Source of the DNA: Betaproteobacteria bacterium | GTDB taxonomy: Bacteria; Pseudomonadota; Gammaproteobacteria; Burkholderiales; SG8-39 | DNA length: 64,000 nt | Assembly: GCA_016210745.1 (NCBI GenBank) | Contig: JACQTO010000149.1 | Span: forward strand, 1 to 64,000 | Direction of reading: 5' to 3' | Translations under genes and position numbers: made by a program | Shown: positions 1 through 64,000 of the stretch, piece by piece | Layout: each line of letters starts with the position of its first letter | Position numbering within the stretch: position 1 is the first letter of the stretch | Notes under the pieces: generated by a model | Told to the model about the DNA's origin: nothing | Databases searched by the model: none | What the model saw: the letters and a program-made list of their open reading frames with translations, nothing else

Positions 1-623
1 ACCCCGGACTGGAGGGCCGAGTACACTTCGGCGAAGGGCATGGGCGAGGGGTTGGCGCCGTAGGCCTGGAACATCTTCACGCGCCAGATTCCGCCCGGCA
101 CGCGCAGCTTGATCCCTTTGAGATCCTCGGGGCGGACAATCGGGCGCACGTTGTTCGTGATGTGTCTAAAGCCGTTCTCCCAGACACCCAACAGCCGGAT
201 GCCCCGCGCCGGCAGGCCATCGAACAGCGCTTTCTGAACTTCCTTATTCTCCGCCACCTTCTTCATATGCGCGCGGCTGACGATGATGTACGGCATCTCG
301 AAGACGCCGTAGCGCTGGTCCACCGTGCTCATGATCGTAGACGGGTAGGCCATCTCCGGTGCGCCGACCCTGATCCCCTTGATCATCTGCTCGTCGGTGC
401 CGAGCTGGCTCGAGTGAAACACCCTCACCTCTACCCGGCCTTTCAGCGCCTCGTTCACATCACGGGCGAACTTGGTGCTCACGATGTCGAAGAGCGAACC
501 GGGGAAGCCCACGTGGCCGAGCCGGATGCTTACGGGCTGCTGCGCGAGCACTGCTGCGGGCCACAGCCCGAGGCACAGGACGGCACTGCCGAGGAACACG
601 GACAATCTCGCGACTCTCATCAT
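1..623 (-). CDS. TRAP transporter substrate-binding protein, DctP family (3' end cut by window edge)
   Basis: Minus-strand reading from ATG at 623 gives MMRVARLSVFLGSAVLCLGLWPAAVLAQQPVSIRLGHVGFPGSLFDIVSTKFARDVNEALKGRVEVRVFHSSQLG...; signal peptide and DctP-type sequence; absent from ORF track because it runs off the edge. Confidence 0.8.
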   Translation of the reverse strand, partial: MMRVARLSVFLGSAVLCLGLWPAAVLAQQPVSIRLGHVGFPGSLFDIVSTKFARDVNEALKGRVEVRVFHSSQLGTDEQMIKGIRVGAPEMAYPSTIMSTVDQRYGVFEMPYIIVSRAHMKKVAENKEVQKALFDGLPARGIRLLGVWENGFRHITNNVRPIVRPEDLKGIKLRVPGGIWRVKMFQAYGANPSPMPFAEVYSALQSG

Positions 624-675
624 GGTCTCCTCCGACTCCAACGATGATTTGAAGACAAGGCAGACTGCGGTTCGT

Positions 676-1869
676 TCAGGCGGCGTGGAGGCGGCCCGTG
701 CGCGCGCATTCGCTGAGATAGTCGAGGGCTGCACGCACCCCTTCCCCGCGCGGCGATACCCCGGCAAGCGCGAGCCCCATTTCGACCCCGGCGAGCGTTC
801 CGGCGAGCATGAGGTCATTGAAATCGCCCAAGTGCCCGATGCGAAATATCTTGCCTGAGAGCTTGCCCAGCCCCGTGCCGAGCGACAGGTCGAAGGCCTC
901 GAGGATGATCGTGCGCACGCGGTCAGCGTCTTGTCCCGGGGGCATCAACACGGCGGTGAGTGAATTGGAATGCTCAGCCGGGTCGGCGCACAGTACCTCC
1001 AGTCCCCAGGCGCGCACCGCGCGGCGCGTCGCCTCGGCATGGCGCGCATGGCGGGCGAATACGGCTTCCAGTCCTTCCTCCTCCAGCATCGACAGGGCCT
1101 CCTGCAGACCGTAGAGCAGGTTGGTTGCCGGGGTATAGGGAAAGTAGCCGTTCTTGTTTGCCGAGAGCATGTCCTCCCAGCCCCAGTAGGACTTCGGCAG
1201 CTTTGCCGATTTCGAGGCGGCGAGCGCTTTTTCGCTGACGCAATTGAACGAGAGTCCGGGCGGCAGCATCAGGCCTTTTTGCGATCCGGCGACGGTGACA
1301 TCCACGCCCCATTCGTCGTGGCGGTAATCGATCGAGGCAAGGGAGGAAATCGTATCGACCAGATAAAGCGCCGGATGTCCGGCAGCGTCGATCGCGCGCC
1401 GGATCGCAGCGATTTGGCTGGTGACCCCGGTCGAGGTTTCGTTGTGCACCACGCAGACGGCCCGGATCGAGCGGTTCTTGTCTTCCTTGAGCTTCTGCTC
1501 GACTGCGGTCGGGTCGGCCCCGTGGCGCCAGTCGGTTGCTATCATTTCCACCTGCAGCCCCAGCCGCGCGGCCATTCGGCTCCAGAGCACGGCGAAATGC
1601 CCGGTTTCCACCATGAGGACCCGATCACCGGGGGAAAGCGTGTTGACGAGGGCCGCTTCCCAGGCCCCTGTCCCCGAGGCCGGATAGATGATCACCGGCT
1701 GCTTCGACTGAAACACGGTCTGCAGCCCCGCGCCGATCTCCAACCCCATGCGGCCGAACTCGGGGCCGCGATGATCGATGGTTGGCCTGTCGATTGCTCG
1801 CAATACCCTTTCAGGGACATTGGTTGGTCCGGGAATCTGCAGGAAATGGCGCCCGCTGCGGTAGTTCAC
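676..1869 (-). CDS. Serine--glyoxylate / alanine--glyoxylate aminotransferase family PLP enzyme
   Basis: GRHFLQIPGPTNVPERVLRA start and VAGSQKGLMLPPGLSF PLP-lysine region. Confidence 0.85.
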   Translation of the reverse strand: MNYRSGRHFLQIPGPTNVPERVLRAIDRPTIDHRGPEFGRMGLEIGAGLQTVFQSKQPVIIYPASGTGAWEAALVNTLSPGDRVLMVETGHFAVLWSRMAARLGLQVEMIATDWRHGADPTAVEQKLKEDKNRSIRAVCVVHNETSTGVTSQIAAIRRAIDAAGHPALYLVDTISSLASIDYRHDEWGVDVTVAGSQKGLMLPPGLSFNCVSEKALAASKSAKLPKSYWGWEDMLSANKNGYFPYTPATNLLYGLQEALSMLEEEGLEAVFARHARHAEATRRAVRAWGLEVLCADPAEHSNSLTAVLMPPGQDADRVRTIILEAFDLSLGTGLGKLSGKIFRIGHLGDFNDLMLAGTLAGVEMGLALAGVSPRGEGVRAALDYLSECARTGRLHAA

Positions 1870-1968
1870 GGTTTGCTCCCTCGTGAATAAGCGACTACGT
1901 TAAATAATAGGGGTGGGTCTCACAATACGCCACCCGCGTAGCAGGCGCCCTAACCTACGCAAACGAGT

Positions 1969-2670
1969 ATGATCGCGATTTCATTCCAGGCGGAGTTGGC
2001 CGTGGCGCTTCGCATCGATGTAATTTCGGATGTGGTCTGTCCCTGGTGCTACATCGGCAAGAGGAGACTCGAACGCGCGCTCGAGCTCTATCGAGAGCAA
2101 AAGCCGCAGGCCCCCGCCCCCGTCGTCAATTGGCATCCGTTTCAGCTCAATCCGGATCTTCCCGAGGACGGCCTCGAGCGTGCCGAATATCTGCGCAGCA
2201 AATTCGGCGGGCGCGCTGAGGAGATCTACTCGCACATCACGGCGGTCGGAAAAACCGCCGGCATTTCGTTCGCATTCGACAAGCTGGTGCGCCAGCCCAA
2301 CACCCTTGCCGCGCACAGCCTGATCGCGCATGCGGCCGAGGCCGGGCTGGAGGATGCACTCGTCGAAGCGCTCTTTCGCGCCTATTTCATCGAGGGCGAG
2401 GACCTCACCTCCGCGGAGGCGCTATCGCGCATCGCGGCCTCTGCGGGGCTGACGCCTTCGGACATTTCGGTCTGCCTGGCAAGCACCGAGGCGCGCGAGC
2501 GTGTCCGCAGCGCGGATCTCAGGGCGCGCGAACTGGGGGTAGAGGGCGTTCCCTTCTTCGTCATCAACCAGCGCTACGCGGTCGCCGGCGCCCAGGAACC
2601 CGAGGTTCTGCTCGGGGCGATGCTCCAGGTCGAGCGCGAGGGCGAACAATCTTCCCCGGGTCCCGATTGA
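1969..2670 (+). CDS. DsbA-family oxidoreductase (FrnE-like); true start possibly GTG at 2002
   Basis: RIDVISDVVCPWCYIGKRRLE CPWC motif; EGVPFFVIN near C-terminus. Confidence 0.85.
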   Translation: MIAISFQAELAVALRIDVISDVVCPWCYIGKRRLERALELYREQKPQAPAPVVNWHPFQLNPDLPEDGLERAEYLRSKFGGRAEEIYSHITAVGKTAGISFAFDKLVRQPNTLAAHSLIAHAAEAGLEDALVEALFRAYFIEGEDLTSAEALSRIAASAGLTPSDISVCLASTEARERVRSADLRARELGVEGVPFFVINQRYAVAGAQEPEVLLGAMLQVEREGEQSSPGPD

Positions 2671-2703
2671 TCGATTAGGCGGTGAGCAGCGCGGGGAGAA
2701 TCT

Positions 2704-5700
2704 ATGTCAGCCGGGTTTAGCGTCTCGTTCCACCCGCGCCGCGGCGATCCGGCGCTGGCGGCCCGGCTCTCGCGCGAGATCGAGGGCGAGGTCCTATTCG
2801 ACGCGGCCAGTCGCGGCCGTTATTCGAGCGACGCCTCCATTTACCAGGTGGATCCGGTGGGCGTAGTCGTGCCCAAGACCGGGCACGATGCGCGACTCGC
2901 AATCCAGATCGCCTCCGAGGAAGGTGTGCCGGTGCTCGCGCGCGGTGCGGGCACCTCGCAGTGCGGCCAGACGGTGGGCGCCGCCCTGGTGATCGACACC
3001 TCGAAATATCTCAACCGGCTGGTCGAATTCGACGCCGATCGCCGCCTCGCGGTGGTGCAACCGGGTATGGTGCTCGACCGGCTAAATGCCCTGCTCAAAC
3101 CCAGCGGGCTTTGGTTTCCGGTGGACGTATCCACGTCCGCACAGGCGACCATAGGCGGTATGGCCGGCAACAATTCGTGCGGATCGCGCTCGATCGCGTA
3201 CGGCAATATGGTGCACAACGTGCTCGGCATCGACGCGGTGCTGGCCGACGGCTCGGAATTTCACTTCGGGCCGGCGACGGGGCTCGCGGGTGCGCCGGCG
3301 CCCTATCGGGATCTGGTTGCGCGCATCCACGCGATCGTCGCGCGCGAAACGGACGAAATCGGACGGCGTTGGCCGAGCGTGCTTCGGCACGTGCAGGGCT
3401 ATAACCTGGACATGGTCAGACCGAACTCGGTCCACAACCTCGCGCACCTCCTGGTCGGCTCCGAAGGAACGCTTGCCTGGTCGCAGCACATTCACCTGAA
3501 GCTCTCTCCGCTGCCGCGCCACAAGACCCTCGGCGTGTGCCATTTCGATTCCTTCCTCCAGGCGATGCAGGCGCCGCAGCACATCGTCGGGCTCGCGCCG
3601 GCCGCGGTGGAGCTGGTCGACGCCACCATGATCGCTCTTGCGCGCGGCAATCCCGCATTTCGCCCCATAACGGAAAAATTCGTCCGAGGCGAGCCCAAGG
3701 CGATCCTGCTGGTGGAGTTCGCCGGCGAGGCGCTCGGGGAGCCGGCGCAGAAACTGAAGCATCTCACCGAACTCATGGCCGAGCTGGGCCATCCGGACAG
3801 CGTCATCGAGATCACGGATGGCGCCCTGCAGCGCGAAGTATGGGAGGTGCGGAAAGCCGGGCTTAACATCATGATGTCCATGAAGGGCGAAGGTAAGCCG
3901 GTGTCCTTTATCGAAGACTGCGCCGTGCCGCTCGAGCACTTGGCCGAATACACCGATAGCCTCACGCAAGTGTTCGCCCGGCACGGTACCGAAGGCACCT
4001 GGTATGCGCACGCCTCGGTGGGCACGTTGCACGTGCGGCCGATACTCAACATGAAGGACGATGGCGCACAGAAAATGCGCGCCATCGCCGAGGAAGCCTG
4101 CGAACTGGTGCGCCGCTTCAAAGGCAGCGCCTACTCGGGCGAGCACGGCGACGGCCTGGTGCGCTCGGAGTGGATCGAACCCATTCTGGGCGCGCGTCTT
4201 ACCGCGGCACTGGCCGAGATCAAGGACGCGTTCGATCCAAAGGGCCTGATGAACCCAGGCAAGATCGTGCGTGCACCGAAGCAAGACGACAGGACCCTGT
4301 TTCGCTATAAGCCCGGATATGCGATGCAGCCGATAGAAACTGCGCTCGACTGGTCGGAGTGGGACGTCTCCGGGACGGCAAGCCGCGGACCGGTATCGAA
4401 TGGAGCGTCGAGCCGCGGAACGGGAACGAGCGCCGCGTCGAGCCGCGGCTTTGGCGCCGCGGTGGAGATGTGCAACAACAACGGGCATTGCCGCAAATTC
4501 GATTCCGGGACCATGTGCCCGTCGTTTCGCGCAACGGGCGAGGAGCAGCATCTCACGCGCGGGCGCGCCAACACGTTGCGCTTGGCGCTTTCGGGCCAGC
4601 TCGGCCCGGGGGCATTCACCTCGGAGGCCATGTTCGAAACCATGGATCTGTGCGTGAGCTGCAAAGGCTGCAGGCGCGAGTGCCCGACCGGGGTCGATAT
4701 GGCGAAAATGAAAATCGAGTTCCTCTACCACTATCGCCGGCGCAAAGCTTGCTCGATGAAAGACAAGCTGTTTGCCTACCTGCCGCGCTACGCACCCTGG
4801 GCCGCGCGGCTGGCCTGGCTATTCAATCTGCGCGACACCGTACCCGGCCTTGCGCGCCTGAGCGAGACTATGCTCGGCCTATCGGCCAAGCGCTCGCTGC
4901 CACAATGGCGCCGCGACACGTTCCTGGGCACCCCTGACCCCGAGGCTTTTCCCGCGAGGCGGGGGCTGCCGGGCCGAGAGGTCGTGCTCTTGCCCGATTG
5001 CTTCAACAATTACTTTGAACCCGAAAACTCGCGTGCCGCGCTGCGCGTGCTCCAAGCCGGCGGATACCGCGTTCACATCGCGCGGGCCCCCGGTGGCGAG
5101 CATTCGCCGCCGCTGTGCTGTGGCCGAACCTTTCTTTCTGCCGGCATGGTGGACGAGGCACGATGCGAGGCGCAACGCATGCTCGAAGCGCTTGCGCCTT
5201 TTGTCAAACGAGGCGTTCCCGTCATAGGGCTCGAACCCGCGTGCCTGTACACACTGCGCGACGAATTTCAATCGCTATTGCCGGGCGCCGAATCCGATGC
5301 GCTCGCGGCGCGTGCGCTGATGTTCGAGGAATTCCTTGCCGCCGAGTCCGCGGCAGGTCGCCTCGCGCTGCCGCTCAAGGCGCTGGAGAACAAGCGCGTG
5401 CTGCTCCACGGCCACTGTCACCAAAAGGCATTCGGCGCACTGCCGGCGGTGGAGCGCGTGCTCGCGCTGGTGCCCGAGCTGGCGATCGATAAGGTCGAAT
5501 CGTCCTGCTGCGGCATGGCCGGCAGTTTCGGCTACGAGGCCAAGCATCACGACATCTCGATGAGAATGGCCGAAGACGCCTTGCTGCCCGCGGTACGCAA
5601 GGCCGATCCCCGGACGCTCGTTGTGGCCGACGGCACCAGCTGCCGCCGCCAAATTCAGGACGGGGCGCGCCGCGAAGCGATTCACGTCGCCCGCGTGCTC

Positions 5701-5718
5701 GAGCGCGCGTTGCTCTGA
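2704..5718 (+). CDS. FAD-binding and Fe-S-binding oxidoreductase (GlcD/D-lactate dehydrogenase-like, fused to GlpC-like domain)
   Basis: FAD_binding_4 motif VLARGAGTSQCGQTVG; CVSCKGCRRECPTGVDMAKMK Fe-S motif; CCG/CCGMAGSFGYE C-terminal cysteine motifs. Confidence 0.9.
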   Translation: MSAGFSVSFHPRRGDPALAARLSREIEGEVLFDAASRGRYSSDASIYQVDPVGVVVPKTGHDARLAIQIASEEGVPVLARGAGTSQCGQTVGAALVIDTSKYLNRLVEFDADRRLAVVQPGMVLDRLNALLKPSGLWFPVDVSTSAQATIGGMAGNNSCGSRSIAYGNMVHNVLGIDAVLADGSEFHFGPATGLAGAPAPYRDLVARIHAIVARETDEIGRRWPSVLRHVQGYNLDMVRPNSVHNLAHLLVGSEGTLAWSQHIHLKLSPLPRHKTLGVCHFDSFLQAMQAPQHIVGLAPAAVELVDATMIALARGNPAFRPITEKFVRGEPKAILLVEFAGEALGEPAQKLKHLTELMAELGHPDSVIEITDGALQREVWEVRKAGLNIMMSMKGEGKPVSFIEDCAVPLEHLAEYTDSLTQVFARHGTEGTWYAHASVGTLHVRPILNMKDDGAQKMRAIAEEACELVRRFKGSAYSGEHGDGLVRSEWIEPILGARLTAALAEIKDAFDPKGLMNPGKIVRAPKQDDRTLFRYKPGYAMQPIETALDWSEWDVSGTASRGPVSNGASSRGTGTSAASSRGFGAAVEMCNNNGHCRKFDSGTMCPSFRATGEEQHLTRGRANTLRLALSGQLGPGAFTSEAMFETMDLCVSCKGCRRECPTGVDMAKMKIEFLYHYRRRKACSMKDKLFAYLPRYAPWAARLAWLFNLRDTVPGLARLSETMLGLSAKRSLPQWRRDTFLGTPDPEAFPARRGLPGREVVLLPDCFNNYFEPENSRAALRVLQAGGYRVHIARAPGGEHSPPLCCGRTFLSAGMVDEARCEAQRMLEALAPFVKRGVPVIGLEPACLYTLRDEFQSLLPGAESDALAARALMFEEFLAAESAAGRLALPLKALENKRVLLHGHCHQKAFGALPAVERVLALVPELAIDKVESSCCGMAGSFGYEAKHHDISMRMAEDALLPAVRKADPRTLVVADGTSCRRQIQDGARREAIHVARVLERALL

Positions 5719-5764
5719 GGAGGCGTGAGCCGAAACGGCGGGGCTGACAGACTGCGCCGCGCGC

Positions 5765-6454
5765 TCAGTGCAGCCGGTCCGGGGCGCCGCAACAGCGCTT
5801 GAAATCCTTTCCGCTGCCGCAGGGACAGGGGTCATCGCGCCCCACCGCCGCGGCGCTCTTGAGAGTTGCCGGCTTGGCGCGCCGCGCAAGCCAGTAGCGA
5901 TGGATATCCAGCACAACGCCGGCGAGGTCCTCTCGGCACGATTGCAGCAGCTCGGCGAGCGCGTCGGACTTCAGCCGCCGGCGGGTTTGCACCGAGAGCT
6001 CGCCGGCAAGGGTAACGATGGGAAAGAGCAGCTCCTCGACCTCCCCGGAGTCGCCGGTCCGCTCCCAGTCGACGGGGGAGAAATCCACGCCTTCCAGATA
6101 GGCCCGGCACCAGGTTTCATAGTCGTACTCCGACGATTGGTCCGGGCGATAGAGCACGAAATCGAGTGCCTCGCCGTCCTCGAGCGCCTGCGCGGTCTGG
6201 TTGTAAAAGCGCATCACCAAATCGAGGGCTTCCTTGGCCTGCTCGGCGCTCTCGTAGCGCGGCGACTCCCCCAGCGCTGCGGGCAGCCACTGCGAGGGAG
6301 CGATCGATTCCGGGCCGCTCAAAATCGCGCACAGGAATCCCTGCAGCTCATCGAGAGTCATCGCCTCTCCCTGGAAAACTTCCGACCCGAGCAGGTCTTC
6401 GAGGCGCTGCAGTTCGCCCTCGCTCAGGGGATCACTGTCTTCGGGTGGACTCAT
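5765..6454 (-). CDS. UPF0149 (YgfB/YecA) family protein with SEC-C metal-binding motif
   Basis: C-terminal VGRDDPCPCGSGKDFKRCCG SEC-C motif; N-terminal YecA-like region. Confidence 0.85.
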   Translation of the reverse strand: MSPPEDSDPLSEGELQRLEDLLGSEVFQGEAMTLDELQGFLCAILSGPESIAPSQWLPAALGESPRYESAEQAKEALDLVMRFYNQTAQALEDGEALDFVLYRPDQSSEYDYETWCRAYLEGVDFSPVDWERTGDSGEVEELLFPIVTLAGELSVQTRRRLKSDALAELLQSCREDLAGVVLDIHRYWLARRAKPATLKSAAAVGRDDPCPCGSGKDFKRCCGAPDRLH

Positions 6455-6471
6455 GCTGCCGATTTCGCTTT

Positions 6472-6617
6472 CCTAAGCCGGCATAGCCGGAACCAATGAG
6501 GCTGATTTTGCCCTTTATCAATCTCGTGTTTTCGCGCCGTTGCGACTTCGCAACGGCGCGAAAACACGAGACCTATACAACACCAGATTCTTCACCGGAT
6601 CGTCGACAGTTAACTAG
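6472..6617 (+). repeat. Dispersed palindromic element, copy 1 (subtype GTGTTTTCGCG)
   Basis: Perfect inverted repeat 6522-6545/6548-6571 (TCTCGTGTTTTCGCGCCGTTGCGA / TCGCAACGGCGCGAAAACACGAGA); flanks related to the other four copies. Confidence 0.85.
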
Positions 6618-6647
6618 CGCCGCCTGCAGGCAAGCGCGGCTGCACCG

Positions 6648-6863
6648 CTACGCGGGAATGTCCGGATCGAGCTGACGCTGGAGCACGGAGATCTGGTCCT
6701 TGAGCAGCAGCTTTCGTTTTTTCATGCGTTGGAGCGCGATCTGGTCGTGCAGGGGATCTTCCGCCAATCGGTGGATGGCGAGGTCCAAGTCGCGGTGCTC
6801 CAGCAGGAGTTCGCCCAGCCGCGACTTGGCCTTTTCTCGAAGTGCTTCGTCGATTTCCTCCAT
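6648..6863 (-). CDS. YdcH family (DUF465) small protein
   Basis: Short basic coiled-coil protein HRDLDLAIHRLAEDPLHDQIALQRMKKRKLLLKDQI. Confidence 0.8.
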   Translation of the reverse strand: MEEIDEALREKAKSRLGELLLEHRDLDLAIHRLAEDPLHDQIALQRMKKRKLLLKDQISVLQRQLDPDIPA

Positions 6864-6930
6864 GATCTACCTCCTGGAGTCTTGCCTTGACGCCGTGCCT
6901 GGAATCCGGACCCGGAGCGCCTGGCCCATT

Positions 6931-7710
6931 TTATCGCTTGCGCAAAGCGTATGCGAGTAGCCCGGCCCCGAGCACCAGCATGGGTAGCGACAACCACTGG
7001 CCCATGGAAAACCCGAGGGCAAGCAGGCCGAGGAAATCATCGGGCTCGCGGAAGTACTCCGCAATGAAGCGAAATGCGCCGTAGCCGATGAGAAACGCTC
7101 CGGAAACAGCGCCGGCCGGGCGCGGTTTAGCCGAATATAGCCAAAGGAGCGCAAACAACGCCAATCCCTCGAGCGCGAACTGGTACAACTGCGAGGGATG
7201 CCGCGGTACCGGGCCGCCCTGGGCGAACAGCACCGCCCAGGGAACGTCGCTTGGCCGGCCGAACAGCTCGCCATTGATGAAATTGCCCAGACGTCCGGCG
7301 GCCAGACCGCAGGGGACGAGCGGTGCGATGAAGTCGGTGACGCGCAGCCACTCGATCCGGTGCTTGCGCGCCGCGTACCACACCGCCGCCAGAACGCCGA
7401 GGAAGCCGCCGTGAAAGGACATGCCGCCCTGCCACACGGCGAACATCTCCAGCGGATGCGCCAAGTAGTACTCCGGCTTGTAAAACATCACGTAGCCCAA
7501 CCTGCCGCCGATGACGACGCCGAGCACGCCGTAGAACAGCAGATCGTCGATCAGCGCGTAGGAGATGCCGCGCCAGGCGTCGCGCCGCGCGCGGTAGCGG
7601 CCAAGAAGAAAGAACAACGCAAAAGCGGCGAGGTACATGAGCCCGTACCAGCGGATCGCTATGGGCCCGATGCTTATCGCTACGGGATCGAATTGGGGAT
7701 GGATGAGCAT
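6931..7710 (-). CDS. lgt: Prolipoprotein diacylglyceryl transferase
   Basis: [57 protein letters not shown]. Confidence 0.95.
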
Positions 7711-7740
7711 TTCTTCAGGAGAACCGGTGCGGCTCCTGCT

Positions 7741-8664
7741 TCAGGATCGGTACACGGGCTGCGGCTGCGTGAAGAACCCATGCAGTATATGGTACACGCC
7801 GAGATAGTTTTTCTGCTGGAAGCTCGCGTGGGAGATGCCGGCCATCACGGTGAACTGCTTGTCCGCGTTGGGAAGGCGCTTGAAGAACGCGATCAGGTCG
7901 TCGAAGCCCGCGATGCCGTCGTATTCGCCGCGCATGATCAGTGTGGCGGCGGTGATTCTCTCCGGGTCCACGAGCGGCAGCTTAGAGCACATGTCGACGT
8001 AGGTGCCGGTCGGCACCGAGTCATCCAGGGCGAGGATCGCATCGGCGAACGCATCGATGGTTGCCTCGTCGGCCGTGCCCGGATGGTCGCGCTCGAATAT
8101 GCCGTGGACGAAAGCGCGGTCGATGGGACGTCGATTTCTGGCGGCGAATTCGGGCAATTTCTTTTTTCGTTCGGCAAGCGTGGGGCTGCCCTCGCCGGTC
8201 CACACAAACGCGTCCAGCGCCAGGCGGGCGACGCGCTCGGGATGGCGCTGCGCGAATAGCGCCGCTTTGAGCGCGCCCGAGGAGATGCCGTAGACAAGGA
8301 GCGTGCGCGCGCCGGTCGCGCTTGCGATGTAAGCGCTGCCGGCTGCCAGATCATCGGCGCCATTGGAGATGTCGCAGTTGATCGGGCGCGATTTGTCGGA
8401 CCGGCCGTAGCCTTCGCTATCCATGCACCAGGTGTCGAAGCCTCGCGCGGCGAACCAGTCCATGACCGAGGAATGCGGCCGCCCGCGCACGCTGAGATCG
8501 AAGGTCGGCTGCGAGGCCATCGAGGAACCGTGTACGAACAAGATGGTGCCCTTGCGCGCGGTCTCGGACGCGGGCGGCTTTTGCCACAAGAACAACTTGA
8601 CCTCCCCCTTGCATGTCCAGTGTTCCTTGCCGCCCAGGGTGGATTGGTCCGGGATAGGTTTCAT
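7741..8664 (-). CDS. Alpha/beta hydrolase
   Basis: [25 protein letters not shown] nucleophile elbow, terminal [11 protein letters not shown]. Confidence 0.8.
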
Positions 8665-8800
8665 GCAGTCCTCCGCAGCGTGTTGGGCGAGTCTATCAAT
8701 TTACCGCATCGGCGGGCGCCATGCCGTTTGCGGCCCCTTCGTTTCTGCCTCGCGCACAGTTACAATCGGCCTCTCCCGTTCAAGGCACAAGGGGCTTACC

Positions 8801-10477
8801 ATGGCAGGCAATTGGCGCTCTAAGCTCATCACCCAGGGTGTGGCGCGCTCACCTAACCGCGCGATGCTTCGCGCCGTGGGCTTCACCGACGCCGATTTCG
8901 ACAAACCCATCGTCGGGGTGGCCAACGGCCATTCGACGCTCAATCCCTGCAACGCCGGCATCCAGCCGCTTGTAAACCGCACCATCGCGGCACTCAAGGA
9001 ATCGGGCGCCATGCCCCAGGTGTTCGGGTTTCCAACCGTCACCGACGGCATCGGCATGGGCACCGAGGGCATGAAGTATTCGCTCGTGTCGCGCGAAGTC
9101 ATCGCCGATGCGGTGGAAACCTCGGTGAACGGCCAGCTTATGGACGGGGTGGTCTGCGTGGGCGGTTGCGACAAGAACATGCCCGGCAGCCTGATCGCCA
9201 TGGCGCGCATGAACGTGCCCGGCATTTTCGTCTACGCGGGCACGATCAAGCCCGGTCACTGGAAGGGCGAGTCGCTCACTATCGTCTCGTCGTTCGAGGC
9301 CGTGGGCGCTTTCAGCGCAGGCAAAATGGCCCGGGAAGACTACGAGGGCATCGAGAGAAACGCCTGCCCTTCCACCGGGGCCTGCGGCGGCATGTATACC
9401 GCGAACACGATGTCGTCTTCCTTCGAGGCGCTGGGCATGAGCCTGCTCGGCTCTTCGCAAATGGCCTGTCCGGATCCGGAGAAAGCCGATTCGGCCGCGG
9501 AGTCCGCGCGCGTGCTGCTCAACGCGATTCGCAACCAGATCCGGCCGCGCAACATCATCACGCGCAAATCGATCGAAAATGCGATCGCGCTCGTGATGGC
9601 CACCGGCGGGTCGACCAATGCCGTGCTGCATTACCTCGCCATCGCGCACGCGGCCGGGGTGCGCTGGACGATCGACGACTTCGAGCGCGTGCGCAGAAAA
9701 GTGCCGGTGCTGTGCGACCTCAAACCATCGGGCCGGTATGTGGCCACCGATTTCCACGCTGCCGGGGGCGTGCCGCAGGTGCTGAAAATCCTGCTGAACG
9801 AAGGCCTTGTGCACGGCGAGTGCGTGACCATCACCGGCAAGACGCTCGCCCAGGAGTTGAAGAACGTACCCGACCAACCGCGCAAGGACCAGGACGTGAT
9901 CCGTGCTTTCGATCGGCCCATGTATTCGCACGGGCACATCGCCATTCTCAAGGGCAACCTGGCGCCCGAAGGTTGCGTGGCCAAGATCACTGGGCTGAAG
10001 AAAACATCGATCACCGGGCCGGCGCGCGTGTTCAACTCCGAGCCAGAATGCATGACCGCGATCATGGCGAACAAGATCCGCGCGGGCGATGTGCTCGTAA
10101 TCCGTTACGAAGGTCCCAAGGGAGGGCCCGGGATGCAGGAGATGCTCGCGCCGACTTCGGCCATCATCGGCCAGGGGCTGGGCGAATCGGTGGGTTTCAT
10201 CACCGACGGTCGATTCTCCGGCGGCACCTGGGGCATGGTGGTAGGGCACATCGCGCCGGAAGCCTATGTCGGGGGCACCATCGCACTGGTGAAGAACGGC
10301 GATTCCATCACCATCGATGCGAACAAGCGGCTCATACAACTGAACGTCCCCGCCAAGGAGCTCTCTGCGCGGCGCAAGAAATGGAAACCGCCGAAACCGC
10401 GTTACACGCGCGGGCTGCTGGCGAAATACATGAAGCTCGTCTCAACCGCGAGCAAGGGCGCGATCACCGACGGCTAA
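8801..10477 (+). CDS. ilvD: Dihydroxy-acid dehydratase
   Basis: [62 protein letters not shown]; start trimmed from ORF-track start 8423. Confidence 0.97.
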
Positions 10478-10555
10478 TAACCCTGTTCGGCGCGCAGTAG
10501 CGTTCGTTAGCCAGGCGGCGGATAATTTTTCTCTTCTTCGGCGTAAGCGCCTCTC

Positions 10556-12613
<2,058 letters not shown>

Positions 12614-12733
12614 CGCGTTGCTGGGCCCGCCGAAGGCGCGAGCGTGAAAAGTCGTCAGAGACCGGCCGCTGCCAAATTGACATCCCCCAGGGCCGACCGG
12701 ATAATCAGCGGTCATTTTTCCGGAGGTTTCCTC

Positions 12734-14014
12734 ATGTCTCGCACCCGTCTTGGCCTCACACTCGCGGCACTTGCGGCTCTCGGGCTTGCCGGTTGCGGCA
12801 AGGAAGAACCCAAGCCGGCGCCGCCGGCAGCGCCGCCGGCACCGCCTTCGATGACGGTGAAAATCGGCCACGTCGCGCCGCTGACCGGCGGCATCGCGCA
12901 TCTGGGAAAGGACAACGAGAACGGCGCCAAGCTTTCCATCGAGCAGGCGAATGCTGCAAGGATCAAGATCGAAGGCAAGGAAGTGAAATTCGAGCTGATC
13001 GCCGAAGACGACCAGGCCGACCCCAAGGTCGGAACAACCGTGGCGCAGAAGCTGGTCGATGCCAAAGTCGTCGGCGTAGTCGGCCACCTCAATTCCGGCA
13101 CCTCGATTCCGGCTTCGGCTATTTATAGCCAGGCAGGCATTCCGATGATCTCGGGCTCGGCGACCAATCCCCAGTTCACCGAACAGGGGTTCAAGGGTGT
13201 GTTCCGCGTCGTCGGTCGCGACGATCAGCAGGGGCCGGCGATTGCCGGCTACCTCGCGAGCGAGAACAAGCCCAAGCTTGTCGCGGTAATCGACGATGCC
13301 ACCGCCTACGGCGAAGGTCTCGCCAACGAGGTCGAGAAAGCGCTCAAGGCGGCCAAGGTCAAGGTACTGCCGCGCGAGAAAGGCGACGACAAGAAGACCG
13401 ATTGGAAGGCGATTCTCACCAAGCTCAAAGGCCGCAAGCCCGACGCCGTGTTCTATGGGGGCATGGACGCCACCGGCGGACCGCTGGTGAAGCAGGCGCG
13501 CGAGCTCGGCATCAAAACGGTATTTGCGTTCGGCGATGGCGCCTGTACCGACAAGATGAGCGAGCTCGCCGGCGAGGCTGCCGAAGGGCTCCTGTGCTCG
13601 CAGGCCGGCATCCCGCCGAAGGCAGCCGACAAGAAATTTCTCGACGCCTACCGCTCGAAGTTCAACACTGATCCTATCCTGTACTCGCCCTTCACTTTTG
13701 ATTCGACCAACCTGCTGATCGAGGCCATGAAGAAGGCCAATTCCGCCGATCCGGCCAAATATCTGCCTGAGCTTGCCAAGATCAGCTACAAAGGTGCGAC
13801 CGGGAAAATCGAGTTCGATGACAAGGGCGACCGCAAAGACGCGGAGATGACGATTTTCACCATGAAAGGCGGCAAGATAGAGCCGCTGGCGATAATCAAG
13901 AGCGGCGCGACCATAAAATACGAGGATTTCATCAAGGCTGCGGCAGCAGAACCGGCCGCACCCGCGCCGGAGGCGCAAAAGCCGCAGCCGGCGCCGGAAG
14001 CGGCCAAGAAATAA
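12734..14014 (+). CDS. Branched-chain amino acid ABC transporter substrate-binding protein, predicted lipoprotein
   Basis: LAGC lipobox in ALGLAGCGKEE; VKIGHVAPLTGGIAHLGKDNENGAKLSIEQ; LivK-like fold. Confidence 0.9.
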   Translation: MSRTRLGLTLAALAALGLAGCGKEEPKPAPPAAPPAPPSMTVKIGHVAPLTGGIAHLGKDNENGAKLSIEQANAARIKIEGKEVKFELIAEDDQADPKVGTTVAQKLVDAKVVGVVGHLNSGTSIPASAIYSQAGIPMISGSATNPQFTEQGFKGVFRVVGRDDQQGPAIAGYLASENKPKLVAVIDDATAYGEGLANEVEKALKAAKVKVLPREKGDDKKTDWKAILTKLKGRKPDAVFYGGMDATGGPLVKQARELGIKTVFAFGDGACTDKMSELAGEAAEGLLCSQAGIPPKAADKKFLDAYRSKFNTDPILYSPFTFDSTNLLIEAMKKANSADPAKYLPELAKISYKGATGKIEFDDKGDRKDAEMTIFTMKGGKIEPLAIIKSGATIKYEDFIKAAAAEPAAPAPEAQKPQPAPEAAKK

Positions 14015-14103
14015 TATCCGCGCCAGTGGCGCGGCCGCGGTGAATGCGACGCTGTTGGTGGCCTCGCGATCGCGGCGCCATTTCTTTCTACGGAGTCACC
14101 ACG

Positions 14104-15078
14104 ATGCCTATTCGAATCCGCCTTTCGGTTCTTCTCCTGCTGACCCTGGCCTTCTCCTGCGGCGCCTATGCCCAGGGGTGGCCCACGCGGCCTGTGCGCA
14201 TGATCGTGCCTTTCGCTCCCGGCGGCACCACCGACATCACGGCAAGGCTGATCGCGCCGAAAATGCAGCAGGCGCTCGGACAGCCCGTTATCGTTGAAAA
14301 CCGCACCGGGGCGGGTGGGACCATCGCCACCGAATTCGTGGTGAAATCGGCCCCGGACGGCTATACGCTGCTGATGGCCGGCGGCGGGCCGACCTTCATC
14401 GCGCCCCTTGCCCCCAAGCCCCGTTACGATTCGCTGCGCGATTTGGCGATGATCTCGAACGTGAACACCAATCCGCAGGTGCTGCTGGTGCATCCCTCGG
14501 TGCCGGCGAAGAACGTGCGCGAGCTCATCGCCTATGCCAAGGCGAACCCGGGCAAGCTCAACTTCGGTACGGCGGGCATGATCTCGTTGATACATCTTTC
14601 GGCCGAGGTGTTCAATCACATGGCGGGCGTGAACACCGTCCTGGTGCACTACAAGGGCGGCGCGCCGGCGACCGCGGCCGCGATGGCGGGCGAAGTCCAG
14701 GCGACGTTTGCCAACCCGTCGGATGCGATCCCCCAGATGAAAAGCGGCAAGCTGCGCGCCCTGGCTGTAACCGGCAGCGCCCGCTTGGCGCAGATGCCGG
14801 AGCTGCCCACCATCACCTCCTCGGGGCTGCCGGGATTCGTGGCCGATACCTTCAACGGCGTGGTCGCACCGGCCGGCACCAGCCCGGAAATCATCGCCCG
14901 CCTATCGCGCATCATCCAGGAAATAGTGAAGGAGCCGGCCATCAGCCAGCGCATGCTCGAACTAGGCACCACGCCTGTCGGGGACACGCCGGAGCAGTTT
15001 CGCGCCTATTTGCAGGCGCAGGTCAACTTCTGGTCGAAATCGCTGCGCGCTTCAGGCATCAAGCTTAACGAGTTCTAA
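14104..15078 (+). CDS. Bug family tripartite tricarboxylate transporter substrate-binding protein
   Basis: WPTRPVRMIVPFAPGGTTDITARLIAPKMQQALGQPVIVENRTGAGGTIA. Confidence 0.95.
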   Translation: MPIRIRLSVLLLLTLAFSCGAYAQGWPTRPVRMIVPFAPGGTTDITARLIAPKMQQALGQPVIVENRTGAGGTIATEFVVKSAPDGYTLLMAGGGPTFIAPLAPKPRYDSLRDLAMISNVNTNPQVLLVHPSVPAKNVRELIAYAKANPGKLNFGTAGMISLIHLSAEVFNHMAGVNTVLVHYKGGAPATAAAMAGEVQATFANPSDAIPQMKSGKLRALAVTGSARLAQMPELPTITSSGLPGFVADTFNGVVAPAGTSPEIIARLSRIIQEIVKEPAISQRMLELGTTPVGDTPEQFRAYLQAQVNFWSKSLRASGIKLNEF

Positions 15079-15112
15079 CCAGATATATTTGAAATTTGGC
15101 TTCTGCGATGTT

Positions 15113-15137
15113 GCGCGGACGAAAAAGCCGTCCGCGC
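15113..15137. repeat. Inverted repeat GCGCGGAC-N9-GTCCGCGC
   Basis: Perfect 8-bp arms 15113-15120 / 15130-15137, read directly. Confidence 0.6.
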
Positions 15138-15182
15138 GATCTCGGATAAAACCCTACCAAGTCCCTGCCGTTAACCATAACG

Positions 15183-15223
15183 GCGTTCTCTGCACGGATG
15201 TCGTCTATCCGTGCAGAGAACGC
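15183..15223. repeat. 17-bp perfect inverted repeat
   Basis: GCGTTCTCTGCACGGAT - GTCGTCT - ATCCGTGCAGAGAACGC. Confidence 0.85.
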
Positions 15224-15332
15224 GGTTGGCGCGCGCAGCGCGCAAATCCGCTGGCGGCATGAGACAGGAGTCAAGACGCCGTACATAACGAGTTCGCAGC
15301 GCAATCCGCGCCCGCGAAAGCTCGGGAGGCGC

Positions 15333-16070
15333 TCAGCGTGCGAGCAGCTGCCGCAGTTTCGCCACCGCGCTCTCCGGGGTCGTGAGAACCGGCCGGGCGC
15401 AAGCTTCCGCCGCAGCCTCGGCCGCGCGCGACATCGAGAACTGGGCCAAGCACACCACGTCGCAGGCAGAGATCGATTTCGCCGCCGCCGTGACTATGCG
15501 GTCGTGCGCAAGGGCGTCGCCCGCCTGTAGCGCCTCCATGGCGCCTTCGGCCAGGGCGCCGTGCACGCGGATTGTCTTGCCCGCCGCGCGCGCGGCATCG
15601 AGCAATTCTGCCTCCAGCGCCGGCAGCGTGGGCTGGAAACTGGCGATCAAGCCGATGTTCGGGCCGAGGGCGAGCGCTTCCTCCAACATGGCTTCGTTCG
15701 GCTTGAGTATCGGGATTGCCGCTTGGGCCTTGCACGCCTCGATTGCCGTGCCGAACGCCGAGCAGGTGAACAGAATCGCGTCAGCGCCCGAGCGCTCGGC
15801 GTAGCGCGCGAGCGCGAGCAAGCGGCCGGTCATCGCCTCGGTCAGCCGGCCGTCGCGCTGGCGATCGCGCGAGAGCGAATCTTCGAGCAGATTGATAAGC
15901 TCGGCCTCCGGCCAGAGCCGTGCGAACGCGGCGGCGATCGGCCCAATCGAGAGCGCCGTGGCGTGAATCAGGAAAATCCTCGGGTTCAAGAGTTGCCTCG
16001 GGTTTGCCCGGGCCGTCGCGTCATTGCCGCCCCGGAGAGTTTCGTCTTGCGCATCGCGTTTCTGCTTCAA
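15333..16070 (-). CDS. Aspartate/glutamate racemase family protein
   Basis: RIFLIHATALSIGPIAAAFARLWPEAELINLLEDSLS; FTCSAFG; LAQFSMSRA. Confidence 0.8.
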   Translation of the reverse strand: MKQKRDAQDETLRGGNDATARANPRQLLNPRIFLIHATALSIGPIAAAFARLWPEAELINLLEDSLSRDRQRDGRLTEAMTGRLLALARYAERSGADAILFTCSAFGTAIEACKAQAAIPILKPNEAMLEEALALGPNIGLIASFQPTLPALEAELLDAARAAGKTIRVHGALAEGAMEALQAGDALAHDRIVTAAAKSISACDVVCLAQFSMSRAAEAAAEACARPVLTTPESAVAKLRQLLAR

Positions 16071-16106
16071 TAGGACAAGGCGATATTAGCTTACCCACGC
16101 AAATGC

Positions 16107-16700
16107 GTGCGCTGCGAGGACATGGCTCGCTACAATACGCCGATGGCGTCTTCCCCTGGCCACACCGTTACGCTCACCTGCCATCCCGATGCTCACGGCG
16201 AGGCGGTGCGTCGGATCGGTGCGCGCGTCGCGAGAACACCGGGCGGCACGCTGGCGATCACCTACATCATCGAGGCAGACATCGATCGATTGCGCGTTCC
16301 GGCGCCCCGTCCACCCGCTATTGCCCAAAGGCTCTGGCAACACACCTGCTGCGAGATGTTCATCGCCCGCAAGGATTCCCCGGCATACCATGAATTCAAT
16401 CTCGCGCCTTCGGGCGAATGGGCGGCATACGCATTCGATCGCTATCGCGACGGTGCCCTTCTTCCCGAGGAGGCGCTCGAGCCGCATGTCGTGGTTCGCA
16501 GCACGCGGGAAGAACTGGAGCTCGATGCCGTGATACGCCTGGACCGGCTGTCGCGGACGTACGCCGAAACGCCTCTCTTGCTTGCGCTATCGGCAGTTAT
16601 CGAAGACGAAGACGGGTCGCTTTCGTATTGGGCGCTCAGGCACCCTCCGGGCGCGCCCGATTTCCATCACCCTCATGCCTTCGCCCTGGAGCTCGAATGA
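16107..16700 (+). CDS. DOMON-like domain-containing protein
   Basis: QRLWQHTCCEMFIARKDSPAYHEFNLAPSGEWAAYAFDRYRDG. Confidence 0.8.
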   Translation: MRCEDMARYNTPMASSPGHTVTLTCHPDAHGEAVRRIGARVARTPGGTLAITYIIEADIDRLRVPAPRPPAIAQRLWQHTCCEMFIARKDSPAYHEFNLAPSGEWAAYAFDRYRDGALLPEEALEPHVVVRSTREELELDAVIRLDRLSRTYAETPLLLALSAVIEDEDGSLSYWALRHPPGAPDFHHPHAFALELE

Positions 16701-17902
16701 AGTGCGGCGTTGATCGCCTGCTCGAAGACCCGGTGCTGCGCAGGCCGCTTGCGGGCCGGCGTGTCGCGCTGCTCTCGCATCCGGCGTCGGTGACGCGCGA
16801 TCTCGTGCATTCGCTGGACGCGCTCGCTGCGCTTCCCGACATCGACCTGGCCGCGGCCTTCGGCCCCCAGCACGGCCTGCGCGGCGACAAACAGGACAAC
16901 ATGGTCGAGTCGCCGGACTTCACCGACCCCGTGCATGGCATCCCGGTTTTCAGCCTGTATGGCAAGGTGCGCCGTCCTACGGCGCAGATGATGGATAGCT
17001 TCGACGTTCTGCTTATCGATCTGCAGGACTTGGGCTGCCGCGTCTATACCTTCGCCACGACGCTGCTCTATGTCCTCGAGGCCGCTGCCGCGCACGGGAA
17101 AAGCGTCTGGGTACTCGATCGGCCCAACCCGGCGGGCCGTCCGATCGAGGGATTGAAGCTGCGCGGCGGATGGGAAAGTTTTGTCGGCGCGGGGCCGCTG
17201 CCGATGCGTCACGGGCTCACGCTGGGCGAGCTGGCGAAGTGGTTCGTGCGCACGCGCGGCCTGGAAGTGGAATGCGAAGTGGTGACCATGGAGGGCTGGG
17301 CGCCGGCTGGCGCCCCGGGCTACGGCTGGCCTTTGGGTGAGCGCGCCTGGGTGAACCCGAGCCCCAACGCATCCAACCTGTGGATGGCGCGCTGCTACGC
17401 CGGAACGGTGATGCTGGAAGGCACGACGCTATCCGAAGGACGGGGTACGACGCGGCCGCTTGAACTCTTCGGCGCGCCCGATCTCGCGCCGCGCGCCCTG
17501 CTCGCGGCGATGGAATCGCTTGCGCCCCAATGGATGCGCGGTTGCCGGCTGCGCGAATGCCGGTTTGAACCGGCTTTTCACAAACACGCGAGCACGCTCT
17601 GCGCGGGACTTCAGATTCACGTCGAGGACGCGGCTTACGAGCACAACGCGTTTCGGCCCTGGCGGCTGCTCGCTCTCGTTTTCAAGGCCCTGCGCTCGCT
17701 TCGTCCGGACTACGCGTTGTGGCGCGATTTCCCCTACGAATACGAACACGGGCGTCTTGCCATCGATCTCATCAACGGATCGGAGCTCCTGCGCCGGTGG
17801 GTGGATGATTCGGCCGCCCTCGCACCCGACCTCGATGCGCTCGCAGCGCCCGACGAGCAAGCGTGGCGCGAGGAGCGCGAGGCCGTGCTGCTATACCGCT
17901 AA
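16697..17902 (+). CDS. DUF1343 / exo-beta-N-acetylmuramidase NamZ-like protein
   Basis: MKCGVDRLLED; LAAAFGPQHGLRGDKQDNMVES; VWVLDRPNPAGRPIEG; ATG overlaps upstream TGA. Confidence 0.9.
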   Translation: MKCGVDRLLEDPVLRRPLAGRRVALLSHPASVTRDLVHSLDALAALPDIDLAAAFGPQHGLRGDKQDNMVESPDFTDPVHGIPVFSLYGKVRRPTAQMMDSFDVLLIDLQDLGCRVYTFATTLLYVLEAAAAHGKSVWVLDRPNPAGRPIEGLKLRGGWESFVGAGPLPMRHGLTLGELAKWFVRTRGLEVECEVVTMEGWAPAGAPGYGWPLGERAWVNPSPNASNLWMARCYAGTVMLEGTTLSEGRGTTRPLELFGAPDLAPRALLAAMESLAPQWMRGCRLRECRFEPAFHKHASTLCAGLQIHVEDAAYEHNAFRPWRLLALVFKALRSLRPDYALWRDFPYEYEHGRLAIDLINGSELLRRWVDDSAALAPDLDALAAPDEQAWREEREAVLLYR

Positions 17903-17971
17903 GGCGCGATTTGCGCGCCCGAGACAGAGGAGTCAGGCCAAATCAAGCTTGTCCTCACGCTAAGCATCATA

Positions 17972-19177
17972 TTGGTGGGCCTCGCGGGCCGCTCCGCCGT
18001 CGACAAGGTGCTCACGCTGCGCGGAGGACCCGAGCTCGTGGCAAGCTGGGCCCAGCTCGGCTCGATCATCGAGCTCGTCGCCGGGGTCGCGTTGGCTGGC
18101 GTGGGCACCGGCATTTCGGTGATGGTGGCCCAGTCGGCTCGACTCGATCACCAGCAAAGCCTCTTGCGCGAATCGCTCAGGCTGGGCTTGGCCGTGTCGG
18201 TTCCGGCCATGTTGGCGATCGCGGCAGTCTCCGCCTGCTTTCCCGAGGCGCTCGCCGGCAGCGGCGTCTCGCGCGCCCTGCTTGTTTCGAGCGCCGTGAT
18301 CGGGTGCTTCGCGGTTGTGCCCGGGATGGTCAACGGCTACTGGCTCGGGCAGCAACGCCGCGATCGAATGCTCGCCCTATCGATCGCGGCGGCGGTTCTG
18401 CCTCTCCTGGCTGCAGTGGGCGCGCCGCAATCCGGCGTCCTCGCAGCCCTCGCGGTGTCGCAAGCGCTGCCTGCGCTTGCAGTGGTGTTTGTCATCGGAG
18501 CGAGTTCATCGACGCCGGGCGCCTCGCCGCAATGGGAGCAGAACCGAAGGACGCTGCGACGTTACGTGACTCCGGGGGTGGTGATCGGCGTGCTCACGCC
18601 GGCATCGATGCTGGCGGCTCGCAGTATCGTCTCCAGCGTCATGTCCTGGCACGACGCGGGACTGTTGCAGTCGCTTTGGCGCGTGTCGGACTGGGTCGCA
18701 AGTGTTGCAGGCGGGATCATGGCCGTTTATTTTCTGCCGCGGCTCAGCGCCGCTCACGGCACGCCGCGGTTTGCCCTGGAGCTCAGGCGCACCGCATTGA
18801 TGACTATCGCGCCGGCCGCCGTCGCACTGGCGATGCTGTTCGCTCTTCAGCGCCCCGTCTTCGCTTTGCTCTATGACGCGAGTTTCCGCATGTCCGATAC
18901 GACGGTAGCGCTCTTCTTCGCCGGGAGTCTGGCGCGCATCGCGTCATGGGTGCCGTTTTTCGCGCTTTATGCGATGAGGCGAACGAGAGCGGTTACCGCG
19001 GGTGAATTCCTGTCGCTGCCGCTGTTCGCCGCGCTTCTGGGCGTATTTCAAGACGGGCTCACCCTCGAGCGGGCCAGCGCGCTGTGGCTGCTCGCCTACC
19101 TCGCTTATTGGCTGTTCAACCGAACGATGGTGAAACGCGCCCGAATCCATGAGCCCCATGGCGGTCGCGCCGACTAG
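17972..19177 (+). CDS. Multi-span membrane protein, polysaccharide flippase-like (Wzx/MATE-like)
   Basis: About 11-12 hydrophobic segments; ORF-track start is TTG, true start uncertain. Confidence 0.55.
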   Translation: MVGLAGRSAVDKVLTLRGGPELVASWAQLGSIIELVAGVALAGVGTGISVMVAQSARLDHQQSLLRESLRLGLAVSVPAMLAIAAVSACFPEALAGSGVSRALLVSSAVIGCFAVVPGMVNGYWLGQQRRDRMLALSIAAAVLPLLAAVGAPQSGVLAALAVSQALPALAVVFVIGASSSTPGASPQWEQNRRTLRRYVTPGVVIGVLTPASMLAARSIVSSVMSWHDAGLLQSLWRVSDWVASVAGGIMAVYFLPRLSAAHGTPRFALELRRTALMTIAPAAVALAMLFALQRPVFALLYDASFRMSDTTVALFFAGSLARIASWVPFFALYAMRRTRAVTAGEFLSLPLFAALLGVFQDGLTLERASALWLLAYLAYWLFNRTMVKRARIHEPHGGRAD

Positions 19178-19199
19178 AGCCGCATTCACGCCGCCTGGT

Positions 19200-20459
19200 T
19201 CAGGCCGCACCGGAGGTCGATTCTGCCCGATCGTCAAACAATTCCAGATTGAGTTGGTTCTTTTCCTCGGCGGTTGAATCCGCTGCGGGCGGCGCGGGCA
19301 AAGCGTCGGCCTTGCACAAGCTGCCTGCGCGCACGCCAAGCAATCGAAGCCGCCGTTCCAGGGGCTGCTTCCTGAGGCATTGACCGGCCCAATGGCGAAT
19401 CAGCTGTGCATTCTGGGTGTGCCGAGGCAACGTCAGCTCACGGGTGGATATCCTGAAATTGTCGTAGCGCAATTTCACACCGATGGTTTTCGCAACGTAT
19501 CCCTTGCGTACCAAGTCCGCGGCGAGTTGCTCGCACAAGCGGGTGAAGATGGCGCCCAGAGCCTCGCGATCCGAGCGCGCGTGCAGGTCGCGCTCGAAGG
19601 TCGTCTCGCGGCTGACCGATTTCGGTTCGCGGAAAGTCACCACGGGGCGCTCGTCGCGGCCATGCGCGGCCTCGTGCAGCCACGTTCCGTAATTGGCGCC
19701 GAATTCATCGATCAGCCGCTGCGGGTCCGCGCCGGCCAGCTCGCCGATAGTCCCAATGCCCAGAGCCTCCAACTTGGCGCTCGCTTTGGGGCCGATGCCG
19801 TTGATGCGCCGCGCCGGAAGCGGCCAGATGCGCTCGGGCATGTCCGCATGGGTGAGAATGGTCAGCCCGTCGGGCTTGTCGAGCTCGGAACAGATCTTGG
19901 ACAGGAGTTTATTGGGGGTGATGCCGATGGAGCACGTCAGTCCTGTGGCCTGGCGTACCGCGGACTTGATGCGCTGGGCCAGCTCGCGCAGGCCCGCATA
20001 TGCGCGACCGCCGGCATCGCTCGCCATATTTGCAGCGACGGCATCCTGCGCGCCGGCCACATCGGTGAGATCGATGTAGATTTCGTCGATGCCGCGATCT
20101 TCGATGACCGGGGTCAGCTCGGCGACTGCGGCCTTGAACAGACGTGAATACCTGCGGTATTCGTCGAAGTCGGTCGGAAGCAGAACCGCATCGGGTGCGA
20201 GCACCGCTGCTTTCATCAGCCCCATTCCCGAATGCACGCCCAGGGCCCGGGCTTCGTACGTCGCGGTCGTGACCACGCCTCTGCCGACGTAGTCGTGGGC
20301 CAGCGCGAAGCGGCACGATCCGTCCGCCTGCACCACCGGTTGGTGGCGCCGGCCGCCGCCCACGATCACCGGGCGCGCGCGCAGCTCCGGGTAGCGCAGC
20401 AACTCCACGGACGCGTAGAAGGCGTCCATGTCAAGGTGAGCGATCCATCGCAAGGGCAT
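19200..20459 (-). CDS. dinB: DNA polymerase IV (Y-family)
   Basis: WIAHLDMDAFYASVELLRYPELRARPVIVGG; EDRGIDEIYIDLTD; LTCSIGITPNKLLSKICSELDKPDGLT. Confidence 0.95.
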   Translation of the reverse strand: MPLRWIAHLDMDAFYASVELLRYPELRARPVIVGGGRRHQPVVQADGSCRFALAHDYVGRGVVTTATYEARALGVHSGMGLMKAAVLAPDAVLLPTDFDEYRRYSRLFKAAVAELTPVIEDRGIDEIYIDLTDVAGAQDAVAANMASDAGGRAYAGLRELAQRIKSAVRQATGLTCSIGITPNKLLSKICSELDKPDGLTILTHADMPERIWPLPARRINGIGPKASAKLEALGIGTIGELAGADPQRLIDEFGANYGTWLHEAAHGRDERPVVTFREPKSVSRETTFERDLHARSDREALGAIFTRLCEQLAADLVRKGYVAKTIGVKLRYDNFRISTRELTLPRHTQNAQLIRHWAGQCLRKQPLERRLRLLGVRAGSLCKADALPAPPAADSTAEEKNQLNLELFDDRAESTSGAA

Positions 20460-20526
20460 TCAGGTTCCCGATCAGGGTGCAACTCGGAGTTCGGCGAGAA
20501 GATTGTGCTTACCGGTCTCTATCCTA

Positions 20527-20678
20527 CCTAAGCCGGACGAGCCGGAGCCAAGGAGCTGATTTTGCCGTTTATCAATCTCCCCTTTTAGTGCAGTTGCTTG
20601 CAGCTGCACTAAAAGGGGAGACGAATTTAGAGACCCAATCTTCGCCAAATTCGTCAACAATAGACTTGTAAGCGACCA
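20527..20678 (+). repeat. Dispersed palindromic element, copy 2 (subtype CCCCTTTT)
   Basis: Inverted repeat 20576-20597/20600-20621 (TCTCCCCTTTTAGTGCAGTTGC / GCAGCTGCACTAAAAGGGGAGA), one G:T wobble. Confidence 0.9.
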
Positions 20679-20797
20679 AGCGCCTAACAGGCAACCATAT
20701 TAAGCGCTTCCTATCGCGTAAAATGCGGCGCCGATGGCGCGCCGTGGTAGCCTTGACGCCACTGCCCGAACGCGCCTAGCCCGGAGTCGCAGCGCAC

Positions 20798-21784
20798 GTG
20801 GACATTTTCCTGCAGCAACTGATCAACGGCCTGACCCTGGGCAGCGTCTATGCCATGGTTGCCCTCGGCTACACCATGGTCTACGGGATTATCCAGTTGA
20901 TCAACTTCGCGCACGGCGAAGTGGTCATGATCGGCGCCATGATCGCGCTCAGCGTGATCTCGCTCCTGGCCAAGGCCGGCGTGCACCCGGTGCTCGCCGT
21001 GCTCCTCGGCATGGCCTGCGCGGTGCCCGCGTGCATGGCTGTCGGCTACGTGATGGAGCGCGTTGCCTACCGCCCGTTGCGGGGCGCGCCGCGCCTTGCG
21101 CCGCTGATCACCGCGATCGGCATTTCTATCGTCCTGCAACATCTGGGGCTGATGATCTGGAGCCGCAACTACCTCGTATTTCCACAAATCATCCGCACCG
21201 AATCGTACCCGATCGGCGGTGCGACCATCACCAACGTGCAGATAGCGATCATCCTGATCGCCCTCGCCATGATGGCCGCGCTCGCGATGGTCGTCTACCG
21301 CACCAGTCTGGGCAGGGCGATGCGCGCCACGGCACAGAACCTGCAGGTAGCGGGACTGATGGGCATCGATATCGATCGCATCATTTCCGCAACTTTCATC
21401 ATCGGCGCCGCCCTCGCCGCCGTTGCCGGGGTGATGGTGGGGAGCTATTACGGCGTCGCGCACTATACGATGGGCTCGCTGCTGGGCCTGAAGGCGTTTT
21501 CGGCGGCGGTGCTGGGTGGCATCGGCAATCTGCCAGGGGCGGTGCTGGGCGGGGTGCTGCTCGGCGTCGTCGAGGCCCTGGGGGCCGGCTACATCGGCGA
21601 TATCACGGATCTGTGTCACTTCGCCGGACTGTCCGAAGTGCTCAAGAGCCGCTGCAGCGAGGATCCGCATCTGGTTCTTATGGGCTCCAATTATCAGGAC
21701 GTATTTGCCTTCCTGGTGTTGATCGCGGTGTTGGTATTGCGCCCTTCCGGGCTGCTGGGCGAGCGCGTGGGGGATAGAGCGTAA
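20798..21784 (+). CDS. livH: Branched-chain amino acid ABC transporter permease LivH
   Basis: FLQQLINGLTLGSVYAMVALGYTMVYGIIQLINFAHGEVVMIGA. Confidence 0.95.
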   Translation: MDIFLQQLINGLTLGSVYAMVALGYTMVYGIIQLINFAHGEVVMIGAMIALSVISLLAKAGVHPVLAVLLGMACAVPACMAVGYVMERVAYRPLRGAPRLAPLITAIGISIVLQHLGLMIWSRNYLVFPQIIRTESYPIGGATITNVQIAIILIALAMMAALAMVVYRTSLGRAMRATAQNLQVAGLMGIDIDRIISATFIIGAALAAVAGVMVGSYYGVAHYTMGSLLGLKAFSAAVLGGIGNLPGAVLGGVLLGVVEALGAGYIGDITDLCHFAGLSEVLKSRCSEDPHLVLMGSNYQDVFAFLVLIAVLVLRPSGLLGERVGDRA

Positions 21785-21823
21785 AGGCGGGATTCAGGGG
21801 GCAGGATTCAGGATCTAGGATTT

Positions 21824-21977
21824 AGTCGCTTACAAGTTTACTGTCGACAAATTTGGCGAAGATTGGGTTTCTAAATTCGTCTCCCCCTTTTCGTGCAGTT
21901 GCTTGCAACTGCACGAAAAGGGGGAGATTGATAAACGGCAAAACCAGCTTCCTTGGTTCCGGCTCGTCCGACTTAGG
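21824..21977 (-). repeat. Dispersed palindromic element, copy 3 (subtype CCCCTTTT, inverted)
   Basis: Perfect inverted repeat 21880-21902/21905-21927 (TCTCCCCCTTTTCGTGCAGTTGC / GCAACTGCACGAAAAGGGGGAGA). Confidence 0.9.
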
Positions 21978-22004
21978 ATTGAGGATTTTGGATTGAGGAT
22001 TGAG

Positions 22005-23075
22005 GTGCGCGATTTGCGGAAGGGCTCCCCGTTCTTGATTTGGGGCGCGATGGTGCTGCTCGCGATGGCGCTGCTTGCGCTGCCGTTTGCGCTTGCCGCG
22101 GTGGGCACTGCCTGGGTGCGCATCACCAACCTTGCCATCTTGTTTGTCGTGCTCTCGCTCGGCTTGAACATCGTGGTCGGCTTTGCCGGCCTGCTCGACT
22201 TGGGGTATATCGCGTTCTATGCCGTCGGCGCCTATACCTACGCGCTGCTCGCCTCGCCTCATTTCGGGCTGCACCTGCCGTTCTGGATCGCGGTGCCGAT
22301 CGGCGCGGCGCTCTCCGGAATTTTCGGCATCCTGCTCGGCGCCCCGACGCTGAAACTGCGCGGCGATTATCTCGCCATCGTCACGCTGGGTTTCGGCGAG
22401 ATCGTGCGCATCATTCTCAATAACCTGTCACAGCCGATCAATATCACCAACGGACCGCAGGGCATATCCAGAATCGACCCCATCCGCATCGGCGGCATCG
22501 ATCTTTCCAAGACCGAGACCTTTCTCGGTCTGGCCTTCAGCGGCCCGGGGAAGTACTACTACCTGTTGCTCGCGGTGATGCTGGCGGTGATCTTCATCAG
22601 TGTGCGCCTGCAAAACTCGCGCATCGGCCGCGCTTGGGAGGCAATCCGCGAGGACGAAATCGCGGCGCGCTCGATGGGCATCAATACCACCCGCATCAAG
22701 CTGCTCGCCTTTGCCATGGGGGCTTCGTTCGGCGGTGTTGCGGGCGGCATGTTCTCCGCCATTCAGGGATTCATTTCGCCCGAGAGCTTCGTGCTGGTCG
22801 AGTCGATCATGGTGCTCTCCATGGTGGTGCTGGGCGGCATGGGCAATGTCTGGGGCGTGGTCCTGGGCGCCGTGTTGCTTTCCTACGTGCCCGAACTGCT
22901 GCGCTACACGGTCGCGCCCCTGCAGCAGTCGCTGTTCGGAAAAATGATCATCGAACCCGAGGTCATTCGCATGCTGCTGTTCGGCATGGCGCTCGTGCTC
23001 GTCATGATCTTTCGGCCGGCCGGCATTTGGCCCTCGGCAGTGCGACAGCGCGAGCTCGCAGGGCCACGGCAATGA
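22005..23075 (+). CDS. livM: Branched-chain amino acid ABC transporter permease LivM
   Basis: LNIVVGFAGLLDLGYIAFYAVGAYTYALLASPHFGLHLPFW; ORF-track start 21903 lies inside the palindromic element, so GTG 22005 or ATG 22048 preferred. Confidence 0.92.
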   Translation: MRDLRKGSPFLIWGAMVLLAMALLALPFALAAVGTAWVRITNLAILFVVLSLGLNIVVGFAGLLDLGYIAFYAVGAYTYALLASPHFGLHLPFWIAVPIGAALSGIFGILLGAPTLKLRGDYLAIVTLGFGEIVRIILNNLSQPINITNGPQGISRIDPIRIGGIDLSKTETFLGLAFSGPGKYYYLLLAVMLAVIFISVRLQNSRIGRAWEAIREDEIAARSMGINTTRIKLLAFAMGASFGGVAGGMFSAIQGFISPESFVLVESIMVLSMVVLGGMGNVWGVVLGAVLLSYVPELLRYTVAPLQQSLFGKMIIEPEVIRMLLFGMALVLVMIFRPAGIWPSAVRQRELAGPRQ

Positions 23076-23122
23076 ACGGGTGCCTGGGTGTTAGCGGGAA
23101 ATGCGGCAACGGCAGTCACCGA

Positions 23123-23268
23123 CGAGTTGACGGTTGACGATCCCGGCGAAGCATTTGGCGTTGTTTGGGTCTCGTGTTTTCGCGCAGTTGCAACTTCGCA
23201 ACTGCGTGAAAACACGAGATCGATAAGGGCAAAATCAGTCTCATTGGTTCTGGCTATGGCGGCTTAGG
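23123..23268 (-). repeat. Dispersed palindromic element, copy 4 (subtype GTGTTTTCGCG, inverted)
   Basis: Inverted repeat 23171-23191/23198-23218 (CTCGTGTTTTCGCGCAGTTGC / GCAACTGCGTGAAAACACGAG), one G:T wobble. Confidence 0.85.
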
Positions 23269-23276
23269 CGCTGACG

Positions 23277-24074
23277 ATGACGCAAGTGCTACTCGAGTGC
23301 ACAAATGTTTCCAAGCGCTTTGGCGGCGTCGTCGCGCTCTCCAACGTCGGCTTTAGCATCCAGCGCGGCGACATCTACGGCCTGATCGGCCCGAACGGGG
23401 CGGGCAAGACGACCCTGTTCAACGTGCTGACCGGAATTTACGCGCCCAACGAGGGCCGCTTTGCCCTCGAGGGCGCCGACGTGACGGGGCTCTCGCCGGA
23501 TAGAATCGCCGCGCGCGGCATCGCCCGCACCTTCCAGAATATTCGCCTGTTTGCAAACCTCTCGGCGCTCGAGAATGTGATGATCGGGCGTCATGTGCGG
23601 ACCCGGGCCGGGGTCATCGGCGCCATCCTGCGTGACGCGCGCACACGCGCCGAGGAATCGGCGATCGAGCGCCGCGCGCTCGAGTTGCTGGAATACGTCG
23701 GCATCGGCGATCGCGCCAACGATGCCGCCGGGAGTCTTGCCTACGGCGATCAACGGCGTCTGGAGATCGCGCGCGCGCTGGCCACCGAGCCCCGGCTGCT
23801 CGCGCTCGATGAGCCGGTGGCCGGCATGAACGCCACCGAAACCGTTGCGCTCAAGGCGTTGCTCGAGCGCATCCGCGCCGATGGGACGACCATTCTGCTG
23901 ATCGAACACGACGTGCGGCTGGTCATGGCAGTGTGCGACCGCGTGCTGGTGCTCGACTACGGCGTCCCGATCGCCGAGGGCGCGCCTTCGGAGGTGCGCC
24001 GCGACGCCAAGGTCATCGAAGCGTATCTGGGCGGCGCCGATGCCGACGCGACCGGTGGCGCAGCCGCGCAATGA
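23277..24074 (+). CDS. livG: Branched-chain amino acid ABC transporter ATP-binding protein LivG
   Basis: LIGPNGAGKTTLFNVLTGIYAPNEG; ARGIARTFQNIRLFANLSALENVMIGRH. Confidence 0.95.
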   Translation: MTQVLLECTNVSKRFGGVVALSNVGFSIQRGDIYGLIGPNGAGKTTLFNVLTGIYAPNEGRFALEGADVTGLSPDRIAARGIARTFQNIRLFANLSALENVMIGRHVRTRAGVIGAILRDARTRAEESAIERRALELLEYVGIGDRANDAAGSLAYGDQRRLEIARALATEPRLLALDEPVAGMNATETVALKALLERIRADGTTILLIEHDVRLVMAVCDRVLVLDYGVPIAEGAPSEVRRDAKVIEAYLGGADADATGGAAAQ

Positions 24075-24784
24075 AACTCCTCGAGATCGAGGGCCTCAAG
24101 GTGAGCTACGGCGGCATCCGCGCCGTGAAACAGGTGGACCTGGAACTGCGGGAGGGCGAATTCGTCTGTCTGATCGGCGCCAACGGCGCAGGCAAAACGA
24201 CGACGCTGAAGGCGATTTGCGGCATGCTGCGCGCCGGCGGCGGCGTGCTGCGCTATGCCGGTGAGGACATCAGCGGTCTGCCGACGTTCGCGCTGGTGCG
24301 CAAGGGCCTAGTGATGGTGCCCGAGGGCCGCGGCATCTTCCCGCAACTCACCGTCGAGGAAAATCTGCGTATAGGCGCCTATGCGCGCAACGACGCCGGC
24401 GTTGCCCCGGACCTGGAGAGGATGTACGCGCTGTTTCCGCGGTTGAGGGAACGGCGCGGCCAGACCGGCGGCACGCTCTCCGGGGGCGAGCAGCAGATGC
24501 TTGCCATCGGACGCGCGCTCATGAGCCGGCCACGGCTGCTGCTGCTCGATGAACCCAGCATGGGCCTGGCGCCGATCATGGTGCAAAAGGTGTTCGATAC
24601 GGTTCAGGCCGTCGCGCGCGAGGGTGTGACGATATTGCTGGTCGAACAGAACGCGAGGCTCGCCCTCGCGCTGGCCTCGCGAGGCTACGTCATGGAAAGC
24701 GGCGCGATCACGCTCTCGGGGGAGGCCGGGGCGCTGCTTGCCGACCCGCGCGTGCGCGCTGCGTACCTGGGTGAGGCGCTGTAG
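24071..24784 (+). CDS. livF: Branched-chain amino acid ABC transporter ATP-binding protein LivF
   Basis: MKLLEIEGLKVSYGGIRAVKQVDLELREGEFVCLIGANGAGKTTTLKAICG; LSGGEQQMLAIGRALMSRPRLLLLDEPSMGLAP. Confidence 0.95.
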   Translation: MKLLEIEGLKVSYGGIRAVKQVDLELREGEFVCLIGANGAGKTTTLKAICGMLRAGGGVLRYAGEDISGLPTFALVRKGLVMVPEGRGIFPQLTVEENLRIGAYARNDAGVAPDLERMYALFPRLRERRGQTGGTLSGGEQQMLAIGRALMSRPRLLLLDEPSMGLAPIMVQKVFDTVQAVAREGVTILLVEQNARLALALASRGYVMESGAITLSGEAGALLADPRVRAAYLGEAL

Positions 24785-24785
24785 A

Positions 24786-24870
24786 GAAATTGGGGTCAGA
24801 GTAACATTTCCTCGGACCGATGCCGAAACGGGTAGCAGCGTTGGGGAAATGTTACTCTGACCCCAATTTC
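24786..24870. repeat. 26-bp perfect inverted repeat (GGGGTCAGAGTAACATTTCC type, REP/BIME-like)
   Basis: GAAATTGGGGTCAGAGTAACATTTCC (24786-24811) and exact reverse complement (24845-24870). Confidence 0.9.
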
Positions 24871-25892
24871 GCCCCGGCGAGATCGGCCGCGGTGGTAAAC
24901 GAGTCGGCGAAGAACTCCTCTTCGGGCAGCTTGCACTTCAGGGTGAAATCGCGCCGTGCCGAATCGACCATCACCGGAACGCCGCAGGCGTAGACCTGGT
25001 AGCCCGAGAGGTCGGGAAAATCTTCCATGACGGCGCGGTGCACCAGGCCCGTGCGGCCCTTCCAGTCATCCTCGGCCAGCGCCTCGGAGATCACGGGAAC
25101 GTAGCTGAAGTTCGCGTGCTCGCTCGTCCACTGGATGGGCAGTTCGGACCGGTATAGATCGCGTGGGCGGCGAGCGCCCCAGTAGAGCGTCATCGAACGC
25201 GCGATACCCTTGGTGAACGCGTCTTCGATGATGGACTTGATCGGCGCGAAACCGGTGCCGCCGGCGACGAAGACGATCGGTTTGCTGCTGTCTTCGCGCA
25301 GGAAGAACGTGCCGTGGGGGCCCTCGATGCGCAGGATGTCTCGCACCTTCAGCTTGCTGAACACGTGCTCGGTGAACGCGCCCCCGGGAACGCGGCGGAC
25401 ATGGAGCTCGAGCGCTTCCTCCGCGGGCGTATTCGCCATGGAAAAGCCGCGTCGCTGCCCGTCCTTGAGCAAGATGTCCAGATACTGCCCGGGGAGAAAC
25501 TGCAATCGTTCGGTGGCCGGCAGCTTCAGGTAGACGATCGCGACATCATCGGTGGGTCGCTCGATAGCCTGCACCCGCGTGGGCAGCAATCGCAGCGGAA
25601 TATCACCGACCGCGCGTACCTCACGCGCCTCGATGACGAGATCGGATAGTGCTATGGCCTGGCAGAAGAGCGCCAGCCCCGATTGGCGCTCCGGGGCGGA
25701 CAGGGCCGACTCGGAGTAGGTTCCGAGGTCGGCGGTGCCCTCGATGATCTTCCCCTTGCAGCTGCCACAGGCGCCGTCGCGGCAGGCATGCGGCAGCGCC
25801 AGCCCCGCGCGCAGGCCCGCCGCGAGGATGGTTTCGCCCGCTTCGGCTTCGAATTGGTGCCCGGTATTGCGGATGCTGATCTGGTAGCCCAT
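24852..25892 (-). CDS. 2Fe-2S ferredoxin / NAD(P)H-flavin reductase fusion (CDP-6-deoxy-delta-3,4-glucoseen reductase-like)
   Basis: MGYQISIRNTGHQFEAEAGETILAAGLRAGLALPHACRDGACGSCKGK; QRRGFSMAN; FVAGGTGFAPIKSIIEDA; start trimmed from 26123. Confidence 0.9.
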   Translation of the reverse strand: MGYQISIRNTGHQFEAEAGETILAAGLRAGLALPHACRDGACGSCKGKIIEGTADLGTYSESALSAPERQSGLALFCQAIALSDLVIEAREVRAVGDIPLRLLPTRVQAIERPTDDVAIVYLKLPATERLQFLPGQYLDILLKDGQRRGFSMANTPAEEALELHVRRVPGGAFTEHVFSKLKVRDILRIEGPHGTFFLREDSSKPIVFVAGGTGFAPIKSIIEDAFTKGIARSMTLYWGARRPRDLYRSELPIQWTSEHANFSYVPVISEALAEDDWKGRTGLVHRAVMEDFPDLSGYQVYACGVPVMVDSARRDFTLKCKLPEEEFFADSFTTAADLAGAKLGSE

Positions 25893-25922
25893 AGGCGCTG
25901 CGCGAGCGTTTACAATTCGGGT

Positions 25923-26792
25923 ATGAAACGGCTTCTCGTCATTGGATGCGGCGACGTGGCCCGGCGTGCCCTGCCAACATGGCTCGCGCGCTACCGCGTC
26001 TCGGCTTTGCTGCGTGCCCCCGATGCCAAACTCGCTTCGGCCGGCGTGCAGGTAATCCGCGGCGACCTCGACCGCCCCGAAACGCTTGCCGCGCTTGCCT
26101 CGAGTGCCGATTTGGTCGCGCATCTCGCACCGCCGGGTGAAAGCGGTGCGCGCGACCAGCGCACCCGAAACCTGGTGGCCTCGCTCGGAGCGGGCGCCAT
26201 GCTACCACAGCGGATTGTGTACGTGAGCACCAGCGGCGTCTACGGCGACTGCGCCGGCGAGCGGATCGACGAATCGCGGGCGACGAACCCGCAGACCGAG
26301 CGCGCAATCCGGCGCGTCGATGCGGAGACCGTGCTTCGCGAATGGGGGCGAAAACACGGCCTCCCGGTCCTCGTATTGCGCGCGCCGGGAATTTACGCCG
26401 CCGAGCGCCTGCCGCTGGAGTTGCTGCGGCGGGGAACGCCGGTGCTGAGGGCTGCGGAGGACAGCTACACCAACCACATCCATGCCGACGATTTCGCGGC
26501 CATTGTGAGCGAGGCGCTGGAGCGCGGTGCACCCGGCGCCTACAACGCCTCCGACGACGGCGAGATGAAAATGGGAGACTGGTTCGACCTGGTCGCCGAT
26601 CGCTGCGGGCTGCCGCGGGCGGCGCGGGTATCGCGCGCAGAGGCGCAGAAACTCATTCCGCCCGGACTGCTGTCGTTCATGAACGAATCGAGGCGGCTCC
26701 TGAACGGGCGCATGAAAGAAGAACTAGGACTGCAATTGCGTTACCCGACTGTGTTCGAAGGCGTGCCGCGGCGCGTCGGCACGGGAGATTAA
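25923..26792 (+). CDS. NAD-dependent epimerase/dehydratase (SDR family)
   Basis: MKRLLVIGCGDVARRALP; RIVYVSTSGVYGDCAGERIDE; YTNHIHADDFA. Confidence 0.85.
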   Translation: MKRLLVIGCGDVARRALPTWLARYRVSALLRAPDAKLASAGVQVIRGDLDRPETLAALASSADLVAHLAPPGESGARDQRTRNLVASLGAGAMLPQRIVYVSTSGVYGDCAGERIDESRATNPQTERAIRRVDAETVLREWGRKHGLPVLVLRAPGIYAAERLPLELLRRGTPVLRAAEDSYTNHIHADDFAAIVSEALERGAPGAYNASDDGEMKMGDWFDLVADRCGLPRAARVSRAEAQKLIPPGLLSFMNESRRLLNGRMKEELGLQLRYPTVFEGVPRRVGTGD

Positions 26793-26809
26793 GAACCTAA
26801 GGGAATGTC

Positions 26810-27139
26810 ATGACCGATGCACTGCTTGTTTTGACCAACGTCCCCGACCGCGAGACGGCGGAAAAGCTGGCCGCAAGCCTCGTCGGCGAACATCTGGCGG
26901 CCTGCGTCAATATACTCGCCCCGTGCCGGTCGGTGTACCGCTGGAAAGGCGCGCTCGAGAGCGCCGAGGAGCACCCGATGCTGATCAAAACCACCTCGGA
27001 GCGCTACTCGGCGCTGGAACTTGCCATCCGGGTCGCGCACCCCTATGAACTACCCGAGATTATCGCTGTCCCATTGGCGGCGGGTTTCCCGGGCTACCTC
27101 GAGTGGGTGGCCGCCGAGACCCGACCCCCAAAACAATAG
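26810..27139 (+). CDS. cutA: Divalent cation tolerance protein CutA
   Basis: VLTNVPDRETAEKLAASLVGEHLAACVNILAPCRSVYRWKG; HPYELPEIIAVP. Confidence 0.95.
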   Translation: MTDALLVLTNVPDRETAEKLAASLVGEHLAACVNILAPCRSVYRWKGALESAEEHPMLIKTTSERYSALELAIRVAHPYELPEIIAVPLAAGFPGYLEWVAAETRPPKQ

Positions 27140-27147
27140 GTTATCCC

Positions 27148-28974
27148 ATGCGCTCGTTTGCAACATTGGTCGCGTTGATCGCGCTGTTGGCTGGATCGGC
27201 TACGGCGTGCGCGGCAGGGCCCGACAACCTGCTCGAGCCGGACAAGGCGTTTCGCATCTCGGCGCGGGCATTGGATGCGGCGACGCTGGAGGTTCGCTAC
27301 CGCATCGCCGACGGCTACTACATGTACCGGGAGAGATTCCGCTTCGCCGCCGAGCCGGCCGGGGTAAAGCTCGGGCCGCCCCAATTCCCGCCGGGAGAAG
27401 TCAAAGACGACCCGTTCTTCGGCCGCACCGAGACATATCGCAAGGACCTGCGCATCCGGGTGCCCCTCGATGACGCGGGGGGCGCCCAGAGCATCAAGCT
27501 GAAAGCGACCTCGCAGGGTTGTTCCGACACCGGCGTGTGCTATGTGCCGCAGGATCAGTATGTCGAAATCAGCCTCGCGGGCGCCGATTCGAGTTCCTCC
27601 CCAGGGGCGTCACCGGCGCCGTTCATGACGAGCAGGTCGCCCTCGGTGGATTCGTCGCCGGGCTTCTCGATCTTTGCAAGCGACACCGACATCAAGGCGA
27701 TGTTCGAGTCGGCCAGTTTCTGGGTTGTGCTCGCCACCTTCTTCGGCTTCGGAATCCTGCTCGCATTTACGCCCTGCATGCTGCCCATGGTGCCGATTCT
27801 GTCGGGAATCATCGCCGGCGAAGGCAGGGATATCAACAAGCTGCGCGCGCTGATTCTGTCGCTCGCTTATGTGGCGGGAATGGCCGTGACCTACGCGCTG
27901 GCCGGTGTTGCAGCCGCCTATTCCGGCGCGATGCTCGCCGCGGCGCTGCAGAATCCGTGGGTGCTGACCGTGTTCGCGGCGCTGTTCGTCTGGCTCGCGC
28001 TGTCGATGTTCGGCTTCCACGACATACAGCTGCCCGGATTTATGCACCACCGGCTCTCGCGCGTGCACCACAAGCTCCAGGGCGGTCGCATCGCCTCGGT
28101 TGCTGCGATGGGAGTTCTCTCCGCGCTGATCATGAGTCCGTGCGTCGCGGCGCCGCTCGCCGGCGCCCTGCTCTACATCGGCCAGACGCGTGACGTGGTG
28201 CTCGGCGGCTCGGCGCTGTTCGTCATGGCGCTCGGCATGGGACTGCCGCTGGTGGCCGTGGGTGTGTCCGAAGGCGCGCTGCTGCCGAAATCGGGCGCAT
28301 GGATGGGCGCGGTGAAGAATTTTTTCGGTGTGCTGTTGCTGGGCGTGGCGATCTGGATCATTTCACCGGTGATTCCTGCGGCTCTGGTCATGCTGTTGTG
28401 GGCGGCGCTGTTCATCGTGTCGGGGGTGTTCCTGCGCGCTCTTGATCCTCTGGCGCATGACGCCTCGGGCTATGCGCGCTTGTGGAAAGGCTTCGGCCTG
28501 ATTGCGCTGGTGGCCGGCGTCGCGCTCGTGATCGGTGCGCTCGCGGGCAGCCGCGATCCGCTGCAGCCGCTGGCCGGGCTGCGCGCGGCGGCTTCCGGGT
28601 CTGCGCCTGAATCGCCCACGCCGTTTGAGCGCGTATCCACGTCGGCCGAACTCGACGCACGCCTCGCCTCGGCGGGCAAGCCGGCGCTGCTTGATTTCTA
28701 TGCCGACTGGTGCGTTTCCTGCAAAGAGATGGAGCGCTACACCTTCAGCGATCCGCGGGTACGGGCAAAATTCGCCGACATGCTGTTGCTGCAGGCCGAC
28801 GTCACCGCCAACAGCGCCGAGCACAAGGCGCTGCTCAAGCGCTTTCGCCTGTTCGGTCCTCCCGGGATCATCTTCTTCGACAAATCCGGGCGTGAAATCG
28901 AAGGCCTGCGCGTGATCGGATACCAGGACGCCGATCGTTTTCTAGCCACCCTGCGCCAAGCCCAAAGCTTTTGA
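27148..28974 (+). CDS. dsbD: Thiol:disulfide interchange protein DsbD
   Basis: GFGILLAFTPCMLPMVPILSGII; SPCVAAPLAGALLYIGQT; DFYADWCVSCKEMER. Confidence 0.95.
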   Translation: MRSFATLVALIALLAGSATACAAGPDNLLEPDKAFRISARALDAATLEVRYRIADGYYMYRERFRFAAEPAGVKLGPPQFPPGEVKDDPFFGRTETYRKDLRIRVPLDDAGGAQSIKLKATSQGCSDTGVCYVPQDQYVEISLAGADSSSSPGASPAPFMTSRSPSVDSSPGFSIFASDTDIKAMFESASFWVVLATFFGFGILLAFTPCMLPMVPILSGIIAGEGRDINKLRALILSLAYVAGMAVTYALAGVAAAYSGAMLAAALQNPWVLTVFAALFVWLALSMFGFHDIQLPGFMHHRLSRVHHKLQGGRIASVAAMGVLSALIMSPCVAAPLAGALLYIGQTRDVVLGGSALFVMALGMGLPLVAVGVSEGALLPKSGAWMGAVKNFFGVLLLGVAIWIISPVIPAALVMLLWAALFIVSGVFLRALDPLAHDASGYARLWKGFGLIALVAGVALVIGALAGSRDPLQPLAGLRAAASGSAPESPTPFERVSTSAELDARLASAGKPALLDFYADWCVSCKEMERYTFSDPRVRAKFADMLLLQADVTANSAEHKALLKRFRLFGPPGIIFFDKSGREIEGLRVIGYQDADRFLATLRQAQSF

Positions 28975-28980
28975 GCCAAA

Positions 28981-29130
28981 ACCGGACGAGCCGGAACCAT
29001 CGAAGTTGGTTTTGCCGTTTATCAATCTCCCCCTTTCCGTGCAGTTGCTTGCAACTGCACGGAAAGGGGGAGACGAATTTGGAAACCCAATCTTCGCCAA
29101 ATTTGTAAACGGTAAACTTGCACGAAGACT
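28981..29130 (+). repeat. Dispersed palindromic element, copy 5 (subtype CCCCTTTT)
   Basis: Perfect inverted repeat 29026-29048/29051-29073 (TCTCCCCCTTTCCGTGCAGTTGC / GCAACTGCACGGAAAGGGGGAGA); begins a few nt after dsbD stop. Confidence 0.9.
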
Positions 29131-29141
29131 AAATCCTGCTG

Positions 29142-30518
29142 CTAATCCGGCGGCCGATAGCCCTTCTCCCGAAACAGCCGCAAGGCGCTGTCCACGACGT
29201 CGGCGCCATAGAGGATGCCGCGGCCGGATTGAATCTCTTCAAGCGCCCTGTCGATGCCGAGGCTGGGACGATAGGGACGGTGAGACGCAATCGCTTCCAA
29301 TACGTCGGCCACCGCGATGATTTGCGCCCCGACGTGAATCTGCCCGTCCCGCAGTCCCCGGGGATAGCCGCTGCCGTCCAGTCGCTCATGATGCTGGCGA
29401 ATGATCGTCGCCAGCGGCCAGGCAAATTCGACCTCCTTCAAGATCTCGTAGCCCGCCTCGGCGTGGGTTTTGATGATCTCCCGTTCGATCTCGCTCAGCG
29501 CGCCGGGTTTAGAGAGGATCTCCGCCGGTACCGCGATTTTGCCCACATCGTGCACCAGGCTTGTGAGCTCGAGTTCCTGGCACTTGTCCTCCGGCATGCC
29601 CATTTCCTTGGCGATGACCGAGGCCATCGCTCCGACGCGCCGTTGATGACCGGCGGTATAGGGGTCGCGCAGTTCGACCATGTTGGCAACGGCCCGCAGC
29701 GTGCCGCGCATCGACGTTTCCAATTGCCTCAGGTAGGAGGCGATTTGTTCTTGCGCGCGTTTGCGCTCGGTGATGTCCTGCGCCATGCCGATGGTGGCAA
29801 GCGTGCCTTCGAATTCCGCCAGCAGTCCTTGTACACCCAGAAGGATAACGCCGCCGTCCCGGCGCTTCACCCGCACGGCGTAATTGACCGATGACTCTCC
29901 GGAGCGCAGTTTCTCCCGCGCGGCTTTCATGACCGGGAGGTCTTCGGGAACCACCAGGTCGTTCGCCAATCGGCCCATGAGCTCGCCGGACTCGTAACCG
30001 AGCAACGCCTCCAGGCGCGGATTGGCGTAGACAAAGCGGCCGTCGCGCGTCACGTACATCCCGGTCGATGACTTTTCGATCAGCAGGCGAAAACGCTCTT
30101 CGCTAAAGCGCAGCGCCTCCTCGGCGCGTCTGCGGTCGAGGTCGCTCTTGGCGCGTTCGATCGCCAGACGGATGGCGAACGGAAGCCTGATGATGCGGGA
30201 GCTCGTCTTGATGATGTAGTCGGCCGCGCCGCCCTTCATTGCTTCCACCGCGATTTCCTCGGAGCCGGTTCCGGTGAGAAAAATCAGCGGGATGTGGGGC
30301 GCGCGCTCGCGCGCGATCGAGAGCACCTGCAGGCCGTCGAAACTGCCCAGATGGATGTCGGAGACGATGCAGTCGAAAAGCGGGTTCTCCAGCAGCCGGC
30401 GAAGCTCTTCGAGGCCGGAAACTACCGTCACTGAAAAAACGCCTGGCTCTTCTTCCAGGGCGTTGCGCACCAGCTCCTGGTCGAAGCGATCGTCTTCGAT
30501 GTGTAGAACGCGAATCAT
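29142..30518 (-). CDS. Response regulator with REC, PAS and HD-GYP domains
   Basis: VLHIEDDRFDQELV; DCIVSDIHLGSFDGL; HDVGKIAVPAEILSKPG; HHERLDGSGYPRGL. Confidence 0.9.
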   Translation of the reverse strand: MIRVLHIEDDRFDQELVRNALEEEPGVFSVTVVSGLEELRRLLENPLFDCIVSDIHLGSFDGLQVLSIARERAPHIPLIFLTGTGSEEIAVEAMKGGAADYIIKTSSRIIRLPFAIRLAIERAKSDLDRRRAEEALRFSEERFRLLIEKSSTGMYVTRDGRFVYANPRLEALLGYESGELMGRLANDLVVPEDLPVMKAAREKLRSGESSVNYAVRVKRRDGGVILLGVQGLLAEFEGTLATIGMAQDITERKRAQEQIASYLRQLETSMRGTLRAVANMVELRDPYTAGHQRRVGAMASVIAKEMGMPEDKCQELELTSLVHDVGKIAVPAEILSKPGALSEIEREIIKTHAEAGYEILKEVEFAWPLATIIRQHHERLDGSGYPRGLRDGQIHVGAQIIAVADVLEAIASHRPYRPSLGIDRALEEIQSGRGILYGADVVDSALRLFREKGYRPPD

Positions 30519-30832
30519 GGAAGTTCCTGCAGCCCGGGCGGGCTCACGTTGAAACCCAGCCAGTAGTCCTCTATCCTCGTCACGATTTCAATCAGGCCAT
30601 TGAACGAAACCAGCTTCATCAGATAGCTGGCGACGATGTCACAGGCCATGGCGACATCGCGTTCGTGACTCGAGGAGCTGAGAAAGACCGCCGGAATACG
30701 CTTCAGCACCGGCGCGAACACGTTCTTGCGCCGGTGGACAAGCGCATTGTCCAGCAGATTGGTGAAGATTTGTTGCAGCAGTCCCTCCTCCCCCACCAGT
30801 TTCGGCAGGTTTTCGGCGATCTTGACCTCGGC
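30515..30832 (-). pseudogene. In-frame remnant: histidine kinase HATPase N-box fragment joined to C-terminal half of a response regulator receiver
   Basis: AEVKIAENLPKLVGEEGLLQQIFTNLLDNALVHRRKNVFAPVLKRIPAVFLSSSSHERDVAMACDIVASYLMKLVSFNGLIEIVTRIEDYWLGFN; lacks H-box, G-boxes and REC Asp. Confidence 0.6.
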
Positions 30833-30835
30833 TCA

Positions 30836-32671
30836 TTAGGTCGCGTCGATCACGACGCGGTTTCGCCCGCTCTTCTTGGCGCGGTAGAGCGCAGCGTCGG
30901 CGCGCGCCATCAAGATTTCGCCGCTGTCGGAGTCCGCTCGAAAGGCGGCGATTCCCACGCTCAGAGTGACCGAGACCGTACCGGCGCAAGGGCCCAAGCC
31001 CATGGGCGCTTCCTCGATCGCAAGCCGCACCTTCTCGCCGATCGCCGCAAGCGAATCCAGCGGGGCTTCGGGAAGGATCAGCAGGAACTCCTCACCGCCG
31101 TAACGCGCGACGAGATCCGACTTGCGCATGCAGGAGGCGATCCGACGGCTTATTTCTTTGAGTACGGCATCGCCGGCGAGATGTCCGTAGGTGTCGTTGA
31201 TTTGCTTGAAATGGTCGACATCGCATAGCGCGAGTCCGACGCGCGAGCGGTGCCTGCGCGCAAACGATAGGGCCTCCTCCAGGCGAACCATGCCATAGCG
31301 CTTGTTCTTGAGTCCGGTGAGCGAATCGGTGATGGCGCCGGTGTAATTGCGCGAATTGACCGCCGCAAGATTCAGGTGCGCGCCCAGATTGTTGAGCAGG
31401 GCATCATCGACGCGGACGCTTGCCGGGATCCCGATGCAGGCAAGCAGTCCCAGCAGCCGCGACTCGGAAACCACCGGCAACATGACCGTCAGCTCGGAGT
31501 CTTCACGGAGATCGCGCAGAGCCTGAACGCGGCACGCTTCTTCCACGAGCTGCCGCGGAACGCCTTGCAGCAGCTTCCGGAAGCGTCCGGAGTCCAAGGC
31601 GATCTCGGCTTCGAAAAAGCCCTCTCCATATTCCACCGATCCGCCACCGACCATGGTGCGTGTGGCGCAGATCCAGCCCCCGTCGGCGCACTCGAGGAAA
31701 AACGTCACGCGGCGCGGCGAAAGCCGCTCCATGATTACGCGGGCCACGCCGGTGGCCACTTCGCTTGTCTCCAGGCTCTTGGAGGCCTCGACCACCAGCC
31801 TGTAGAGCAGTTCCGATTCGGTATGGGCCGTCTCGATCCGGTCCACCTGGTCCTCGATACGCTCGGCCATGTGATTGAAATGGCGCCCGAGCAGCGCGAG
31901 TTCATCCTTGCCCAGAATCTTGGTGCGAGCCGATAAATGCCCGGCAGCAACGCGGGTCATCGATTCCATCAGCGCCTCGACCGGACGCATCACCAGCCGC
32001 CGGAACAGTAGCGTGACCAGTACCACGAGGATCACGGAGGAACCGAGCCCCATGATCAATATGCTTCGCTGGCGCTCGGTTCTGGCGCGCGCAAGCGGCG
32101 TCAGGTCGAAATCAACGGCAACGTAGCTGCGTGCTTCGTCGTCCTTCTGATGACAGAACCTGCACACGTCGGTGACCGGGATGGGACTGATCACGCGCAG
32201 CCCCGGTGCTCCGCTTGGAAGAGTTACGGCGGCGGAGGCGGGAAAATCCCCGGCGCGTGTGCTGTCGCAGGCCGGACACTCCGGATTGCCTTTGACCTCG
32301 ATCCGCGAGCCTATGGCGCCCTTGTCGGAGGCGGCCATGATCCTGCCGTCTCTTAAGAACACGAACACCCGTATGGCGAGGTTCTTGTGTACGATTTCGG
32401 CGGCCTCGGCGGTCAACGCCGACCACACGGCCGTTCCCGCGCCGCCCAGCATTGGTTCGGCAAAATCCCGGGAAATGATGGAACTCGTTATCCCTGCCTC
32501 GTGGATACGCTGCTCCAGGAACAGGTTCTCCTGCTGCTTGGCGACGACAGACCAAACGGTGGCCCCCGCAACCAGTGTGAGCAACAGCAGGCCGGATACG
32601 AGCTTGGCGGGAATACTGTTCCACCAGCGCACGCTTGCGTCGATGCCGGTCTGCTCCGCGTCCAGCTTCAT
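30836..32671 (-). CDS. Membrane diguanylate cyclase with CxxCH-containing periplasmic sensor, HAMP, GAF-like and GGDEF domains
   Basis: Two TM segments flanking PECPACDSTRAG...DVCRFCHQKDDE; RKSDLVARYGGEEFLLILPEA (active site plus RxxD I-site). Confidence 0.88.
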   Translation of the reverse strand: MKLDAEQTGIDASVRWWNSIPAKLVSGLLLLTLVAGATVWSVVAKQQENLFLEQRIHEAGITSSIISRDFAEPMLGGAGTAVWSALTAEAAEIVHKNLAIRVFVFLRDGRIMAASDKGAIGSRIEVKGNPECPACDSTRAGDFPASAAVTLPSGAPGLRVISPIPVTDVCRFCHQKDDEARSYVAVDFDLTPLARARTERQRSILIMGLGSSVILVVLVTLLFRRLVMRPVEALMESMTRVAAGHLSARTKILGKDELALLGRHFNHMAERIEDQVDRIETAHTESELLYRLVVEASKSLETSEVATGVARVIMERLSPRRVTFFLECADGGWICATRTMVGGGSVEYGEGFFEAEIALDSGRFRKLLQGVPRQLVEEACRVQALRDLREDSELTVMLPVVSESRLLGLLACIGIPASVRVDDALLNNLGAHLNLAAVNSRNYTGAITDSLTGLKNKRYGMVRLEEALSFARRHRSRVGLALCDVDHFKQINDTYGHLAGDAVLKEISRRIASCMRKSDLVARYGGEEFLLILPEAPLDSLAAIGEKVRLAIEEAPMGLGPCAGTVSVTLSVGIAAFRADSDSGEILMARADAALYRAKKSGRNRVVIDAT

Positions 32672-32732
32672 CCTGCCGAATGGTACAGATCTCGGCCACC
32701 TGCGTCACCGCAATAAGGAGTATCCGGCCCGT

Positions 32733-35255
32733 CTAGCGGGCAAGCTCGTAGCCCATTTCCGTGAAAAGCTTCACACATGCGTCCACAACGGCGGGATCGT
32801 AGCGGCTGCCGCGCCCGGCGCCGATCTCCTCGATGGCCTGGTCAATGCCCAGGCCCGGCCGATAGGGCCGGTGCGAAGCCATCGCTTCGACCACGTCGGC
32901 CACCGCGAGAATTTTCGCCTCGAAAATGATCGCATCGCCTTTCAGCCCTTGGGGATAGCCCGAGCCGTCCAGACGCTCGTGGTGCTGCAGCACAATTTGC
33001 GCAATCGGCCACGGGAATTCGATTCCCTTCAGAATGTCGTAGCCCGATTGGGGATGCGCCTTGATCAATTCGAATTCGAGCTTCGATAGCCGTCCCGGCT
33101 TGCTCAGGATCTCCGCTGGAATATGAATCTTGCCCAGGTCGTGCACGATGGCGCCCAGGCGAATGCCGGCGAGTTGCTCCTCTTCGAGCCCCAGCAGTTT
33201 TGCAATGGCGACCGCAAGATCGGCGACGCGGTGCTGGTGGCCGGCGGTGTAGGGATCGCGCGCCTCGACAGTCGCGGCCACAACCTCGACCGATTCCTCG
33301 AGGCTCTTGCGCAAGCGATCCTGGTGCATTTGGCGGTCTTGCAACGCCTGGTCGCGCTCGGCGCGGGTGCGCCGAGCCAGGATGCCGTAGGCCAGATCGT
33401 TGGCCAGCTCGACCAGCAGTCTGACCTCGTGTTCATCGAACACGCCGGTTTCATGGGCGTAGATGCTCAAGACGCCAAAGGTGGTTCCGTTGGCCAGCAA
33501 GGGCAAAACGGCATTAGCGGCGAAACCGCGCTTGAGCGCTTCCTCGCGCCAGCGGGGAAATGCCGGATCGGTGGCGATATCGTTGCAGACCACTGGTCCT
33601 CCGGTTCGCCGGACCCTATCGGCGAGGGGTGCGCCGCCCTCCGCCGACCTATCGATGTTTGCGCTAACGGTTTGCACGTAGCCGTAATCGGTGCCCGCCT
33701 GTGCCAGCGTGTGGAACGATTGGCCTTCGCGCGCAAATTCGGCCACCCAAGCACGGCTGAAGCCGCCCTCCGTTACCAACAACGTGCATACCTCATTGAG
33801 CAATTGGGTTTCGTCGGAGGAGCGTATCAACGCTTCGTTGCAGGCGTTGATCGCCCCCAAGGCGCGATTGAGCCGGCGCAAGTCCTCTTCGCGAACGAGG
33901 TTGTCGAGCGCGAATGAGATATCGGTTGCCATCTCCTCGAGCGTGGCAATCAGATCATCGGTGAAATAGCCGGGCTCGTCGGAGTAAAAGTTGATAGCGC
34001 CGATCACCGCGTTGCCCTGGCGAATCGGAAACTTGGCCGCGGCGCGCACGCCGACACGCCGCGCCAAGTCATGCCACGGGGCCATGGCGGGGTCAGTGAG
34101 GAAGTCGTTGCTGACCACGTGCTTGCCCGAAGCGAGCGTGCGCCCGGTCAGTCCGCGCCTCGAGGCGCCGCTGACGTCTCCCGTATTGTCCAACTGATCG
34201 ATATAGCCGGCATCCGACCCATACCTGGCCATCGGCTTCAGCCGTTGATCGTCCTTGTCGATCAAACCGATCCAGGCGAAAATGAATTTTCCGTGCTCCA
34301 CCGCGATGCGGCACACCGCCGGGAACAACTCGTCCCTGCTGGTGCAGCGGACGATGGTCTTGTTGGTCTGTGAAAGCACTTCGTAGAGATCTTTCTGCCG
34401 CGCCAGCGCCACCTCGGCGAGTTTGCGCAGGGTGATGTCCTGCCCGACGCCGCGGTAACCGCGAAACCGCCGGTTCTCATCGAATACGGGCAAACCGCTG
34501 GTGCTCACGTAGCGTGGTTTCCCTTCCCGATTGGTGGTCTTGAACTCGAAATTGCGGAAAGGCAGGTGCGCTTCGAGTTGGCGCCGGTATTCGGCCCATT
34601 GCCCTCCGGTGACGTCCGTGTTGGGTATCTCCCAGCGCGTCTTGCCGATCAGATCGCCAGTTGGCATGCTCGCCTTGTCGAAGAACTCCCTGGAAAACCA
34701 GGTAAACCGCAGGTGTTCGTCCTGCTCCCAGTACCAGTCCGAGGCGAGCTCGGTCAGTTCGCGAAAGCGCGCCTCGCTCGCGCTCAATTTCCTGACGGCG
34801 GCTTCGAGCGCCTCGGTGCGCTCGGCAACGCGTCGCTCGAGCGTCTCGTTTGCCGTGCGCAGGTGACCCTCCATGCGCTTTCGCTCGATCGCGTAACGCA
34901 GGGTGCGCGCGATCATTGCCCCGCTGGATTCCCCCTTGACGAGATAATCCTGCGCGCCTTGCCGGATCGCCTCGCGCCCGAGGTTCTCGTCGTCGAATCC
35001 AGTTAGCACCACCAGAGGAAGTGCGGGATTGCGCTCGGCAAGCGAGCGCACTGTGGCGAGCCCGCGGCTGTCGGGCAGGTCGAGATCGCTCAGTACAGCG
35101 TCGAAGTGATCCGCGTCGATGCGCGAGAGCGCCTCGGCGAGCCGCTTGCCCCGAACGAGCGCGTACTCACCCGGGGCGTGCCCGGCCAGAGCGCCCTCCA
35201 CGAGCAGCGCATCGTCCTCACTGTCTTCAAGCAGCAGAAGCCTTACAACAGACAC
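32733..35255 (-). CDS. REC-PAS-GAF-GAF-HD-GYP response regulator
   Basis: LLLEDSEDDALLVEGAL; FDAVLSDLDLPDSRGL; HDLGKIHIPAEILSKPG; HHERLDGSGYPQGLKGD. Confidence 0.9.
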   Translation of the reverse strand: MSVVRLLLLEDSEDDALLVEGALAGHAPGEYALVRGKRLAEALSRIDADHFDAVLSDLDLPDSRGLATVRSLAERNPALPLVVLTGFDDENLGREAIRQGAQDYLVKGESSGAMIARTLRYAIERKRMEGHLRTANETLERRVAERTEALEAAVRKLSASEARFRELTELASDWYWEQDEHLRFTWFSREFFDKASMPTGDLIGKTRWEIPNTDVTGGQWAEYRRQLEAHLPFRNFEFKTTNREGKPRYVSTSGLPVFDENRRFRGYRGVGQDITLRKLAEVALARQKDLYEVLSQTNKTIVRCTSRDELFPAVCRIAVEHGKFIFAWIGLIDKDDQRLKPMARYGSDAGYIDQLDNTGDVSGASRRGLTGRTLASGKHVVSNDFLTDPAMAPWHDLARRVGVRAAAKFPIRQGNAVIGAINFYSDEPGYFTDDLIATLEEMATDISFALDNLVREEDLRRLNRALGAINACNEALIRSSDETQLLNEVCTLLVTEGGFSRAWVAEFAREGQSFHTLAQAGTDYGYVQTVSANIDRSAEGGAPLADRVRRTGGPVVCNDIATDPAFPRWREEALKRGFAANAVLPLLANGTTFGVLSIYAHETGVFDEHEVRLLVELANDLAYGILARRTRAERDQALQDRQMHQDRLRKSLEESVEVVAATVEARDPYTAGHQHRVADLAVAIAKLLGLEEEQLAGIRLGAIVHDLGKIHIPAEILSKPGRLSKLEFELIKAHPQSGYDILKGIEFPWPIAQIVLQHHERLDGSGYPQGLKGDAIIFEAKILAVADVVEAMASHRPYRPGLGIDQAIEEIGAGRGSRYDPAVVDACVKLFTEMGYELAR

Positions 35256-35539
35256 CGATTCAATCCTTCAAGTGCAGCTGCATGCAACGGGGATATATGC
35301 ATGGGTCATATTGTCTTCCAGTTTCGAATGCTGGACCAGCAAATCGATTGTTATTAAACGCTTATGGACTCGGCGCGGTGCGACCAAAGCCCTGATCTGC
35401 GCGGGGCGCAAATGAAAGCGGCGCATCTTCCACGCGTCGCGCAGTCGCAGACCGCCCGGACCGCGCATCATGCGATCGATCGTCCGCGGCAAATAGCGGG
35501 AGAACCCTGCAATCGCTGTAAGGAAATGCCCGACGAACG

Positions 35540-37690
35540 TCAGCGTGACAGCTCGTACCCCTTCTCTTTGAACAGCTTCACGCAGGCGTCGACTATCGTC
35601 GGTTCGAAGTGCTTGCCGCGACCGGCGCTGATCTCGTCGATGGCCTTATCGATGCCCGTGCCCGGGCGATAGGGACGGTGCGAGGCCATCGCTTCGACAA
35701 CGTCGGCTACGGCGAGAATCTTCGCCTCGAGCACGATCTGATCGCCCTTCAGCCCCTGCGGATAGCCTGAGCCGTCCAGACGCTCGTGGTGCTGCAGCAC
35801 GATCTGCGCGATCGGCCAGGGAAATTCGATCCCTTTGAGGATTTCGAACCCGGCTGCCGGATGCTGCCTGATCAAATCGAACTCGACATTGGTGAGTTTC
35901 CCCGGTTTGCTGAGAATTTCGGCGGGGACGTGAATCTTGCCCAGGTCATGCACGATGCCGCCGAGGCGAAGGCCCGCAATCTGTTCGGCCTCCAGCCCCA
36001 GCACTTGCGCGATGGCGACGGCAAGATCGGCGACGCGGCGCTGGTGGCCGGCGGTGTAGGGATCGCGCGCCTCGATCGTGGCCGCCACTACTTCGACGGA
36101 ATCTTCCAGGCTCTTGCGCAGCCGCTCCTGGTGCAACTCCCGCTCGCGCCATGCCTCATCGCGCTCGACGCGGGTGCGCCGGGCAACGATGCCGTAGGCC
36201 AGATCGCCGGCGAGTTCGACCAATAGCTTGACCTCGTTATCGTCGAATACGCCAATTTCATTGGCGTAAATGCTTAAAATGCCAAAAGCGGTTCCATTGG
36301 TCATCAGCGGCAGAGCGATATTGGAAGCAAAACCGCGCTTGAGCGCTTCCGCGCGCCAACGCGGAAAGGCGGGATCGGTGGCGATGTCGTTGCAGACGAC
36401 AGGTTTCCCCGTACGCCGGGCAGTATCGGCGAGCGGTGCCCCGCCCTCGGCCGACCTGTCGATGCTTGCGTCGACGGCCGCTTGGAAGCCGTCATCTGTC
36501 CCCGCCTGCGCCAGCCGGCGAAACGGCGGACCCTCGTCTGAAAATTCGGCTACCCAGGCACGGCTGAAGCCGCCCTGCGTCACCAGGAGCGCGCACACTT
36601 CATCGAGCAGTTGGGCCTCGCCGGAGGATCGTATCAATGCCTCGTTGCAGGCGTTGATGGTTGTCAGCGCCCGGTTGAGCCGGCGCAGGTCGGTTTCGGC
36701 GCGCTTGCGTTCGGAAATATCGCGCGAGTTGACGACGATCCCTTGCGTGGCCGGATCGGCGATCGCGTTCCTTGCGATCGACTCCAGCGTCACCGTATGG
36801 CCGTCCTTGTGTCGGGTGCGGAACTCAGACGGGTGAAGAACGCCGGGATCGCCCAGGGCTTGCTCAAGCACTGCCGCCGCCGCCGGCAGGTCGACCGGAT
36901 GCACGAATTCCAGAAAGCTACGGCCCCGTACCTCGTCGGCCTCATATCCCGCGAGCCGCTTGATCGAGGGGCTGGCGTAGGCGATCGCGCCGTGCGTATC
37001 GATGACCGTCACCAAGTCCGATGCATTTTCGATCAGCGAGCGGAACCGCTGCTCGCTCTGCCGCAGGGCAGCGGTTTGCTCCAGCACCCTTTGTTCCAGA
37101 TGTTGGTTGAGGTCTTCGAGGGCCTGCTGCGTTGCGGCCAGTTCTCGGTTCTGCAGCACCGCATTCTCATAGGTGGAGACCAGCAGACTGAGGATCCGCG
37201 GTCCATGCGCGTCCACCGTGTGGGTGTGCCCGGCCAGGCGGATGCTCACTTTTCTGCGTTCCTGCCCCGGCGGCGGCACCGGCGGATGCGCGAGCAGCGA
37301 TTCGATGCGCGAAATGAGCGAAGGAATGTTGTAGGGTTTGGTCAGGTAGGCATCGGCACCCGCTTTCAAACCTCGGATCACGTCTTCGGGATCGGAGAGC
37401 ATCGTCAGCAGAATCACCGGCGTGGCTTTCAGCATCGGCTCGTCGCGAATGGCTTCGCACATCCGATAGCCGTCCATCAGCGGCATGTTGATGTCGCTTA
37501 TTACGACGTCGGGGCGGTGCGCCCTGGCCAAGGAGAGACCCTCGGCGCCATTAGTTGCCGCGATTACCTGATAGCCTGCTTGCTCGAGGGTGCGGCGCAG
37601 CAGCTCGACCTGGACCGGGCTGTCCTCGACGATGAGGATGGTCGCCGCGGGCGCGCCCCGCGACGTTCCTTTCTCGTTTCCTGCAATCAT
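35540..37690 (-). CDS. REC-PAS-GAF-HD-GYP response regulator
   Basis: ILIVEDSPVQVELLRRTL; PDVVISDINMPLMDGYRM; HDLGKIHVPAEILSKPG; HHERLDGSGYPQGLKGD. Confidence 0.9.
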   Translation of the reverse strand: MIAGNEKGTSRGAPAATILIVEDSPVQVELLRRTLEQAGYQVIAATNGAEGLSLARAHRPDVVISDINMPLMDGYRMCEAIRDEPMLKATPVILLTMLSDPEDVIRGLKAGADAYLTKPYNIPSLISRIESLLAHPPVPPPGQERRKVSIRLAGHTHTVDAHGPRILSLLVSTYENAVLQNRELAATQQALEDLNQHLEQRVLEQTAALRQSEQRFRSLIENASDLVTVIDTHGAIAYASPSIKRLAGYEADEVRGRSFLEFVHPVDLPAAAAVLEQALGDPGVLHPSEFRTRHKDGHTVTLESIARNAIADPATQGIVVNSRDISERKRAETDLRRLNRALTTINACNEALIRSSGEAQLLDEVCALLVTQGGFSRAWVAEFSDEGPPFRRLAQAGTDDGFQAAVDASIDRSAEGGAPLADTARRTGKPVVCNDIATDPAFPRWRAEALKRGFASNIALPLMTNGTAFGILSIYANEIGVFDDNEVKLLVELAGDLAYGIVARRTRVERDEAWRERELHQERLRKSLEDSVEVVAATIEARDPYTAGHQRRVADLAVAIAQVLGLEAEQIAGLRLGGIVHDLGKIHVPAEILSKPGKLTNVEFDLIRQHPAAGFEILKGIEFPWPIAQIVLQHHERLDGSGYPQGLKGDQIVLEAKILAVADVVEAMASHRPYRPGTGIDKAIDEISAGRGKHFEPTIVDACVKLFKEKGYELSR

Positions 37691-38787
37691 GATCGTGTCA
37701 CTCCATTGCAATCGGCGCTGCTCGCCGCCTCGATCAAGGCCGGTGCGATTTGTTCGATCGGTAGTACAAGCCTCGCCGCGCCCAATTCGATGGCGCGCCT
37801 GGGCATGCCGAAGACCACGCTCGTCTCCTCGTCCTGGGCGATGGTGAGGCCCCCGGCGCGGGCGATGTCCTGCATCCCCTGCGCCCCGTCTTGCCCCATG
37901 CCGGTGAGCAGGACGCCGGCCGCGCTATCGCGGTGATAGCGCGCAAGTGAACTCAGAGCAATATCGACCGATGGGCGGTGTCCGGCCAGGGGAACCGAGG
38001 CTGAACAGCGGAACCTTCCCGAATCGTCGATTTCGAGATGCCGGTCGTCGGGTGGAAAATAGGCGACGCCCGAAAGCGGCAACGCACCCTGCTCGGCGAT
38101 GCGGACCGCGATTCGGCAACCGCCTGCCAGCCATTGCACCAGTCCCTGTAGGAATCCATGGGCGATGTGCTGTACGCACAGGATCGGCAGCGCAAAGTCG
38201 GCCGGCAGACCCCCGAGCAGCTTCTGCAGCGCCTGCGGCCCGCCAGTGGAGGCGCCGATGCCGATGATTCGCGGCCGCGTTCCGGTAAAGCCAGGTAACG
38301 GCGACGCCGGTTTCTCGGCGATCGGCTCGAGCGCGGGCCGATGCCTGCGGATGACCTTGACCCCGGCGAGGATCCTGATCTTCTGGATGAGATCGTGCGC
38401 CGTGATGCCGAAGTCGGCTGCGAGTCCTCCGCGCGGTTTGGCCAGAATATCGAGCGCTCCGGCCTCTAGAATGCGGAAGATATTGTGCGTTTGATCCGCC
38501 TGCACCGAGACGCTCAGCACCAGGATGGGAAGGGGATGCCGCGCCATCACTTCCCGCGTCATCGCCAAGCCGTCCATGGTCGGCATATGCAGGTCGGTAA
38601 CGATGACATCGGGCAGAATCTTGGGTATCAGCTCCAGCGCTTCCCGGCCGTTTCCGGCTGCGCCGACGATTTCTATTTCCGGCGAGGTTGCGAGCATTCT
38701 ACGGATGATCTCGATCGACAGCGGCGAGTCGTCGACGAGCAGGAGGCGTATTTTGCGTCCGCTGCCGTTTTGCAACTGCGAGTTCAT
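37687..38787 (-). CDS. cheB: Chemotaxis response regulator protein-glutamate methylesterase CheB
   Basis: RLLLVDDSPLSIEIIRRML; DVIVTDLHMPTMDGL; IIGIGASTGGPQALQKLLGGLP; VLLTGMGQDGAQGM. Confidence 0.93.
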   Translation of the reverse strand: MNSQLQNGSGRKIRLLLVDDSPLSIEIIRRMLATSPEIEIVGAAGNGREALELIPKILPDVIVTDLHMPTMDGLAMTREVMARHPLPILVLSVSVQADQTHNIFRILEAGALDILAKPRGGLAADFGITAHDLIQKIRILAGVKVIRRHRPALEPIAEKPASPLPGFTGTRPRIIGIGASTGGPQALQKLLGGLPADFALPILCVQHIAHGFLQGLVQWLAGGCRIAVRIAEQGALPLSGVAYFPPDDRHLEIDDSGRFRCSASVPLAGHRPSVDIALSSLARYHRDSAAGVLLTGMGQDGAQGMQDIARAGGLTIAQDEETSVVFGMPRRAIELGAARLVLPIEQIAPALIEAASSADCNGVTRS

Positions 38788-41015
38788 CAGATCAACCTTT
38801 CGAGGCAGTCGAGCAGCATCTGCTGATCGAACTCGGGCTTGGTGATGTAGGCATTCGCCCCCGCGTCCAGTCCGCGCCTCTTGTCCTCATCGGAGGCAAG
38901 CGCGGTCACCAGGATAATCGGCAGCTCGGCGTATTTGGCTTCGCCGCGGATCTTTTGCGCGAGAGCGAGCCCGTCCATGTTCGGCATGGTGATGTCGGTG
39001 ACCACGGCGTCGAAGGGCCGCGTGGCAAGTTTGTTGTAAGCCTCCAGGCCGTCGGCGGCCGTCACCACGTCGTAGCCGGCGGCCTCGAGTATGCGCGCCT
39101 CCTGCGTGCGGGTGGTGATGCTGTCCTCGACGAGCAGCACCAGTTTCTTTTGCGCGAGCGCCTCGGTTTCCTTCGGCGGCGCGGCTGCAGCCGCATGAGT
39201 GCGCATCGAGGCAAGCAGGTCCTGAATATTTACAACCATGCAGATCTCGCCGCTGTCGAGAATGGTCGCGCCGGCGACGTTGCGCACGCGCCGCAGCAGA
39301 GCGCTTTGCGGTTTGAGGATGACCTCCTGCTCGTCGAGCAGCTCGTCGACGAGAACGCCGAAGATCTCGTCCTCCAGCGACAGCAGCACGCATGGAGAAG
39401 CGTCCTGCGCGTCGCGCTCCTTGGCGGGCTGCATCGCCCGCGGCAGCTCCAGGAGTTCCGCCAGTCCGGCGATCGAAACCGGCCGGCCGCCCAGCGAGAC
39501 CGTCTGCCTGCCCTCGACGGTGAAGATGTCTTTGGAAGCGACCATTCTCGAACCGAGCACCGATTCGGCCGGCAAGCCGTAGGGATGGCCGTTGGCCTGG
39601 ACGATCAACACCCGCACGGTGGCCAGAGTGACCGGCAGCCGTATGCGGATGCTCATTCCGCGGCCGGGCGAGGAATCGACCTGGATCGAGCCTTTCAGGC
39701 GCTCGACGTTCGCGCGCACCACGTCGAGCCCGACGCCGCGCCCCGAGACGTTGGTCACGAAACCTGCCGTCGAGAGACCCGAGGCGAATATCAGCGAATG
39801 AATTTGCGCGGGGGCCATGGCGGCAAGGGTTTCTTCGCTCGCCAATCCTCGCTTTACGGCGGCGCGCCCGATCGCCCCCGTGTCCAGGCCGCGCCCATCG
39901 TCGCTCAAGTCGATCAGAACGCTGTTTGCGGTCTGACTTGCTGTGATCCGCACCTGGCCGATTCGCGGTTTGCCCATTTGCTCGCGCACCTCGGGGGCTT
40001 CGATGCCGTGGTGGACGGCGTTGCGCAGCATGTGCATCAAGGGGTCCTTCATCTCTTCGAGGATGCGCTTGTCCGCGTTCGTATCCTCGCCCTCGAGCAC
40101 CAGTTCGACCTCCTTGCCGTGTTCCTGCGCAATATCGTGCACCATGCGTGGAAACAGCCTGAACACGGTCGATAGCGGCAGCAGCCGGATGAGCCGAATA
40201 CCGCTCTCCAGCTCGCCGGCGATGGCCTCCAGGCGCGCGCTGTCTTCGCCGCAGCCGGCGCGCAATTGGCCCAGTTGCCCCTTCACGCGCCCCAGGCGCT
40301 CGAGCAAGGCCGGGCTCGGCCTGGGCGCGTCTTGCCTGCGGGTCTCTCCCCGGCGTATCCCCGATCCAAGGCGCGCTTGGCGTGCGCCTTCCTCCCGCTC
40401 CCATTCCTCGCAGAAGTCGATCAGCGCATCGATATCGGCGAGCCGGCGTGCCGCGCGGGTCTTGGTGACGGTGAGCTCCCCGGCTTGCGTCATCAGCGCA
40501 TCGAGCTTTTTCGGCTCCACGCGCACCGATTCGATACGGAATGGCGCCGATGGCGCCGGACTCGATTGCGGCGGTTCGGTCCCCGCGTCCTGCGTGAAGG
40601 CACTTGGCCTTGCGGCGGAATCTTCGGCAACCACCTTCGCCGATCCCGGCGCGATCGCCGTTGCTTCCCCGGTGTGAATATCGTCCGAGGTTCCGTCGCC
40701 GACAGCCTCCTTCACCCGCGCGCGAACCTCGCCCAACCCGCTCGACATGCGTCCGATCAGTTCCGGATTCAGCGCCTGCGCCCCGCGCCGCGCTGCGTTC
40801 AGGCCGTCCTCGAGCCGGTGCGCAATCGCCTGGATGCCGTGCAAGCCCAGCATGCGCGCCGCGCCTTTCAGGCTGTGCGCATTGCGAAACGCTTCTTCCA
40901 CCAACGTCTGGTCACCCGGCTTCTTCTCCAGGCCGAGCAGCGCGTCGTCGAGATGCTGGAGATGCTCCTCGGCCTCGGTCCTGAACAGATCGCGCAGCGT
41001 CTTGTCCTCGATCAT
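38787..41015 (-). CDS. cheA: CheA-type hybrid chemotaxis histidine kinase with C-terminal REC
   Basis: FRNAHSLKGAARMLG HPT; DPLMHMLRNAVHHGIE N-box; GRGVGLDVVRANVERLKG; C-terminal REC FDAVVTDITMPNMDG. Confidence 0.93.
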   Translation of the reverse strand: MIEDKTLRDLFRTEAEEHLQHLDDALLGLEKKPGDQTLVEEAFRNAHSLKGAARMLGLHGIQAIAHRLEDGLNAARRGAQALNPELIGRMSSGLGEVRARVKEAVGDGTSDDIHTGEATAIAPGSAKVVAEDSAARPSAFTQDAGTEPPQSSPAPSAPFRIESVRVEPKKLDALMTQAGELTVTKTRAARRLADIDALIDFCEEWEREEGARQARLGSGIRRGETRRQDAPRPSPALLERLGRVKGQLGQLRAGCGEDSARLEAIAGELESGIRLIRLLPLSTVFRLFPRMVHDIAQEHGKEVELVLEGEDTNADKRILEEMKDPLMHMLRNAVHHGIEAPEVREQMGKPRIGQVRITASQTANSVLIDLSDDGRGLDTGAIGRAAVKRGLASEETLAAMAPAQIHSLIFASGLSTAGFVTNVSGRGVGLDVVRANVERLKGSIQVDSSPGRGMSIRIRLPVTLATVRVLIVQANGHPYGLPAESVLGSRMVASKDIFTVEGRQTVSLGGRPVSIAGLAELLELPRAMQPAKERDAQDASPCVLLSLEDEIFGVLVDELLDEQEVILKPQSALLRRVRNVAGATILDSGEICMVVNIQDLLASMRTHAAAAAPPKETEALAQKKLVLLVEDSITTRTQEARILEAAGYDVVTAADGLEAYNKLATRPFDAVVTDITMPNMDGLALAQKIRGEAKYAELPIILVTALASDEDKRRGLDAGANAYITKPEFDQQMLLDCLERLI

Positions 41016-41049
41016 GTCCTCTCCGTCCGAATATCCCGTCGCGCGCGTG

Positions 41050-42501
41050 TTAGACCATCGCCTTCAAGTCGAGCGCGATGCCGTTCAGCTTCTGCACCCC
41101 GACCCTGGTCTGCTCGGTGCCGGCAGCCATCTGCCCGGAGCCCGCCGAAAGGCTCTTCATCGCGTCGGTCACCTGGCCGAGGGCGCTGGCCTGCTGCCTG
41201 CTGTTCAGGAGCGCGCGCTGCGCATTCTCCGAAACGCTGTTCGCGGCCGCGGCGATCGAGTCGAACGCTTCCACTGTTTTTTGTGTCATCGCCGCCACTT
41301 CCTCGGCCGTGCGGGTGCCTTCCTCGGTCACCATCACCGCCGAATTGGTCGCCTTTTGGATTTCCGCCACCAGCGCATTGGCGCGCTCGGCCGATTGTTT
41401 GCTCTGGTTGGAGAGCTTGCGCACTTCCGAGGCGACCACCGCGAATCCCTTGCCGTGCTCGCCGGCGCGAGCGGCCTCCACCGCGGCGTTGAGCGCCAGC
41501 ATGTTGGTCTCGCTCGCGAGTTCTCCCACCACTCGGGCGATACCGCCGATCTGGCCGGCTTGCTCCGACAGGCGCAGGATCTGCTCGGCGACCGACCCCA
41601 CCTTGTGTTTCATCTCCGCCATGCTCCGAGAGACCTGATCGGCCAGAGCCGTTCCCTCGCGCGCCGCCTCGAGCGCCTGTTTGGCCGAGGCAGCGGCCGA
41701 CTCGGCTTGGGCCTCGGTCTGGCGTGCCGAGGCTCCCAGTTCTTCCACCGTCGTCGTCGTCTCACTTACCGCCGCCGCCTGCTGGGTCACGGTGCGTTCG
41801 TGCTCCTCGACGGTCGCGGCGATTTCGGTGGATGAAGTGCTCATGCCGGCGATCGCTTCGCTGACTGCCTTGCTGATGCGTGTAGCGATCCACAGACCGA
41901 GAACCACTGCGAGAAGCAATGCAAGCGCGGTCGCCCCGACGGCTACCGACATCAGCTGGGCCGTTGCGCTGTCTTGTTCCTGGGCTCTCGCCTGCACGAT
42001 CTCGCGCTCCCGCTTTTTCATCTCCGCCGCCAACGCCTCAACTTCTCTGGACAGCTCCAGGAATTTTCCCGTGCGGAAGCGATCCAGGGCTTTGGCCGCC
42101 TTGCCGCCATCGACCAAATCGAAGAACTCCTGCTCTTCGGCTTCCACACGCTTGGCAAGGGCGGCGAGGCGGCGCACATTTTCCTGCTGCTTTGGATCCT
42201 TTATTTCCGCGACGAGGGCTCGCAACCGTTCTTGGTACTGAGAACGGGCAGCAATGAACGCCTCGCGCGAGATGTCGTTCTTGAGGATTACATAGCCTCG
42301 GGTGGATCGTTGCATCGCGACGAGATTGAGATGAGTCTCCCGCAGGTATTCTGAGACCCGATGGGATTCGTCCAGTGCATCAGAGATGCGTTGCAGGGTC
42401 TGGATACTCCAGTACACCGCCACGGCGACGCCTACCATGAGTGCTAGCGGCACCAGGTATCCGAGCAGGATTCGCTTTTTCAAGTTCAGCTTGAAGGCCA
42501 T
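41050..42501 (-). CDS. Methyl-accepting chemotaxis protein (CHASE3-like four-helix sensor)
   Basis: [46 protein letters not shown] signalling hairpin; N-terminal TM helices. Confidence 0.92.
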
Positions 42502-42526
42502 GGTCACTCCCTCGATCGAGTTCACG

Positions 42527-43588
42527 TCAACTGAAACTGGCGGCAACCTGGATTGTTGCCTCCCGCTGCAGTTCCTGCGTCACCTGCAATTCAGGTGCGG
42601 CGAGAAGCTTTTCCACGTCGAGAACGCTGATCGCGCGGCCTTCGACGGTGGCAACGCCCAGGCAGTAGTCTTTGCCCGCGCTATCAGAGGCCACCGGCAG
42701 CGCGCTGACGTCTGATGCCGCGAGGTAGACGACGTCGGCAACCTCGCTCACGGGGATGCCCACCAGCAGCTCACCCGAGTGCACCACGACCACCTCGCTC
42801 GTCGCACTGTCGATCGGCATGCCGAGCACCGGTCGGATATCAGCCAGGGTGAGGATGTCGCCGCGCAGATTCATGTTGCCGACGATGTGCGCAGGAGAAC
42901 ACGGTATGGGCGCGACGTTGCGCAGGTGTGAGAACCGTCGCACGACATCGGCGCCCAGACCGAAAAGTTCGCCGTTGAGCCCCACCACCGCGTACGCCGC
43001 CGCGCCGGCACGTTCTTCCGAATCCGGCGCGCGCGCCAAGGCGCGCGAGCGCTCGCGCAGGATCCGCGCCTCTTCGGCGTCGATCTGCTCGGCGGGCGAC
43101 CCCTGCTGTTCGTGCGATGCGGGGGTCCCCGGTATCGCTTCGAGCGGGACCAGCTCGGGTGCCGGCGCGCTTTGCAGCAGCGCGTCGATGTCGAGCAGCA
43201 TCACTAGACTATCGTCCAGTTTCGCCTCGCCGCGAACGAACTGGGCGACGCCACCGGCGCCCTGGTAGCTGCTCGCAGGCTCAATCGCCGAATCAGGCAA
43301 CGCCAGCACATCGTGCAGTTCGTTGACCACGATTCCCACGCGAGCTTCATTACTTTCGAGCACGATGATGCGGTCGCCCAATCGGTAGCGTTCGCGCGGG
43401 CGGCCAAAGCGCATCCCAAGATCCATCACCGGCACCACGCGCCCGCGCAGATTGAAAACCCCCGCTACGTAGGGCGGCAGTTCTTCGATAGGCGAGAGTT
43501 CGGGCAGCCAGACGACTTCGCGCACTGCGGTCGCCTCGAGTGCGTAACGTGCGCCGCCGTGACCGAAGATGAGGATGGTCTGATCCAT
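42527..43588 (-). CDS. Double CheW-domain coupling protein
   Basis: Two CheW-like halves: [22 protein letters not shown] and [22 protein letters not shown]; start trimmed to [19 protein letters not shown]. Confidence 0.88.
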
Positions 43589-43601
43589 CGGTTCCCCCGA
43601 C

Positions 43602-45476
43602 CTAGTGCGGGACAGCAGTACCAGTGACGCCCCGCGCCGCTTGTTTGGCCGGTCCGTCGAGCAGACGATCGATATAGGCGAGGACCTCGCCCGCAGTCGA
43701 TTTGCCGTAAGGCGCAACCTCCGCGTTCGCCGGCTGCTTCCCCAGTTCCCTGCGCGCCGCCTGGCGCATCCTGCGCGCGCGCTCGTCCTCGCCGTCCTGT
43801 TCGTGCAGCGCGCCAAGCTCCAAGTAGGCCGCGACGAACGAAGGGTCGAGGTAGATCACTTTCTTCAACAATGTCTTGGCCTGCGCGGTGTCGCCTCGCT
43901 CCTGCGCGAGTTGCGCCAGCAGGTAATAGGGCCGGGGATCGAACGCGGCGATCGCTATCGCCTTGCGGCAATCTTCGTCCGCTGCATCAGGCATGCCTCG
44001 ATTGGCATGCCGCCAGCCCTGTTCCAGCAATTGATCGAAACCGACGGCAGGAGCGGATGGAGGGTTTGCCTGTGGGGCCTTCTGCACGCGGGGTGCCCGC
44101 AGCGGGACCCGTCGCGGCAAAGGCGGGGGTGCCGGCGCAGCCCCAGCCGGCAACTGCGCCGGTGTAAGCCGATCATCCGTTGCGCCGGGCGGCTCGGTCG
44201 TTTTCTGCAACACCACCGATTGCGCGAATACCCGCGTGCGCAGCGGCTCGATGTTGTGCCCGAAGAGTTCGCTGTGACCGGCGATGAGATATCCGCCCTC
44301 GGCCAGGGTCTTGGCAAACTTCGCCGTGATTCGGGCAATGGCAGCCGGATCGAGGTAGATAAATACGTTGCGGCACAGGATCAAATCGCATTCGGACAGT
44401 CCGACGGCGGGATCGGGAAAAGCATCGTGGACCAGGTCTGAGGCGGCGAAGCCCACCAGCCTGCGCAGGCGGGGGTCGATCTCCCAGCGGTCGCCTCGGG
44501 CGCGGAAATAGCGCTGCTTGCGTCCGGGGTCCAGGGCGCGGAAGGACCATTGGCCGTATACCCCGGCGCGAGCCTTTTCCAGGGCTTTCGAGTTGATATC
44601 GGTCCCCAGAATCTGTAGCTTCCAGCCGGCGAGCTGCGGTGCCAGCTCATCGACCAGCATTGCCAGCGAATACGCCTCCTCGCCCGCGGCGCAGCCCGCG
44701 CTCCACAGGCGCAGCGAGCGCTGTCGCGCGCGCCGTTCGATGATCTCGGGCAGAAGCTTTTCCCGTATCAGCGCGAATTGACCTGGGTCGCGGAAGAAAT
44801 AGGTTTCCCCGGTGGTGAATCGCTCGCACAGCAGTTCGCGTTCCCTGCGCGCGCCAACGCTGTCCTCGGCAAGCAATTGCTCGTAGCGATTCCCGCCGGA
44901 GAGCGCAAGCGCTCGCACGCGTTCGCGCTTCCAGGCGGCCAATTGCGCCAGGTCTTGATCGCGCAAGCGCAGGCCCACCGCTTGGCGGACGGCTTCGTCG
45001 AGGCTGGCCGCATCCCTGCCGTGGGCGCTGTCCTGCGTGGCGCCCGCTGCGTTGCTTATGCCGGAGCGTCGATCGTCAATGGCCTCGGCGAGCATCGGGG
45101 CGAGCATCGGTTCGAGCTCGGTGCCGATGCGGTACTTGAGCACGTAAGCGCTTGCGCCGGCCGCCTCGGCCGCGTCCCGGTAGGGCTGATCCGCATGATT
45201 GGTGAGGACGATGACGCGCGTCTGCGGCGCGATCGCCTTGATACGGCGCGTGGCTTCGATGCCGTCGATTCCGGGGAGCTCGATGTCCATCAACGCGACG
45301 TGAATCCGGCGCTCGCCCGCGAGTGCAACTGCGTCCTCGCCGGTTTCCGCCGTGATGATTTCCGCGCCGGAAAAGGTGCCCGACAGCCACGTCAGCAGCG
45401 CGCGGCGGACCTGCGTGTGATCGTCGACAATCATCACGACGGGCTTGGGCGAATCGGGTTTCGGCTGCTGGCGCAC
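43602..45476 (-). CDS. REC-CheR methyltransferase-TPR fusion
   Basis: VVMIVDDHTQVRRALL REC; RFTTGETYFFRDPGQF; LRLWSAGCAAGEEAYSLAML; LILCRNVFIYLDP; C-terminal TPR-like repeats. Confidence 0.88.
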   Translation of the reverse strand: MRQQPKPDSPKPVVMIVDDHTQVRRALLTWLSGTFSGAEIITAETGEDAVALAGERRIHVALMDIELPGIDGIEATRRIKAIAPQTRVIVLTNHADQPYRDAAEAAGASAYVLKYRIGTELEPMLAPMLAEAIDDRRSGISNAAGATQDSAHGRDAASLDEAVRQAVGLRLRDQDLAQLAAWKRERVRALALSGGNRYEQLLAEDSVGARRERELLCERFTTGETYFFRDPGQFALIREKLLPEIIERRARQRSLRLWSAGCAAGEEAYSLAMLVDELAPQLAGWKLQILGTDINSKALEKARAGVYGQWSFRALDPGRKQRYFRARGDRWEIDPRLRRLVGFAASDLVHDAFPDPAVGLSECDLILCRNVFIYLDPAAIARITAKFAKTLAEGGYLIAGHSELFGHNIEPLRTRVFAQSVVLQKTTEPPGATDDRLTPAQLPAGAAPAPPPLPRRVPLRAPRVQKAPQANPPSAPAVGFDQLLEQGWRHANRGMPDAADEDCRKAIAIAAFDPRPYYLLAQLAQERGDTAQAKTLLKKVIYLDPSFVAAYLELGALHEQDGEDERARRMRQAARRELGKQPANAEVAPYGKSTAGEVLAYIDRLLDGPAKQAARGVTGTAVPH

Positions 45477-45731
45477 TCGCGGTCCTTGATCGGCTTGTAG
45501 TCTTCGGCCCGGCTCAGGCAGAGTCCGGGCTCGGGTAGCGGAAGTTGCCGGGGGCTACCGTCGAACGCTTGCGCTATCCGCACTTGACGGATACAGTGGC
45601 ATCGAGCGGACGGCGCATCTGTCGGGAGAGTCGGACAAGTAAAGTGGGGAATGTTTGTTTACCCGGCGCGGTGTGATATTCCTCACGGGCTGGCGCGTCG
45701 CCCGAGGGGAACCGGGTGCCGGGAACGGCGA

Positions 45732-46376
45732 CTAGCCCTGTCCTGTCAGTCCGTGCTCTACCGCGAACTTGACCAGGCCCGCGAGATCGGCGACGCCAAG
45801 CTTTTGCATGAGGCGGCTGCGGTAGGTTTCGACCGTCTTGGGCGAGAGGTGCAGCGCCTCGGCGATTTCGCTGCTCGATTCGCCCTCGACCACGCCCAGC
45901 ATGACCTCGCGCTCGCGGGGACTCAGGCTTTCCAGGGGACTGGTGCTGCGATGTTCGCGCACGTAGCCGTCCACCACAGCGTCGGAGACTTTCTTGCTCA
46001 GGTAACGGTTTCCGGCGTGCACGGATCGCACGGCCTCCACCACTTCCGAGCCAGCGCATTCCTTGAGCAGGTAGCCGAGCGCTCCGGCCTGCAAGGCGCG
46101 AAAAATGTGCTCGACCGTGGAATACATCGACAGGATGATGACCTTGGTCGACTCGCAATAGTCCCGGACCTGAGCTGCGGCCTCGATGCCGCCGAGTTCG
46201 GGCATGACGATATCCATGATCACGATGTCCGGTGCCAGGCGCTTGGCCTCGCTCACCACTTCGCGTCCATTGACTGCGGTTCCGATTACCGAGATACCCT
46301 GCTCGCGTTCCAGAATGGCCGTCAGCCCGTCGCGCATCACGGCATGATCGTCGGCAATCAAGACCTTGATATCCAT
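45732..46376 (-). CDS. NarL/LuxR-family response regulator
   Basis: KVLIADDHAVMRDGLTAIL; DIVIMDIVMPELGGIEA; LSPREREVMLGVVEGESSSEIAEALHLSPKTVETYRSRLMQKLGV. Confidence 0.95.
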   Translation of the reverse strand: MDIKVLIADDHAVMRDGLTAILEREQGISVIGTAVNGREVVSEAKRLAPDIVIMDIVMPELGGIEAAAQVRDYCESTKVIILSMYSTVEHIFRALQAGALGYLLKECAGSEVVEAVRSVHAGNRYLSKKVSDAVVDGYVREHRSTSPLESLSPREREVMLGVVEGESSSEIAEALHLSPKTVETYRSRLMQKLGVADLAGLVKFAVEHGLTGQG

Positions 46377-46389
46377 GGCCGGGCTCTCG

Positions 46390-48630
46390 CTACGCGATGG
46401 GAATTTCCGCTGTCACCCGCGTTCCGGCTCCCGGGGCGGTATCGATATGCAGGCTTCCGCCGAAGGCCAGGGCGCGCTCGCGCATGGTGAGCAGGCCCCA
46501 GGTCGGCTTCGAATCGGTCCCGTTTCGGGCTGCGGGGTCGAATCCGATTCCTTCGTCGGCAACCTCGATTCGCGCGCGATCCGGGAATACCGCCATGGCG
46601 ATCCTGATTTGAGCGGTCTTCGAATACTTGACGGCGTTCATGAGCGCTTCCTGCGCGATGCGCAGCAGCGTCGACTCGACATCGCCGGGCAACCGTTGGG
46701 CGGGTTCCGTTCCAATCAGCGCGCAGGCTATTCCGGAGCGTTGGCTGGTCTCGTGCGCCAACCAGCGCAGCGTCGCGAACAAACCGTATTGGTCCAGCAT
46801 GGGAGGGCGCTGGTTGGCCATGAGATCGCGGACTTGTTCCGAGGTTTGTTCCAGCAAACCCAACATGTCGTCCAGGCGCCCCTCAGCCTTGGCTCTGGAA
46901 TCCTTCGAAAGCTCGCGTTCCATGAGTTGCAGATGCAGGTGCAGCGCGGACAGGTTTTGTCCCACGCGGTCGTGCAATTCCTTGGTGAGGCTGCGCCGTT
47001 CGGTTTCCTGGGCATGCGCCAAGCGCCGGTAGGCTTGTCTCAACTCCCGAGCCGAGCGCTCCAGCGCCGCCTCGAACCGCTTGCGCTCGGTGACGTCCAT
47101 GACCAGCGAGGCCACGCCGATAGTCTTGCCGTCCGGATCGACGAGCGGCGTGTTGAACCACTCGCAACTGAGCGTTCGCCCGTCCCTGGTGCGGTTTTCA
47201 TTGGAGGACCGGCTCCCATGCTGCGTGACCGCGCTTTGCAAGGCGTTCTCTGACGAACCGGTACGGGACTCGGGCAGGATGAACGACCAATGCTGCCCGA
47301 TGGCCTCCTCGCGGGAATACCCGAACAACCTGAATGCCGCCGGATTCCAGTCCCGCACCCGGCCATCGACGTCGAATTCGATCACGGCGAGCGGTGTCTG
47401 CTGGACATGCAGTGCGAGGCGCTGCCGCGAAAGGCGCGATTCCTCCTCTGCCTGCTTGCGTCCGGTAATGTCGAGATAGACCGCCACCGATTGCTTCGGG
47501 TGAGAGGCCGTGTCGCGCGGCAGCGTGGCATTGACGAGAACCCAGACGGTAGTTCCATCCTTGCGAAGGATGCGCTTTTCAAAGTTGAGGGAAGCGACCT
47601 CCCCGGCAAAGAGACGCCGCGCACGCCGCGCATTGCGTTCGCGGTCCTCCGGGTGCGTGAGGTCGAAGATCGTCATGCCGAGCACCTCGGCGCGACTGTA
47701 GCCGACGATCTCGCAGTAGCGGTCGTTGACGCGCACGAGGCGCCCGCCGGGGAGATCGGCCTGCGCCAATCCCACCGCGGCCAATTCGAAAAAGGCCCGG
47801 TACTGCTCCTCGCTGCGGCGCAAGGATCCCTCCGCTTTATTGCGATCATTGATTTCGCGTTGTAGCGCGGCGGCGTGCTCGCGCTCGCGTTGGAGCGCGC
47901 CTTCGATGGTCTCAGCCATGGCGTTGAACTGCTTCGCGAGCAGCGCCATTTCGTCGTTTCCTTCGATCGCAACCCTGTGGACAAAATCGCCTCGCCCGAA
48001 CGCGCTTACACCACCGATCAAGGACGATATCGATCGGGTGGTCTTTATGGTTGCAGGCAGGGTTATCGCGACCACCAGTGTGAGAAACAAAACCACCACG
48101 GCTGCCATCGCGGCTGCGGCCTGTCCGCGCAGCGCATCGATTCTTTGATGCGCCTCGACGGCAATCAACTCCGCGCTCGACAGCAATTTTTCGATTTCCA
48201 GTCGCATCAGGGAGTGAACGGCGCCTTCAACGGCGTCGAACCGCGCCATATCCTCGGCGCCAGCCGCCCTCTTCCGCGCCGTGATTCTCTCGACATGGTT
48301 TTGCCGCAATCTGGCGAACGCCCGGTCTGCGTTGTCCAGGGAAATTTCCAGGGAACGCACGGCGCCCAGGGCGTTCAGCGACTTCACGCGTTCCCTTATC
48401 CTGGATATCTGCAGTTGCCACTGCCGTTCGATTCGCGGTTGCGAAATAGCCGCGTATTCGTGCGCCAATGAATGGAGGGCGGCGATTTGCCCGACGAGAA
48501 TTCGCCCCGCGTCGCTGTCCTCCTCGCCTTGTCTCTGACTTTCCTCGAGCAAGGCGTAGATTGCGCCGATGGCGGCGATCATGATCGCCGTCAATGCCAG
48601 CGCGAAGTAAAGGCGAGTCGAAATCTTCAC
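46390..48630 (-). CDS. HAMP-PAS-PAS HisKA_3 sensor histidine kinase
   Basis: SLTKELHDRVGQNLSALHLHLQ H-box; LRIAQEALMNAVKYS; RIEVADEGIGFDP; TWGLLTMRERALAFGGSL. Confidence 0.93.
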   Translation of the reverse strand: MKISTRLYFALALTAIMIAAIGAIYALLEESQRQGEEDSDAGRILVGQIAALHSLAHEYAAISQPRIERQWQLQISRIRERVKSLNALGAVRSLEISLDNADRAFARLRQNHVERITARKRAAGAEDMARFDAVEGAVHSLMRLEIEKLLSSAELIAVEAHQRIDALRGQAAAAMAAVVVLFLTLVVAITLPATIKTTRSISSLIGGVSAFGRGDFVHRVAIEGNDEMALLAKQFNAMAETIEGALQREREHAAALQREINDRNKAEGSLRRSEEQYRAFFELAAVGLAQADLPGGRLVRVNDRYCEIVGYSRAEVLGMTIFDLTHPEDRERNARRARRLFAGEVASLNFEKRILRKDGTTVWVLVNATLPRDTASHPKQSVAVYLDITGRKQAEEESRLSRQRLALHVQQTPLAVIEFDVDGRVRDWNPAAFRLFGYSREEAIGQHWSFILPESRTGSSENALQSAVTQHGSRSSNENRTRDGRTLSCEWFNTPLVDPDGKTIGVASLVMDVTERKRFEAALERSARELRQAYRRLAHAQETERRSLTKELHDRVGQNLSALHLHLQLMERELSKDSRAKAEGRLDDMLGLLEQTSEQVRDLMANQRPPMLDQYGLFATLRWLAHETSQRSGIACALIGTEPAQRLPGDVESTLLRIAQEALMNAVKYSKTAQIRIAMAVFPDRARIEVADEGIGFDPAARNGTDSKPTWGLLTMRERALAFGGSLHIDTAPGAGTRVTAEIPIA

Positions 48631-49673
48631 TTGATGATGGTCACGGTTGCGGGGCTCACCGATCTCAGCGGATCGGCGCGCACGTAGTCAAGAAAGTCCG
48701 GGACCACTTGGGCATCGGTGCGACGGGTGCTGATCAGCCACTTCGCTTCGTCCTCCATGGCGGCGATGAGCGCCTGGCTCAGCGATAGGCGGAAATCGAG
48801 CGATTTCCAGGTGTTCTCGACGATTTGCCTGTCGATTCCGGTATGCCTGGACACGGCTTCGGTCGCCTGGTCGGGGTGTGCTTGCATGAACCGCTCGGCT
48901 TTCTTGATCGCCTGCAGGAATTTCGGCAACAGCTCGGGCCGGCGCTTCGCCAACTCCTCCCGGACCACGATCAGCCAGGAGGTCGAGTAAAGCGGATTGC
49001 CGGGAAATACCAATGCCCGTTCGCCCAGCCTCGCCTTTGCCTCCGAGACCAGCGGCTCCCAGGCGATGAATGCGTCGATGTCTCCCTTCTCCAGTGCCGG
49101 CACGAGCGAGGCGAGCGCCATCGAAATCGCCTTGATATCCGCCTCGGCGATTCCGTGCTGGCGCAGCATGTTGCCGAGATAGTAGTCGATGGAGGTGCTG
49201 CCCTCGGGTATTCCCACCCTTCGGCCTTTCAGGTCCGCCGCAGTGCGGATCTTTCGGTCCGAGCGCACGATCACGCGCTGGCTGCGGTTGGAATAGATCA
49301 TGTCGCCGATCACCAGGAAACCGCTGCCCTCGACCGGCGAGAATCTTGACCGGTCGAGCGCCGCGCGCACGACCGGATATTCGGATGCGGTGGCGATATC
49401 CGCCTTGCCTTCCAGCAAGTTCTTCAGCGACTCCACGCCCGTGCTGTTGCGCTTGAAGGCGACCTCCAGCCCCTGCTCGCGAAAGAAACCCTGCGTATAG
49501 GCGATGATCGAGGGGGCGTCGCCGGCAAAATCGGCGAGGGTAACGGTGATCTTGTCCGCAGGCGGGCGATCTTCCGGCGCGGACCAGAAATAGGCCGCCA
49601 CCGCCAGCATGGCAAGCGCTGCCACGATCCAGGCCCTGCGGCCGTTTGGTTTGGTCCTTCGGGGCGCATTCAT
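48627..49673 (-). CDS. NMT1/SsuA-like (nitrate/sulfonate/taurine-type) substrate-binding protein
   Basis: N-terminal TM/signal; KITVTLADFAGDAPSIIAYTQGFFREQGLEVAFKRNSTG; GRRVGIPEGSTSIDYYLGNMLRQHG. Confidence 0.85.
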   Translation of the reverse strand: MNAPRRTKPNGRRAWIVAALAMLAVAAYFWSAPEDRPPADKITVTLADFAGDAPSIIAYTQGFFREQGLEVAFKRNSTGVESLKNLLEGKADIATASEYPVVRAALDRSRFSPVEGSGFLVIGDMIYSNRSQRVIVRSDRKIRTAADLKGRRVGIPEGSTSIDYYLGNMLRQHGIAEADIKAISMALASLVPALEKGDIDAFIAWEPLVSEAKARLGERALVFPGNPLYSTSWLIVVREELAKRRPELLPKFLQAIKKAERFMQAHPDQATEAVSRHTGIDRQIVENTWKSLDFRLSLSQALIAAMEDEAKWLISTRRTDAQVVPDFLDYVRADPLRSVSPATVTIIK

Positions 49674-49872
49674 TTGTCTTCCCGCGCTTTCGAGTCCGGC
49701 TGCGGGCCTCCCGATCTGCCGCCGCGTTCATGGATCCAGCTCTCCCCGGGCGACGACTCAAACGAGCATAGTCGCTTAGGAAGTCGAACTCAAGCGACAG
49801 CACGAAGGGCCTTGACCGCACGCTTGCGCACTGCCGGTCGTTCTCCTATGCTGTCCAAAGGGGGGACTGCAT

Positions 49873-51345
49873 TTGAACGTACTTCTGGTCTATCCGCGCA
49901 GTCCGGACACATTCTGGAGTTTCAGGCATGTCCTGAAATTCGTTTCCAGGAAGGCTGCTTTCCCGCCGCTCGGGCTGCTTACCGTGGCGGCGATGCTGCC
50001 GCGCGGCTGGAACCTGAGACTGGCCGATCTCAATATCGCGCCGCTTGCCGACGAAGCATTGCATTGGGCCGACTGCGTATTCATGAGCGGCATGATCGTG
50101 CACCGGGAATCGGCGCATGAAGTGGCGGCCCGCTGCGCCTTGCTCGGCAAGCCCGTGATCGCCGGCGGCCCGCTATTCACCACCGGGCACGAGGCGTTTC
50201 CGGAAATTCCGCATTTCGTCCTGGGCGAAGCCGAGGACGTGATTGGCCTGCTGGTCGCCGACCTGGAACGCGGCGCGCTGCAGCCGCTCTATCGCGCCGC
50301 CGGCTGGCCCGATTTGCGCAACACGCCGGTTCCGCGCTGGGACCTGATCAACCTGCGCGACTACGTCACCATGCCGGTCCAGTTTTCGCGTGGCTGCCCG
50401 TACAACTGCGAGTTCTGCGATATCTGGGTTACCAATGGACGCGTCCCGCGCACCAAAGCCCCGGCGCAGGTGGTGCGCGAGCTGGAGGCGTTGCGCTTGG
50501 CGGGCTGGCGCGACATGGTCTTCATCGTCGACGACAATTTCATCGGCAACCGCAGGCGCGCGCGCGAACTGCTGCGCGAGCTGATTGCCTGGCGCGAGCG
50601 GGTGAGGCCGGAGATGGGCTTTCTTACCGAGGCCTCGGTCAATCTCGCCGACGACCCGGAGCTGTGCGAGCTCATGGTGAGGGCCGGATTCAAAAAGGTG
50701 TTCCTCGGCCTGGAGACGCCCTCGGCCGAGGGACTCGATGAGTGCGGCAAGCGGCAGAACAGCAAGCGCGATCTGTCCGCCACGGTGAAGACAATTCAGC
50801 GCGCGGGCCTCGAGGTAATGGGCGGATTCATCGTCGGTTTCGACAGCGATCCCATGGACATCTTCAAGCGCCAGTTCGAATTCATTCAGCAGTCCGGCGT
50901 GGTGACTGCCATGGTGGGACTGCTCAACGCGCTGCCCCAGACGGACCTGTATCGGCGCCTGACGCGGGAGGGCCGGATCCTTGCCGACACCTGCGGCAAC
51001 AATACCGATGCCGCGATCAATTTCATCACCCGGCTGGACCGGGATTTCCTTATCTCGGGCTATCGTGAGCTGATGCGCAAGCTCTACGAGCCCCGGCACT
51101 ATTACCGGCGCATCCGCATTTTCCTGCGCAGCTACGTTCCGCAAGGCCCGACGACGCGGATTTCGGCCGCCGAAGTCAAGGCATTCCTGAGATCGCTCTG
51201 GGTGCTGGGCGTGTGGCAGTCGGGCCGGTTCAGTTATTGGGCTCTGTTTTGGTCGACGCTGCTCTCCAGCCCGAAGAAATTTCGCGCCGCGATGGAACTG
51301 TCGATCCTCGGACTGCATTTTCGCCGGGTTGCCGGCAAGCTCTGA
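49873..51345 (+). CDS. B12-binding-domain radical SAM protein (DUF4070-containing, HpnP-like)
   Basis: NVLLVYPRSPDTFWSFRHVLKFVSRKAAFPPLGLLTVAAMLP; FSRGCPYNCEFCDIWVTNGR CxxxCxxC; TTG start. Confidence 0.88.
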   Translation: MNVLLVYPRSPDTFWSFRHVLKFVSRKAAFPPLGLLTVAAMLPRGWNLRLADLNIAPLADEALHWADCVFMSGMIVHRESAHEVAARCALLGKPVIAGGPLFTTGHEAFPEIPHFVLGEAEDVIGLLVADLERGALQPLYRAAGWPDLRNTPVPRWDLINLRDYVTMPVQFSRGCPYNCEFCDIWVTNGRVPRTKAPAQVVRELEALRLAGWRDMVFIVDDNFIGNRRRARELLRELIAWRERVRPEMGFLTEASVNLADDPELCELMVRAGFKKVFLGLETPSAEGLDECGKRQNSKRDLSATVKTIQRAGLEVMGGFIVGFDSDPMDIFKRQFEFIQQSGVVTAMVGLLNALPQTDLYRRLTREGRILADTCGNNTDAAINFITRLDRDFLISGYRELMRKLYEPRHYYRRIRIFLRSYVPQGPTTRISAAEVKAFLRSLWVLGVWQSGRFSYWALFWSTLLSSPKKFRAAMELSILGLHFRRVAGKL

Positions 51346-51407
51346 CAGGTAAGACGTTAGGCTTCACTTAGCCCAACGATTGCTCTGGTAGATATCCGAG
51401 GCTTCGC

Positions 51408-51552
51408 CCTCTTTGCTCGGTTGCGCCTCCTTCCCATTAAGGGCCGCGCCGAGCCGGCGGCGAAGACCAGGGCCTTTATCTGGGCTTCGCCGTTGGCGAG
51501 GGCAGCGCGGAGCGCCGCGGCACAGGGAAGGAGGCGCAACCGAGCAAAGAGG
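51408..51552. repeat. 145-bp structure with perfect 28-bp inverted terminal arms
   Basis: CCTCTTTGCTCGGTTGCGCCTCCTTCCC (51408-51435) and exact reverse complement (51525-51552); inner imperfect hairpin GGCGAAGACCA...TGGGCTTCGCC. Confidence 0.9.
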
Positions 51553-51590
51553 CCGGCGCTGCTTGCGCGAGCAAGTCGTTCAACAACCGA

Positions 51591-52076
51591 TTACCAGCGC
51601 GGACTCGCCAGCACCACCGAGGTCGCGATCTGCCGCTCGGGTACACCCCAGTATTTCTTCAGCAGGCGCTCGGTGTCGGCGCGCTCGAGCAGCCGGTAGC
51701 CGTGTTGTTGATAGAACCGGATGGCCCAAGCTGCATCGGCCCAGGTTCCGATGAGAATGGATTTGGTAGTCAGGCTCTCGAGATGGCGCAGCAATTCGCT
51801 TCCGATGCCGCGATTGCGATCGCGCGTGCGCACGTAGGCGTGACGGATGAGGTCGACTTCGCCTTTGTCCTGTATGCCCATGACTCCGGCCAGCGTGCCC
51901 TCGGACTCGAATCCCCAGAACACCACCCCGTGCTCGATCTCCTCCTTTAGCTCGTCCAGCGGCATGTAGGGTTCGTGCCAGCGGTCCTGCGGTATGACGC
52001 CTTTATAGGCCTGCGCCGCGTCGTTGACGATTTCGAAGATTGCGCCCAGATCGTCGCGCGTGCATTGGCGAATCAT
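51591..52076 (-). CDS. GNAT family N-acetyltransferase
   Basis: MIRQCTRDDLGAIFEIVNDAAQAYKGVIP; YVRTRDRNRGIGSELLRHLE; AIRFYQQHGYRLL. Confidence 0.9.
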   Translation of the reverse strand: MIRQCTRDDLGAIFEIVNDAAQAYKGVIPQDRWHEPYMPLDELKEEIEHGVVFWGFESEGTLAGVMGIQDKGEVDLIRHAYVRTRDRNRGIGSELLRHLESLTTKSILIGTWADAAWAIRFYQQHGYRLLERADTERLLKKYWGVPERQIATSVVLASPRW

Positions 52077-52906
52077 CTTGTCTGTTCTCCGAAAAGAGAT
52101 TGGGCGATTCCGCGGATGCCCTCGAGCCCGGCCATGCGCAGTCCGAATCCCTTGCCCGAAGGAACATCGGGCTCGGTGGGATTGATGCGGATCAGCGTGC
52201 CGTGGCTGGCTTCGCCGAAATGCCGCACCGAAGGGATCGCAGTGCCTGCGCCCACTTCGATGGCAACGGGACGCCTGATTCCGCCGAACCACGCTTGGAG
52301 CGCCTCGTGCTGCTCGCGCGTGCGCGAATCGATCCATCCCCAGTCGCCGAACATGAGGATGTTGGGCCGCGCCAGGCTCCCGCAGCGGGGACAAGTTGGC
52401 AGCGAGGAGCGAAGCAGGCAGTTCTCAGCGTCGATCTCGGGCGCGAACTCTGTTGCGGGCCAGATATCGGCTGAGCAGCCCTGCATGCATTGCAAGTGGT
52501 GAATAGAGCCGTGGATTTCGCAGACGCGCTCGGAATCGAACCCGGCTGTTTGAAATTGACCGTCGACGTTGCTGGTGAAGACGAACGCGCCGCCGGGCAT
52601 CGACGCGCCGATTTTCTTTAGCAGCGCGAAACCTTCGTGCGGTACGGTACGCCGATAGAGCGCAAGGCGATGGCCATAAAAACCCCAGGCGAGCCGGGCA
52701 TTGGATTCGAAAGCGGCGGGACTGGCGATCGACTCGAAAGCGATCTTGGCGCGCCCGAGAGCCGGATAGGCGCGCCAGAATCCCTGCGTGCCGCGGAAAT
52801 CCGGCAATCCGGAATCGACGCCCAGGCCTGCGCCCGCGGTCACCAGCAGGCCGTCGGCCTCGAGGATCGCTCTAGCGCAGCGGCGAAAGACGTCGGCGCC
52901 GGCCAT
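52073..52906 (-). CDS. SIR2-family NAD-dependent protein deacylase
   Basis: LLVTAGAGLGVDSGLPDFRGTQGFWRAYP; FTSNVDGQF; EIHGSIHHLQCMQGCS; CPRCGSLARPNILMFGD. Confidence 0.92.
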   Translation of the reverse strand: MAGADVFRRCARAILEADGLLVTAGAGLGVDSGLPDFRGTQGFWRAYPALGRAKIAFESIASPAAFESNARLAWGFYGHRLALYRRTVPHEGFALLKKIGASMPGGAFVFTSNVDGQFQTAGFDSERVCEIHGSIHHLQCMQGCSADIWPATEFAPEIDAENCLLRSSLPTCPRCGSLARPNILMFGDWGWIDSRTREQHEALQAWFGGIRRPVAIEVGAGTAIPSVRHFGEASHGTLIRINPTEPDVPSGKGFGLRMAGLEGIRGIAQSLFGEQTR

Positions 52907-52910
52907 CGGG

Positions 52911-54359
52911 TCAGCTAGCGCGCCAAACGAGGTCGGGCTCGCGCGCGGCCCTGACTTCATCGACCCGCCTCACCGGCGTCGAATGCGGCGCGGTTTTCAC
53001 GACTTGGGGATTCTCCCGCGCCTCGGCGGCGATTTCCCGCATCGCTTGAACGAAGTGGTCGAGTGTTTGCTTCGATTCGGTCTCGGTAGGCTCGATCAGC
53101 AGGCATTCGGGCACGAGCAGCGGGAAGTATATGGTGGGCGCGTGTATGCCCTTGTCGAGCAGGCGTTTGGCAACATCCAGAGCGCTCACGCCGGTTTCAT
53201 CCTTCAATTTCTTCAGCGTGACGATGAACTCGTGGCTTGCACGGCGGCGCGGATAGGCGAGCTCGAAGCCCGAGCGCAAGAGCTCGGCCATCAGGTAATT
53301 GGCGTTGAGCACCGCGTAGTCGGCCACGCGGCGCAGGCCCTCGCGCCCGAGCAGGCGCGCGTAGGCGTAGGCGCGCAGCAGCACGCCCGCGTTGCCCATG
53401 AACGCCGAGAGCCGGCCGATCGTCTGCGGCAGATCGCGTTCGTCCATCCAGCGGTAGGCTTCGCCCTCGCGCGCGACTACCGGGACCGGCAGAAAGGGCG
53501 CAAGGCGCGGCGCGACCCCGACGGGTCCTGCACCGGGTCCGCCGCCGCCGTGGGGCGTGGCGAAAGTCTTGTGCAGATTGAGGTGCACGACATCGAAACC
53601 CATGTCGCGCGGTTTGACGCGCCCGATGATGGCGTTCAAGTTGGCGCCGTCGTAATAGAGGAGGCCGCCGGCGTCGTGGACGATGCGCGCCACTTCCGTA
53701 ATTCCGGCTTCGAACACCCCGAGGGTCGAGGGATTGGTGAGCATGAGCCCCGCCGTGTGCGGGCCGACCGCCGCGCGCAGCGCTTCCAGATCGATCCTGC
53801 CGTCGCGGTCGGTGCGCACTTCGCGCATGCTGCAGCCGGACATGGTTGCAGTGGCCGGATTGGTTCCGTGCGCCGCATCGGGCACGATGATCTCGGTGCG
53901 AAGCTCCTCGCCGCGCGCTCGGTGATAGGCGCGGATCATCGCCACCCCGGCGAATTCCCCTTGAGCGCCGGCCATGGGCGAGAGCGATACCGCGGCCATG
54001 CCGGTGAGTTCCTTCAGCATCTCCTGCAGCTCGAACAGGCAGGCGAGGAACCCCTGCCCCGTGCCCGGGTGCGCCAGCGGATGGCGCGCAAGAAACGCGG
54101 GCAGCATCGCCGCCGCGTTGCAGGCGCGCGGGTTGTACTTCATGGTGCAGGAGCCGAGCGGATAGAAATGCGTGTCGATGGAGAAAGTCTTTTGCGACAG
54201 GCGCGTGTAGTGGCGCACCGCGTCCATCTCCGAGACCTCGGGCAGGAGGGGCGGCACGCGCCGGCGCAGATGCTGCGGGATGGCCGGCGCATCGGCTGGC
54301 TCGTGCGGCAGTTGCGAGCCGCACGCGCGACCGGAAACCGAGCGCTCGAATATCAGCAT
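52911..54359 (-). CDS. gcvPB: Glycine dehydrogenase (decarboxylating) subunit 2
   Basis: [45 protein letters not shown]. Confidence 0.97.
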
Positions 54360-55720
54360 GATGTTTTCTCCGCGAGAATGCGTTGGAGAGCCTCAGCGTA
54401 GCGATCGAGGTCGGCTTGCGTTTTCGTTTCGGTGGCGCACACCAGCAGCGCGTTACCCAGCTCCGGATAATGGCGCGACAGATCGAAGCCGCCGAGAATG
54501 CGCTCGCGGCGCAGGGCGTCCAAGACCGGCGCCGCCGGGCAAGGCAGCGAAAGCACCGCCTCGTGAAACAGCGCGCCGGAAAACCGCGGTGTTACACCGC
54601 GAATGGCGGTCAGGCGCCGGCACAGCGAGAGCGCGTTGGTGTGGCAGCAGGCGGCCGTGCGCTCCAGGCCCCGGGGCCCGAGGAGGGCCAGATGGATGGT
54701 GGCGGCGATCGCCATCAGGCCCTGGTTGGTGCAGATATTCGAAGTGGCCTTGGCGCGGCGAATGTGCTGCTCGCGCGCCTGCAGCGTCAGCGTGAATGCG
54801 GGAGCGCCCGCGGCGTCTACGCTGCGCCCGACGATGCGCCCCGGCATCTGCCGCACGAGCGATTGTCTAGCGCACATGAAGCCAAGATACGGTCCGCCCC
54901 CTGAGAGCGGCGCACCCAGCGGCTGGCCGTCGCCCACCGCGATGTCCGCGCCTTTGCTGCCCCACTCTCCCGGCGGCTTCAGGAGCGCGAGAGCAAGCGG
55001 ATTCACCAGGCCGATCGCCAGCGCCCCGTGCGCGTGCGCCCAGTCGGTGAGTTCGTCGACCGGCTCCAGAACGCCGAAGAAATTCGGCTGCGGCGCGACC
55101 ACCGCCGCGATGGTCCCCTTAGCCATTGGCCCCAGGGATTCGAGGGCTGTTGCGCCCGAATCGCGCGAATACGCAGCCTCGACGATCTCCACGCCCTGAT
55201 TGCGCACGATGGCGCGCACGCAGTCGCGGTAGTAGGGGTGAACGCTGCGCGGCATCAACACGCGCCGAGGCCCGCCCTGCGCGCGTACCGCCATCAGCAC
55301 CGCCTCGGCGAGCGCAGATGCCCCGTCGTACAGGCTGGCGTTGCAGACATCCAGGCCGGTGAGCGAAGCCATCATGCTCTGGAATTCGTAGAACACTTGC
55401 AGCGTGCCCTGGCTCGCCTCGGCCTGGTAGGGCGTGTAGGCGGAGTAGAACTCGCCGCGCGTGGCGATCTGCCATACCGCCGCGGGAATGTGATGCTCGT
55501 AGGCGCCGGCGCCGATGAAGTTGAGATAATTTCCATCGGCGTTTGCGCGCTCGCTCATCAAGCGCATGAGTGCCATTTCCGGCAGGCCCTCGGGCACGCC
55601 CGGAATACCCTCGACCAAGAGCTTCTGCGGAATCTCTTCGAACAGCTCCTCGATCGAAGTCGCGCCGATCGCGCCGAGCATGGCCTTCACTTCGGCATCG
55701 GTGTGCGGTATGAAAGGCAT
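54353..55720 (-). CDS. gcvPA: Glycine dehydrogenase (decarboxylating) subunit 1
   Basis: [72 protein letters not shown]. Confidence 0.97.
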
Positions 55721-56109
55721 CAGTGAGACTCGCTTGCGATCTGCTCGGCATAGCCCTTGGCGTCGAGCAGCGCATCGCGCTCGGCGGCGTTGTCGGGCTT
55801 CACCTTGAATAGCCATGCCCCGTAGGCATCGGCGTTGATCGCTTGGGGCTTCTCGCCCAGATCGGCGTTGGTGGCGATCACCTCGCCCGATACCGGGGCG
55901 TAGACGTCGGCAGCGGCCTTGACGGATTCGACTACCGCGCATTCGGTGCCCGCAGCCAGGTGCTTGCCCGCCTGCGGCAACTCGACGAAGACGATGTCGC
56001 CGAGCATTTCCTGCGCGTGATCGGTGATGCCTACCGTGAGCGTGCCGTCGGGCTCCAGCCGCGTCCACTCGTGGGTCTTGGCGTAGCGAAGCTCAGTGGG
56101 GATGTTCAT
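55720..56109 (-). CDS. gcvH: Glycine cleavage system H protein
   Basis: [66 protein letters not shown] lipoyl-lysine motif. Confidence 0.97.
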
Positions 56110-57209
56110 TTTGTTTCCTCGGGTAAATGGATCACGATTTTTCCGTTGCGAACGAATGGCGGCGTCACCACGCGCGCTTCCAGCAGCCGCTCGCGCACTT
56201 CGACTTGCACCGAATCGCCGTTGGCGACGGCCTTGGGCAGGCGCGCAAATGCGATCGATCGTCCGAGCGTCGGCGCGAAGCTGCCGCTGGTGGTCTGGCC
56301 CTCGCCATGCGTGGTGGCGACGCGCTGATGGGCGCGCAGCACCCCGCGCCCGATGAGCACCAGTCCCGCGAGGCGGCGCTGCGGCGTCTCGGCCTTGAGT
56401 GCCGCCCTGCCGACAAAGTCGCGCTCGCCAGAAGCATCGACAGTCCACGCCAGTCCCGATTCGGTGGGCGTGACCGTTTCGTCCATGTCCTGTCCGTAGA
56501 GGTTCATGCCGGCCTCCAGTCGCAGCGTGTCGCGCGCACCCAGGCCGCAGGGCGCCGCGCCTGCCCGCAGCAGATCGTCCCAAACGCGCTGCGCGTTCCC
56601 GGTGGGACACATGAGCTCGAAGCCGTCCTCGCCTGTGTAGCCGGTGCGCGCGATGAAGAACTCACCGCTTGCCGCCGCGTGAAATCGCGCCAGCACTTCG
56701 GTGGCCGGGCGGATCGCGGGCAGCGCCTGCCACACGCGCTCGCGCGCCTGCGGCCCCTGTACGGCGATCAGGGACAGATCGCGCCGCGGCGCGAGGCTGA
56801 AACTGCCGCCGTGGCGCGCCCGCAGCGAGCCGAACCAGGCCAGATCCTTGTCGGCGGTCGAGGCATTCACCACCAGCCGGTAGCTGCCCTCGGCGACGAA
56901 GTAGACGATCAGGTCGTCGAGCACATGCCCCGCGTCGTCGAGCAGGCAGGAATAGAGCGCGGCGCCGGATTGCTTCAGTTTGGCGACGTCGTTTGCCAGC
57001 GCGTAGCGAAGAAATGCGCGCGCATCGGCTCCGGCGATATCGAGGGCGAGCATGTGCGAAACGTCGAACATGCCGGCGCCGCGGCGCACGCGGTGGTGTT
57101 CTTCGATCTGTGAGCCGTAGTGGAGCGGCATTTCCCAGCCGCCGAAATCGACCAATTTCGCGCCGAGCTTTCTGTGGGCCGCGTTGAGCGGGGTCTGTTT
57201 GAGCATCAT
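56106..57209 (-). CDS. gcvT: Aminomethyltransferase, glycine cleavage T protein
   Basis: [62 protein letters not shown]. Confidence 0.97.
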
Positions 57210-57226
57210 GTCCCAAAAACGAAAAT

Positions 57227-57254
57227 GGGTGGAGCATCCTGTGATGCTCCACCC
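57227..57254 (-). terminator. Terminator-like hairpin between glycine riboswitch and gcvT
   Basis: GGGTGGAGCATC-4 nt-GATGCTCCACCC followed on the minus strand by ATTTTCGTTTTT. Confidence 0.75.
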
Positions 57255-57450
57255 CTCTGTCCTTGGTACCTGAGAGATTGCAGCGCCGGTCGAACTGCGG
57301 CACCGCGTACCCCTTCGGTGGATGGGTTAGAACCCATCGCTCTCCAGATTGGAAGGCCTGCGGCCTCCGGTCCAAGCGGCCCTTTTGCCTGAGCGGTTAC
57401 GGGTGTTGCGCCTTCGGCGGTGGACTGCTAACCACGCTCTCCCGCTTGGA
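57255..57450 (-). ncRNA. Tandem glycine riboswitch upstream of gcvT
   Basis: Minus strand GGGAGAGCGUGG...CCGCCGAAGGCGCAA...GCUCAGGCAAAAGGGCCGCUUGGACC (aptamer 1) and CUGGAGAGCGAUGGG...CCACCGAAGGGGUACGC...CUCUCAGGUACCAAGGACAGAGGG (aptamer 2). Confidence 0.93.
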
Positions 57451-57547
57451 TGGTGGCACTATAGCTGAGGCGCGCGATCCCGACAAGGGCGCCCAAAGCG
57501 CGCCCAAGGGAAGCCATGTCGACCGCGGAGCGAATTTCATACAGTCG

Positions 57548-60500
57548 TCATCCCGCCGTAGTCGCAGAAGGTCTGTGCCGACGCGAGGATTCCATCGCCA
57601 TTGAAAGATCGAGCACGGCCACGTTCGTCTGGAACCGATCTTCCTCGGGCACCATCCCGGAAAGCAGCTCGATCAGGCTCTGCGGCGTAGTTGGCCGCTC
57701 CCCCGCCGGCGTAGCTCTCGGATTTAAGCCGAACCACAAAACTAGGTAGATACCCACACCTTCAGACGCAGGGTCGAGCGTATACGTGCGCAACTGCGTA
57801 CGCCACGCCGACCACAGTTCACGATTATCTTCCTTCTTGATTTCGATCGGCACCGTGAACCGTCGGTCGGGCTGAAAATATTCCGCGCGCATGTCTGCTC
57901 TGGTATCTTGCGCGGCTTGGCCCTCCTTCTCGAGCTTGACGCCTACATTCACTAGCCGATTTCGCATGCGGTCGAGCAGTATGTCCCGGCACTCGTTTTC
58001 TGTCTTCGGCGTTTCCCGGTCGTCGCGCCGGAACAGGAGCAGTCCGTTGGTGTCGTCGCCGTGGAGCCGCGCTCCGACGTCTCGCAGATGATCCAGGAAG
58101 AGCGCTGCCAGATCCCGGGAGTTTGCTGGCGCCCTGTTCGCGAGAACGTTGGCGACGTCGTCAACGCTTGGCTGCTTGAACGTGGCATCGCGCATCGCTC
58201 GCGACTGGTCGAAAGCGGCGCCATCGAGCGCCAGTTTCCACCGGTTCAGTTTTCGCAAACCCGCTAGACGCGCGATCTCTTCTGCCGCCTCGGCCGATGC
58301 TGCGGAGGCGAGCTGATTTATGAGGTGATGAGTCCATTCTCGCCTGTGGTCGGCGTCTCCGACCGAGTGCACGCCTGTCGGGTATTCGGGAGAGGCGTGC
58401 GGCCCGATTAGCTCGATTAATAGACTAGTCGCTAGGATAGGCAAAGGAATAGCGTTCTTCGTTCGTTTGCCCTGCAACTCGATCGCCCGGCCAAGATGTG
58501 CAGCGCGAGACTCGCTCGTGCCGACAAACTCAACAAGCTTGCTGGAATAGCCTTCGCCATCGATTCGCAGCCCGGCGACCAGGTATGCGATGCGCTGCCC
58601 GGTATCGAGGCTCTTGAGGGCTGTACGCTCTGCGAGCAGAGCTGTGACTTGTTCCGATGACAGCCGGCTGGTCGCCGGTAGGAGCTCTCCATTGAGAATT
58701 CGCAGTTGCTTTTCATTTGCCCGAACCGGAAAAGCACGCAGGATTGGGGGTACGACGAGGCGGGCAAGATCCGCGAAGCGGTCCTCTCGCGCCAACTGCC
58801 AAAGCCCAGTCACGTTTGTCACCGAGCGGCGCCGTATTGTCTGCATCGCGTACTTCTCCAGCACCGGCGCGATGATCGTTGGCCGTGTTTCCGCCAACGC
58901 AGAGAACCACTCCGGTTGATCGCCAACTCCATCGGTAAGCCAGAAGGCGGCAAGCTTGCGAACAAGGTCGTCAGGCCAGCTCAAGATTAGCTTCGGATCG
59001 CGCTCAAATACGAGAGAGGCACCCAACAGGCACGCAGGGCGGATAAAGTGCGAGCGGCCCCCGAGGTCAGTCTTGAGAATGTCGTCAACGTCCGGAAGGT
59101 CCATGCGTGCCGGCGTCGCCTCCAGCCCGCCAATCGCCGATTTCGCCTCTTCAATGGTGCCGCCAAGAAGATCCTGGACCCGCTCCTCCGGTGTTTCGCC
59201 GCGAATGTCGCTGTAGCGCCTGTCGTATGCCAACGCGATCTGGTGCATCAACCCGGGAGGCGCTGTGCCCCCGGCTATCGATGCAAGGTGCGGCAGGAAG
59301 TTGCGGCGGCGCTCGCGCCGCGCGGTCTCTCTCTCCGCGTCGTACGAGCGCCTTCTCTTTAGTTCTTCACTTCGAAAGTGATCCAAGGGTAAAGACCAGG
59401 CGCTCTTGAGCCACTCGCATGCCTGCGGCCATCTTTCCTGGTTCAATTCCACCCATTTCTCGACCGCTTCCATGCTCAGGGTGAATTCCGGTCGCGGATT
59501 GATGGCGGCATACGCTGCAGAATCGAAGCAGTCGCGCGCCAGCGCTTCGTCGTCGGTTGCGCTAGCTTGGTCGAGCAGCCATTCATACCAATCGGCCGGG
59601 CGCGCTGCTCCCAGAGTACGCTCCTCGCTTTCCCACAACCGGCGCCTGCCCGCGCCATCGGTCCGAACCTGAGTCCAGCCGTATGCGACGAGCGCTTTGA
59701 GTTTCGACGGCCTCGCGCTAAGCCAGTCTCGCGCGAGACGAACATCGTCTTCCGGCAGACGGGAAAAGCCGTATTCGTCAATTGCGATGCCAAGCCATCT
59801 GTGCAGCGTCTCGATCGGGATGTCGTCCCCGTGTTCCTCCAGTGCCGCCACTAACAACTTGGTAGCAACACTGTCCAGAAAGAAACCAAATTGTCTGCCG
59901 TCGACCATAATGGGCGCACTTGCCCACGCGTCCATGAGATTTCGGAGATCTTTTTGCGGAGTGCGGTCGACAAGTCGGTGCTGCCAGAAGTGCTGATACA
60001 ACCCGTAAAAAGATTCTGTCTTTGGGGCGCGAAAATACCCGGCAATCTCGCTCGGGGTCACGATTTCCGGATAGAGTCGGTCGAGCAGCCGCCCTGCGAG
60101 TTGATCGTCGGGGTCGACAATTCCGCCAGCCTCAATGTCATCGAGCATCGTCCGGGCTACTGCCATGTCAGGCGTACGCTGGACCATCCAGGCATCTAGC
60201 GCCGCCAGGCGGATGTCTGACGAGAAGCTGGCATCGCGAATGATTGCCCTAAGGTCGGGTGCCAGTTTCGGCATCAGCTCGCCATACTCGATCGCGTCAA
60301 GCACGCATCCAAGCAAGGACTGGTGCGCCAGCGAACGATCCGACTTGGCCAACAGCTCTTGAAAGGTATCAGACATGTCTTCCGTTCCAAGAGCGCCAAA
60401 CGGATGGTCCTCCCAGTGGCCTTTGCGGAACCATGCAAAACGCTGCGCCTCCCGGTGAAGGGCGCGCAGGACCCGGCTCTTCTCTTCGGTCGTGAACAAC

Positions 60501-61645
60501 CTGAGATCGCCATAGAGAACGACACCGAGCGGATCGCGTTCAATGAGCGCGGGACGCACCTGTTCGCAACGGGTGGCTAGCCAGGCGTTCAGACCGCGCA
60601 GAGGATCCACGATCCCGCCGTCCGCACCGCTCATCAACGCTAGAACGCGCCCGACGGGCAGTCCATTCTTGATCCGCTTTGCAATGACTGCTGCCGCCAG
60701 GAATTCGGCAATGGTCCGGTGACGCGGAATGCGTTGGCCGCAGTCCATCACGAAGATCTTGCTGTGGAGCGTTGCGCGTGGATCCGAGATACCAAGTACG
60801 TCGGGTAAGTCGTCAACGAGCCGTGCAAGATCTCCCTCTGAGACCAACTCGACCGAAAAACCTGGGATACCGGCGAGCAGATGCAGGGCACACATCAGTC
60901 CAGCGTCGTCCAGTATCCTGTCGATCGAGGGCTGATTGCGGCGGCGTTCTGCGCGATGTTCCTCGTTATATTCGATGGCGAGCTGCTCGCAGGCCATCGT
61001 ATAAATGTCCGTCCGGTTGTCCGGCCAGCGACCTTCGCGCTTTGCAACGGCGTTGACGATTAGGCCTAACAGCAGCGGGTTCCCGAGTAGTGAGCGGATA
61101 CGGTGTCGCTCCGACTCTACCAGGAATCCCTCCGGGTCTTCGACCCCAAGGCTGCGCAATATGGCAACAATGTCGGCATCATCTAGCTCTTCGAGATGAA
61201 GCACGGCCAGCTCGCCTTTCGACGCCACGGCCGTGAGGCTCTCGTTGTCAACCGCGCTCCTCCAGTCCGCTTCGCGACACGAAAGGCGAAACTTCGGTCG
61301 CCCCAACTCGTCCAGACGCCTCCGGACGTTGTCCAGCGGGGCTCGATGGGATTCGGACCCGGCTCGAATTTCGTCCAGTCCATCAATGAAGATCGGCGCA
61401 TCGGGTTTGAAACTCCGGGACCGCAACGTGATGAAATCGCGAGCGCTTGTATATTCCCCGCCCGTTTTTCGCGCCTCGCGCTTAAATGCTTCTGTCTTTC
61501 CGGCCCCCGGTTCTGCCAGAAGTACGTAGGCACCGATCCCACGCCAGCGTGCGAGGGGATGCGATTCTCGCGGACGTTCGGGAGAAAGCTGCACAGCTCG
61601 GCGCGGAACCACAAGAGGGAAACTCTTTTCCAAGTCGTCCTTCAA
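57548..61645 (-). CDS. 1365-aa NACHT/STAND-like NTPase with long helical middle and C-terminal PD-(D/E)XK nuclease-like domain
   Basis: Walker A LLAEPGAGKTEAF; Walker B IFIDGLDEIRAG; sensor-like KFRLSCREADW; C-terminal RADMRAEY...FTVPIEIKKEDN...WSAWRTQLRTYT...GVGIYLVLWFGL; start TTG overlaps upstream TGA. Confidence 0.8.
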   Translation of the reverse strand: MKDDLEKSFPLVVPRRAVQLSPERPRESHPLARWRGIGAYVLLAEPGAGKTEAFKREARKTGGEYTSARDFITLRSRSFKPDAPIFIDGLDEIRAGSESHRAPLDNVRRRLDELGRPKFRLSCREADWRSAVDNESLTAVASKGELAVLHLEELDDADIVAILRSLGVEDPEGFLVESERHRIRSLLGNPLLLGLIVNAVAKREGRWPDNRTDIYTMACEQLAIEYNEEHRAERRRNQPSIDRILDDAGLMCALHLLAGIPGFSVELVSEGDLARLVDDLPDVLGISDPRATLHSKIFVMDCGQRIPRHRTIAEFLAAAVIAKRIKNGLPVGRVLALMSGADGGIVDPLRGLNAWLATRCEQVRPALIERDPLGVVLYGDLRLFTTEEKSRVLRALHREAQRFAWFRKGHWEDHPFGALGTEDMSDTFQELLAKSDRSLAHQSLLGCVLDAIEYGELMPKLAPDLRAIIRDASFSSDIRLAALDAWMVQRTPDMAVARTMLDDIEAGGIVDPDDQLAGRLLDRLYPEIVTPSEIAGYFRAPKTESFYGLYQHFWQHRLVDRTPQKDLRNLMDAWASAPIMVDGRQFGFFLDSVATKLLVAALEEHGDDIPIETLHRWLGIAIDEYGFSRLPEDDVRLARDWLSARPSKLKALVAYGWTQVRTDGAGRRRLWESEERTLGAARPADWYEWLLDQASATDDEALARDCFDSAAYAAINPRPEFTLSMEAVEKWVELNQERWPQACEWLKSAWSLPLDHFRSEELKRRRSYDAERETARRERRRNFLPHLASIAGGTAPPGLMHQIALAYDRRYSDIRGETPEERVQDLLGGTIEEAKSAIGGLEATPARMDLPDVDDILKTDLGGRSHFIRPACLLGASLVFERDPKLILSWPDDLVRKLAAFWLTDGVGDQPEWFSALAETRPTIIAPVLEKYAMQTIRRRSVTNVTGLWQLAREDRFADLARLVVPPILRAFPVRANEKQLRILNGELLPATSRLSSEQVTALLAERTALKSLDTGQRIAYLVAGLRIDGEGYSSKLVEFVGTSESRAAHLGRAIELQGKRTKNAIPLPILATSLLIELIGPHASPEYPTGVHSVGDADHRREWTHHLINQLASAASAEAAEEIARLAGLRKLNRWKLALDGAAFDQSRAMRDATFKQPSVDDVANVLANRAPANSRDLAALFLDHLRDVGARLHGDDTNGLLLFRRDDRETPKTENECRDILLDRMRNRLVNVGVKLEKEGQAAQDTRADMRAEYFQPDRRFTVPIEIKKEDNRELWSAWRTQLRTYTLDPASEGVGIYLVLWFGLNPRATPAGERPTTPQSLIELLSGMVPEEDRFQTNVAVLDLSMAMESSRRHRPSATTAG

Positions 61646-62919
61646 TCAAGCCAATGCGATGGTTGGTAGCGCAGAAACTCACCCACCGGAAGATCTTCAC
61701 CGCCGACCACTAAAGTGCGGCAACCGCGATGACGTTGCGAAAACTCTTTCAATCCTGGAATCGTTGTCGGGTAGCTTCCGGTCTTTACCTCAACGGCGGC
61801 TAACCGCTTGCCGTTCCCTATCACGAAGTCAACTTCAAGACCTCCTTCCCGCCAATAATGCACCTTCATGTTCGCGTCGGCGGCATTGCACAGATGTGCG
61901 CCGACCGCACTTTCGACAAGACGACCCCAGTAGCTGCGGTCCGCACGCGCTTCATCAAAGCTGTATCCGCCCGTTGCACTGATCAGGGCCGTGTTGCGAA
62001 CCTGGAACTTTGGCGGCGACCGCCTCCTGCGCACCTCGTGGTCAGAGTACTTGAGTAGTCCGCGCAGCAATCCCGCCATGTCAAGTAGATCCAAGTAACG
62101 GCTAAGCGTAACGGTGTTTCCTTTACTCTTCAGCACGCCGAGAACCTTGTCCAAAGCGACGATCTGACCAGAATACGAGCAGCCGACCTCAAATAGTTGC
62201 TTCAATAGCGCCGGCTGGTCGACTCGCGTCATGTGGAGGATGTCTCTCTCGATGCTTGGCGCGACCAGGCTGTCGGCAACGTAGTTGCGCCACCGCTTCT
62301 CGTCATGGATCCAGGCAGCGCTGCCGGGGAATCCCCCGAAGTAGATGTACTGATCGAGACTCAGTCCGAACGCATCGTTCATTTCTTCGTACGACCAGTG
62401 CGCCATCCTGATCAGTTCAAAGCGGCCGGCAAGACTTTCTGAAAGCCCCTTTTGCACGAGCAGCGGGGAAGAGCCCAACAACAGGACGTGAACGGGCTGC
62501 GGGCTGCCCATGTTGGTATCCCAAAGTCCCTTTACCGCCTCGGACCAATTAGGAACCTTTTGAATTTCGTCAACTACAAGCAGGTAGGGTGTACCTTGTT
62601 GTCCGCGCGAATCCCGGCGCGCCATCCAGGTATTAGCCGCCATGGCCGCACGCTGCCATTGATCGACAAGCCACGCGGCGGTGATCTCGCGAGCCTGCGA
62701 TTGTGTTGTTGAGGCAAGAAAGTCTTGGCTTCCGACCTCCAAAGGAGTCGAGGTGGACTCGGCGGATATGTAGGTTGCGGAGGTCGAGTCCCGGTCCGCC
62801 AGGATCTGGCGAATAAGCGTTGTCTTGCCTACTTGACGGGGACCCGCCAGGATTTGTATGTGGCGTGGGGCCTCCGCTAGCCGGAGGCAGACAGTTTTTC
62901 CAATGGCGCGGCGGTACAT
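61642..62919 (-). CDS. AAA_14 ATPase with C-terminal DUF4143 (PD-(D/E)XK-like) domain
   Basis: Walker A ILAGPRQVGKTTLIRQIL; Walker B YLLVVDEIQKVPNWSEAVKGLWD; GLEVDFVIGNGKRLAAVEVKTG. Confidence 0.9.
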   Translation of the reverse strand: MYRRAIGKTVCLRLAEAPRHIQILAGPRQVGKTTLIRQILADRDSTSATYISAESTSTPLEVGSQDFLASTTQSQAREITAAWLVDQWQRAAMAANTWMARRDSRGQQGTPYLLVVDEIQKVPNWSEAVKGLWDTNMGSPQPVHVLLLGSSPLLVQKGLSESLAGRFELIRMAHWSYEEMNDAFGLSLDQYIYFGGFPGSAAWIHDEKRWRNYVADSLVAPSIERDILHMTRVDQPALLKQLFEVGCSYSGQIVALDKVLGVLKSKGNTVTLSRYLDLLDMAGLLRGLLKYSDHEVRRRRSPPKFQVRNTALISATGGYSFDEARADRSYWGRLVESAVGAHLCNAADANMKVHYWREGGLEVDFVIGNGKRLAAVEVKTGSYPTTIPGLKEFSQRHRGCRTLVVGGEDLPVGEFLRYQPSHWLD

Positions 62920-62924
62920 GCCAT

Positions 62925-62954
62925 ATTATGAGTTAATTTACTCATAACTGTAAA
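62925..62954 (-). promoter_or_regulatory. Putative promoter with overlapping palindromic operator upstream of the AAA_14/DUF4143 gene
   Basis: Minus strand TTTACA-18 nt-CATAAT with 8-bp palindrome TTATGAGT-AAATTA-ACTCATAA between/overlapping them (62926-62947). Confidence 0.5.
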
Positions 62955-63023
62955 CAACCACACTCCGTTCTCAGAAGTCCGACAGGCCCATTACGGTTGT
63001 GATCGGATGTTAGCGCACACTTC

Positions 63024-64000
63024 TTAGTCTGTAGCCGATGCTGCTACGTCCTTTTCGACCACTCCTCCCGAGTGCTCGGTGGCAAGCAGCAGGTACATCG
63101 CCGGCACCACGAACAGCGTGAACAGGGTGCCGATCGCAATTCCGGTAGCGATCACCAGCCCCATATGAAAGCGGCTGATTGCGCCGGCGCCGCTCGCGGC
63201 AAGCAACGGCAGCACGCCGAGCACCATCGCCGCGGTAGTCATCAGGATCGGGCGCAGCCGGATGCCGGCGGCCTTTTCCACCGCCTCGCGCTTGGAGAGG
63301 CCCTGGAGTTGAAGCTTGTTCGCGAATTCCACGATCAGGATTCCGTGCTTGCTGATCAGGCCGATGAGGGTCACCAGCCCCACCTCGGTGTAGATGTTCA
63401 GGCTCGCGCCGCCGATTCCCATGCTGATGAAGATCATGGCGCCGCAGATCGACATCGGCACCGACACCAGGATGATGGTCGGATCGCGAAAGCTCTCGAA
63501 CTGCGCCGCAAGCGCGAGGAAAATGATGAGGAGGGCGAAGAAGAAGGTCACCAGCAGCGCGGCCGATTCCTGCACGAATTGGCGCGACTGGCCCGCGTAG
63601 TCGACGGTGTAGCCCTGGGGCAGCGTGCGCGCGGAGAGGCCCCGCAAATAATCGATTACATCGCCCTGAGTTACCCCGGGGAAGGGTACGCCTGAAATCG
63701 TGGCGGCATTGAGCTGCTGGAAATGATTCACCGATTGCGGCACGGCGGCCGTTTCGATGCGCGCGATGGTCGACAGCGGCACCACGTCGCCGCTCGCGGT
63801 GCGCAGGTAGTAGTCGGTGAGCTGGGCGGCGTTCAGCCGGTCGACTTGCTGCACCTGCGGGATCACCTTGTAGGAACGGCCGTAGAGGCTGAAGTAGTTG
63901 ACGTAGCCGCCGCCGACCATCGCGCCCAGCGCATTGCCGACGTCGCTCATCTGCAATCCGAGCTGCGCGGCCATCTCCCGGTCGATGACGACCTTCGATT
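63024..64000 (-). CDS. RND-family efflux transporter permease (AcrB/HAE1-like), N-terminal part beyond window
   Basis: TEVGLVTLIGLISKHGILIVEFANKLQ; RLRPILMTTAAMVLGVLPLLAASGAGAISRFHMGLVIATGIAIGTLFTLFVVPAMYLLL. Confidence 0.95.
   Translation of the reverse strand, partial: SKVVIDREMAAQLGLQMSDVGNALGAMVGGGYVNYFSLYGRSYKVIPQVQQVDRLNAAQLTDYYLRTASGDVVPLSTIARIETAAVPQSVNHFQQLNAATISGVPFPGVTQGDVIDYLRGLSARTLPQGYTVDYAGQSRQFVQESAALLVTFFFALLIIFLALAAQFESFRDPTIILVSVPMSICGAMIFISMGIGGASLNIYTEVGLVTLIGLISKHGILIVEFANKLQLQGLSKREAVEKAAGIRLRPILMTTAAMVLGVLPLLAASGAGAISRFHMGLVIATGIAIGTLFTLFVVPAMYLLLATEHSGGVVEKDVAASATD

Follow-up and report, generated by a model that had tools for sequence, protein, structure and literature searches.

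A probable two-gene variant of the EruA-type NACHT antiphage protein, with an AAA_14/DUF4143 partner and an operator-like palindrome

With reference to the 64,000-nt stretch of betaproteobacterial DNA studied here (the window; contig JACQTO010000149.1), two overlapping genes for an AAA_14/DUF4143 ATPase and a large NACHT protein raise the question of whether they form one functional unit, and what that unit is for. A first-pass annotation, made from the sequence alone, had proposed an undescribed defence or stress module. We consider the locus to be, probably, a two-gene variant of the EruA-type NACHT/STAND antiphage protein, possessing an AAA_14 partner that would bind an operator and a receptor-nuclease mechanism of action.

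The two genes and their products

Both reading frames are open and intact, which rules out a frameshift or a decayed gene, and their sizes agree with those given in the first-pass annotation, as 425 codons plus stop make 1278 nt for the small gene and 1365 codons plus stop make 4098 nt for the large one. The stop/start overlap of the form TTGA that had been described between them is present as well (Table 1). An in-frame stop immediately precedes the TTG of the large gene, and a clear Shine-Dalgarno sequence is absent 5' of this TTG. Alternative starts are offered by an in-frame TTG at 61633 and by GTG codons at slightly lower positions, all of them lying within about 35 nt, and a start at the TTG of 61645 is possible. 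In nearly all relatives, the two genes adjoin or overlap each other, with a hit-to-hit distance of -33 to +24 nt in most.

Table 1. Features of the two-gene locus, in window coordinates
Feature	Position	Strand	Details
EruA-like NACHT protein with C-terminal PD-(D/E)XK-like domain	57548..61645	-	1365 aa; NF058535, 979.9 bits
AAA_14/DUF4143 ATPase partner	61642..62919	-	425 aa; PDC-S01, model PDLC04791
TTGA stop/start overlap of the two genes	61642..61645	-	TGA stop 61644-61642, TTG 61645-61643
NACHT Walker A (residues 44-52) to Walker B (residues 86-92)	61370..61516	-	invariant in 63 paired homologues; NLRC4/NLRP3/Avs4-like fold
C-terminal PD-(D/E)XK-like domain (residues 1216-1346)	57608..58000	-	E1216, E1241, D1251, E1268-x-K1270, Q1284xxxY1288
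AAA_14 protein Walker A (AGPRQVGKTT, residues 25-34)	62818..62847	-	G31, K32 in 60/60 paired homologues
PD-(D/E)XK-type motif in DUF4143 (E362-x-D364 ... E377-x-K379)	61783..61857	-	conserved residues
Putative winged-helix recognition helix of the AAA_14 protein (TVTLSRYLDLL, residues 269-279)	62083..62115	-	sequence reading only
Operator-like palindrome TTATGAGTTAATTTACTCATAA (core 62929-62944)	62926..62947	.	ends 7 nt before the AAA_14 ATG
Predicted sigma-70 promoter	62947..62974	-	-35 about 62969-62974, -10 TACAGT 62947-62952, from family alignment

The large protein aligns with the NCBIfam model NF058535, named 'NACHT domain-containing antiphage protein EruA', over 1325 residues (24-1348, on model positions 11-1318), displaying the same layout of NACHT module, helical middle and nuclease-like domain. 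Full-length similarity to EruA and the NACHT module are both present, though the score does not reach the curated equivalog cut-off of 1000 bits; other paired members score 702-997 bits. Recognised EruA is solitary, whereas the window gene is overlapped by the AAA_14 gene and its branch of the family has both this partner and an operator-like palindrome. HyoA (NF058534), a related NACHT antiphage protein, is a weaker second match, confined to the middle part of the protein and, at 120 bits, far under its cut-off of 1200.

A Pfam search of the large protein gave no match, including NACHT (PF05729), and the NACHT assignment is based on the NCBIfam match and on fold comparison. Of the earlier description of this region, the Walker A (AEPGAGKTE) and Walker B (FIDGLDE) motifs stand, but the P-loop is preceded by 43 residues and not by about 35; this short stretch agrees with the statement that an N-terminal effector is missing. 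K50, D88, D91 and E92 are invariant across the 63 paired homologues. An AlphaFold2 model of residues 1-620 (pLDDT 91.7) has NLRC4 (E 2.9e-7), NLRP3 and the phage-sensing Avs4 as its best solved fold relatives, Avs4 also being a significant match, and together with the NCBIfam match this bears out the earlier STAND/NACHT reading.

At the C-terminus, where a PD-(D/E)XK nuclease had been suggested, the E-x-K lies within PIEIK, and the paired homologues retain E1216 and Q1284 in 63/63, D1251 in 60/63, E1268 in 62/63 and K1270 in 61/63. The AlphaFold2 model of residues 1000-1365 (pLDDT 91.5) consists of helices followed by an alpha-beta-beta-beta-alpha-beta core, so that PD-(D/E)XK topology and the D...E-x-K residues occur together. 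The model thus shows a nuclease-like fold, the absence of which would have counted against the first-pass annotation; its fold matches are led by the restriction enzymes FokI and SwaI and the Holliday junction resolvase Hjc, none of them significant by E-value. A search by sequence for solved structures found none. As modelled, the large protein is a STAND/NACHT NTPase with a C-terminal PD-(D/E)XK-like, nuclease-like domain.

The call of AAA_14/DUF4143 for the small gene holds, as both Pfam domains exceed the gathering score (AAA_14, 81.7 bits; DUF4143, 80.8 bits), and the protein scores 514 bits on PDLC04791, the PADLOC model of the defence candidate PDC-S01. Its residues E362, D364, E377 and K379 are each retained in 59-60 of 60 paired homologues.

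Pairing across genomes and genomic context

EruA-like loci were gathered from whole genomes and species genomes. Among 86 decidable full-length loci, an AAA_14 gene of one subfamily lies directly upstream in 62, is fused in one more, and in another (L106) is likewise paired at a wider gap. In the tree of EruA-like proteins, 64 of the 71 members of a single branch (support 100), the window included, are paired, making the adjacency, whose rarity would have counted against the earlier proposal, the rule. These members come from Proteobacteria, Acidobacteria, Gemmatimonadota, Bacteroidota, Actinobacteria and others. Recognised EruA (L002-L008) forms a separate branch and is unpaired in 7/7. In a Thermoanaerobaculia MAG (L114, 8615-14170), a single ORF of 1852 codons fuses the two proteins, with AAA_14-DUF4143 at 33-458 followed by EruA at 461-1851.

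The pairwise distances of the two partners are correlated (Mantel r 0.84 against a permutation maximum of 0.21, 60 pairs), and the AAA_14 proteins are better conserved than the EruA-like ones, with mean identities among paired members of 52.5% and 33.1%, respectively. Across 399 genomes of the order, the top-scoring AAA_14 genes of the subfamily adjoin EruA in 7/7 cases and the lower-scoring ones in 0/14, a clear score split in a ranking that is partly circular, as the subfamily profile was made from paired members. The nearest solitary AAA_14 genes are without EruA. Since AAA_14 proteins of the paired subfamily were never seen without EruA, while EruA does occur without the partner, the partner appears to depend on EruA more than the reverse. 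Three unpaired EruA-like genes (L143, L084, L088) were observed directly downstream of ilvD, at the same site in Pseudomonas and a related genome, and apparently represent partner loss; such branch members and the recognised EruA proteins suggest that the partner is not universally needed. In another case (L101:3-4515, contig cut), the gene before the EruA-like one encodes a DUF4143 protein that belongs to another PDC-S01 class (PDLC04789), perhaps an independent pairing of the two kinds of protein.

The gcv operon and an RND pump flank the unit in the window, as previously described. Tandem glycine riboswitch aptamers of the ordinary kind (Rfam RF00504, 57247-57454, minus strand) were observed upstream of gcvT. 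Synteny with a sister genome (G447) stops at 57487, after which other genes follow, the RND pump also being missing there. A full-length EruA-like gene was found in 0/3 congeners, which together with the end of synteny argues that the unit is accessory; a search of relatives for a clean empty site revealed no precise insertion joint.

Additionally, 139 neighbour proteins of the paired homologues matched 38 PADLOC models and 139 control proteins matched 4, a roughly controlled comparison, because several of the 38 models share a protein hit and the controls were drawn from different genomes. The matches include BrxL, DpdF, PsyrT, MzaA, MzaE, DarG and another PDC-S01. This enrichment of defence genes is supportive only. 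Many homologues adjoin housekeeping genes, as the window unit does, and the window site itself is no defence island. The earlier idea of a defence module is supported in part, by the type of family and by the neighbours of the homologues but not by the window site, and it is from homology and context that we infer a defence role. As separate observations, a type I modification gene comes next after one paired locus on a contig from a viral collection (L189), and a P2-like prophage contig carries an unpaired EruA-like gene (L185:1921-13973) between its gpD tail and replication initiator genes.

A palindrome upstream of the AAA_14 gene

The present analysis adds a palindrome 5' of the AAA_14 gene, with the consensus TTACnnTAnTGAGTAAATTTACTCAnTAnnGTAA. 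With at least 12 of 16 core matches, it was detected in 61 of 69 paired loci, compared with about 1.4% of random 180-nt stretches (some true sites included) and one of 20 unpaired EruA genes. The bases outside the fixed core vary among loci yet remain complementary across the dyad, giving a covariation score of 0.405 against 0.154 when shuffled and 0.08-0.15 when slid, which is what a symmetric DNA-binding protein of diverging specificity would leave. The core of the window palindrome is itself the only exact match in the 5.2-Mb genome, arguing against a host regulon and in favour of a factor encoded by the operon itself. One paired operon (L059) has two full palindromes, located about 92 and 26 nt 5' of the AAA_14 gene.

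In the aligned upstream sequences, a TTGACA-like element lies 17 nt 5' of TACnnT, which is the left arm of the palindrome. With the -35 and -10 elements so placed, the palindrome core would span roughly positions -4 to +12 relative to the start of transcription. A simple promoter scan gives another placement (TTTACA/CATAAT at 62954-62925). Judged by its sequence, the palindrome is operator-like and would overlap the AAA_14 promoter.

As for the protein that binds it, half-sites occur 5' of five of 19 solitary AAA_14 genes, compared with 2.4% of random stretches and two of 20 unpaired EruA genes, and also before an AAA_14 remnant (L222). Of all columns in the AAA_14 alignment, that of residue 270, near the beginning of the putative recognition helix, carries the most information on the base next to TGAGT: 19/19 T-sites go with Thr270, and 15/18 other sites go with another residue. 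Tree-independent pairs of changes at this residue are all concordant on symmetric sites, but they are few and not significant, and for the other two variable operator positions the mutual-information peaks in the AAA_14 alignment do not fall in one place. The tracking of the operator base by residue 270 is suggestive only. Taken together, the half-sites at solitary AAA_14 genes and this tracking make it likely that the AAA_14 protein binds the operator and regulates its own gene, which we offer as a lead rather than a result. Six loci (L216, L222, L223, L224, L128, L210) also have clustered TGAGTAAA half-sites with spacings of about 5-6 nt, some beside solitary or remnant AAA_14 genes and others without AAA_14 in view.

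It is improbable that the palindrome acts as an RNA hairpin controlling translation or as a site for a host factor, and either would concern regulation only, being compatible with the rest of our explanation. A hairpin would fit the location of the palindrome at the start codon, or across it, in several loci and the mismatches across the dyad, where G-T is depleted less (63 against 82 expected) than A-C (36 against 63.6). Nevertheless, with the aligned -10 in the left arm, transcripts would begin inside the palindrome and miss half of it, so the covariation is not favoured as that of an RNA hairpin; the single exact copy in the genome speaks against a host regulon, and the recurrence of half-sites at solitary and remnant AAA_14 genes also counts against this alternative.

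Possible roles of the pair and relation to known systems

In the literature searched, we found no paper on antiphage EruA or HyoA, on the pairing of EruA with AAA_14, or on DUF4143 in phage defence; the antiphage phenotype of EruA is taken from the NCBIfam family name, and the EruA of the literature searched is an unrelated E. coli regulator. Still, 'undescribed' was too strong a word for the module, given that the large protein falls just under the EruA cut-off and the small one is a PADLOC candidate. PDC-S01 is reported to rank fourth by frequency among the defences of prokaryotes, and most PDCs still await experimental validation (PMC12988326). It is counted as a one-gene candidate, whereas here one PDC-S01 subfamily is tied to EruA. 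PDLC04791 gives higher scores to solitary AAA_14 genes with housekeeping neighbours than to the EruA-paired ones and does not tell the two kinds apart, and PDC-S01 counts may therefore mix different biology. bNACHT25/32 use a PD-(D/E)XK DNase (PMC12169576) and share the NACHT/STAND module with Avs4 and with the large protein. However, their effector is N-terminal and the nuclease-like domain here is C-terminal, and the bNACHT/Avs layout of N-terminal effector, central STAND and C-terminal sensor is not matched by the large protein.

In the mechanism that we propose, the AAA_14/DUF4143 protein would use its putative winged helix to bind the palindromic operator that overlaps the AAA_14 promoter, the bound form probably being a symmetric dimer or oligomer. 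Expression would thereby stay low and follow the level of the AAA_14 protein. The EruA-like protein would serve as an NLR-like receptor, having a NACHT ATPase and a long helical array as sensor, and its C-terminal PD-(D/E)XK domain would be the likely DNA-cutting effector. Upon infection, the presumed trigger, the receptor would oligomerise, helped or licensed by its AAA_14 partner, possibly within a physical complex, and would then degrade DNA, so that the phage is stopped and the cell sacrificed. The most likely role of AAA_14 in the pair is that of a DNA-binding regulator or co-effector.

The main rival, to which we give a low but real probability, makes the AAA_14/DUF4143 protein the effector in trans, with the C-terminal domain of EruA binding or sensing DNA. 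It draws on the missing N-terminal effector of EruA, on the intact and nearly invariant PD-(D/E)XK motif of the AAA_14 protein, and on the L114 fusion, in which AAA_14-DUF4143 stands directly N-terminal to NACHT, the canonical place of a bNACHT effector (PMC12169576); but the catalytic residues at the EruA C-terminus are equally well conserved, and solitary EruA proteins exist without any such partner. Overlapping genes, an autoregulation-type operator and a partner encoded upstream of the nuclease would also suit a regulatory or toxin-antitoxin-like pair, in which AAA_14 mainly keeps a toxic EruA nuclease in check and the unit chiefly serves selfish persistence or a stress response instead of phage defence. 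This is rather unlikely, as EruA-like genes lack the partner in many genomes, and both the name of the family and its NLR-like fold indicate defence. That the genes are neighbours merely by chance or shared mobility, without joint function, is very improbable, even though solitary members of both families exist: the pairing extends over many phyla and through 64/71 of the branch, and the fusion, the co-inheritance seen in the Mantel correlation and the exclusivity of the subfamily led us to reject it.

A bolder version of the proposed receptor-nuclease mechanism, which we put forward as speculation and think unlikely, is that AAA_14 seated on the single lineage-specific palindrome silences the EruA nuclease, the palindrome being the guarded object. 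A phage that degrades, unwinds or seizes the host DNA would release AAA_14, derepressing the operon and activating the receptor, and changes in AAA_14/operator specificity would keep related copies insulated from one another.

Few defence candidates of prokaryotes are as common as PDC-S01 (AAA_14/DUF4143), and the literature searched describes no mechanism for it. The tie of one of its subfamilies to an NLR-like receptor, together with the fusion and the operator, provides a concrete and testable partner and regulatory site, and the pair offers a STAND protein for which the product of a second gene appears to fill the usual N-terminal place.
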